Source: a virus. From it: a stretch of 32,340 nucleotides of DNA. Positions 1 to 32,340 of this stretch are shown in pieces. The stretch is from IMG/VR virus record IMGVR_UViG_3300042535_000015, positions 1-32,340 of that record; one strand, written 5' to 3'. Numbering within the stretch: the first letter of the stretch is position 1; every line of letters starts with the position of its first letter. The notes beneath the pieces were generated by a model that did not search any database, was not told the DNA's origin, and saw nothing but the letters and a program-made list of their open reading frames with translations. Position numbers and translations under genes: made by a program.

Positions 1-60
1 GCCACGCTCGTGCCGCCGACCTCCGTGCCGCTCACAGTGCCGAGGGAGGTGATCGCGGGC
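1..60. repeat. Left copy of edge inverted repeat (IPT/TIG-coding)
   Basis: Bases 1-60 are the reverse complement of 32281-32340 with two differences (positions 1 and 27). Similarity stops sharply at base 61. Both copies encode PAITSLGTVSGTEVGGTSV in their own genes, so this is a shared domain-coding segment, not a non-coding terminus. Confidence 0.9.
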
Positions 61-119
61 GCACCGCCGCCCGCTGGCGCTGACCAGCCAAGCGCTCCTA
101 TGACCCCGGGAAAGCCCAT
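1..119 (-). CDS. Putative virion surface protein with IPT/TIG Ig-like domain (5' part only, runs off left edge)
   Basis: Thirty-nine codons are visible, starting at an ATG whose A is also the last base of the upstream stop (TGATG), so translation is probably coupled to the fibre-like gene before it. The N-terminus is Gly/Ala/Pro-rich. From residue 21 it reads PAITSLGTVSGTEVGGTSV, which fits the opening of an IPT/TIG immunoglobulin-like domain (P-I-S..SG..GGT.V). Such domains are common on phage virion surfaces and are thought to aid weak carbohydrate binding. The same segment, nearly identical in DNA, occurs in inverted orientation in the gene at the right edge. The rest of the protein lies outside the window, so the assignment rests on one short motif. 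Confidence 0.6.
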   Translation of the reverse strand, partial: MGFPGVIGALGWSAPAGGGAPAITSLGTVSGTEVGGTSV

Positions 120-919
120 CAGCTCAGCACCACTGGGTAGACGAGCAGCAATGCTATGCTGTTGACCGTGCAGTATTTGTACCCGCAGGAGATCAGCGCA
201 CTGGCCGAGGTCGGCACCGAGCCGCCCACGTACTTCACCGTGCAGCCGCTCGCCGCGAATGTCACCGCGTATCCGGTGCCATTCTGTTGCACCACAACCG
301 TGCCTTGGTCGCCGTCTGCGCCGTTGGTCAATGTGAGCGTGGTGACCTGCGTGATTGTGTTGGTCTGATGAAAATCATTGCTCGCGGAAACGTCGAGCGA
401 CGCCGCGCCCGCAGACGGCGCGAACGCAGCATCGGCAGCTCGAGCGCGCCCGGTGAAGATTGCGCCCGCTAAAGCTGCGGCGCCCAACGTCGTCAGCATC
501 GCAGCAGCTGTCGTGTCGTCGAGCAGCGCGCGCGCGGCAGCCGTGCAGACGATCTCTTCGACGACTCCCGCACCGGCCGTCGAACGACCCAGGAGCCTGT
601 CAGTAGCCGACACGTCCTGCATTTTGGCGTAGGTGACAGCATCGTCGGCTATTGCGGTCGTGCCGCTGCCTGCCGCTGCTGTCACGTCTCCAGCGAGCGC
701 CGCACGGCGGATCGAACCCGAGCCACTGAACTCCAGCCCGCCTCCAACCGTCAGCACCTCGGGCACGCCAGTGCCGGCAGTGTCACGTCCCAGCAAGCTG
801 TCGGTCGCCACGTTCGCGAGCTTCGCCAACGCGATGCCGCCGTTGGGTACTCCGATCGTCCCCGGGCCCGCTGAGTACGTGATCGTCGTGCCATCCACCA
901 CTGCGCTGATTGCTGTCAT
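119..919 (-). CDS. Tail fibre/spike-like structural protein
   Basis: This 266-residue protein looks like the repetitive part of a phage fibre. Two copies of a repeat are visible: LLGRDTAGTGVPEVL near residue 43 and LLGRSTAGAGVVEEI near residue 109, each followed by a Gly/Ala-rich stretch, a pattern frequent in phage fibres. The last 85 residues look like a beta-sandwich domain (FHQTNTITQVTTLTL, then VVVQQNGTGYAVTF and a KYVGG turn). A similar C-terminal pattern is present in the protein at 19924-20373. A strong Shine-Dalgarno (AAAGGAG) sits nine bases before the ATG. It lies in the 3' part of the structural operon, so a peripheral virion or receptor-contact role is likely. No enzymatic motif is visible. 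Confidence 0.7.
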   Translation of the reverse strand: MTAISAVVDGTTITYSAGPGTIGVPNGGIALAKLANVATDSLLGRDTAGTGVPEVLTVGGGLEFSGSGSIRRAALAGDVTAAAGSGTTAIADDAVTYAKMQDVSATDRLLGRSTAGAGVVEEIVCTAAARALLDDTTAAAMLTTLGAAALAGAIFTGRARAADAAFAPSAGAASLDVSASNDFHQTNTITQVTTLTLTNGADGDQGTVVVQQNGTGYAVTFAASGCTVKYVGGSVPTSASALISCGYKYCTVNSIALLLVYPVVLS

Positions 920-935
920 TGCGCCTGCTCCTTTC

Positions 936-1112
936 CTACTCGCGTGTTATGGGAGATGCGTCGAGGTCGTGCGTGATAACCGAGTCGTCGAGGTCGTGCG
1001 TAATCGGCTCCCCGAGCCCCTCTACCACTGCCGCTCCGCCTCCATAGTGCGCCATCCCGCTCAACTCGTTACCGAGCTGGCCGTAGTGCAGTCCGGGGCG
1101 CCTGTGCGTCAC
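936..1112 (-). CDS. Small 58-residue phage protein, GTG start, internal ITHDLD repeat
   Basis: A short gene fills the gap between two structural genes. It starts at GTG inside a GTGA overlap with the upstream stop and ends 16 bases before the next ATG. The product begins MTHRRPGLHYGQLGN, contains a glycine-rich centre (AHYGGGAAVVEGLGE) and ends with a duplicated acidic motif, PITHDLDDS then ITHDLDAS, matched in the DNA by a 14-base repeat (cgcacgacctcgac). The coupled start, the position and the absence of any other reading in the gap argue that it is real. I do not recognise the family. A short linker-type or accessory virion protein is possible, but that is inference from position. Confidence 0.6.
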   Translation of the reverse strand: MTHRRPGLHYGQLGNELSGMAHYGGGAAVVEGLGEPITHDLDDSVITHDLDASPITRE

Positions 1113-1516
1113 GCTATCACGTACCCCGCGCTGAGCCCCGTAGCCGCTCCGCCCGAGGTGCTGTCGTAGAAGATGCGCGTAAAGGCTGGAGGCGTCCAGA
1201 TAGGGATCCAGATCGTCACAGCATCAGCTGGGTCCGTTATCGTTATCTTCCGATCATCGGACCCATCGATCACCACCGTTGTTGGATCTGTCGTGAACAT
1301 CTTCTCAAGGCTTATCGACAAACCCACGCTGCCGTCCGGGCCGAGAAGGCTCCCTTGCACGTACAGCACACCCACGGGATCGGTCGTTGCCGCGACCGTG
1401 ATCCACAGGTCCAGCCTGCTGCGATCGCGGCAGTTTATCCAGCCCGAGGTGTAATCCGCCGCGACGCTACCGTCTACGATCCACCTCGCCACGGTCATCG
1501 CTGTGCTTTCAATCAT
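1109..1516 (-). CDS. Hypothetical virion-associated protein, beta-rich
   Basis: This 135-residue protein is predicted to be mostly beta strand: alternating hydrophobic stretches such as LDLWITVAATTDPVGVLYV and DAVTIWIPIWTPPAF are separated by Gly/Asp turns. The ending (FTRIFYDSTSGGAATGLSAGY) resembles small beta-sandwich proteins often annotated as phage structural proteins. It starts in an ATGA overlap with the large ejection-type gene upstream, so it is in the same transcript. No catalytic motif or membrane segment is seen. The function is unknown, and a minor tail or decoration protein is the best guess from context. Confidence 0.65.
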   Translation of the reverse strand: MIESTAMTVARWIVDGSVAADYTSGWINCRDRSRLDLWITVAATTDPVGVLYVQGSLLGPDGSVGLSISLEKMFTTDPTTVVIDGSDDRKITITDPADAVTIWIPIWTPPAFTRIFYDSTSGGAATGLSAGYVIA

Positions 1517-3600
1517 CGCTGCTCCTCCGGGCGCTGTAGTGCCCCCATGATGCTAGACAGGGTCGGCTGCTTGTAGCCGCGGTCGCCCGCGATGTGCCTC
1601 GCGGCAGGGTACGCCCTCAGCTTGAGCGGTTGTTGGTTGCCTAGCACGCGAGCCGTCATAGACACGCCAGCGGTCGGCATTGCTTCATTTCGCAGACGTT
1701 GTAAGTCGCGCAGTGTCAGAATGAGCTCGAGCTTCGCGCGCGCACCGGGGTCAGACGCCACCATCTCGCGCACGTTCGCCACCAACGGCTGCTCATCGCC
1801 GAAGTTGGCCAGTGACCGCTCGATTTGCGCGCGCTGCCTGATGTCGTCGGCGCTTATAGCTTGGTCGGGCCTCACGCCTGCGCCTTCGCGCGTTGCCTGA
1901 AGCTTGCCGATCTCCCGCTCATTCGACGCTCGCGCAGATCTCAGCTCCGGGAACGCTTCCATGTCCTGGCGCGCGGCGCCCGCGACGCGCTCGAACTTCT
2001 TCTTTGCAAACGGCGGGAGATCCTTGCTGTAGGTGGCAAGGTCGTCAAGTGCAGAAACGGTGTTGTCAAGCTGCGCCGCTGTCAGCTCGTTGGGCACCAA
2101 GTGCACGGTGTCAACATCGTCTGCTACGGCAAAGCCAAGCCCGCGCGCTCGCTCTGCCGATATCGTCCGCAGCGTGCCTTCAGGCTCTGGCGCATTCTCC
2201 ATGCCCGGGCCGAACGCAAGGCCGGCCCGGTCAGCCACGCGGCGCCTCGCGGGCACCGCCCTGAACAGGTGCACCGCTTCCTCCGCGAGTCTTGTGTTGT
2301 TGACGAAAGGCGTCATCCGTTGCTCGGTCAGAATATCCGAGACTGCTTGTGCCGTTGCCGCAGCGCGCTCAGTACGGACCGGCTCAACACCAAGACCAAA
2401 AGACCCCGGACCTTGACTCAAGCGCAACGCGCCGGCTTTACGAGCCGTCATGCGGTCGACTGTCTCTGCGTCCCACTTCGAGCCCACGCGCTGGATCTCC
2501 TCCGCGCCCTCCTTTGCGGCGGCATCGAGCGCGCTCAAGCGTCGCGCTCCCGCCAGCCCGGGGACGCTCGGGTCCTGCACCGTGCGGATCGCCTCATCGA
2601 CGCCGGGCACTCTTTTGACGCCCCCAAGCGGGCCAAACTCCACCCCAGCTTGCTCAAGCCGCGTCAGCGGAAGAGCATTGGCGGCGGTGGTGCGCATGTG
2701 CTGCGTGAATGCGTTGGCAGCCTTGCGCGTACCTCCGGCCGCAGCGCCCAGCGCGCCGCCTGCGAGGCCGCCGATGCCCACAGCGAGCGCCGGGTCAATC
2801 TCCGCGTCCTTGCCCTCGAACGCGCGCTCCACCCCAACCTCAGCGCCAGCCGCCGCCGCGCCGCCAAGCGCCCCTTCGGCCGCGATGCGCGCAGCTGGCC
2901 GCGCGGCGAGCGCCGGGACGAGCCGCGGCACAGCAGCGCTCGCGCCTTTCGTAAGCAGTCCAGCCATGCCGCGCGGTCCGAATGCGAGCGATCCCAGCGC
3001 TCCCGCGCCCGCCGCGATCGGGTGTCTGCCCATCAGCTCCTCGATCTGATCTGCTTGCGAACGCACCAGTCCCGCAGCGTTGGCTTCCCTGTGGAACGCG
3101 AGGAGCCGGTCTTCACCCGCGAGCTTCGTTGCCCACTCTGGGTTTTCCACTTGCCGCCCCACGCCGCCCGTTACGACGGAGTCAAGGCCGCCCAGCCCTG
3201 CGGCTAGCATTTCGCGCCAGCCTTCTTGCCCAGGGGTAACGCGGCGCACCGGCACCCGGTGCTTTGCCGCGAGCGCTATCGCGTCCGCGTAGGCCTTGTC
3301 CGCGTAGGCCTGGTAGGCCGGCGATGCTCGTCCCTCGCGCTGCACCTGCACTGCGCCCTCTTCATCGCCTCGCGCGCGCAGTGCCCCCGCTACAGTGGCG
3401 GGCTCTGCGTCGTAGTACCGAAACCCTGGCCCCTCGCCAGCCGTCTCTTCCTCTCCGCGTGGCTCACGCAGGCCTTGCGTTTCCGGATGCTGCTCGATCT
3501 GCTCCGACTTCTCCACCCGCCAAGCCTGCCCGTCGAACACAGCGAAGCCGCCCGCGTGCGGGCCGCTCTTGATTGGCTTGCGCTCGCCTGGGTCGGCCAT
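1513..3600 (-). CDS. Large internal virion/ejection-type protein (gp16 position)
   Basis: This is a 695-residue protein, or 696 if the adjacent GTG at 3603 is used. I prefer the ATG at 3600 because AGGAG lies eight bases before it. Residues of about 190-300 hold long Ala/Gly-rich hydrophobic stretches (AAGAGALGSLAFGPRG, PALAVGIGGLAGGALGAAAGG) that could insert into membranes, flanked by charged helical regions. This composition, together with its place as the last and largest of three proteins after the gp10-like gene, matches the ejection-protein block of P22-type phages (gp7, gp20, gp16), which enter the host with the DNA. No lytic transglycosylase motif is visible. The ejection role is inferred from order and composition, not from a clear family match. 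Confidence 0.65.
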   Translation of the reverse strand: MADPGERKPIKSGPHAGGFAVFDGQAWRVEKSEQIEQHPETQGLREPRGEEETAGEGPGFRYYDAEPATVAGALRARGDEEGAVQVQREGRASPAYQAYADKAYADAIALAAKHRVPVRRVTPGQEGWREMLAAGLGGLDSVVTGGVGRQVENPEWATKLAGEDRLLAFHREANAAGLVRSQADQIEELMGRHPIAAGAGALGSLAFGPRGMAGLLTKGASAAVPRLVPALAARPAARIAAEGALGGAAAAGAEVGVERAFEGKDAEIDPALAVGIGGLAGGALGAAAGGTRKAANAFTQHMRTTAANALPLTRLEQAGVEFGPLGGVKRVPGVDEAIRTVQDPSVPGLAGARRLSALDAAAKEGAEEIQRVGSKWDAETVDRMTARKAGALRLSQGPGSFGLGVEPVRTERAAATAQAVSDILTEQRMTPFVNNTRLAEEAVHLFRAVPARRRVADRAGLAFGPGMENAPEPEGTLRTISAERARGLGFAVADDVDTVHLVPNELTAAQLDNTVSALDDLATYSKDLPPFAKKKFERVAGAARQDMEAFPELRSARASNEREIGKLQATREGAGVRPDQAISADDIRQRAQIERSLANFGDEQPLVANVREMVASDPGARAKLELILTLRDLQRLRNEAMPTAGVSMTARVLGNQQPLKLRAYPAARHIAGDRGYKQPTLSSIMGALQRPEEQR

Positions 3601-3603
3601 CAC

Positions 3604-4947
3604 TCAATCTCCTAGGTCGGCAGGGTCGACTGTGTCCCCTAGGTCGGCAGGGTCGACTGTGTCCCCGTCCGCCGCGGGCAGACCGTTGAGCACCTGCTGT
3701 TTTACGTACTCATCCGCGTGCTTCTGAAGAGCCGGGCGCGCGCTGTTGTACGACGCTGATGCCTTCACCGCGTCTTGCACGTGTCGCCCCATCGCCAACA
3801 TGCGGCGTTCGGTCGCGACCTTCATTCTCTGCGCTGCCTCGCGCAGCTGGCGTACGAAGCCTTCACTCAGCTGGCCGGCGTTCTTGTCGAGCGAGTACCT
3901 TTCAAGCTCCGCCTGAAACTCCTCCCAAACTCCCGCGCCGCCAAGAATAAATTCGCGGTCGGCGTTGCTGGGTGCGCCTGGCAACGTCGCTTTGAGGAGC
4001 ATGCCAGCGGCCTTTCTGTGGTCCAGGCCGTTTTCGCTGTTGGCGTTTTCAATCGCATCCGCAGAGAGGTCGCGCACCGCGACCATCTTCCGCAGCTGCG
4101 GCAGCCCACCGTTGACGAGCGCAGTGTTCGCGCGAATCTCTTTATCCAGGTAGCGGGCCGACTCTTCGTGTAGCTTCCGCAAGCGCTCGATATCGATTTG
4201 CGTTTTCAGCGACGCTCCGCCCCCGACGCCTGCCCTCCTCTTTTCCTCAAGCCGCGCAGCGGCAGCGGCGCGGTCATCGAATTCCTTCTCCAGTTCAGGC
4301 CCCGCCTTTTCTCCGTACAGCGCGAACATGGTGTCAGCGTCTTCGTCTGTGACCGGCTTGGTCGTGGCGATTCCAGACACGGCCATCGCCCGAGCGCGAC
4401 GTCGCAGCGCGTCGCGTTGCGGCTCACTGAGCGTCGCAAGGTCGACAGTCGCAACCACATCGCCTCCGCGCGTGACCTTTACCTTCCCGTGCTGCGGCGG
4501 TTTCATCACAGCAGCCCCGCCAAGAAGCTCGTCTACAGATTCAATCGCGGTGGGCTCCCCAGGCGCAGGCGGCTCTTCGTACTGAAACCCCATCTCGGGA
4601 CCGCCAGAGCGCACACGCGCTTCGAACGCCGAGATCGACCTCGGGTCGTCTGACTTCAGCGCATCCATCGCACTGGCGATCGTCTCGTATTGCCGCCTGT
4701 ACTGCGCGTCCGCATCTCGCGCTTCCTGGACCTTGCGCGCGCTTGCCTGCTCTTCGAGCGCTCGGCCTTGGCGCACCGTCTCGGCAATCATCTGCTGCTC
4801 TTCGAGCGCTCGCCTCTGCTGCAACTCCGCTGCGTGCTGCCGAGCGCGCGCAATCGAGTTGAACCCTTCCTGCATCTCGGCCACGCCCGCGACAGGCGAC
4901 GCCGCCTGCGGGACGAGAGAAAAGATGTCGCGTGGAGTAAGTGCCAT
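3604..4947 (-). CDS. Coiled-coil internal virion/ejection-type protein (gp20 position)
   Basis: A 447-residue, strongly helical and charged protein. Residues 25-100 are a Gln/Glu/Arg-rich coiled coil (RARQHAAELQQRRALEEQQ), and further helical segments fill residues 220-420. No membrane segment or enzyme motif is seen. It lies between two other large virion candidates downstream of the gp10-like gene, the position of P22 gp20 (DNA ejection). The last 20 residues contain a perfect duplication, DTVDPADLG twice, created by a 27-base tandem repeat just before the stop, so the exact C-terminal length may vary between relatives. The start is the first ATG and its Shine-Dalgarno is weak. Confidence 0.65.
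   Translation of the reverse strand: MALTPRDIFSLVPQAASPVAGVAEMQEGFNSIARARQHAAELQQRRALEEQQMIAETVRQGRALEEQASARKVQEARDADAQYRRQYETIASAMDALKSDDPRSISAFEARVRSGGPEMGFQYEEPPAPGEPTAIESVDELLGGAAVMKPPQHGKVKVTRGGDVVATVDLATLSEPQRDALRRRARAMAVSGIATTKPVTDEDADTMFALYGEKAGPELEKEFDDRAAAAARLEEKRRAGVGGGASLKTQIDIERLRKLHEESARYLDKEIRANTALVNGGLPQLRKMVAVRDLSADAIENANSENGLDHRKAAGMLLKATLPGAPSNADREFILGGAGVWEEFQAELERYSLDKNAGQLSEGFVRQLREAAQRMKVATERRMLAMGRHVQDAVKASASYNSARPALQKHADEYVKQQVLNGLPAADGDTVDPADLGDTVDPADLGD
3611..3664. repeat. 27-base tandem duplication at 3' end of a gene
   Basis: Two identical, adjacent 27-base units (3611-3637 and 3638-3664) encode DTVDPADLG twice at the C-terminus of the 447-residue protein. The unit keeps the frame. 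The copies are identical, which suggests a recent duplication. Confidence 0.9.
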
Positions 4948-4964
4948 CGCTATGCCGTCTGTGG

Positions 4965-6092
4965 TTACTTTACAGCCCCAATTACGCTGGCAGCTGCCCC
5001 GATGTCGCCTCGCAGCGATGCGCGCGCGTTCATCAACTGCGCGTACTTCGCTTGATCGCCGCCCGCGATCGCAGCGATCTCCGCATCGCTCATTTCCATC
5101 AGCTTGCCCAGAAGCTCTTGCGTGCCTTGCGCCGTGATGTCCGCGGCCTTGCCACCCACTGTCAGCAGCCCACCAAGCGTGCTATCAATCCGCTCTTGCC
5201 TGCGTGTATCGGCCGCGCCTGCAATCTCGCCCGTGCCCATCGTGCGCTCGAAGCGCTGCGAGTCGGTCGATCCGTGGATCTCGGCCGCTGCCATAAGCCT
5301 AGCGAGGTCGCCCTCTGTCGCTGCTCCGGCGAGCTGCCCGCCGCCCAAGAGCTGCGCCAACTGAAGCTCGCCCGCGCCACGAGACGATGCATCGGCCGAC
5401 TGCGCCGCAGTCACGCCGCCGCTGGCCCAATTGCGCGCCGCTTCGTCACGGTTCAGCGCATAATCAGCCTCGCGATTGGCCTGCTCGGCGCCGAGCCCCA
5501 CCAGCGCATCACTGATCATGCTCGTGCCGCGGCTCGAGCCGAACGCGCCCCGCGCCATCAGCTGCCGGTTCAGGTCCTCTGTCGTCTTCTGCCTCTGCCG
5601 GTCGTAGTAGAGGTCCAGCCCCGGCAAAGCGTCCAACGTCTGACGCTGACGCTCGTAGTTGTCATAGGCTGTCTGAGCGTTCTGCGCGGCGCCTGGCATC
5701 GCGTTGAACTTGCCGGCCACGCCGTTCCAGTAGTCTGTCGCGGCGCTTGGAGCGTTTAGCTGGCCTGCGTTCTGCCCTGCCCACGCGGCCAGCGCGGTCG
5801 GCTGTTGCAGCTGCGACATTAGGAATGGCGCCTGCTGCTCTTGCATGCCCGGCTGGCTCTGATCCATCCAGTTCGGCACGGGAGCTGCTGTTGCTGCTGG
5901 CGCGACGGCCCCCCCCGAGGGGGCGGGCGGCGCGAATGGCGTCAGTGGCGGTAGAGCAGGGGGGGGCGGACCGGCCACGCCAGGCTGCGGCGGCCCTGGA
6001 TTCTCAGAGCCCAGACCAGCAGAATCGGGCACACCGAAATCCGTGTAACCCGGGTACTGCTGCCCGTAGTACTGGCTTGCAGTCTTCGCCAT
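4965..6092 (-). CDS. Gln/Ala-rich internal virion protein, putative ejection protein
   Basis: A 375-residue protein with a low-complexity Pro/Gly/Ala N-terminus (residues 1-75, including GPPPPALPPLTP) followed by a helical, Gln/Ala-rich body (residues 100-300: NAQTAYDNYERQRQTLDALP, QKTTEDLNRQLMARGAFGSS). The motif of an Arg-Gln-rich helix, then GAFGSSRG, then a helix with NREADYAL is common in phage proteins annotated as internal virion or injection proteins. It follows the small gp7-like gene by one base and has AGGGG seven bases before its ATG. I infer a role in DNA ejection from composition and order. It has no recognisable enzyme domain. Confidence 0.65.
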   Translation of the reverse strand: MAKTASQYYGQQYPGYTDFGVPDSAGLGSENPGPPQPGVAGPPPPALPPLTPFAPPAPSGGAVAPAATAAPVPNWMDQSQPGMQEQQAPFLMSQLQQPTALAAWAGQNAGQLNAPSAATDYWNGVAGKFNAMPGAAQNAQTAYDNYERQRQTLDALPGLDLYYDRQRQKTTEDLNRQLMARGAFGSSRGTSMISDALVGLGAEQANREADYALNRDEAARNWASGGVTAAQSADASSRGAGELQLAQLLGGGQLAGAATEGDLARLMAAAEIHGSTDSQRFERTMGTGEIAGAADTRRQERIDSTLGGLLTVGGKAADITAQGTQELLGKLMEMSDAEIAAIAGGDQAKYAQLMNARASLRGDIGAAASVIGAVK

Positions 6093-6093
6093 C

Positions 6094-6501
6094 TCAGCCC
6101 CTACCCTGCTCGCGCATCGCGCGCGCGATGGGATCTTCGTTGCTGGCTGGCGGCGGGGTCTGGCCTGCGACCATCCCCGGGGTTGCCGGGTTCGCCCCGA
6201 GCGCGTTCAGGTCGAGCGCGAAGCGCGGGTCGCCGCCCGCCATACCCTGCACGAAGGCATTGCTCGGGCCGAGCGCGCCTAGAGTCTGCCGCAGCGCGTT
6301 CTGGTAGCTCTGCGCTACGTCAGGACGCATAGCGCGGTACTTCTCGGCCATCTCTTTGAAGCTCTGGCGTGCTTGCTTTTCCTCGTCACTCTCAAAGAGC
6401 GAGCCGAGGATCGGAATCCGCGAGGTTTCCATCCCCAGCGCGGACGCGCCCGCCGTCAACGGACTTGCAAGAAGGCCTCCAAAATCGTCAAGCAGACCCA
6501 T
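6094..6501 (-). CDS. Small virion protein at gp7/gp14 position
   Basis: The 135-residue product has a hydrophobic Gly/Leu-rich N-terminus (MGLLDDFGGLLASPLTAGAS), then a charged helix (DEEKQARQSFKEMAEKYRAM) and a Pro/Ala-rich tail ending in EDPIARAMREQ. The pattern of a short hydrophobic start plus a helix with ALRQTLGAL is typical of small phage proteins next to ejection proteins. GAGGTG five bases before the ATG is a good ribosome site, and the gene sits nine bases after the gp10-like gene. The role is inferred from position only: assembly factor or minor ejection protein. Confidence 0.6.
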   Translation of the reverse strand: MGLLDDFGGLLASPLTAGASALGMETSRIPILGSLFESDEEKQARQSFKEMAEKYRAMRPDVAQSYQNALRQTLGALGPSNAFVQGMAGGDPRFALDLNALGANPATPGMVAGQTPPPASNEDPIARAMREQGRG

Positions 6502-6510
6502 GACGCCACC

Positions 6511-7911
6511 TCACAGCACCTCGAAGTGCTCTTCAACGCCTGCTAGCTGCAAATCCTCTACCCCACTGAACGTAGCACGCCACTGACGTGTGCGATACAC
6601 GCCCAGGCTGCGGCGCTCGACCACAAGCTCACGGTCGCTACCAGCGCCAATCTCGACCGCGAGCGGCGAGCTCCAGGGGCCATCCGCGTCCCGGTATTCA
6701 ATCAGCAACACGCCGCCAGTTCCGTGCCCGCGCCGCAGGCTAATCCCGATTTTGTTGCAGTGCTTTCTCGCGGTCGTACCGTGGCTTTGATACCCCGTCT
6801 CGATCGTGCCCACCACGGGCTCACCAAGATCCGTCGCCGCACCAAACGACAGCTGACCAACCTTGCCGCCAGCAGTTCCAACCAGCGGGACACCGCCGTA
6901 TCGAACGTGAGCCGTGACACTAAACGGCGCCAGCCCGCTACCTGCGCTCCACTGCGACCATCCGCCGCCCGCGTAGACGAACGTTCTGCCATCGGTGGGG
7001 AACGTCCACACGAACCCGTCGACGGCGCCCAGCTGCAATCGGTAGCCGTAGCAGTCATCGACGGTAGCCATTTCATGCAACGTTTGTTGAATCGGCCCCG
7101 AGAGTGACTCGGCGCCGCGACCGTCACTGACAACGAACCGGCGCGCAGAGTCCAGCCACGCAAAGCCACGGTCTAGCCTGAGCACGGAATACGGAGCGAG
7201 CAACCCAACCTCGAGCGTGCCGACTCGCGCGTAACCGAGCGCCGCGTCGCCCCCGAAGAACTCCGCGTTGCTCGCGCCAAAGGCCGCGATTTCCGATACC
7301 GACTCAAGCAGCGCGATGACGGGCTCCGGTCGCGAGTCTGCTTGAACCTCGCCCGACTCGGGTCCGATCCAATCCTCGTGGCCGGCGTAAGACGAGCCGG
7401 CTGCGCCCGCCGAGTACGTGATTGTGTTGAGATTGGTCACAACGTCGTTGGCTAGCAGTCGCGAGTTATTCGCGATGATGTGGCTGCACCGCGGCGGGGC
7501 TCCGCCAAGCAGGCTCGTATCGAGCGCTGGGCCGAGCAGCACCTTCTGCGGGTAGCTGCCGGCCGCGATCGCCAAGATAGCTTGCGTCTCGGCGAACACC
7601 GGGCGCTTCGTTCCAAACAAGCGGTCTGTCAGCGTGCGCACCGCCCCGCCCTCAAGCGCGTACACGACCTGCATGGGGTCGGCCTGGCCGACCGCGATGA
7701 CCGGCCCGCGCACCGTCGCGTGCAGCCCCGTGATGCCTGCGCTGTGGATGGCTGCCGAAGGCGCCACCGCGTGCGTTGTGATTCCTGGTCGCCGGCGCAC
7801 GCACCCCGCCGCGTCGACCACCACGTTGCGCGCCACGCTGGGCGCACCGGCGACCGCCGCACCGTCCGACTGCTGCGGCACGAACGGGATCTTCGCCGAT
7901 GACAGGTCCAT
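6511..7911 (-). CDS. Tail needle/DNA-stabilisation protein, P22 gp10-like
   Basis: A 466-residue protein rich in short beta strands and Gly turns, as expected for the beta-propeller gp10-type proteins that close the portal channel after packaging and connect to the tail. It starts PFVPQQSDGAAVAGAPSVARNVVVDAAG, a typical opening in which virion data tables start with a list of sampled positions (SVARN.VVDA.G..RRRPG). It ends with the pattern RQWRATFSGVEDLQLAGVEEHFEV, also typical of this family. It follows the tailspike gene with a TGATG overlap and precedes the ejection block, as in P22 except for the inserted beta-helix genes. The family call is by pattern and order, and a profile search would settle it. 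Confidence 0.7.
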   Translation of the reverse strand: MDLSSAKIPFVPQQSDGAAVAGAPSVARNVVVDAAGCVRRRPGITTHAVAPSAAIHSAGITGLHATVRGPVIAVGQADPMQVVYALEGGAVRTLTDRLFGTKRPVFAETQAILAIAAGSYPQKVLLGPALDTSLLGGAPPRCSHIIANNSRLLANDVVTNLNTITYSAGAAGSSYAGHEDWIGPESGEVQADSRPEPVIALLESVSEIAAFGASNAEFFGGDAALGYARVGTLEVGLLAPYSVLRLDRGFAWLDSARRFVVSDGRGAESLSGPIQQTLHEMATVDDCYGYRLQLGAVDGFVWTFPTDGRTFVYAGGGWSQWSAGSGLAPFSVTAHVRYGGVPLVGTAGGKVGQLSFGAATDLGEPVVGTIETGYQSHGTTARKHCNKIGISLRRGHGTGGVLLIEYRDADGPWSSPLAVEIGAGSDRELVVERRSLGVYRTRQWRATFSGVEDLQLAGVEEHFEVL

Positions 7912-9530
7912 CAGCTGTCCAGCCAGGGGCCCGGAATCACGAAGAGCACCGACCCCCCATGCATCGCCGCGTAGTCAAACCAGTTGACGGACTCAGCGCC
8001 GATGGCCTGCGCGAGGTTTCCTAGCGCGTCTGCGGTCGTCGGTGGAGTACCGTCCGACACCTGAAACGTCCTGCTTGAGCCATCGTCGTTTCGGATAAAA
8101 ACCGTGCCGCGGGCTCCTTCCGGTGGCTGCTTGACAAGCAGGGCAACGTTGGTGGCAGCTACGTTGGTGCAGTAGAGAAGGCCGTATTGGTCGGTATCGA
8201 GCACCTGTCCTGTCGCTGTGATCGTCACATCCGCGCGGCGTGTCTCGCGCGTTGCCAGCGTCACCCGCGCGCCCTTGCTCGCCGCACGCGCGCTGTAGCT
8301 GTACGCCGTTACTGCGGAGCCAAAAAACATGTTTCCGCTCTCTGTGAAGTCCGAAGTCGACGCGTAAGTTCCGAGCGCGATCGCGGTCACAGCGCCGGAC
8401 GCGTGCATGAACATGCAGCCCTGCACATGGCCGATGACCGACGTAGAGGCCCACTGAAAAACGTTGAACGTTCCGAGCGACGCCTCCGTGTTGAACGAGC
8501 AGTTGTCTGCGAAGATCACAACGGCGCGGATCACCCCGTTGGTGGGGTTGTAGCCGACGCCCGGCACGTGCCCGCAATCCACCATCGACAGCGTTGTCAC
8601 GTCCACCGCGTTGGTGGTAGCAGACGCTGCCTGCTCCATGACCACGCGCTGCATCCGCGCGCCACCCGAGCCATATACGCACTGCCCCGCGTTGTAAGGG
8701 CCGCCGAGGTAGCAGTCTACGAGATCTACGAGCGCACCGCCGCTTAGGACAACGACAGCGCCGGTGTTGGCCTGCGTCGCAGCCACCGTCAGCCCGGCCA
8801 CCACTTGAAACGTCTGCCCGTTGGGCGACGCATCGCCAAAGCGCAGCCCGTCTTCCGCAGCGCTGTCCATGGCCACAGTGGTGCTGGTTGCCCCGCTGCC
8901 CGCGACCGCCACAGTCGCGTACACGTACACCATCGCGGTGATCCTGTAGGTCCCCGCCGGGAAAAACACCGTGCCGCCGCCGGCTGCCTCGGCCGCGTCG
9001 AGCGCGGCTTGAATGGCCACAGTGTCGTCAGCGACTCCGTCGCCAACGGCCCCGTACTCCTTAACATTGAAAACGAGCCCTGTCAGGCGCGCTAGGACGG
9101 TCGACATGTTCGTCGCCGCGCCTCCGAAGAGCACTTGAAAGTTGGTTGCGCCTGCGCTGGCGTACCACCGCCCCAGCACGGTATTGACGTCCACAGGGTA
9201 GCTCGTGCCCGCGCCAGTCGCGCCGCTCACGCGGTTGGTCCCCGTGAACGCCGAGCCGCGGTAGTCCACGAGCGCGGCTTCGCCGCCAAGCGTGAACGAG
9301 CACACCGTTGCGCCGGCCGCGTCGTAACAGACGCAATCAACCAACTGCGCGACGTACGCGACAAGGCGCCCGTTGCCATCAAGCTCTATGTTCGCCGTGG
9401 GCGTCACAGCCGAGCCAGCGTTCGGGTCAGTGTAGTACGTCGCACGCGTGCTCGTTCCGTGAACGAACACCGCCGCGGCGCCGTTTTCTGCGCCCCGCAC
9501 TCCCGCCGCCAGTGGACCAAGCAAGTGCAT
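7911..9530 (-). CDS. Tailspike-like protein with pectate-lyase-type right-handed beta-helix
   Basis: The 539-residue product carries a clear pectate lyase superfamily signature at about residues 153-198: FNVKEYGAVGDGVADDTVAI, then Ala-rich QAALDAAEAAGG and GTVFFPAGTYRIT. This opening is the hallmark of phage tailspikes and depolymerases that bind or cleave cell-surface polysaccharide. The following 230 residues are repetitive beta-helix. Residues 1-100 probably form a head-binding domain (VFVHGTSTRATYYTDPNAG, ANIELDGNGRL), and the C-terminus a trimerisation domain. The active site cannot be told from sequence alone. It overlaps both neighbours by one base (TGATG), so it is made together with the adaptor and gp10-like proteins. 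It is the most likely receptor-recognition protein in the window. Confidence 0.8.
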   Translation of the reverse strand: MHLLGPLAAGVRGAENGAAAVFVHGTSTRATYYTDPNAGSAVTPTANIELDGNGRLVAYVAQLVDCVCYDAAGATVCSFTLGGEAALVDYRGSAFTGTNRVSGATGAGTSYPVDVNTVLGRWYASAGATNFQVLFGGAATNMSTVLARLTGLVFNVKEYGAVGDGVADDTVAIQAALDAAEAAGGGTVFFPAGTYRITAMVYVYATVAVAGSGATSTTVAMDSAAEDGLRFGDASPNGQTFQVVAGLTVAATQANTGAVVVLSGGALVDLVDCYLGGPYNAGQCVYGSGGARMQRVVMEQAASATTNAVDVTTLSMVDCGHVPGVGYNPTNGVIRAVVIFADNCSFNTEASLGTFNVFQWASTSVIGHVQGCMFMHASGAVTAIALGTYASTSDFTESGNMFFGSAVTAYSYSARAASKGARVTLATRETRRADVTITATGQVLDTDQYGLLYCTNVAATNVALLVKQPPEGARGTVFIRNDDGSSRTFQVSDGTPPTTADALGNLAQAIGAESVNWFDYAAMHGGSVLFVIPGPWLDS

Positions 9531-10390
9531 CAGACTGGTATCCCACTGTTGGGCGTGAAGCGGACCTGCGACCCGCCAGTTGAAGTCTGAGGATTGATGA
9601 GCCCTGTGGCGTTCTCATGCAGGCGCACGTCAGCGCCGCGCAGCAGCGACAAGCCAAGAGCATCGACCCGACCGTTGAATGACTCGAGGTCGAGCGCGTA
9701 GCCGGCAAAGCCGAAGGCTCCACCGTCGAACGTGCACCCCGGCAACCGTATCAGGCCGCCAATGTTGGGGCCGTACGCGCTCATGACGCCAGCGCCAGCA
9801 CCTAGCTCACGCGTCGTGTTCACGGCCTCGAACGTGCTGTTTTCGCAGGTCATCGCTACCTCCGCGTTGTTGAAAACGACCCCCGCGAACGGCTCGTCAA
9901 CGCCATCGATGCGCTGTAAACGACTGTGGCACCCGCGCATAATGAAGTCCGCGTCGTTGACCAACACCAGCTGCACAAGGTCAAACGTGAGCCCGGTTGC
10001 CGAAGTGTGTTCCAGAAGCACGCCATCGAGGACTACGGCCGGCGAGTCGATGAGCAGCGCGTGGTCTGCGGCGCCGCTGTTGCGGATCGTAGCCGTTGGC
10101 ACTCCAGCAGAGCTGCCTGCGCCCACGATTGTCACCGCTTTTGTAATCGTCAGCGCAACCGACTGCGAGAAGCCATCAGCGAGCACGATCACGTCACCAG
10201 ACGCGCACGCGGTGTGCGCCTGCTCGAGCGTCTCAAACGCCCTGCTCTCGTGCAGCCCGTCATTGACCGCGTCGTCGCCTGTCGCGCTGTTGACGTACCA
10301 CGTGCGCCCGAGCCCCATCACGTACAGCGGCCTGCACGTTGCCACCTGCCCTCCCAGATCTGCGCCGATGCCGTTTGCTAGCAGCTCCAT
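9530..10390 (-). CDS. Right-handed beta-helix virion protein
   Basis: A 286-residue protein with a beta-helix pattern: RTWYVNSATGDDAVNDGL followed by AFETLEQAHTACASGDVIVLADG, then repeated strand-turn units (AVTIVGAGS, AVVLDGVLLEHTS, DADFIMRGCHS, AEVAMTCENSTFE). The early part (short strand, then S/A...GDVIVLA.G) is the usual cap of single-stranded right-handed beta-helix proteins. Its stop is one base ahead of the tailspike start (TGATG overlap), and its ATG directly follows the upstream stop. A role as a capsid- or tail-attached carbohydrate-binding protein is inferred. No catalytic residues can be named. Confidence 0.7.
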   Translation of the reverse strand: MELLANGIGADLGGQVATCRPLYVMGLGRTWYVNSATGDDAVNDGLHESRAFETLEQAHTACASGDVIVLADGFSQSVALTITKAVTIVGAGSSAGVPTATIRNSGAADHALLIDSPAVVLDGVLLEHTSATGLTFDLVQLVLVNDADFIMRGCHSRLQRIDGVDEPFAGVVFNNAEVAMTCENSTFEAVNTTRELGAGAGVMSAYGPNIGGLIRLPGCTFDGGAFGFAGYALDLESFNGRVDALGLSLLRGADVRLHENATGLINPQTSTGGSQVRFTPNSGIPV

Positions 10391-11098
10391 CTAGGTCATC
10401 CTTCCGATGCGCCCCGCCACGCCGTACACGTGGCCCGCGGGCTTGCTCAGCATCACAGCGCGCGTGAGAAGCTCTGCTGCCTGCGCTCGCAACCCCAGCA
10501 CCGTACCAGCGGGCAGCGAGCTTGCCTGAGCAAGCTGCGCAGCGAGCGCTGTCACCACGTACAGCATCCAATAAGGCTCAAGGTCGAGCGTCACTCCGTC
10601 CGTGTCCGCGTCCGTGAGGCGCCGCTCGCACATCACGCGCAACGTGCCTTCTTCGTCCGGGATCGGATGCAGCCACAGCGCAAGCGGCGGGGCTGTCTCA
10701 GAGTGCGCATACGCGAGCGTCGGCCGCCCGACTTGGTCGCGCGCGCCAAGCTGTTGCCACGCGGTGGCTCCGATCACGCTCACGTGGCTCTCGCCGCTGG
10801 GCTGCGAAACGTCCTCACCCGCGGCGATGTACTTGATCGGACCGACAGACCTCACCCTGTCTGATAGGTCGTACTGCCACGTCCCCACCGTCAGGGGCAC
10901 AAGCTCGAACACCCACGCTCGCGCCTGAGCGCCGTGGACCTCGAGCCCGTCGATCAGCATCTCTAGTGCTGTCCGCGCAAAGCTCGCCTGAGCCGTGCTC
11001 GGAGTCTGATCGATCTCGATCAGCCCGGCCAAGCGGTAAGCGTGCGCCCCAAGCTGCCCGACCGTGAAGGTCCGACCGATGCTGCTTGAAACCGCCAC
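10391..11098 (-). CDS. Head-tail adaptor, P22 gp4-like
   Basis: This 235-residue, mostly helical protein fits phage head-completion/adaptor proteins that bind below the portal: an N-terminal helix pair (LGAHAYRLAGLIEIDQTPST, then ALEMLIDGLEVHG), a beta segment (VFELVPLTVGTWQYDLSDRV), a central WLHPIPDEEGTLRV strand and a C-terminal helical YWMLYVVTALAAQLAQA region. These are the landmarks seen in gp4-type adaptors. It starts at GTG with GAGGTG four bases upstream, and that ribosome site overlaps the previous stop codon. Order also agrees: capsid genes upstream, gp10-like gene downstream. Confidence 0.7.
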   Translation of the reverse strand: MAVSSSIGRTFTVGQLGAHAYRLAGLIEIDQTPSTAQASFARTALEMLIDGLEVHGAQARAWVFELVPLTVGTWQYDLSDRVRSVGPIKYIAAGEDVSQPSGESHVSVIGATAWQQLGARDQVGRPTLAYAHSETAPPLALWLHPIPDEEGTLRVMCERRLTDADTDGVTLDLEPYWMLYVVTALAAQLAQASSLPAGTVLGLRAQAAELLTRAVMLSKPAGHVYGVAGRIGRMT

Positions 11099-11106
11099 GC
11101 TTCACC

Positions 11107-12069
11107 TCACGCGCTGACCACGGTTACCTCGCCCATACGCTCGCCCGCCAGGTTTGCGACGTACACGTTGCGTCCGAAAGTGAAAGAGCCAACAGACGCG
11201 CCCCATGCCCCGACGGCATCGCCGAGCACCATGTTTCCGGCTGCATCGTCGAGCACCGTCATGCCCACGTTGTTGACGTGGCCCGAGCAGCCGGCCAAGC
11301 AGGTAATCGCGTGCGAGGAGGCGGCCAGGTTGTTGCGCACGTGCAGACCGTCGATCTTCACGTTCGTGCTCGCGGTCGTGATGAACTGGATCGGCCCCAC
11401 GGTCGCCGAGCTGGTTGCCCCTTCGATGTGGGTCCCGCCGCCGATGATGGCATGGTCGGCGCCCACCAAACGCAGGAACGTGGTGGCAGTCGCCGCCGTC
11501 GCCCCGATGCACCGGTTGTTCCAGAACACGAAGTCATCCGCCGCAGCGGTCGTGGTGATGCCGATCGTCACCAGCTGGTCAGCGTCGACGCCCCAGTTGA
11601 TGTAGCAGTTGTCGATCACGGCGCCCGGGGCGCTAATCGTGATGGGAGCAGCCACGGTCAACGCCGTCGTTGATGCAGTCGGGCCGGCCAAAAACAGCCG
11701 CGAGTTGCTCAGCCGCACGTTGGCAACATCGAACAGGAACGACGCTGCCGCAGCCGTCCAGGTGAACGACGGCCGGCGCGCGCCAATGCCCTGCCCGATG
11801 ATCTGCGTGCCTTCGCGCAAGTTGCTCACGCTGTCAGCCGAAGCGAAGCTCTCCGCGTGGTCTGGCAGCACGATGATCGTGTCGCCGAGCCCCGCGTTGA
11901 CCATCGAGCACGCGGCGTTGAGATTGGTCACGATCTTCTCGACCGGCAGCACCTCGGCCGTGCGCGGACCGCCGGAGCGCAGGTAGGCCGCAACGCGCGA
12001 GCCCGCTGCCAAAATGGTGGAGTGTGGCAGTCCCACTCCCGCCAACGCGTCGTATTGCGGCATGGTCAT
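11107..12069 (-). CDS. Beta-helix head/virion protein next to major capsid gene
   Basis: A 320-residue protein. After a 60-residue N-terminal region, GDTIIVLPDHAESFASADSV leads into LREGTQIIGQGIGARRPSFTW, a motif found in phage virion proteins built on a pectate-lyase-like beta-helix. The rest is a series of short strands with Ala/Thr/Gly turns (NVRLSNSRLFLAGP, GAVIDNCYINWG, NVKIDGLHVRNN, GHVNNVGMTVLDD). GAGGTG five bases before ATG is a strong ribosome site. It follows the major capsid gene directly, so a capsid-bound decoration or fibre role is likely. That is an inference, as enzymatic residues are not identifiable. Confidence 0.7.
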   Translation of the reverse strand: MTMPQYDALAGVGLPHSTILAAGSRVAAYLRSGGPRTAEVLPVEKIVTNLNAACSMVNAGLGDTIIVLPDHAESFASADSVSNLREGTQIIGQGIGARRPSFTWTAAAASFLFDVANVRLSNSRLFLAGPTASTTALTVAAPITISAPGAVIDNCYINWGVDADQLVTIGITTTAAADDFVFWNNRCIGATAATATTFLRLVGADHAIIGGGTHIEGATSSATVGPIQFITTASTNVKIDGLHVRNNLAASSHAITCLAGCSGHVNNVGMTVLDDAAGNMVLGDAVGAWGASVGSFTFGRNVYVANLAGERMGEVTVVSA

Positions 12070-12082
12070 CGTGTCACCTCGC

Positions 12083-12991
12083 TCAGAAGTTCACGCCAAT
12101 GGTCGAGCGCGCGTTGTTTGGGATGCCAGCGGCAAAGCACATGTACACCGCGTAGCACAGCGTCATGCTGCCGTTTTCGAGCCAGTCGAACGAGTACAGC
12201 TTCTCTCGCTCGCGGTAGGCCCATCCTCCGTCTGCGTCGGTGTTGAAGCAGTAGTCCGTGGTCGTGCCCTGCCAGAACCGGTTGGGCACGAGCTCGAGCT
12301 TCATGTCGGCCACGACGTTGATGGCGTTGAATTCGCCTGCGCCCGGCTTTTTCTTGCTCATCGTCGCGACCTCCCACGACTCGAGCTGATCAACAGGAAA
12401 CACGACTGACGTGAGAGAGTGGTTGCCGACTAGGCCGTCTCGGCCAGGCATCTTGGTGGCCATCGTGCGCGCGGCCAAGATTGCGCCGGTAGACGCTCCC
12501 ATTGCGGTTGCGAACTGATTGCTGAAGGTCGACGCCGAGTTGCGGTTGAGCACATGCGCGGTGCTCCACACCGGCTGACCGTCGGCCATCGGCTGAAGCG
12601 CGCTGTTGCCAAACTCGAGCATCGAGGTCATCTGATACTCACGCGTCAGCTTGGCCGAGCGATGCAGGTGATAGCCCGCGTCGAGCGCGCGCTTTTGCTT
12701 ATTGTCGCGCACCACTTCGTGACTGAACATCAGCTTGAGCGCGAGCCCGCGAGGGATGTAGCGCTCGGTGAAATCGAGAGCCACGGTCCCCGGCGCGATG
12801 TCGCCCGTCTCGTTCTTCTCCGCGAGCAGCCCCGGCCCAACGACCCCGGTCACGTCCTCGTAGGCGTGCTCCATGTCTTTGGACTCGCACCAGTGCGTGT
12901 AGACTGGAGGCACATTTGCGTCGTCGTACTGCACCTCCTCCAAGTTGTCGCGCAGCGCTTCCCAGATATCGGATGTCGTTACTGTCGCCAT
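12083..12991 (-). CDS. Major capsid protein
   Basis: The 302-residue product has the features of HK97-fold major capsid proteins that resemble the Mu gpT group: a helical N-terminus (IWEALRDNLEEVQYDD), an extended region (PGTVALDFTERYIPRGLAL), a long central helix (KQKRALDAGYHLHRSAKLTR) followed by QMTSMLEFGNSAL, a segment that resembles VW.TAH with N-rich turn, and a C-terminal beta region with DGGWAYREREKLYSFDW. The strong ribosome site GGGGAG lies seven bases ahead of ATG, as expected for the most abundant virion protein. It follows the scaffold and decoration genes, and a promoter is present upstream at 14218-14246. Confidence 0.8.
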   Translation of the reverse strand: MATVTTSDIWEALRDNLEEVQYDDANVPPVYTHWCESKDMEHAYEDVTGVVGPGLLAEKNETGDIAPGTVALDFTERYIPRGLALKLMFSHEVVRDNKQKRALDAGYHLHRSAKLTREYQMTSMLEFGNSALQPMADGQPVWSTAHVLNRNSASTFSNQFATAMGASTGAILAARTMATKMPGRDGLVGNHSLTSVVFPVDQLESWEVATMSKKKPGAGEFNAINVVADMKLELVPNRFWQGTTTDYCFNTDADGGWAYREREKLYSFDWLENGSMTLCYAVYMCFAAGIPNNARSTIGVNF

Positions 12992-13003
12992 CGTTGACTC
13001 CCC

Positions 13004-13657
13004 TCAGACGCCCGTGGTGCTCTGCATTGCGTGCAGGTTGAAGCTCACTTGCAGCTTGACGTTGGCCCCGCTGAAGTCTCGGTTGCATGGAGGCGGCGGA
13101 ACGTTTTCGATCCGGCACACGAGCGTGTTAGTGACCGCCTGATTCGCGATGTCGAGCTTCGGTTTTGCGCGCTTCTCGCCGCTGGCGCCGGTCAGAATGT
13201 AGTTGACGTTTTCCCCGACCATGTCCTGATACAGCGCCTGGGTCGTCGCGGTCGTATTGTCGTCGACGTCGATCTCCCACAGTCCCGCCGTAACTGGGAT
13301 GACGTACACGTACGACTGTCGCGAGAGTGCGGTTCCCCAGGCGACATCGGAGGGGATGACATCCGAAAACACCAGGCGGCTTTCGCTCACGCTCCAGTGC
13401 GGTGCCACGCCTAGGACGATGCCCCACGGCAGAAGCGCGCCGCCTGCGCCCTCCACTCCGTCACAAAGCGTGACGGTTCCTGTCGAGGTTTTGATAACGG
13501 GATCGCCCCGGCCCAGTCCGACGTTTGCTGCTCCGCCGTTGACATCGAACGACTGCGAGGTAGCAACCGGGCAGCGGATCGTACGCGGGTAGTCTCGCCC
13601 CCCGTCAATGCTTCCGCCGACGAACCGAAACCCGTACATCGCGATATTGTCAGCCAT
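13004..13657 (-). CDS. Putative capsid decoration/stabilising protein
   Basis: This 217-residue protein lies between scaffold and major capsid genes. It has a compact beta-rich core: SFDVNGGAANVGLGRGDPV followed by VTLCDGVEGAGG and PWGIVLGVAPHW, then a C-terminal region of strands (YVYVIPVTAGLWEIDVDD). The combination of GDPV, a G-rich turn and GIVLGV, ahead of the capsid gene, is common in proteins annotated as head decoration proteins. GAGGGG seven bases before the ATG is a strong ribosome site, again consistent with an abundant virion protein. There is no scaffold- or protease-like motif. The assignment is by pattern and place. Confidence 0.6.
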   Translation of the reverse strand: MADNIAMYGFRFVGGSIDGGRDYPRTIRCPVATSQSFDVNGGAANVGLGRGDPVIKTSTGTVTLCDGVEGAGGALLPWGIVLGVAPHWSVSESRLVFSDVIPSDVAWGTALSRQSYVYVIPVTAGLWEIDVDDNTTATTQALYQDMVGENVNYILTGASGEKRAKPKLDIANQAVTNTLVCRIENVPPPPCNRDFSGANVKLQVSFNLHAMQSTTGV

Positions 13658-13668
13658 CGTTCATCCCC

Positions 13669-14097
13669 TCACGGTCGATGAGCAAGGTCCGCCTCGCTCG
13701 CCACTGAAATACCGATACCCTCGCCGACCGGCACATCTGCTGCAAAGCCCAGATTTCCGCGCCTGGGCCAGCGCTTCAGGCGCGCGAGCGCATCGGCGCG
13801 CATCTCTTGCCTATATGCGTCATGCGCGGCCCTTGATGCCGACATGACGAAGCAGTCGGAGACCTCGATCATGTCGCCATCGCGCGCTTCGACTACGCCC
13901 CGAGGGCGGACGCCGCCCTCCCTGTAGCGCTCGTAGACCCACCCCTCGGCGACGAGCCTCGCGCGGCCGGTCTCGTCGATCTTTCCCATTAGCGCGTAGA
14001 CGCGCGCGGGGTCTTCGTTTACCAGCGTCATCCAGGCGAGCGCCCGGTCAACCGGTCTGTGCGTGGGATCTACTCGTCGGCCTGATGGTCGTGTCAT
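13669..14097 (-). CDS. Hypothetical phage protein between scaffold and capsid genes
   Basis: A 142-residue protein of unknown function. The N-terminus is basic (MTRPSGRRVDPTHRPVDRA). The centre (WMTLVNEDPARVYALMGKID, VAEGWVYERYREGG, DGDMIEVSDCFVMSASR) follows a recurrent pattern in small phage head-region proteins: a short helix, a strand with a GW/GY step, then a strand with D.v.M. and a helix (HDAYRQEMRADALARLKR). It is the first gene after the promoter at 14218-14246. The reading frame stays open upstream of the ATG and reads plausibly (SLKGAVASWLEANKLQ), but no ATG, GTG or TTG is present there, so I keep the ATG. Confidence 0.6.
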   Translation of the reverse strand: MTRPSGRRVDPTHRPVDRALAWMTLVNEDPARVYALMGKIDETGRARLVAEGWVYERYREGGVRPRGVVEARDGDMIEVSDCFVMSASRAAHDAYRQEMRADALARLKRWPRRGNLGFAADVPVGEGIGISVASEADLAHRP

Positions 14098-14265
14098 CTG
14101 GAGCTTGTTCGCCTCGAGCCAGCTGGCGACAGCCCCCTTGAGTGACAGACGCGCGGTCAGGGCACCGCATCGCCGATCTGACGTCCCCGGAGGCTACCGA
14201 AAACGCCGAATGCGCCCGTGATACCATCGGGCGATGGCGATGTCAACCCTGCTCGTGCAAGTGCA
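14098..14265 (-). promoter_or_regulatory. Intergenic control region ahead of the capsid genes
   Basis: This is the only gap over 100 bases within the leftward structural operon apart from the one holding the 58-residue gene. It contains the promoter at 14218-14246. It also holds a short hairpin, CGCCCG/CGGGCG with a nine-base loop at about 14212-14232, which overlaps the promoter spacer and the -10 element. That hairpin has no T run after it on the minus strand, so I do not call it a terminator. Confidence 0.5.
14218..14246 (-). promoter_or_regulatory. Sigma70-type promoter driving capsid genes
   Basis: On the minus strand a perfect -35 TTGACA (14246-14241) is followed after exactly 17 bases by TATCAC (14223-14218), four of six matches to the -10 consensus. 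It lies in a gap and points to the 142-residue, decoration and capsid genes, where extra transcription would be useful. Transcription would start near 14211, giving a leader of about 114 bases. Confidence 0.6.
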
Positions 14266-15231
14266 CTAGCCGGCCTTGGCCCTGGCCAATTTTTTCTCTA
14301 GTCGCCGCTTGATGTTGACTTGCACAAACTTGGCGTAGCGCGCCTCGGGATTGCGGATTGCTTTGTAAAGCAAGTCAGCTGCTGCCATGTCTGTCTCGGA
14401 CATCTTGTACTTCTTCTGGATTGTTGGCGCGTGGTCGTCGCCACTTGATGCACCGCGGCCTGGCGCGGCGAGGCGGTCTCTAGCGGCCTGCGTCGGGGCC
14501 TTGCGCGTCATATTGAGGTGCGAGCGCACCGCTTCCATGGTGTCGGCGAGCGTGGCCCAGCCCGCGTCTGCGCCCTGCTGCACCTTTGCTTGATACATGG
14601 CGCGCGCGAGTATTTCGCCGCTGGGGTGCGCCATTACGTCGGCGTGCTCGCGCATCAGTATCACCCGCGCGGCGGCGGCCTGCGGGTCTTCATTCTGGCG
14701 CTGCGGCGGGTCGGTGCGCTTTCTCTCGAGGGCGTTCTCCAGCGCCCTGCGGCGCTTCTCGAGCGCCCTGGCCCGCTCTCGGTAGCTGTCGAGCCTTTCA
14801 GGGCTCTTGGCGCCGGCTACTTCAGCGTTGTAGAGCGCGACGAGGCCGTCGCTGGCCGTCTCGAGGTCTTCGAGTTGTTCCTCGAGCGGGTCGCGCTGCT
14901 TAGGCGACTCAGGAGCGGCGCGTCGCTGCTCTTGAGCGCTCAGCGCCCCTTCCATGCGCGCGATTCGCTCGCGGAGCTCGCGCGCCTCCGTCTCGCGCTC
15001 CTTGAGCGCCGTCATTAGCGAGCCCTTGCGCGCTGCGCGTCGATCGCGACGAGGCGAGCGCTCGGCAGGCGCGGCTACCTCAACTCCGTCCGCTGAGTCT
15101 GCGTCGTCGCCTGGCTCCCCTGGCTGCTCCTCTTCGCTATCGTCGTCGCCGTCCCGCTCTGGCGCCTCCGGCTCAACCTCGTATTCCTTTTCTCCGCTTT
15201 CGCTACCGCTCTTTTTGCTCTTTGGGTCCAT
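14266..15231 (-). CDS. Capsid scaffolding protein
   Basis: The 321-residue product is acidic at the N-terminus (EVEPEAPERDGDDDSEEEQP), then strongly coiled-coil (residues 70-110 LMTALKERETEARELRERIA and 125-190 EQLEDLETASDGLVALYNAE), and ends in a basic helical tail (VNIKRRLEKKLARAKAG). An acidic start, coiled-coil middle and basic C-terminus that docks on capsid protein is the standard scaffolding design. The position between portal and capsid genes agrees. The reading frame extends 65 codons further upstream, but that part is out of character (Arg-rich). The ATG at 15231 overlaps the previous stop as TGATG, so I use it. Confidence 0.75.
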   Translation of the reverse strand: MDPKSKKSGSESGEKEYEVEPEAPERDGDDDSEEEQPGEPGDDADSADGVEVAAPAERSPRRDRRAARKGSLMTALKERETEARELRERIARMEGALSAQEQRRAAPESPKQRDPLEEQLEDLETASDGLVALYNAEVAGAKSPERLDSYRERARALEKRRRALENALERKRTDPPQRQNEDPQAAAARVILMREHADVMAHPSGEILARAMYQAKVQQGADAGWATLADTMEAVRSHLNMTRKAPTQAARDRLAAPGRGASSGDDHAPTIQKKYKMSETDMAAADLLYKAIRNPEARYAKFVQVNIKRRLEKKLARAKAG

Positions 15232-15878
15232 CACAGCGCCACCTTTTGGTAAGGCTCGATCGGCTCGAGCTTCTGTCCGTTTCGTTCGTAGTAGTGCCGT
15301 CCGTCGTCGCCTAGCCTCAACACCACCTCGCCTTTCGCGATGCGCTCGCTGAGGTCCTCGCTTCCGCGAATATCGCCCACGAGGCAAATCTCGCCCCACT
15401 GGTCCTGCCCGAGAATGACACCGCAACGCACCCGCGTCATGACCGGCGACGCCATCTCGACCACGTCACCGAGCTGCATGCCGTGATGGTAGAGCACGTC
15501 GAGGGCGGCAAGCCCGCCCGCGACGATGACGCCCGAGGGCGCCGTGTTGCGCTCGAAGGCGCGGTCGGCTTCTGTCTGCAAAATAGACGTGCCCTTGTAG
15601 GCCTCGCCGCCGTCGCGGTCTATCCGGAAGAGCTTCACTGTGTCGTAGGTCGGCTGAAACCGAAAGTAGCTGTCGATGATGCGATACTTGATGCGCGCCG
15701 CATCGAGGTGCGATGGCAGTCCGAGCGCGCCCGGAGGCGACACCTGCGCATCGCGCGCGGCGCGCTTATCTGCCAGGAACTGGGCTTTGGCGCGCACTTT
15801 CGCGTCGACATTCGCGAGCACCTCCTCGCTGGCCGCTTCGTTACCGCCCCCCAAGCTCACAGTACTGCGCTGCTTCAT
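15231..15878 (-). CDS. Hypothetical head-region protein, weakly GroES-like core
   Basis: A 215-residue protein with a helical N-terminus (EEVLANVDAKVRAKAQFLAD) and a beta-rich remainder. Residues of about 75-170 run as YDTVKLFRIDRDGG, then SGVIVAGGLAALDVLYHHGM, then QLGDVVEMASPVMTRV and EICLVGDIRGSEDL. This spacing of a glycine-rich turn (G.IVA.G), a GD.V strand and a late D.RGSEDL recalls co-chaperonin GroES-type folds (G.VvavG ... vGd.V ... y.vv...dil), but the match is loose. It starts in an ATGA overlap and ends in a TGATG overlap with the scaffold gene, so it is made along with head-assembly proteins. A head-assembly role is inferred, and the chaperonin-like idea is tentative. Confidence 0.55.
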   Translation of the reverse strand: MKQRSTVSLGGGNEAASEEVLANVDAKVRAKAQFLADKRAARDAQVSPPGALGLPSHLDAARIKYRIIDSYFRFQPTYDTVKLFRIDRDGGEAYKGTSILQTEADRAFERNTAPSGVIVAGGLAALDVLYHHGMQLGDVVEMASPVMTRVRCGVILGQDQWGEICLVGDIRGSEDLSERIAKGEVVLRLGDDGRHYYERNGQKLEPIEPYQKVAL

Positions 15879-16282
15879 TGTTGTCCCTCTTCGTCTTTTC
15901 CACCGAGCAGCGCGAGCACCCGGCGCAGCTCCGCGTATTTGGCGCTAGTCGACGCGAGCAGATAATTCCCGCTGGCTGCGGCCTTCATTCGCACGGCTGC
16001 GCGCAGCATCCGCACATCCCGCTCCATGGTCGCCCGCGCGGGGCGCGCGCCGACTTGCCAATCGCGATCGACGACCTCCCCCATCGCCGTCAGCGCTGCG
16101 TGCAGAACGCGTGCGCGCTCTGCCACCGCCGACAGCTCAGCGTCATCGCTCGCGCCAACGAACCGCTCGAGCTGCGCGAGCGCATCGGCGGCTTCGGCTT
16201 CGAGTTGGTCGCGCAGCTTGCGCGTTTCTGGATGCTCTTTCCATAGGTCCGCGTGTGTTCCTGCTTCGACTATCGTGGTCAT
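15875..16282 (-). CDS. Small helical protein downstream of portal
   Basis: A 135-residue, almost wholly helical protein (TRKLRDQLEAEAADALAQLE, DDAELSAVAERARVLHAALT, RDVRMLRAAVRMKAAASGN) without membrane segments or Cys. It overlaps both the portal gene (ATGA at its start) and the next gene (ATGA at its end). Proteins of this size and helical content are often found between portal and scaffold in podoviruses, but I cannot assign a family. An assembly cofactor is possible. Confidence 0.6.
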   Translation of the reverse strand: MTTIVEAGTHADLWKEHPETRKLRDQLEAEAADALAQLERFVGASDDAELSAVAERARVLHAALTAMGEVVDRDWQVGARPARATMERDVRMLRAAVRMKAAASGNYLLASTSAKYAELRRVLALLGGKDEEGQQ

Positions 16283-18402
16283 GTTCCTCTTGGTTTTGGT
16301 GGTGCTGCTGGCCTAGCTCCCTGCGGGGCTGCTTGTTGCGGCGGTGTGGCAGGCGGGGTGCCAAGTGGCACTTGCGGTGGCGGTGGCGGCGGCCCGAGCG
16401 TTGGCACGAGCGCCGATTGACCCCGCACCTCGAGAGCGGCCTTCGTCGTCTCGTAGATGAACAGCGGGCTTCCCATCAGCGCGGGCACAGCACGCGGCAG
16501 CGCCACCAGCTCGTCGGCTTCTGCACGGCGCTGCGCCTCTGTCGCGAAGCGCAGGTCTGTGCGCCAGTTGTAATGGTACGGCTCGTCATACCATTCCCGC
16601 CGCACCGTAGCGGTCACCGTCTCGTTGGTGCGCCAGTCTAGCAAGAGCGCGGCGTGCGTCTCGTCGAGATAGGTTGCGTTCAGGCGTGCGTTGTTGCGGA
16701 TGATGTTGTCGAGACCACACCACACGTATTTTTGTGCGGGCGAGGACAACATGGCGGTTGCCTGCTCAACGCGGCCCTGGAACCCTCGCGCTGTTTCTCC
16801 ACTCTTGCCCGGCGCTCCGCCGAGCACGTCGGGCGATTGCATGGACGCCTGCCCCCACTTCTGCGCGAGCGAAGCGAGCTCGAGCAGCTGCGGGTTGGCG
16901 GGCCCTGGGCGAAGGTCGATCATGTGCTTTCGAAGGTCGTCAACGCTCATTCCCGACAAGCGCGTGAACTTGCCGGGCGTGAAATCCACTTCATCGGCGT
17001 CCTCGTCGTCAAACTGCACCATTTTGTCAATCAGCCACCCGCCAGCGTTAGCGAGCGTGGCGGAGTGCTCGAAGGCAGAGACGCTGTCGTTGGCCAGCAT
17101 GTTGAAGTCTGCCAGCATTGCGCCGCGGCCGAGGCCTATGCATCCGCTCAAGTTCTCGATATCCACAACGTGCGTGAACATGTGCACGGGCCTCTTGCGC
17201 GCCGGCGCTGGCTCGGTCTGCGTTTCTGTCATCCAGCTCGGCCGCACGGGCGGCGGAGGCAAAACGACTTGGTCTAGTTCTGCGCTTAGCGCTGCGAGAT
17301 CTAAGCCTTGCGCTGCGCCCATCTCGAAAGCGGAGGCCTTGCTTTCGGCGATTGCCCTCACTTCGGACTCATAGGTTGCGAGTTGCGCGTTATACACGGC
17401 CCGCTCTTGCGTCTGCCGGCTCACACGCAGCTTCTCTTCGCTCGGCACTTCTTCGAGCACGCGCAGCTCGAGCACGCGCTTGGTTTTGCTGTCTACGACG
17501 ATGCGGCAGAACCGCTCGCGCTTTTCCTTTGGCAGCCTCACCCACGTTTCTTGCTGGTAGAGCTTGTAGACGCCCGTGGGCTCTTTGTCAGGCTTCTCTA
17601 TTCCGAGCCGCTGTGCCGCCGCCTGGGCCTGCTCGTCCTCTGGGTCGCCGCGGTCTTCCCCTTCGTCGTCCTCGCCCTCGAGGACATCTTGCACGTCCAG
17701 CCATGTGTCTTGGTATGACTCAAGTTTGTGGCGCGGCAGGCGCATGACTTTAGTCACGCGCGGGCAATCGCTATAATCGGGCATGGTGCTTGTGTGCGTG
17801 TAGGGCACGACGAAGTCATCTGCTGACAGCGTGTCGTGAGCGTTGCTGCGTGTCTCATTGTCGTAGTAGCTATGCGCCGTGGCGTCGCCGAACAGTCCGA
17901 AGTTCATGAGCAGCCGGTCCTGCTCGCGATAGAAGTTGCGGATGCCCTCGCGAAACTGCCAGTTGTCATAAAGCGTCATCTGCGCGGCGCGCTCTCGTTT
18001 TTCCGGCGAGTTAGCAACTACGGTCATGATGTATCGTCTGTCTTTGAACACCTCGGCGCCGATGCGCCCGACCCATCGCAGCGTATTTTCGAACAACACG
18101 GGCACGTGGCGATTTGCGGCCCCCTTGTATGGCAGGCTCAGTGTCTTTAGATCTCCTCGAAACAGAGCGAGGATTTCATTACGCCTAGCGCGGTGCGCCT
18201 CGTTGCTATCCCAGTCGCGCCTAAAATCCTCGTCGACGCGGGCGCCGAGCTTTTTCAGAAACTCGCGTCCTTTTTTCCTCTTGCCCATCTTCAGGGCCAA
18301 GTTGCCTTCGTCTTCGTCTTCGTCTTCCGTCTTCGCGTCGTCTTCCTGCGCGACTTCGGACGGCGCAGCGTTCTCCTCCAGGTCGTACTCATTTTCCTTC
18401 AT
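16279..18402 (-). CDS. Portal protein
   Basis: The 707-residue product is the size expected for P22-type portals (P22 gp1 is 725). Evidence: an acidic, Lys-rich start (residues 1-50); a helical region with EAHRARRNEILALFRGDLK; the typical PYKGAANRHVPVLFENTLRW segment (membrane-like first core strand and helix); DRRYIMTVVANSPEKRERA; YDNWQFREGIRNFYREQDRL; the stretch FGLFGDATAHSYYD; and a C-terminal half with long helices (the barrel). The last 40 residues are Pro-rich (QVPLGTPPATPPQQAAPQ). The acidic insertion at about residues 240-260 (EGEDDEGEDRGDPEDEQA) is unusual. It forms the ring through which DNA is packaged and ejected. It overlaps the terminase 3' end by 14 bases. Confidence 0.8.
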   Translation of the reverse strand: MKENEYDLEENAAPSEVAQEDDAKTEDEDEDEGNLALKMGKRKKGREFLKKLGARVDEDFRRDWDSNEAHRARRNEILALFRGDLKTLSLPYKGAANRHVPVLFENTLRWVGRIGAEVFKDRRYIMTVVANSPEKRERAAQMTLYDNWQFREGIRNFYREQDRLLMNFGLFGDATAHSYYDNETRSNAHDTLSADDFVVPYTHTSTMPDYSDCPRVTKVMRLPRHKLESYQDTWLDVQDVLEGEDDEGEDRGDPEDEQAQAAAQRLGIEKPDKEPTGVYKLYQQETWVRLPKEKRERFCRIVVDSKTKRVLELRVLEEVPSEEKLRVSRQTQERAVYNAQLATYESEVRAIAESKASAFEMGAAQGLDLAALSAELDQVVLPPPPVRPSWMTETQTEPAPARKRPVHMFTHVVDIENLSGCIGLGRGAMLADFNMLANDSVSAFEHSATLANAGGWLIDKMVQFDDEDADEVDFTPGKFTRLSGMSVDDLRKHMIDLRPGPANPQLLELASLAQKWGQASMQSPDVLGGAPGKSGETARGFQGRVEQATAMLSSPAQKYVWCGLDNIIRNNARLNATYLDETHAALLLDWRTNETVTATVRREWYDEPYHYNWRTDLRFATEAQRRAEADELVALPRAVPALMGSPLFIYETTKAALEVRGQSALVPTLGPPPPPPQVPLGTPPATPPQQAAPQGARPAAPPKPRGT

Positions 18403-19924
18403 AGCTGTAGACCTTGTTTCTCCCGGCCTTCTTGTTTCTTTCGAAGATCGACCTATCGGTCACCTTATCGAGCAGACCGCTGTACCACTTTTCCTCGCGC
18501 GACTCGCCCACTCGCTGCGGTCTGTCGGCGTACTCCACTGCGTACAGCAGTGCGTCAAGCGAGTGGTCGTCACGGTATCGCGTATCCGGCTCGTTGCGAT
18601 TGTGCTCGTCGGGCATGATTTGCGGCAGGTTGCTGATGATATCGCGGCAGTTGTCGAAGAACACGATTCCGCGTTGGCGCTCGAAGCCGCGCCCTCGCAG
18701 CCGCAGAGTCAAGCGTTCGCTGTTGCGTTGTCGGGAGCGCTTGTTGGCTCGGTCCCAGGGCACCCCGGCCCGATAGAAGTCCTCGGCCTTACTCACGCCT
18801 ACGTCGCCGCGCTCTTCCCAGAGCTGGGTATCTGCGGGCCCCGTGATGAGCGAGCGCCCGTTTTTCGCCAACCCCACGGCCGTCTCGAATTCGATGACCT
18901 CGCAAGCAACCTCTTGCGCGTCTTTGCCGCGAAACATCAGTTCGCGGTGGCAGACCATTTCGTCGTCCGGGGTGACAGCCCACCACTGGATGCACCCGTT
19001 ACTGCGAAAACCCCAGTCCATGGACCTAAAGTGCCGCCACTCGCGCGGCACTGCGAACGGCCCACATACGTGCTTACGGGGGTCCCAAACATCATCGAAG
19101 AACGCCCCCACCACGGAGTACCAGTTACCTTCGAGGTAGGCCTTCCGGATTTGCTCAGGCATTGCGAGCAGCCTTAGCTCTACTTCACGCACAAAGTCCG
19201 GGTTGGGGTTGTCGTAGAGCGTGGCCGGGAGATAAATCCAGTCCCATACGTCTGTAGTTCCGTCTTGCCTGGTCAATATTTTCTGCAAGGTGACACCCCC
19301 GCTTGGCGCGGGGTCAACGAAGCGCTTACGGACCCACTGCGGGTCCGATACGGATCCGCCCTCAGTGCTAGACCCTGGGTTAGACATACTGCGGATCTTG
19401 AGCATTGGCCCAAGCACTAGATCTGGCGATCTACAGCGCAACCCAATCTTGTTATACTGGTCTTCATCGAACTGGTTCAGCTCATCGAACGCTAGATGGG
19501 TGCACTGCCTCGAGAAGTAGTTGATCCACGAGCCTTGTTCTGTGCAGTGGTTGTACTGGTAGATGTAGCCACTCGAAAATGTCCATGTATTAGACTTGGC
19601 GTTGAACTTGGCACCGGGGTCTATCAGCTGGAAGGCCGCCTTCGAGTTGCGGATTGCATCCTCGAGCATCGGGGTAGAGCGCCGGAAGTACCACGCAGCC
19701 CCCGTACTGGCCCCCCATTCCATGTGGTTCGGATGGTTCTTATCTGCGCACCGCTCGTGTTCGGCGAGTATTTGTGCCAGCGGGTCATATTGCAGGCATA
19801 CGCTCTTGCCAGGACCCACCGCGCCCGCGCCGAGCGCTTCTTTGTGTTTGAGCGAGTGGTATAGAGCCTGCCACCGGCTAGGCTCGTAGATAAGCTGCTT
19901 TGGTGTTGGCTCATCGGGCTCCAT
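18389..19924 (-). CDS. Large terminase subunit (DNA-packaging ATPase/nuclease)
   Basis: This 511-residue protein starts at the ATG of a TGATG overlap. The frame is open 44 codons upstream, but that part is Arg-rich and lies inside the preceding gene. Walker A GAVGPGKS is at residues 34-41, Walker B LAFDE at 144-148, and the coupling segment RSMSNPG near 190. The C-terminal RNase-H-like nuclease has its acidic residues in RSMDWGF, ITGPADTQLW and DDHSLDALLYAVEY. Together these define the motor that cuts concatemers and pumps DNA into the procapsid through the portal encoded next. The N-terminal segment before Walker A is short, as in several environmental phages. Confidence 0.9.
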   Translation of the reverse strand: MEPDEPTPKQLIYEPSRWQALYHSLKHKEALGAGAVGPGKSVCLQYDPLAQILAEHERCADKNHPNHMEWGASTGAAWYFRRSTPMLEDAIRNSKAAFQLIDPGAKFNAKSNTWTFSSGYIYQYNHCTEQGSWINYFSRQCTHLAFDELNQFDEDQYNKIGLRCRSPDLVLGPMLKIRSMSNPGSSTEGGSVSDPQWVRKRFVDPAPSGGVTLQKILTRQDGTTDVWDWIYLPATLYDNPNPDFVREVELRLLAMPEQIRKAYLEGNWYSVVGAFFDDVWDPRKHVCGPFAVPREWRHFRSMDWGFRSNGCIQWWAVTPDDEMVCHRELMFRGKDAQEVACEVIEFETAVGLAKNGRSLITGPADTQLWEERGDVGVSKAEDFYRAGVPWDRANKRSRQRNSERLTLRLRGRGFERQRGIVFFDNCRDIISNLPQIMPDEHNRNEPDTRYRDDHSLDALLYAVEYADRPQRVGESREEKWYSGLLDKVTDRSIFERNKKAGRNKVYSYEGK

Positions 19925-20373
19925 CAATAAAAATCCTGCTGGGCGGAGCCAAGCCAGTCGCCCTCTAACCAGCGCAGCGTGACGAGGTCGACCCGTCCGG
20001 CTGTTGCTGTGATCGTCGGCGGGGCACCGCCTTGCCAGAGCACGGTCACTGGCCACCCTGCGACTGTGAAGGCCCCCTGTTGGTGCACCATTACGACAAC
20101 TGTAGCCGCGTCCGCTGGTGGCGTCACAAGCTCTACGCTGGTCACATCTTGCGTAAGCTCAACGACATGGACTTCTCCGTCCGCCGCGTTGATGTGGAGT
20201 GCCCCTGCCGCGACGGCCACCGTTGTTACGGCGTGTCGGTCATCGATGAGCGAGTTGACGGCCCTGAGCAGGGCTTTGACTACTGGTTGCACCTCGCGCT
20301 GGACTGCGCCGATGATGGTTTGCTGTGTCAGCTGACGATCTGACAGTCCGCGGTCTATTTTTGCAGTGGTCAT
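19924..20373 (-). CDS. Tail/virion-like protein of unknown function ahead of terminase
   Basis: The 149-residue product has a helical N-terminus (SDRQLTQQTIIGAVQREVQP, KALLRAVNSLIDD) then a beta-rich domain: VELTQDVTSVELVTP, TVVVMVHQQGAFTVAGWPVTVLW, GGAPPTITATAGRVDLVTLRW, ending LGSAQQDFY. The last half matches the C-terminal pattern of the fibre-like protein at 119-919 and of many phage structural proteins. A structural gene immediately before the terminase is unusual in this genome order. It is coupled to the terminase by a TGATG overlap and to the gene upstream by ATGA. Function unknown; a minor virion protein is the best guess. Confidence 0.6.
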   Translation of the reverse strand: MTTAKIDRGLSDRQLTQQTIIGAVQREVQPVVKALLRAVNSLIDDRHAVTTVAVAAGALHINAADGEVHVVELTQDVTSVELVTPPADAATVVVMVHQQGAFTVAGWPVTVLWQGGAPPTITATAGRVDLVTLRWLEGDWLGSAQQDFY

Positions 20374-20741
20374 GCGTCCCTACTGAGCCCGCGCATGGCA
20401 TCGGTGATCGCACGCCAGAGGGCGATGCGCGCTGGGTGAGCGGTTTTTCCTGGCCCGAGAGTCGCGAAGGCGACAACCTGCTGGCCGGTGAGGTCTTTGA
20501 AGTCTTTGACGTGCTGGTAGATTGCGAGCAGGCGACAGAGCTGGCGATCGGCTGCGAAGGCGACACGTGCTACGTCAGCGGGTGTTAGTGGCCGCGATTC
20601 GAGAGCGAGAGTCCAGGCCGAGGTATCGAGGCGCTGGAGGACTCCATGCGGCAGGTCGAGCATGAGCATTTGCTGCCCGTTGTGCATGACAACGTAGGCG
20701 CGCTGCCCGGTCTGGTTGTTTCTGTAGTACGTCTTGCTCAC
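20370..20741 (-). CDS. Hypothetical protein in packaging operon
   Basis: A 123-residue protein with a basic N-terminus (SKTYYRNNQTGQRAYVVMHN) and helical C-terminal half (DVARVAFAADRQLCRLLAIY). I do not recognise a family. It overlaps the next gene by four bases (ATGA) and starts two bases after the preceding stop, so it belongs to the same transcript as the terminase genes. No catalytic, metal-binding or membrane motif is visible. Confidence 0.55.
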   Translation of the reverse strand: MSKTYYRNNQTGQRAYVVMHNGQQMLMLDLPHGVLQRLDTSAWTLALESRPLTPADVARVAFAADRQLCRLLAIYQHVKDFKDLTGQQVVAFATLGPGKTAHPARIALWRAITDAMRGLSRDA

Positions 20742-20743
20742 CT

Positions 20744-21241
20744 TTAGCGCTCCCGCGAGCCATCTTGCAGCACGAGGACAGGAAACTCGACTTGGGGGAT
20801 TTCGCGCAGGCGCACGACGGCGACATTGAGTTGCGGAGCGCGCTGTTGTTCGTCGCGGTTACGCAGGGTTCCGGTCATGACGGCGGTGGCGAACTTGGCG
20901 CCGATGGGCGTTTCGGAAGCTTTTGTTTGGCCGGCCTTGACTCTCCGGAAGCGAAACCAGGCTTGCTCTTCGCCGAGCGCGCGGACCCACTGTTCAGGCG
21001 GGACGGTGGCGTCATCTGGAAGGCTGTAGTAGCGCATGGTGTCTCGAGCGCCTTGGAGTGCTTCTTCGAAGACCTCTGCCTCGAGGATCTTGAGCCGCTC
21101 GGCATCGCGTTGAATCTGGCGATGGTGGCGCACTCTGAGCGCATGCTCCCCGGCGTCATGAGCGCGCGATGGTAGTGCGCGATCGCTGACGCCGGGGTTG
21201 GGCGGCTCGGGGGCATTTAGCGGTGTTTCAAGATCACTCAC
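20744..21241 (-). CDS. Candidate small terminase subunit
   Basis: The 165-residue protein has a disordered Pro-rich start, a helical centre (RHHRQIQRDAERLKILEAEV, QWVRALGEEQAWFRFRRVKA) and a C-terminal beta segment (NVAVVRLREIPQVEFPVLVL). A helical DNA-binding/oligomerising core plus a short C-terminal strand region that often reads NV.VV....PE..FP is typical of small terminases. It is encoded three genes before the large subunit, which is compatible but not the usual adjacent position. Because sequence identity among small terminases is low, I keep this tentative. It could instead be another packaging accessory protein. Confidence 0.45.
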   Translation of the reverse strand: MSDLETPLNAPEPPNPGVSDRALPSRAHDAGEHALRVRHHRQIQRDAERLKILEAEVFEEALQGARDTMRYYSLPDDATVPPEQWVRALGEEQAWFRFRRVKAGQTKASETPIGAKFATAVMTGTLRNRDEQQRAPQLNVAVVRLREIPQVEFPVLVLQDGSRER

Positions 21242-21250
21242 CGTTAGAAC

Positions 21251-21490
21251 CTACTCTTGCGCGGCCGTTGGGTCGAGCGAGAGCAAGCGTTCTGGTGTCT
21301 TGTTGTCGTTTAGGCCGCCAAGACATTCGGGATCAGCGAGGACGAAGGCAATCGTGGCTCTTCGCTGCGCTGGCTCGAGCGAGCCTAGCAAACGGTAGAG
21401 CGCGCGGAGGACCTTCACCTGCTTTGCCATAGGGATATGCCCTCGTGTAGGCACGCGCGCACAGTCGTCTACTGTTGCTGCTGATGTCAT
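21251..21490 (-). CDS. Small first protein of leftward operon
   Basis: This is the first credible gene of the leftward operon, 79 residues (or 59 if the internal ATG at 21430 is used, which has GAGGG upstream). The core helical segment LRALYRLLGSLEPAQRRATI continues into AFVLADPE. Such short helical proteins (L..L..L.p..RR.v...l) are frequent in phages, often near regulatory or packaging genes. A regulatory or packaging accessory role is possible, but no DNA-binding motif can be shown. Confidence 0.55.
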   Translation of the reverse strand: MTSAATVDDCARVPTRGHIPMAKQVKVLRALYRLLGSLEPAQRRATIAFVLADPECLGGLNDNKTPERLLSLDPTAAQE

Positions 21491-21531
21491 ATTGCCACTT
21501 ACCTGTTGTTGGGGTTACAAGATGTAGGGAA

Positions 21532-21543
21532 ACGTGTGCACGT
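21532..21543. promoter_or_regulatory. Short operator-like dyad
   Basis: ACGTG-TG-CACGT: two inverted five-base arms with a two-base centre, beside the AT-rich patch at 21545-21556 and upstream of the first leftward gene. It could be a repressor site, but no binding protein is known. Confidence 0.35.
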
Positions 21544-21723
21544 AAAATATTTATATCTGGGCTTAAGAGCCCGTAATGGCCTACGGCCGTCCCGGCTTCG
21601 CCGCGCCGACCGTAGCAGCCTCGCGAGTTGCTCGGTCTGCTTCTCCTGCATCGTCTTCTTGTTTAAGACCGAGACGAGCAGCTATTAGGGCGGTGCCCCC
21701 GGTGGGCGCCCGCCATCCTTTGT

Positions 21724-21807
21724 CGCGTCGTCTTCGCCGACCGACCGTCCGTCCGTCCGTCCGTCCGTCGGGCGCGCCCGCGGGGCGCCGCGTCGTCTTC
21801 GCCGACC
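21724..21807. repeat. 19-base direct repeat flanking CCGT tandem units
   Basis: The 19-base sequence cgcgtcgtcttcgccgacc occurs exactly at 21724-21742 and 21789-21807. Between them lie six tandem CCGT units (21745-21768). These are low-complexity features in the divergent control region. Confidence 0.75.
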
Positions 21808-22022
21808 CCCGAGGGCGCGCTCTGGCGCCCCTGAAGGGGTCGGGCTTCTCCCTCCCCCTCAGACGCAGGCGCGCGAGATCAGATAGCGATAAATTCATAA
21901 CCCGCGCAAGGGGGTAAATGTAGGCAAGCGACGTCCCCCCCCTAAAATAGACATGGGGTCAGCGGAATACGCGCAGCACCACTGTAATCGAACCCCCCAA
22001 ACGAAAATATTGCGCGGCTTTT

Positions 22023-22051
22023 TTGTTAGAGCATTTGCGTGCTGCTATCCT
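22023..22051 (+). promoter_or_regulatory. Candidate rightward early promoter
   Basis: TTGTTA (22023-22028), 17 bases, TATCCT (22046-22051): four of six matches in each box with ideal spacing. It lies about 105 bases before the ATG at 22157 and is the best rightward candidate for that gene. Only moderate matches, so it may be chance. Confidence 0.35.
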
Positions 22052-22156
22052 GTAGGTGTTGCTATCGCTGCGTATTACACCACGACGACGTGCGCCATAC
22101 GCGCCGCTTCGGCTTGTTTTAGTGGCTTTGCGAGGCCACGATCCACCCACCCCATA

Positions 22157-22645
22157 ATGGCTTCAAACCCCTGGATTTCCGCTTCCTCTCTGGCCGCCTA
22201 CCTCGGTGGCCAAGCAGCCCTGGCTGCCCTGCTCTCGGCCGCAGGCCTGCCGCCCACCATCCAATCACTTACCAGGCCGCAGGCCCGCGCCGTCTTGCAG
22301 GCCCGCGCTGTCGCTCTCGCCAGCCAAGGTGAATTGTTCGGCGCTCGCCCAGTTTCCCAGCACCGCCAGCCCATCCAATCCCTCGTTTTCGACGCCATCC
22401 AGGCGCTTCCCTTGGCTACCCCTGCTCAGCTAGCCAAGCTCATTTTCCCCTCACCCTCTCAAGTCGAAGTCGCCTACGTCCGTAGAGCCATCCGCAAGCT
22501 TCGTAGCAAAGGCCTCCAGCTTCAGGTCTCAAAAGGTGGCCCTCGGCTGCCAGCGCAAGTGTCAATCAAGCCGCCTGCCAAACCGCGTAACCCCCCTAGA
22601 CCAAGGGGTCCCGTCCCCATCGCCTTCGCTCCCAAAAAGCCCTAG
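22157..22645 (+). CDS. Winged-helix-like early protein, putative DNA-binding regulator
   Basis: This 162-residue protein starts at the first ATG after a run of stop-free but unlikely upstream codons. A helical N-terminus (SSLAAYLGGQAALAALLSAA) leads to residues of about 78-125: PIQSLVFDAIQALPLATPAQ, LAKLIFPSPSQVEVAYVRRA and IRKLRSKGLQLQVSKGG, a helix-turn-helix-wing pattern as in winged-helix proteins. The last 35 residues are Pro/Lys-rich. Alone at the start of the rightward operon, it may control early transcription. Base use is pyrimidine-rich, unlike the purine-rich DNA after it. No clear ribosome site is seen, which lowers certainty for the start. Confidence 0.6.
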   Translation: MASNPWISASSLAAYLGGQAALAALLSAAGLPPTIQSLTRPQARAVLQARAVALASQGELFGARPVSQHRQPIQSLVFDAIQALPLATPAQLAKLIFPSPSQVEVAYVRRAIRKLRSKGLQLQVSKGGPRLPAQVSIKPPAKPRNPPRPRGPVPIAFAPKKP

Positions 22646-22657
22646 CTCTGGCGTGGT

Positions 22658-22714
22658 CACTAGGGGGGGGCCACCCGACGTGAGCCCCCCCCGGCTCCCC
22701 TTGCCCCCCTAGTG
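22658..22714. repeat. Large dyad downstream of winged-helix gene
   Basis: An 11-base perfect inverted repeat (CACTAGGGGGG at 22658-22668, CCCCCCTAGTG at 22704-22714) surrounds a 35-base loop that itself holds a GAGCC/GGCTC hairpin. It starts 13 bases after the stop of the winged-helix gene. No T run follows on the plus strand, so it is not a classical terminator, but it may fold in RNA or act as a cruciform. Confidence 0.55.
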
Positions 22715-22740
22715 GGAGAGGAAAGCGAGTGGAGAAGTGA

Positions 22741-22778
22741 GCGAGCTGGCGAGGGCGAGCTGGCGAGGGCGAGCTGGC
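22741..22778. repeat. 14-base tandem repeat, 2.7 copies
   Basis: Unit gcgagctggcgagg at 22741-22754 and 22755-22768, followed by ten bases of a third unit. Confidence 0.8.
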
Positions 22779-22906
22779 AGTGGGAGAGGGGAGCGGAGGC
22801 GCGAGGGGAAGGGCTGTGTGTCGGGGAGGGTGTCGCGGTGTTGGGGAGGCGGGTACGCCGGAGCGGGGGCCCCCTGATTCCGGCTGCGCGCGGTGCGGAG
22901 GGGTGA

Positions 22907-23042
22907 GGCTTGCCGCGCCGAGTGACGCACGGGGGGTCGCGCATGACGCCCCGGCTTGCCGCGCCGAGTGACGCACGGGGTTGTTGGGGGTGTGCGCGAA
23001 GACGCACAGCCGGTGGCGCGCGGGGATCGCGCATGACGCCCC
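22907..23042. repeat. 46-base tandem repeat, two good and one diverged unit
   Basis: Units start at 22907, 22953 and about 22999. The first 28 bases (core cgccgagtgacgcacgggg) are identical in units 1 and 2. The last part (tcgcgcatgacgccccggc) is identical between unit 1 (22937-22955) and unit 3 (23027-23045). The spacing of 46 bases is close to four helix turns, but no iteron-binding protein is evident. Confidence 0.75.
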
Positions 23043-23318
23043 GGCAATCTTTGGGATACTGGCCCCGTGGGGGAGTGGCACTTGGCGGCGTTCGACTTGT
23101 CCCCATCCAGGGACCGCAGCAGTGTCGCACGGGAGTGGCGGAGCGTGGGGCGTCCCCCGTTTGGAAGGTGGCGTTGAGGCTGCGAGGGAGAGCTTGCGGC
23201 CCCGAGGAAGGCTGGAGCGCGGCGTAAGTGAGAGAGAGACGAGGTGGCGAAGAGCTAGGAGGGCGAGTGGTCGAGAGGAAAAAACGGCAGGGGGCGGGCG
23301 AATTTCAACGCTTTCCCC

Positions 23319-23396
23319 TTGCGCGCACTATCTGGCGGGACTATAGTCTCTGTAGATAGAGCGTCACGAGGCGCTGCGAGAAAGAGGCCAAAAATG
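23319..23396 (+). promoter_or_regulatory. Early promoter-leader element, copy 1
   Basis: TTGCGC (23319-23324), 17 bases, TATAGT (23342-23347), then a 46-base leader to the ATG at 23394. It shares TCCCCTTG upstream and CTATCT in the spacer with copy 3. The leader contains GCGCTGCGAGAAAG, a shortened form of the hairpin leader seen in copies 2 and 3. A purine-rich GAGG lies six bases before the ATG. Confidence 0.7.
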
Positions 23397-23663
23397 GGGA
23401 CAGTGATCGGACTGATTGTTCTTCTTACGGCAGGAGGCGACGGCACCCTGAGCTCGCGGCGAGCAGTGGTGGTATGTCAGTCTGAGCGCTGCGAGGCCCG
23501 TCTACTCGCGGGCGAGCCATCGCTGACAGCCGGCGACTGCGCGAGAACGGCGGGCTACCTCGAGGAGGCGGAGGAGGCGGAGGAGGTGGAGAGGTGCTCT
23601 CCCGACGGGGTGACAGTGACACTGTCGGCCGCAGGGCTGCTGTCCTCTCTTGCCGCGCTATAG
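23394..23663 (+). CDS. Small early protein with hydrophobic N-terminus and Cys residues
   Basis: An 89-residue protein starting at the ATG fixed by promoter copy 1. The first 13 residues are hydrophobic (MGTVIGLIVLLTA), like a short signal or membrane anchor but without a basic n-region. Four cysteines follow (VVVCQSERC, GDCART, VERCSPDG). An acidic stretch EEAEEAEEVE is encoded by a nine-base DNA repeat. Its stop codon TAG lies inside the TATAGT of promoter copy 2, so the two elements overlap. Function unknown. The gene is supported mainly by promoter placement. Confidence 0.45.
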   Translation: MGTVIGLIVLLTAGGDGTLSSRRAVVVCQSERCEARLLAGEPSLTAGDCARTAGYLEEAEEAEEVERCSPDGVTVTLSAAGLLSSLAAL

Positions 23664-23712
23664 TTTCTTCATACACCGTGCGCTGCGAGCGCGAGAAAGC
23701 GGAGCGAAAATG
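23659..23712 (+). promoter_or_regulatory. Early promoter-leader element, copy 2
   Basis: TATAGT (23659-23664) plus a 45-base leader to the ATG at 23710. From the four bases before TATAGT the next 23 bases are identical to copy 3, and a further 21-base block of the leader is also identical. The leader contains a GCGCT-GCG-AGCGC hairpin. There is no good -35 at the expected spot (GCTGCT) because the upstream DNA is coding, so this copy may be weaker or work in another way. GGAG precedes the ATG by four bases. Confidence 0.65.
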
Positions 23713-24171
23713 TCGAACACGGCTCTCAAAATCACACTCACCGGTTGCGCGCACGCGAAAATCACGACGGTGTCAGTGGGCGGGTACACGGCGCCGGTCG
23801 GGCGGGAGCCAAACCCAGCGGCGCACGGAGGAGTGAGCGCGACTGAGGAGTGTGCGGGGTGCGGGGCTCGGCGGAAAGTGAATGAAAATGGGTGGTGTCG
23901 GGAGGAAGGTGCGTGGTGGGATCGTCTCAGTGCAGTGAGCGAGGCAGGGGCGCGAGTGTCTAGGGCCCGTGCGGCTGCGCTCGAGGCCGGCGCACGAGAG
24001 CTGGTCTCTTCGAGCGGGGATCGCGTCCGCGTACAGGTGGAGTCGGACGGGTTCGTCTCGGTCCGCGGACCGCACCTATCCGAGGAGGGTGATGCGATCG
24101 TGCACGCCAGCGGACTGCTCGCGCTCGCGGTTCGGCTGCGCGAGGCCATCGCAGAGGCCGAGCGACTCTGA
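23710..24171 (+). CDS. Early zinc-ribbon-like protein (153 residues)
   Basis: The start is set by promoter copy 2. C48-x2-C51 (ECAGCGARR) and C63 (NGWC) form three of the four ligands of a zinc ribbon, with C13 as a possible fourth. After the ribbon comes a helix (WDRLSAVSEAGARVSRARAA), a beta segment (DRVRVQVESDGFVSVRGPHL) and a C-terminal helix (ASGLLALAVRLREAIAEAER). The GPHLSEEGDAIVHASGL part could be a second small domain. It is one of five small CxxC proteins encoded here. Function unknown: nucleic acid or protein binding is plausible for zinc ribbons, but the sequence does not show a specific target. Confidence 0.6.
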   Translation: MSNTALKITLTGCAHAKITTVSVGGYTAPVGREPNPAAHGGVSATEECAGCGARRKVNENGWCREEGAWWDRLSAVSEAGARVSRARAAALEAGARELVSSSGDRVRVQVESDGFVSVRGPHLSEEGDAIVHASGLLALAVRLREAIAEAERL

Positions 24172-24273
24172 CGCCGGCGCACAGGAGTGTTACGCGCCGC
24201 CGCGTGTGCTTCGCGCGCCTGATGAGTCGCCGCGCAAATCGACTAGCGCGCATCACTTTTTCGAGGATTCCCC

Positions 24274-24350
24274 TTGAGCCGGCTATCTAACGGCGCTATA
24301 GTTTCTTCATACACCGCGCTGCGAGCGCGAGAAAGCAGACCGAAAATATG
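24274..24350 (+). promoter_or_regulatory. Early promoter-leader element, copy 3
   Basis: TTGAGC (24274-24279), 17 bases, TATAGT (24297-24302), then a 45-base leader with the GCGCT-GCG-AGCGC hairpin and the ATG at 24348. It matches copy 2 almost base for base after the -10, and copy 1 upstream of the -10 (TCCCCTTG, CTATCT, CGG). This conservation in non-coding positions, with the same distance to the start codon, is the main evidence that all three are real. Confidence 0.75.
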
Positions 24351-24410
24351 GACGACCCGGCGAACAAGATCGTGACGACCTACCCTTACGAGGGGGGGGT
24401 GCGCGCGTGA
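24348..24410 (+). CDS. 20-residue leader peptide (possible frameshift fusion partner)
   Basis: The start codon sits at the conserved distance from promoter copy 3. It encodes MDDPANKIVTTYPYEGGVRA and stops in a GTGA overlap with the next gene. Near its end, a run of eight G (24392-24399) lies in the ggg-ggg codons. A -1 slip on this run would join the peptide to the downstream zinc-ribbon frame. It could therefore be a regulatory leader, the N-terminus of a frameshift product, or the result of a sequencing error in the homopolymer. Confidence 0.45.
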   Translation: MDDPANKIVTTYPYEGGVRA

Positions 24411-24691
24411 CTGACGCCCGTATACTCTCGCTGCGCGTCGCACGAGCTCGGCGACTGCTGCCCTCCGAGCTCGTCGATCAGCTAGAGGCGGCCGCCACCA
24501 ATCTGGCGCGCCTCGGGCTCGCGATCCGCGCGCTCGACTGCGACGCGCAGACAGCGCGAGACTGTCTCGAGCGGCTCGGCTACCTCGACCACGACCGCTG
24601 CGCAGCCTGCGGCCAGCCAGCTTCGCCGCGCGAGCTGCTCGCCTGGGACCAACCGCGCGAGCGAATCTACCACCGCAGGTGCGTGCCTTGA
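24407..24691 (+). CDS. Early protein with C-terminal zinc ribbon (94 residues)
   Basis: The frame starts at GTG inside GTGA, four bases of overlap with the leader peptide. The first 60 residues are helical (SELVDQLEAAATNLARLGLA). The C-terminus holds C65-x2-C68 and H89-x2-C92 (CAACGQ ... HRRC), a zinc-ribbon pattern. If translated by -1 frameshift from the leader, the product would be longer by the leader peptide. No catalytic motif is seen. It is close to the other small zinc-ribbon genes in this region, so a shared early regulatory or host-interaction role is possible. Confidence 0.55.
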   Translation: MTDARILSLRVARARRLLPSELVDQLEAAATNLARLGLAIRALDCDAQTARDCLERLGYLDHDRCAACGQPASPRELLAWDQPRERIYHRRCVP

Positions 24692-24732
24692 CCGCGCCAC
24701 AACCCGCCATCTATCACCTAGGAGCCACCCCC

Positions 24733-25146
24733 ATGCCTCTCTCGCCACTCCAATCGATCCTCGCCAGGCTGTCGATAGCGCCTCTGGACTACTGCCCGAC
24801 CTGCGAGGGCCTCGGCAGCCTCTACGACTATGTCGGCGACCGCGACTGCTCGGAGCTATGCCCGACCTGTCGCGACCCGGACGGCCCAGCGCCAGATCTC
24901 GAGTGCGACAGCTGCGGGCGAGCGGGCGAGCAGCTACTCCTGTTCCGGCCGGCTGAGGGCGATGGGGCCGACCAGCTCGCGTGCCGCTCGTGCGCAGCGC
25001 TCGAGCTGTCGCTCGGGGTCGGACAGGACGGCACCGAGCGACAGCTCGCGGAGATGGCCGCGCTCCTGCGCGAGCACTGCGCCTCGCAGGCGAAGGAGCG
25101 CGCCGCTATCTACCTCGCCCTGATCTCCCACAGGAGCGCTCCGTGA
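24733..25146 (+). CDS. Early Cys-rich double zinc-ribbon protein (137 residues)
   Basis: I start at ATG 24733, which has GGAG eight bases upstream; a TTG at 24688 would overlap the previous gene. Four CxxC pairs are present: C21/C24 (CPTCEGLG, like DnaJ CxxCxGxG), C43/C46 (CPTC), C58/C61 (CDSCGRAG) and C84/C87 (CRSC). The C-terminal helix (EMAALLREHCASQAKERAAI) is encoded by a 57-base segment that recurs with three differences at 26571-26627. It is followed in GTGA overlap by a decayed coiled-coil gene, the same neighbour as the 110-residue zinc-ribbon gene has further right. DnaJ-like cysteine modules bind unfolded proteins or nucleic acids, but the role here is unknown. Confidence 0.6.
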   Translation: MPLSPLQSILARLSIAPLDYCPTCEGLGSLYDYVGDRDCSELCPTCRDPDGPAPDLECDSCGRAGEQLLLFRPAEGDGADQLACRSCAALELSLGVGQDGTERQLAEMAALLREHCASQAKERAAIYLALISHRSAP

Positions 25147-25296
25147 GCGCGCAAATCGAGCGCTCTCGCCATCCGCGAGCTGCCTGTGCCGACGGTCTCG
25201 AGTGTCGATGCGCAGCTGGAGCTCGCGCTGGTCGTGGGCGCGCTCGAGGACCTTGCGACGGCGCTCGAGTCGTTCGGAGGCGAGACCACTCCTTGA
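25143..25296 (+). pseudogene. Internally deleted, frameshifted copy of the coiled-coil gene at 27058-28014
   Basis: The GTG start overlaps the upstream stop and begins MSAQIE, like MSEQIE of the intact gene (16 of 18 bases match). From 25168 a second frame, +1 relative to this start, reads AIRELPVPTVSSVDAQLELA and continues to a stop at 25296. It matches the C-terminus of the 318-residue protein (AIRALPVPEVSSAEARSELA...) with 26 of 37 residues identical. About 270 central codons are missing. The simplest reading is a duplicated coiled-coil gene reduced to its two ends. The start frame itself runs on to 25490 as a Cys/Arg-rich frame, probably not functional. Confidence 0.7.
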
Positions 25297-25581
25297 CCCC
25301 GCAAAATCCCGCTGATTTCGCACAATCGACCGGTGGCAAGTCGATTGTTGCGATTCGGGCTTGCTATCCGGGTGGGGCCGTGCGATTGTCTCTTTGTCGG
25401 GCGCGGTGCTCGGCGGAATGGGGAGAGCGGACGATGACGAGGCTGGCTTCATGCGCGGACGCGTCGAGCGTGACGGCAGCTACAGCCTGACCTGACCCCC
25501 CCCACTCCGATCCACGGGCCTAGCCCTCACACCGTGAGGGACTGGCCGGCCGATCGGGGCCGAGGCAATGGAGAGCGGAAC
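25297..25581 (+). other. Gap with hairpin and no convincing gene
   Basis: About 285 bases between the pseudogene and the next good start. A short frame ending GGMGRADDDEAGFMRGRVER... (25353-25495) with a hydrophobic start (AIVSLSGAVLGG) is possible, but has no clear start codon. The hairpin at 25524-25540 lies just before the next gene. A run of eight C (25495-25503) is also present. Confidence 0.35.
25524..25540 (+). promoter_or_regulatory. Hairpin before a small early gene
   Basis: CCCTCAC-ACC-GTGAGGG: a perfect seven-base stem with a three-base loop, 41 bases before the ATG at 25582. No T run follows, so it is more likely a structured leader than a terminator. Confidence 0.5.
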
Positions 25582-25803
25582 ATGGACAGACCCTACAAGT
25601 TGGTGCGCGACTGGTATCGACCCGTCGCCGATCCGTCACAATTCTGCGGTCGCATAATTGCGTCCTACGCCACGCTCGGAGCCGCGGTAGCCGCCGCGCG
25701 CCGCAGAAGTCCAGAAGGACTAGAAGTCATGCGCGGCGGAGCGGTGTTGAGAACGCTGTCCCACCACGGGCTACCGAGTGACCCACGCTGGGACGCGGAG
25801 TGA
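25582..25803 (+). CDS. Small early protein (73 residues)
   Basis: Starts at an ATG with GGAG about eight bases upstream. The frame is open further upstream, but that part is Arg/Gly-rich and overlaps the hairpin. The product begins MDRPYKLVRDWYRPVADPSQFCGRIIASYATLGAAVAAARR, which looks like a compact alpha/beta protein with a strand, a turn and a helix, ending VMRGGAVLRTLSHH. No known motif. Ends in a GTGA overlap with the next gene, so it is co-translated with the HTH-like protein. Confidence 0.55.
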   Translation: MDRPYKLVRDWYRPVADPSQFCGRIIASYATLGAAVAAARRRSPEGLEVMRGGAVLRTLSHHGLPSDPRWDAE

Positions 25804-26096
25804 TCCTGCCCCTCACCTCCACCCTAGCCCGCGCGATCCACGCGCGCGATCCGTCGCTCACCCCGACCGAGATCTCGCGCGAGATCTCGGCGCTGCACAA
25901 GCGCACGTGCTCGCGACAGCAGGTCGAGCACGCGGTACGCGCGACCGGCAAGCCAGCGGGCAGGAAGCTAGATCACCCGCAGCCAAGCTCGAGACAGCGT
26001 GAGATAGCTAGCGCCGTCGACGGCTGCGGTACCGACACGATCGCAGATGTATTACACGCTGAGTACCTGCGCGGGCGCAGGAGGCAAGAGCCTTGA
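25800..26096 (+). CDS. Putative helix-turn-helix protein (98 residues) with palindrome in gene
   Basis: GTG start in a GTGA overlap. The centre reads LTPTEISREISALHKRTCSR then QQVEHAVRATGKPAGRKL, which fits a helix-turn-helix with a short basic tail, and a second helical part (RQREIASAVDGCGTDTIADVL) could be a second HTH. The DNA for TEISREIS contains a perfect 24-base palindrome (25867-25890). A DNA-binding role is inferred from the HTH pattern. Whether the palindrome is its operator is unknown. Ends in a TTGA overlap with the next small gene. Confidence 0.55.
   Translation: MILPLTSTLARAIHARDPSLTPTEISREISALHKRTCSRQQVEHAVRATGKPAGRKLDHPQPSSRQREIASAVDGCGTDTIADVLHAEYLRGRRRQEP
25867..25890. repeat. 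24-base perfect palindrome
   Basis: Half-site CCGAGATCTCGC followed by its exact reverse complement. Each arm contains GAGATCTC. It lies in the coding sequence of the putative HTH protein. Confidence 0.9.
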
Positions 26097-26218
26097 TTTT
26101 GCGCGCTTTCCCGCAATCGACCGACGTCCGACAGCACAAGGCGCGCAACAACGGCACGCCGCACCCGCTTTGCGTGCGAGCGCTCGAGGCGCTCAAGCGA
26201 CGGTGGGGCGTGGTGTGA
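26093..26218 (+). CDS. Small basic protein (41 residues), TTG start
   Basis: A short gene hidden between two overlapping frames. It starts at TTG inside TTGA (overlap with the previous stop) and ends in a GTGA overlap with the next gene, the same spacing used by its neighbours. The product is LILRAFPQSTDVRQHKARNN then GTPHPLCVRALEALKRRWGVV (first residue Met in life), basic and helical at the end. Function unknown. The chain of four-base overlaps is the main evidence that it is translated. Confidence 0.5.
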   Translation: MILRAFPQSTDVRQHKARNNGTPHPLCVRALEALKRRWGVV

Positions 26219-26685
26219 GTACGCGAATCAAATGGCGACTGTTAATTCCGCTGCTGCGCGACGACGTGCGCGCCGCCGTGCTTGCCCGCGCGCTCGGAGT
26301 GGAGACCCAGCCCGCGAGCCACGCACTCTTCCGCTGCCGCGGCTCGCTCCGGAAAAAAGGCCCGTATCCACGGGTGGACTGGTCATCTGTGGACACGGCC
26401 TGGCTGATGACGGCGCCAGTGGCTCGTATCGCAGAAGGACTCGGGGTCAGCGTCACGACCGTGGTCACCCGCAGACGGAAGGCGGCAGAAGGTGGAATAG
26501 AGCGCGCCGAGCACCCAAACGCGCACAAGAAGATCGACTGGTCGCGCCAGCGACTTGGGTCGCGACCCGACGCGGAGATGGCCGCGCTCCTGCGCGAGCA
26601 CTTCGCCGCGCAGGCGCAGGAGCGCGCAAATCGAGGTCGTGCAGGGCCCGCCACGCGAGCCTGTAGTGCAGGCTGCTGTCTGTGA
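26215..26685 (+). CDS. HTH protein with recombined C-terminus (156 residues)
   Basis: GTG start in a GTGA overlap. Two related DWS-type helix-turn-helix repeats are visible: VDWSSVDTAWLMTAPVARIA continuing EGLGVSVTTVVTRRRKAA, and KKIDWSRQRLGSRPDAEMAA. Such repeats (DWS..pLG..pDaelA..lGvs...V...R...gi) occur in phage DNA-binding proteins. The second repeat is broken after DAEMAALL: from there the DNA matches the 3' end of the 137-residue zinc-ribbon gene (57 bases, three differences) and then, out of frame, the 5' end of the coiled-coil gene (46 identical bases). The C-terminal tail NRGRAGPATRACSAGCCL is thus made from another gene's DNA. DNA binding is likely; the target is unknown. Confidence 0.6.
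   Translation: MSTRIKWRLLIPLLRDDVRAAVLARALGVETQPASHALFRCRGSLRKKGPYPRVDWSSVDTAWLMTAPVARIAEGLGVSVTTVVTRRRKAAEGGIERAEHPNAHKKIDWSRQRLGSRPDAEMAALLREHFAAQAQERANRGRAGPATRACSAGCCL
26626..26671 (+). repeat. 46-base direct repeat, copy 1 (5' end of coiled-coil gene, remnant)
   Basis: Identical over 46 bases to 27066-27111, where the DNA encodes QIEVVQGPPREPVVQ of the coiled-coil protein. Here it has no start codon and is read in another frame as the tail of the HTH protein. It marks a leftover of a duplicated gene. Confidence 0.9.
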
Positions 26686-26728
26686 CACCCAATCCACCCC
26701 AACCACAACCCCAAAACCCCAACACAAA

Positions 26729-27061
26729 ATGACCCAATCCAACCACACGTCTGCGGACCTCGCAACCTACCGTCTAGCGCAGAGCGAAGCTGCCGACGCA
26801 GCGCAGCTCCGCAGCACTGCTGTCGCTCGCAGGTGCGCTGTGAGCACACGGGCGAGCTGCTACGACTGCGCGGCCGCGGCGCAGGTGACGTCCGACCACA
26901 GACTGTCCGGCGACGGCCACACGCGCTGCCTGCGCTGTGCACTGCGGCGACTCGCGCAGCTCGAGATCGGGAGCCAGCACGGTATCGCAGCGCGCGCCTG
27001 GCTGGCGAGCACTACACGCAGCGCGCGCGTGGCACGCTCAATCCTCAGGAGCGCTCCATGA
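26729..27061 (+). CDS. Early zinc-ribbon protein (110 residues)
   Basis: I choose the ATG after an A/C-rich leader; upstream of it the frame reads through the recombination remnant. Residues C44/C47 (CYDC) and C67/C70 (CLRC) form a two-CxxC zinc ribbon, with helices on both sides. It ends in ILRSAP with an ATGA overlap into the coiled-coil gene, just as the 137-residue zinc-ribbon protein ends ISHRSAP before the coiled-coil remnant, so the two gene pairs are probably duplicates. The unusual A/C-rich leader (26690-26728), almost without G, stands out from the GC-rich surroundings. Confidence 0.6.
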   Translation: MTQSNHTSADLATYRLAQSEAADAAQLRSTAVARRCAVSTRASCYDCAAAAQVTSDHRLSGDGHTRCLRCALRRLAQLEIGSQHGIAARAWLASTTRSARVARSILRSAP

Positions 27062-28014
27062 GCGAGCAAATCGAGGTCGTGCAGGGCCCGCCACGCGAGC
27101 CTGTAGTGCAGTACGCAGTTACGCCCGCGGACATCCGCGCGCTGGCCCAGCGCTACTCCGGCCTCTCTTGCGACACACGCGAGGGCTACGAAGAGACGCG
27201 CATCGCGATCGCGGAGCTGCGGACGACACGCGTGGCCGTCGAGAAGCGGCGCTGCGAGCTTAAGGCCTCCGCGCTCGACTGGGGGCGCAGGGTGGACGCG
27301 GCCGCGAAGGAGCTGACTGCGGCCATCGAATCAATCGAGGACCCGCTCAAGGAGCGCAGACGGCTGGTCGACGAGGCGCGCGAGCGCGCGAAGCGCGAGG
27401 CTGAGGAGGCCCGGCTCGCGGCCGAGCGGGCCGAGATCGAAGCTCGGCTGCGAGCCGAGCGTGAAGCCGAGGAAGCTCGGCTGCGGGCAGAGCGAGAGGC
27501 GGAGGAGCTTCGGCTGGCGCAAGAGCGCGCGCGGCTCGCTGCGGAGCGGGCCGAGACCGAGGCACGGCTGCGGGCAGAGCGAGAGGTCGAGGCAGAGCGC
27601 TTGGCCCAGGAGCACCGGCAGCTCGCGGCCGCGCGCGCTCTGCTCGAGGCGGAGCGGGCAAAAGCGGACGCAGCAGCGCAGGCCGAGCGCGATGCGCTCG
27701 CGCGAGAGAGAGCGGATTTCGCTCGCCAGCAGGCCGAGCGCGAGCGCGCAGAAGCCGCCAAGCAGGAAGCCGAGCGCGCGAAGCGCGCTGCTGAAGAACG
27801 GCGCGTCGCCGAAGCAGAGCGGCAGGCCGCGCTTGCGGCGCGGCTCGAGGCCCTCAAGCCCGACGCCGAGAAGCTCGCAGCGTTTGCTGCTGCTATCCGC
27901 GCGCTGCCAGTGCCCGAGGTGTCCAGCGCCGAAGCGCGGTCCGAACTGGCGCTCGTGCTCGCGGCGCTCGCTGACGTTGCGGGCGCGCTCGAGTCGTTCG
28001 GGGAGGGCGGATGA
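27058..28014 (+). CDS. Coiled-coil protein of recombination cassette (DUF1351-like)
   Basis: This 318-residue protein starts at ATG in an ATGA overlap. A short N-terminal domain (IEVVQGPPREPVVQYAVTPA) leads to GYEETRIAIAELRTTRVAVE and then a long Ala/Glu/Arg coiled coil from about residue 100 to 265, ending in a small C-terminal domain (AIRALPVPEVSSAEARSELA). This is the layout of the phage coiled-coil proteins that often precede RecT or Bet genes, and the RecT-like gene follows here. Its exact function in those phages is unclear, perhaps assisting annealing or exonuclease loading. Decayed and partial copies of it lie at 25143-25296 and 26626-26671. Confidence 0.7.
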   Translation: MSEQIEVVQGPPREPVVQYAVTPADIRALAQRYSGLSCDTREGYEETRIAIAELRTTRVAVEKRRCELKASALDWGRRVDAAAKELTAAIESIEDPLKERRRLVDEARERAKREAEEARLAAERAEIEARLRAEREAEEARLRAEREAEELRLAQERARLAAERAETEARLRAEREVEAERLAQEHRQLAAARALLEAERAKADAAAQAERDALARERADFARQQAERERAEAAKQEAERAKRAAEERRVAEAERQAALAARLEALKPDAEKLAAFAAAIRALPVPEVSSAEARSELALVLAALADVAGALESFGEGG

Positions 28015-28073
28015 CGGCGCGGCCCGAAGAGACCTCATCGTGGCTCGTGCTTGCGCGCGAGCTGCTCGCCTAG
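28011..28073 (+). CDS. 20-residue peptide between coiled-coil and RecT-like genes
   Basis: ATG overlaps the stop of the coiled-coil gene (ATGA), and the frame ends 37 bases before the RecT-like start. It encodes MTARPEETSSWLVLARELLA. It may be a real microprotein or only a coupling device that keeps ribosomes on the transcript. No motif is visible. Confidence 0.3.
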   Translation: MTARPEETSSWLVLARELLA

Positions 28074-28110
28074 GAACGAACAAAACAACGAACAAAACAA
28101 GGAACCAACG
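28074..28110 (+). promoter_or_regulatory. A/C-rich leader with AAGGA ribosome site of RecT-like gene
   Basis: The leader contains acgaacaaaacaa twice and hardly any G until AAGGA, which is seven bases before the ATG. Codons 2-5 (caa repeated) continue the A/C run. Such unstructured leaders favour translation and can bind Hfq-type proteins in some hosts. The host is unknown, so this is inference. Confidence 0.4.
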
Positions 28111-28911
28111 ATGCAACAACAACAACTAGAAGAGTTTTTCCCCGCCGCGCAAGCAGACCTCCTGCGCCGCACTCTGGGCGCCTCGCTCTCAGCCTCGCAT
28201 TTCGAGCACTTCGTTCACGTCGCGCGCCGGCTGCGCCTGGACCCCCTCGCGCGCCAAATTATCGCGCTGGAGCGCACCGACTCCTACGGCCGGCCCAGCC
28301 TGTCGATCCAGGTCGGGATTGACGGCGCCAGGCTAGTCGCCGAGCGCCACGGACAGTACGCCGGCCAGCTGGGGCCCTACTGGTGCGGGCCCGACGGCGT
28401 CTGGAAAGATGCATGGCTGGACGCCGCTCCGCCCGCGGCGGCGAAGGTCGCCGTCCTGCGCAGAGATTTTGCGGAACCCCTGTGGGCGGTCGCCCGCTTC
28501 AGCTCCTACGCGCAAACGACCTCGAGCGGACAGCTCACCCGGCCGTGGCGGGTCATGCCCGACATCATGCTGGCCAAGTGTGCCGAGGCCCTAGCCTTGC
28601 GCAAGGCGTTTCCGGCGGAATTGGCCGGCATCTACACCCCTGACGAAATGGGGCAGGCCGACATGGGGCAGGCCGACCTCAGAGAGCCAACCCCGTCGCC
28701 AGCGCCCGTGACTGCTGCGCAGCTGGCCCAGCTGCGCGAGCTGGCCGGCGCCCTCGCTCTAGACGACGCGGCCAAGGTCGCGCTCGTGCGCGAAGTAACC
28801 AGCGGCGGGATGGCGACTCTCGATGCCGCCGGTGCGGAGCTGGTTATTCGCGCCATGCAGGCTCAAGTGGTCATTTGCGCCGGTGCTGCGCGCACCCCGG
28901 TGGCACAGTGA
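28111..28911 (+). CDS. RecT/Bet-family single-strand annealing protein
   Basis: The 266-residue protein starts at an ATG with AAGGA upstream; the open frame further upstream is discarded. It carries the RecT/Bet landmarks: FEHFVHVARRLRLDPLARQI, then IALERTDSYGRPSLSIQVGI, then DGARLVAERHGQYAGQLGPY, an A/W-rich core with VAVLRRDF and VMPDIMLAKCAEALALRKAF, and PAELAGIYTPDEM. These proteins bind single-stranded DNA and anneal homologous strands, helping phage replication and recombination. A variable linker and C-terminal helix region follow. It is preceded by the coiled-coil gene and followed by the nuclease, a standard phage recombination operon. Confidence 0.85.
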   Translation: MQQQQLEEFFPAAQADLLRRTLGASLSASHFEHFVHVARRLRLDPLARQIIALERTDSYGRPSLSIQVGIDGARLVAERHGQYAGQLGPYWCGPDGVWKDAWLDAAPPAAAKVAVLRRDFAEPLWAVARFSSYAQTTSSGQLTRPWRVMPDIMLAKCAEALALRKAFPAELAGIYTPDEMGQADMGQADLREPTPSPAPVTAAQLAQLRELAGALALDDAAKVALVREVTSGGMATLDAAGAELVIRAMQAQVVICAGAARTPVAQ

Positions 28912-29858
28912 CTCGCGGCCATAGGATCTCCGCGCTCCCTGTCGCGCAGTACTGCGGCGCGAGCGCCGCGCTGAGCGCCCAGCACGGGGCAGGGCGAGCA
29001 GCTGCGATGTCGAGCGCATTCCACGCGCGCTGCGGCGCGCAGCCGGGCGCTGCGGCGCTGTGGGCCCGCCTGAGCGCTGCCGAGCAGGGCGAGGTGAGCG
29101 CGTGGCGGCCGCCTGCCGGCGCAGTGATCGACGGTCGCGAGCTGCACTGGACAGACGCGCGCCGCGAAGAGCGCGTGGAGATCTCTGACATCACAGCAGG
29201 ACATCCGGACGGCTATTGGCTAGTAGGCGAAGGTGTCATCGTCGGCGACCTCAAGCGCTCCTCCTGGACCACCCCGGACGGCCCGGCAAGCCTCCAGCTA
29301 CTCGCGTATGGCTATGGCCTCGCTGCACAGCACGGCTGCGCGTGGTTCCGGACTGGCGTCTGGTCGCTGACCGAAGGCGGGTGGCAGTGGGGCGACAAGG
29401 TCGAAATGGGCACGATCCAGGCAGCTTGCCTCTTCGAGCGTATCGAAGCAGCAGCACTGAGCGACCCCGCACAGTTCGCCACGGGCCCCCACTGCTCGCA
29501 CTGCTACGCTCGCTCCCACTGTCGCGAATACCTACTGCCCGTAGCCGACCCCGAAGGGGCGCTGGCACCCCTAGCCCACGCAGGAGGTCTCACGGCTGAT
29601 AATTTCGTGGCTGCGCGACGGCTCTACGAGCGCGCCGCCGTCTATCTCGAAGCGGTGAAAAAGGGGCTAGATGGCTATCTCGAGCAGCACGGGCCCGTGC
29701 CCTCGGAGGATGGCCGCCTCGTCCTTCGGCATGTCGTCTCGAAAGGCGCTCCTAGCCTCGACCGCGCCGCGCTCGAGCGCGACCATCCCGAGCTTGTGCG
29801 CTCTTACTTACGCCCGGCAGCGCCGCGCTCGGGTGGCTACAGGTGGTGCAAACGGTGA
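28908..29858 (+). CDS. PD-(D/E)XK exonuclease with Cas4/AddB-like Fe-S cysteines
   Basis: The 316-residue product starts at GTG in a GTGA overlap with the annealing protein. Key residues: D94 (ISDI), D114-L-K116 (VGDLKRSS) and QLLAY at 130-134, the typical D ... D-x-K ... Q-xxx-Y order of RecB-type nucleases. Four cysteines, C16 (AQYCGA) and C196/C199/C205 (CSHCYARSHC), are placed as in Cas4 and AddB, which bind a 4Fe-4S cluster holding the N- and C-termini together. It would resect DNA ends to make single strands for the RecT-like partner. There are no CRISPR repeats or other Cas genes in the window. Confidence 0.8.
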   Translation: MTRGHRISALPVAQYCGASAALSAQHGAGRAAAMSSAFHARCGAQPGAAALWARLSAAEQGEVSAWRPPAGAVIDGRELHWTDARREERVEISDITAGHPDGYWLVGEGVIVGDLKRSSWTTPDGPASLQLLAYGYGLAAQHGCAWFRTGVWSLTEGGWQWGDKVEMGTIQAACLFERIEAAALSDPAQFATGPHCSHCYARSHCREYLLPVADPEGALAPLAHAGGLTADNFVAARRLYERAAVYLEAVKKGLDGYLEQHGPVPSEDGRLVLRHVVSKGAPSLDRAALERDHPELVRSYLRPAAPRSGGYRWCKR

Positions 29859-31657
29859 TGCCCGCACAGGTCGGGCTGTTCGACGGCCCAGCGCCCACCG
29901 TCACAGCGCCTCCCCGGCGCGACCCCGCCAACCCCTACGGGCTGCGATGGTACCAGCGGGCCGCCAAGGCCGCCATAGAACAAAGCCTCACAGACCACCG
30001 CTCCGCCCTCGCGGTGCTGGCCACCGGCACCGGCAAGACCCGCCTGGCCGCCGCTGTGATCGCCGACCACAACGGTCGCGCGCTGTGGCTCACCCACCGC
30101 GATGAGCTCGTGCACCAGTCCGCCGAGGCGCTTGGAGCAGTTACCGGTGAGCGAATCGGCATCGAACAGGCCGCAGACTACGCCTACGACGAACGCATCG
30201 TGGTCGCCAGCGTGCAGACACTTCTTAGTGCTGGCCGACTCCAGCGGCTCGCGCGCAAGGGTGACTTCAGCTTGATCGTGCAGGACGAAGCGCACCACGG
30301 CGTCAGCAAAAGCTTCCGCGGCCCCGCAGACGCCTTCCCGGCAGCCAAACTGCTCGGAGTCACGGCTACCCCTATGCGCGGCGACAAGCGGGCCCTGGCC
30401 ACCCTGTACGAGCATGTCGCCTACCAGCTCGGCCTAGCCGAGGCAATCCAGGCCGGCGTCCTCGTCCCGATCCAAGGCCGAAACGTGCACATCGCATCAA
30501 TCGACCTCACCGCCGTCGGCATCGTCGCAGGCGACCTCCGCCGCTCCGACCTAGACGCCATAATGCAGCGAAACGTCGAAGCCATCGCTGCAACAACGCT
30601 GCGCGAATTCCGCGCCAAGCAAGGAATCGTCTTTTGCCCGTCCAAGCGCGCCGCCGTCTACGCGGCCGAACGCCTGAACGCGATCGAAGACGGCTGCGCT
30701 GCTGCCGTCGTCGAAGACACCCCGGCCGCCGAACGCCAAGACCTGATGCGACGGCTGCGAGCGGGCAAAATCCCCTGGCTATGCAATGCCATGATTGCCA
30801 CAGAGGGCTTCGACTGGCCCGCCGCCGAAGTCATGATCGGCGCGCGACCGACCAAGAGCAGGGGACTCTACACCCAAATGATCGGCCGTGTCACCAGGCC
30901 GCTGCCCGGACTGATCGACGGCCCCGACATGGACGGCCCCGACAAGGCAGCCGAGCGCAGGGCAGCGATCGCAGCGAGCAGCAAGCCGTTCGCGTACATC
31001 GCCGACCTCGTTGGCAACCGTGGCAAGCACGACCTCGCTGGCCCAGTCGACGTGCTCGGCGGCAATTTTAGCGAGGCCGCGCGCAAACGCGCGAGCATAA
31101 GCCTAACCAAGTACGGCGGCGACGTCGCCGGGCACCTCGAGCGCGCCGCCGCCGAAATCGCCCGCCAAGCAGACCGCACGCGCCTAGCTCAAGCAGCCAA
31201 AGAGGTCCAGGCCATGGTGCAGTACACGATCGAACACTACGACCCCTTCGAATTGATCGGCGCGATTCAGGAGGCCGCAGCGCCAGCGCTCAACGTGGCT
31301 GAGACCACTCCGCGCCGCGCATCACCGCCCGCGTCAATCCGCCAAGTCAACTACCTCAGCGCGCTAGGATATGATGTCGAAAAGATGCCAAAGACCACAT
31401 CGAAAATGGCCAGCCGGCTGATCGGGCTGGCGCTCGAGCGCAAGCGCCAGGGGCTTGCGGGCCCCGCACAGTTGCAAAAGCTAGCGGGCTTTGGCATTTC
31501 CAACACTGCCACTTGGGCCGCGGCGGCCAGCGCAATTCGGTATCTCGAGTCGGTCGGCTATGGCGCGCTCGGCACAGTAGACCCCGCGCGCGTGCGTATG
31601 CTACTCGCCGGTGAGCGCCCAACAAGCGGAAGCCAGGATGACGCGACCTGCGCCTGA
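29858..31657 (+). CDS. Superfamily 2 DEAH helicase
   Basis: A 599-residue protein starting in a TGATG overlap with the nuclease. Motifs: Walker A ATGTGKT at 55-61, DEAH at 143-146, TATP at 169-172 and QMIGRVTRP in the C-terminal half, together the SF2 ATP-dependent DNA helicase signature. The order (nucleotide-binding RecA domain, then GIVFCPSKRAAVYAAERL, then ATEGFDW) fits the type III restriction/Res-like helicases that phages often encode with recombinases. The last 120 residues (RRASPPASIRQVNYLSALGY) carry a small extra domain seen in phage helicases. It probably supplies strand separation for replication or recombination, next to the annealing protein and nuclease. Confidence 0.8.
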   Translation: MPAQVGLFDGPAPTVTAPPRRDPANPYGLRWYQRAAKAAIEQSLTDHRSALAVLATGTGKTRLAAAVIADHNGRALWLTHRDELVHQSAEALGAVTGERIGIEQAADYAYDERIVVASVQTLLSAGRLQRLARKGDFSLIVQDEAHHGVSKSFRGPADAFPAAKLLGVTATPMRGDKRALATLYEHVAYQLGLAEAIQAGVLVPIQGRNVHIASIDLTAVGIVAGDLRRSDLDAIMQRNVEAIAATTLREFRAKQGIVFCPSKRAAVYAAERLNAIEDGCAAAVVEDTPAAERQDLMRRLRAGKIPWLCNAMIATEGFDWPAAEVMIGARPTKSRGLYTQMIGRVTRPLPGLIDGPDMDGPDKAAERRAAIAASSKPFAYIADLVGNRGKHDLAGPVDVLGGNFSEAARKRASISLTKYGGDVAGHLERAAAEIARQADRTRLAQAAKEVQAMVQYTIEHYDPFELIGAIQEAAAPALNVAETTPRRASPPASIRQVNYLSALGYDVEKMPKTTSKMASRLIGLALERKRQGLAGPAQLQKLAGFGISNTATWAAAASAIRYLESVGYGALGTVDPARVRMLLAGERPTSGSQDDATCA

Positions 31658-31940
31658 CCCCACCTACCTGGCTTGGATCCGGTCGATGCCGTGCGTCGTG
31701 TGCGGCTCCCGGCCGAGCGAGGCGCATCACAGGACGGGCGGCGGGACGGGCACCAAGACTAGCGATCGGCAGACAATGCCACTCTGCACGGCGCACCATC
31801 GCCAGCTACACGACCTCAACGGCCACTTCCGCGGATGGCTCAAGGCGGACCTCCAAAGCTGGCAAACGCTCAACGCCATCGGCTACCTCGGTCGCTACAT
31901 GCAGCGCGAGCAGCAGCACGACGACCCCTCCGTGTTCTAG
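31638..31940 (+). CDS. HNH-type nuclease-like protein (Ref/DUF968-like)
   Basis: One hundred residues from the ATG with GGAAG nine bases upstream (a GTG at 31611 in the same frame has weaker context). Metal-site residues are C19-x2-C22, H30-H31, C50-x2-H53-H54 and H58 (PCVVCG, EAHH, PLCTAHH), an HNH/zinc pattern seen in small phage nucleases such as P1 Ref and DUF968 proteins. It overlaps the helicase 3' end by 20 bases. These proteins cut DNA or assist recombination, so it fits the neighbouring cassette. The family member cannot be named with certainty. Confidence 0.65.
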   Translation: MTRPAPDPTYLAWIRSMPCVVCGSRPSEAHHRTGGGTGTKTSDRQTMPLCTAHHRQLHDLNGHFRGWLKADLQSWQTLNAIGYLGRYMQREQQHDDPSVF

Positions 31941-31969
31941 CCCGCCCACACGTGCTATCGTGCCCAGCA

Positions 31970-32340
31970 GTGCGCACCGTAGGCCGCCATGTCCGCTCCG
32001 GTACCCCGGTCGGTGATTACATCGCGCGCTGTGGTCTCTGCGGTGCTCCCTGGCAGCGCTCGCTGCTGTGGCGCGACCGCTCCGGCACGCTCCGGTGCCC
32101 CCGCCACGATAGTGGACTAGACCGCGTTACGCTCGCCAAGATGGCCGCTCGCCGTCCACTGCGCCCGCGCGCCATGCGCAACGACGGCGACGAGTACTTC
32201 CCAGCCCCAGCACCAGCACCAGCCCCAGCCCCAGCACCAGCCCCAGCACCAGCACCAGCACCAGCCCCAGCACCAGCCCCGCCCGCGATCACCTCCCTCG
32301 GCACTGTGAGCGGTACGGAGGTCGGCGGCACGAGCGTGGT
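31970..32340 (+). CDS. Zinc-ribbon/(Pro-Ala)13/IPT-TIG virion-like protein (5' part, runs off right edge)
   Basis: The frame begins at GTG 31970 (another GTG at 31952 is in frame) and is open to the edge, 123 complete codons. Residues C21/C24 and C43/H46 (CGLCG ... RCPRH) form a zinc ribbon. It is followed by GLDRVTLAKMAARRPLRPRA, an acidic segment, then a linker of 13 Pro-Ala pairs (residues 78-103) and the opening of an IPT/TIG domain, PPAITSLGTVSGTEVGGTSVV. Ribbon plus linker plus Ig-like domain suggests a minor structural or host-surface protein. The same IPT/TIG segment occurs at the left edge in the opposite direction. Confidence 0.65.
   Translation, partial: MRTVGRHVRSGTPVGDYIARCGLCGAPWQRSLLWRDRSGTLRCPRHDSGLDRVTLAKMAARRPLRPRAMRNDGDEYFPAPAPAPAPAPAPAPAPAPAPAPAPAPPAITSLGTVSGTEVGGTSV
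32201..32278 (+). repeat. Hexanucleotide tandem repeat (CCAGCM, 13 copies)
   Basis: Thirteen in-frame CCAGCC or CCAGCA units encode the Pro-Ala linker. A repeat of this kind is prone to copy-number change and to assembly error. Confidence 0.95.
32281..32340. repeat. Right copy of edge inverted repeat (IPT/TIG-coding)
   Basis: Reverse complement of 1-60 with two differences; encodes the same IPT/TIG opening in the right-edge gene. Confidence 0.9.

Follow-up and report, generated by a model that had tools for sequence, protein, structure and literature searches.

The SAS and ESAS repeats of cluster K mycobacteriophages have been described (PMC3203893), and the ESAS were reported to carry putative SigA-like promoters with 17-18-nt spacing (PMC11373665). 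Judged by their arrangement, these ESAS+SAS modules are the closest known analogues of an element present in three copies in the DNA analysed here, a 32,340-base window which is the complete IMG/VR record of an uncultivated phage (G000), classed as linear. In both systems a repeated unit stands before non-structural genes, a SigA-like promoter is followed by a motif at the position of the ribosome-binding site (RBS), and the stop codon of the upstream gene can fall inside the repeat (PMC3203893, PMC11373665). A SigA-like -35/-10 pair, 17-18 nt apart and placed before the RBS motif, is found in copies 1 and 3 (17 nt) but not in copy 2. The SAS consensus itself is unrelated: the 13-bp GGGATAGGAGCCC, allowing up to 2 mismatches and 3-9 nt before starts, gave 0 matches in the window. 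Three adjacent copies are present here, as against 11-19 dispersed SAS in cluster K. The ESAS carry 15-17-bp imperfect inverted repeats, while here an inverted repeat lies across the promoter in copy 1 only, and the ESAS is placed directly upstream of the SAS, whereas here a leader of about 30 nt separates the -10 from the Shine-Dalgarno (SD) motif.

Repeated upstream motifs of unknown function were also reported in the Microbacterium phage clusters EC, EF, EG and EI (PMC7302621). These are likewise short repeats at a fixed distance upstream of start codons, lying in small intergenic gaps (PMC7302621), but their sequences are different, their copies are more numerous, and the EC motif is absent here at up to 3 mismatches. 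By analogy, the present element would work like the ESAS+SAS and Microbacterium repeats, yet it is not an ESAS+SAS member, since the SAS consensus is absent and inverted repeats do not occur in every copy. Moron-type genes have promoters of their own, and the small orphan genes with individual promoters at this locus resemble them; however, no convincing terminator was found, the same promoter is repeated, and the genes lie within one early block.

Homology and layout of the three copies

The three copies are homologous, measure about 70-90 nt and each run up to a start codon (Table 1); they head a rightward block which begins at 23.3 kb and contains small orphans, a RecT-like protein, an exonuclease, a helicase and an HNH protein. 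The genes of the structural module (terL at 18389-20056, tail and connector proteins) are on the minus strand, below 21 kb. The GC content of the record is mostly 60-70%, and no DNA relative of the 22.5-27 kb region was found in the phage collection.

Table 1. Coordinates of the repeated elements, of the reading frames behind them and of nearby duplications
Feature	Position	Strand	Remarks
Element copy 1	23313-23396	+	TTCCCC; -35 TTGCGC 23319-23324; CTATCT 23328-23333; -10 TATAGT 23342-23347; GAGAAAG 23378-23384; ends at ATG 23394
Imperfect palindrome of copy 1	23324-23363		40 nt, centred on ACTATAGT; arms CTATCT...AGATAG
Gene 1	23394-23663	+	89-aa orphan ORF; hydrophobic N-terminus; evidence from codon-position GC
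Element copy 2	23645-23712	+	No -35 match; CTCTCT; -10 TATAGT 23659-23664; GCGCTGCGAGCGC 23680-23692; GAGAAAG 23693-23699; GGAG 23701-23704; ends at ATG 23710
Gene 2	23710-24171	+	153-aa orphan; CxxC...C stretch
Element copy 3	24268-24350	+	TTCCCC; -35 TTGAGC 24274-24279; CTATCT 24283-24288; -10 TATAGT 24297-24302; GCGCTGCGAGCGC 24316-24328; GAGAAAG 24329-24335; ends at ATG 24348
20-codon ORF	24348-24410	+	MDDPANKIVTTYPYEGGVRA; opened by the ATG of copy 3
Gene 3	24407-24691	+	94-aa orphan; first full ORF after copy 3
Duplication	25047-25103/26571-26627		95%
Duplication	26617-26671/27057-27111		96%
Duplication	25168-25277/27892-28001		74%
Duplication	25128-25160/27043-27075		91%; also spans SD and start

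The similarity of the copies was evaluated by local alignment, using dinucleotide shuffles as the null. Copies 2 and 3 scored 108 versus 30.5 +/- 4.6 for the shuffles (about 17 SD above), and the more diverged copies 1 and 3 scored 63 versus 27.4 +/- 3.9 (about 9 SD above). The near-identity of copies 2 and 3 downstream, together with the GCGCT-GCG-AGCGC sequence in both, had been noticed before and was confirmed: self-BLAST aligned 57 nt of them (23655-23711 / 24293-24347) at 93% identity, E 1.6e-16. The repeat is real and non-random, and we read its three copies as an early expression module whose general kind is already known.

Comparison of the sub-blocks gave a more divided picture. Between copies 1 and 3 the identity was 5/6 in the -35, 6/6 in the -10, 7/7 in GAGAAAG and 15/26 in the linker from the -10 to the SD, while between copies 2 and 3 it was 0/6 in the -35, 6/6 in the -10 and 26/26 of the aligned positions from the -10 to the SD, apart from a 2-nt insertion. 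Accordingly, the -10 and the SD are common to all the copies, the -35 is missing in copy 2, and a common leader is seen only in copies 2 and 3. Between copies 1 and 3, the -35, -10 and SD positions are more strongly conserved (18/19 identical) than the rest (44/66; Fisher p 0.011, the positions having been chosen post hoc).

The three TATAGT hexamers were placed exactly as originally reported, and they are the only plus-strand occurrences in the record; the fourth match arises where the copy 1 palindrome is read on the minus strand. An ATG follows each of them, at a distance of 46, 45 and 45 bases. All three copies have in common CTnTCT, CTATAGT, GCGAGAAAG and AAAAT(G); little or no variation is seen in TATAGT, in CTnTCT, always 8 nt before it, and in GCGAGAAAG, GAGAAAG stands 9-12 nt before the ATG, and an A occurs in every copy 7 nt after the -10, at the predicted +1. 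The features described for copies 1 and 3, namely the two -35 hexamers, the 17-nt spacer, the preceding TTCCCC, the shared TTCCCCTTG (continued as -nGC) and CTATCT in the spacer, could all be found. The TATAG of copy 2 contains the stop codon of gene 1, and so the upstream half of this copy is coding sequence.

The copied block stops at the start codon, and the three ORFs downstream show no clear paralogy; the score of genes 1 and 3 was reached by 11/300 shuffles, uncorrected for ten pairs. No family match was obtained for gene 1, the structure predictions were uninformative for gene 2 (pLDDT 45) and likewise for gene 3, and a zinc knuckle is possible in the latter. The stop codon of the 20-codon ORF, as read from the sequence, overlaps the GTG of gene 3 (GTGA).

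Promoter reading and competing explanations

In a consensus scan for TATAAT-like -10 and TTGACA-like -35 hexamers at 16-18 nt spacing, copy 3 gave 9/12 matches at a spacing within this range, and copy 1 had 8/12 by reading against the sigma-70/SigA-type consensus. The -35 hexamers agree with TTGACA at only 3-4 of the 6 positions. Copy 2 failed at the -35, and an extended -10 is also absent from it. Copies 1 and 3 differ from copy 2 in that, by their sequence, they look like complete promoters, with starts predicted from the spacing near A23354 and A24309; the corresponding position in copy 2 would be near A23671. Downstream, AGAAAG...GGAG/GAGG has the look of an extended Shine-Dalgarno sequence, which would be complementary to a 16S tail with the ending CCUCCUUUCU. 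In copy 3 this motif is degenerate (GAGAAAGCAGACCG), with the AGAAAG part only.

The explanation that we consider the most probable, with moderate confidence, is that the element is a compact early expression module for the host RNA polymerase. A core promoter of the sigma-70/SigA type, its leader (about 40 nt) and an extended Shine-Dalgarno made up of AGAAAG and GGAG/GAGG would have been duplicated together, so as to occupy three places in the head of the rightward early region. The host enzyme would read copies 1 and 3 as active promoters early in infection. Copy 3 would probably start a long early operon through the recombination genes and the helicase, and translation would enter it via the 20-codon ORF, to which gene 3 would be coupled. 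In copy 2, inside the 3' end of gene 1, the -35 appears to be lost; this copy is most likely used as the leader and RBS of gene 2 on read-through transcripts from copy 1, and its promoter activity would be weak at best. Promoter activity, start sites, early timing and translational coupling are what we infer from this arrangement. The explanation is favoured because the alignments are far above the shuffles, the motifs are invariant or nearly so, the spacers of copies 1 and 3 are of 17 nt, their -35, -10 and SD are better conserved than the rest, the copies end at ATGs and have an A at the predicted +1, the ORFs behind the copied block show no clear paralogy, the elements head the block with RecT and the helicase, and TATAGT is confined to these three sites on the plus strand. 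It is weakened by the lack of a -35 and of an extended -10 in copy 2, by the degenerate SD and the 20-codon ORF of copy 3, by the poor -35 hexamers and by the lack of a convincing copy in the nearest relative found and in the collections searched. The homology, the position at the head of the block and the promoter-leader-RBS layout were supported, whereas the idea that three copies control three genes was supported only in part, because copy 2 has no -35 and copy 3 leads into a 20-codon ORF.

Since other short duplications lie nearby, a neutral or recent segmental duplication stays a serious rival, although we regard it as rather unlikely. The early region would then be prone to short ectopic duplications, the copies would be by-products, only some of the promoters would work, and there would be no coordinated regulation. 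Four other duplications were found in the following 4 kb, several of them spanning gene starts or ends (Table 1), long repeats of comparable strength were not found in the 21-kb structural region, and RecT is encoded downstream. The promoter-leader copies may have arisen in the same way as these duplications, to which the RecT-type annealing protein of the phage could, we infer, contribute. However, the copies end at functional boundaries, from the -35 or the -10 to the ATG. Moreover, in copies 1 and 3, which have diverged more, the -35, -10 and SD are better conserved than the linkers.

Joint control of the promoters by a phage or host regulator, bound to CTATCT/AGATAG sites flanking the -10, would explain why copy 1 is an imperfect palindrome on its -10 and why CTATCT (CTCTCT in copy 2) recurs at a fixed distance in all three copies. 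We hold this to be improbable: the palindrome, including its right arm, is absent from copies 2 and 3, its score (15/20 pairs) recurs elsewhere and is equalled by about two fifths of the shuffles of the whole window, and no repressor gene was seen among the proteins scanned. It is possible that the palindrome of copy 1 is an operator.

The leader might also be a controlling element at the RNA level, on read-through transcripts, either in the manner of antitermination or as the target of a protein or a small RNA; for the hairpin, the original prediction had proposed such binding. The missing -35 of copy 2 and the near-identical, hairpin-carrying leaders of copies 2 and 3 agree with this, but the GCGCT-GCG-AGCGC hairpin occurs in these two copies only, and the predicted leader of copy 1 folds into a different small stem. 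The folding z values of the leaders of copies 1, 2 and 3 were -1.00, 0.51 and -0.73, none being stable beyond expectation, and their MFE of -8.7 to -9.8 compares with a median of -11.2 kcal/mol for 40-nt windows of this GC-rich region. The leader had no match in Rfam, and a boxA-like match is absent at these sites. Compensatory changes, suggested earlier as a check, were looked for across the copies: copies 2 and 3 have exactly the same GCGCT/AGCGC stem, and since they differ just in an outer closing pair, U-G as against C-G, covariation is almost uninformative. The hairpin as a binding target was thus not borne out, the common trigger suggested together with it is likewise unsupported, and an RNA element of this kind seems very unlikely to us. 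It is about equally hard to believe that one factor switches several early orphan genes via a shared cassette copied from gene to gene, which would be an undescribed control system.

Two further candidates were rejected. N4-type vRNAP promoters were considered for the 3-nt-loop hairpin, but copy 1 lacks this hairpin and no RNA polymerase was seen among the proteins scanned. A T5 run at 24257 was considered as a terminator before copy 3, but its folding is unremarkable.

If the promoters of the duplicated module are real, they would mark the start of early transcription in an isolated phage lineage, and would show a short expression cassette copied in front of unrelated genes, in parallel to the unexplained ESAS/SAS repeats of actinobacteriophages. 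If they are not, the element would be of use mainly for annotation.

Searches for relatives and other repeats

A profile built from the three copies scored each of them at E 4e-23 or better. The next match is the palindrome of copy 1 itself, read on the minus strand (23366-23310, E 5e-4); a fourth copy was not found over the record, the next independent match having E 0.16. In the viral contigs, both a 21-mer search and a -35/-10 pattern search gave 0 matches, and a looser -10/SD/ATG pattern was found in 18 contigs of 31-46% GC, with one match each and without significant profile scores. BLAST of copy 3 against phages and plasmids gave none. Two isolated matches in bacterial genome contigs (Flavobacterium and Sporosarcina) were taken as chance; the Flavobacterium match (33% GC) had E 0.0017 against the pattern-hit loci and 0.023 against all loci. 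The motif search proposed earlier thus gave neither a fourth copy in the record nor a convincing copy in the collections.

Relatives collected by RecT shared only RecT or one or two other genes and were of no help in the comparison. The TerL-based search led to one true relative, G001 (48 kb), with identities of 44% in TerL, 47% in the exonuclease and 39% in the helicase; structural proteins are also shared. The element was absent from its early region (best profile E 7.1; the scan also covered 16-31 and 41-48 kb), and no convincing homologue of genes 1-3 was seen there either. The expected conservation in related phages was therefore not found in the sole true relative, which at 39-47% protein identity is a weak test: G001 is too distant for alignable promoter sequences, so that the absence of the element does not refute its function.

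Several other repeats were observed in the record. Upstream of copy 1, a purine/G-rich stretch at 22650-23300 contains two repeats, a perfect direct one of 28 nt (22907, 22953) and one of 24 nt (22932, 23022), and is possibly an origin or control region. The short duplications at gene boundaries extend over 25038-28001, in which 25168-25277 is a truncated, probably out-of-frame copy of the C-terminus of a coiled-coil gene; a perfect 24-nt palindrome is found at 25867-25890 and a 47-nt imperfect one at 25002-25048. At the two ends of the record, 1-61 recurs in inverted form as 32280-32340 (60 nt at 98%, placed symmetrically), although the class of the record is linear with no end repeats; this is either a genuine inverted terminal repeat or the result of an assembly folded back on itself. 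A tandem CCAGCC/ACCAGC array (32200-32298) adjoins the right end. In the relative G001 (L172), overlapping repeats with a 15-nt period, CCGGGGCAAACCTCT, at 8161-8324 probably encode a pentapeptide-repeat protein.
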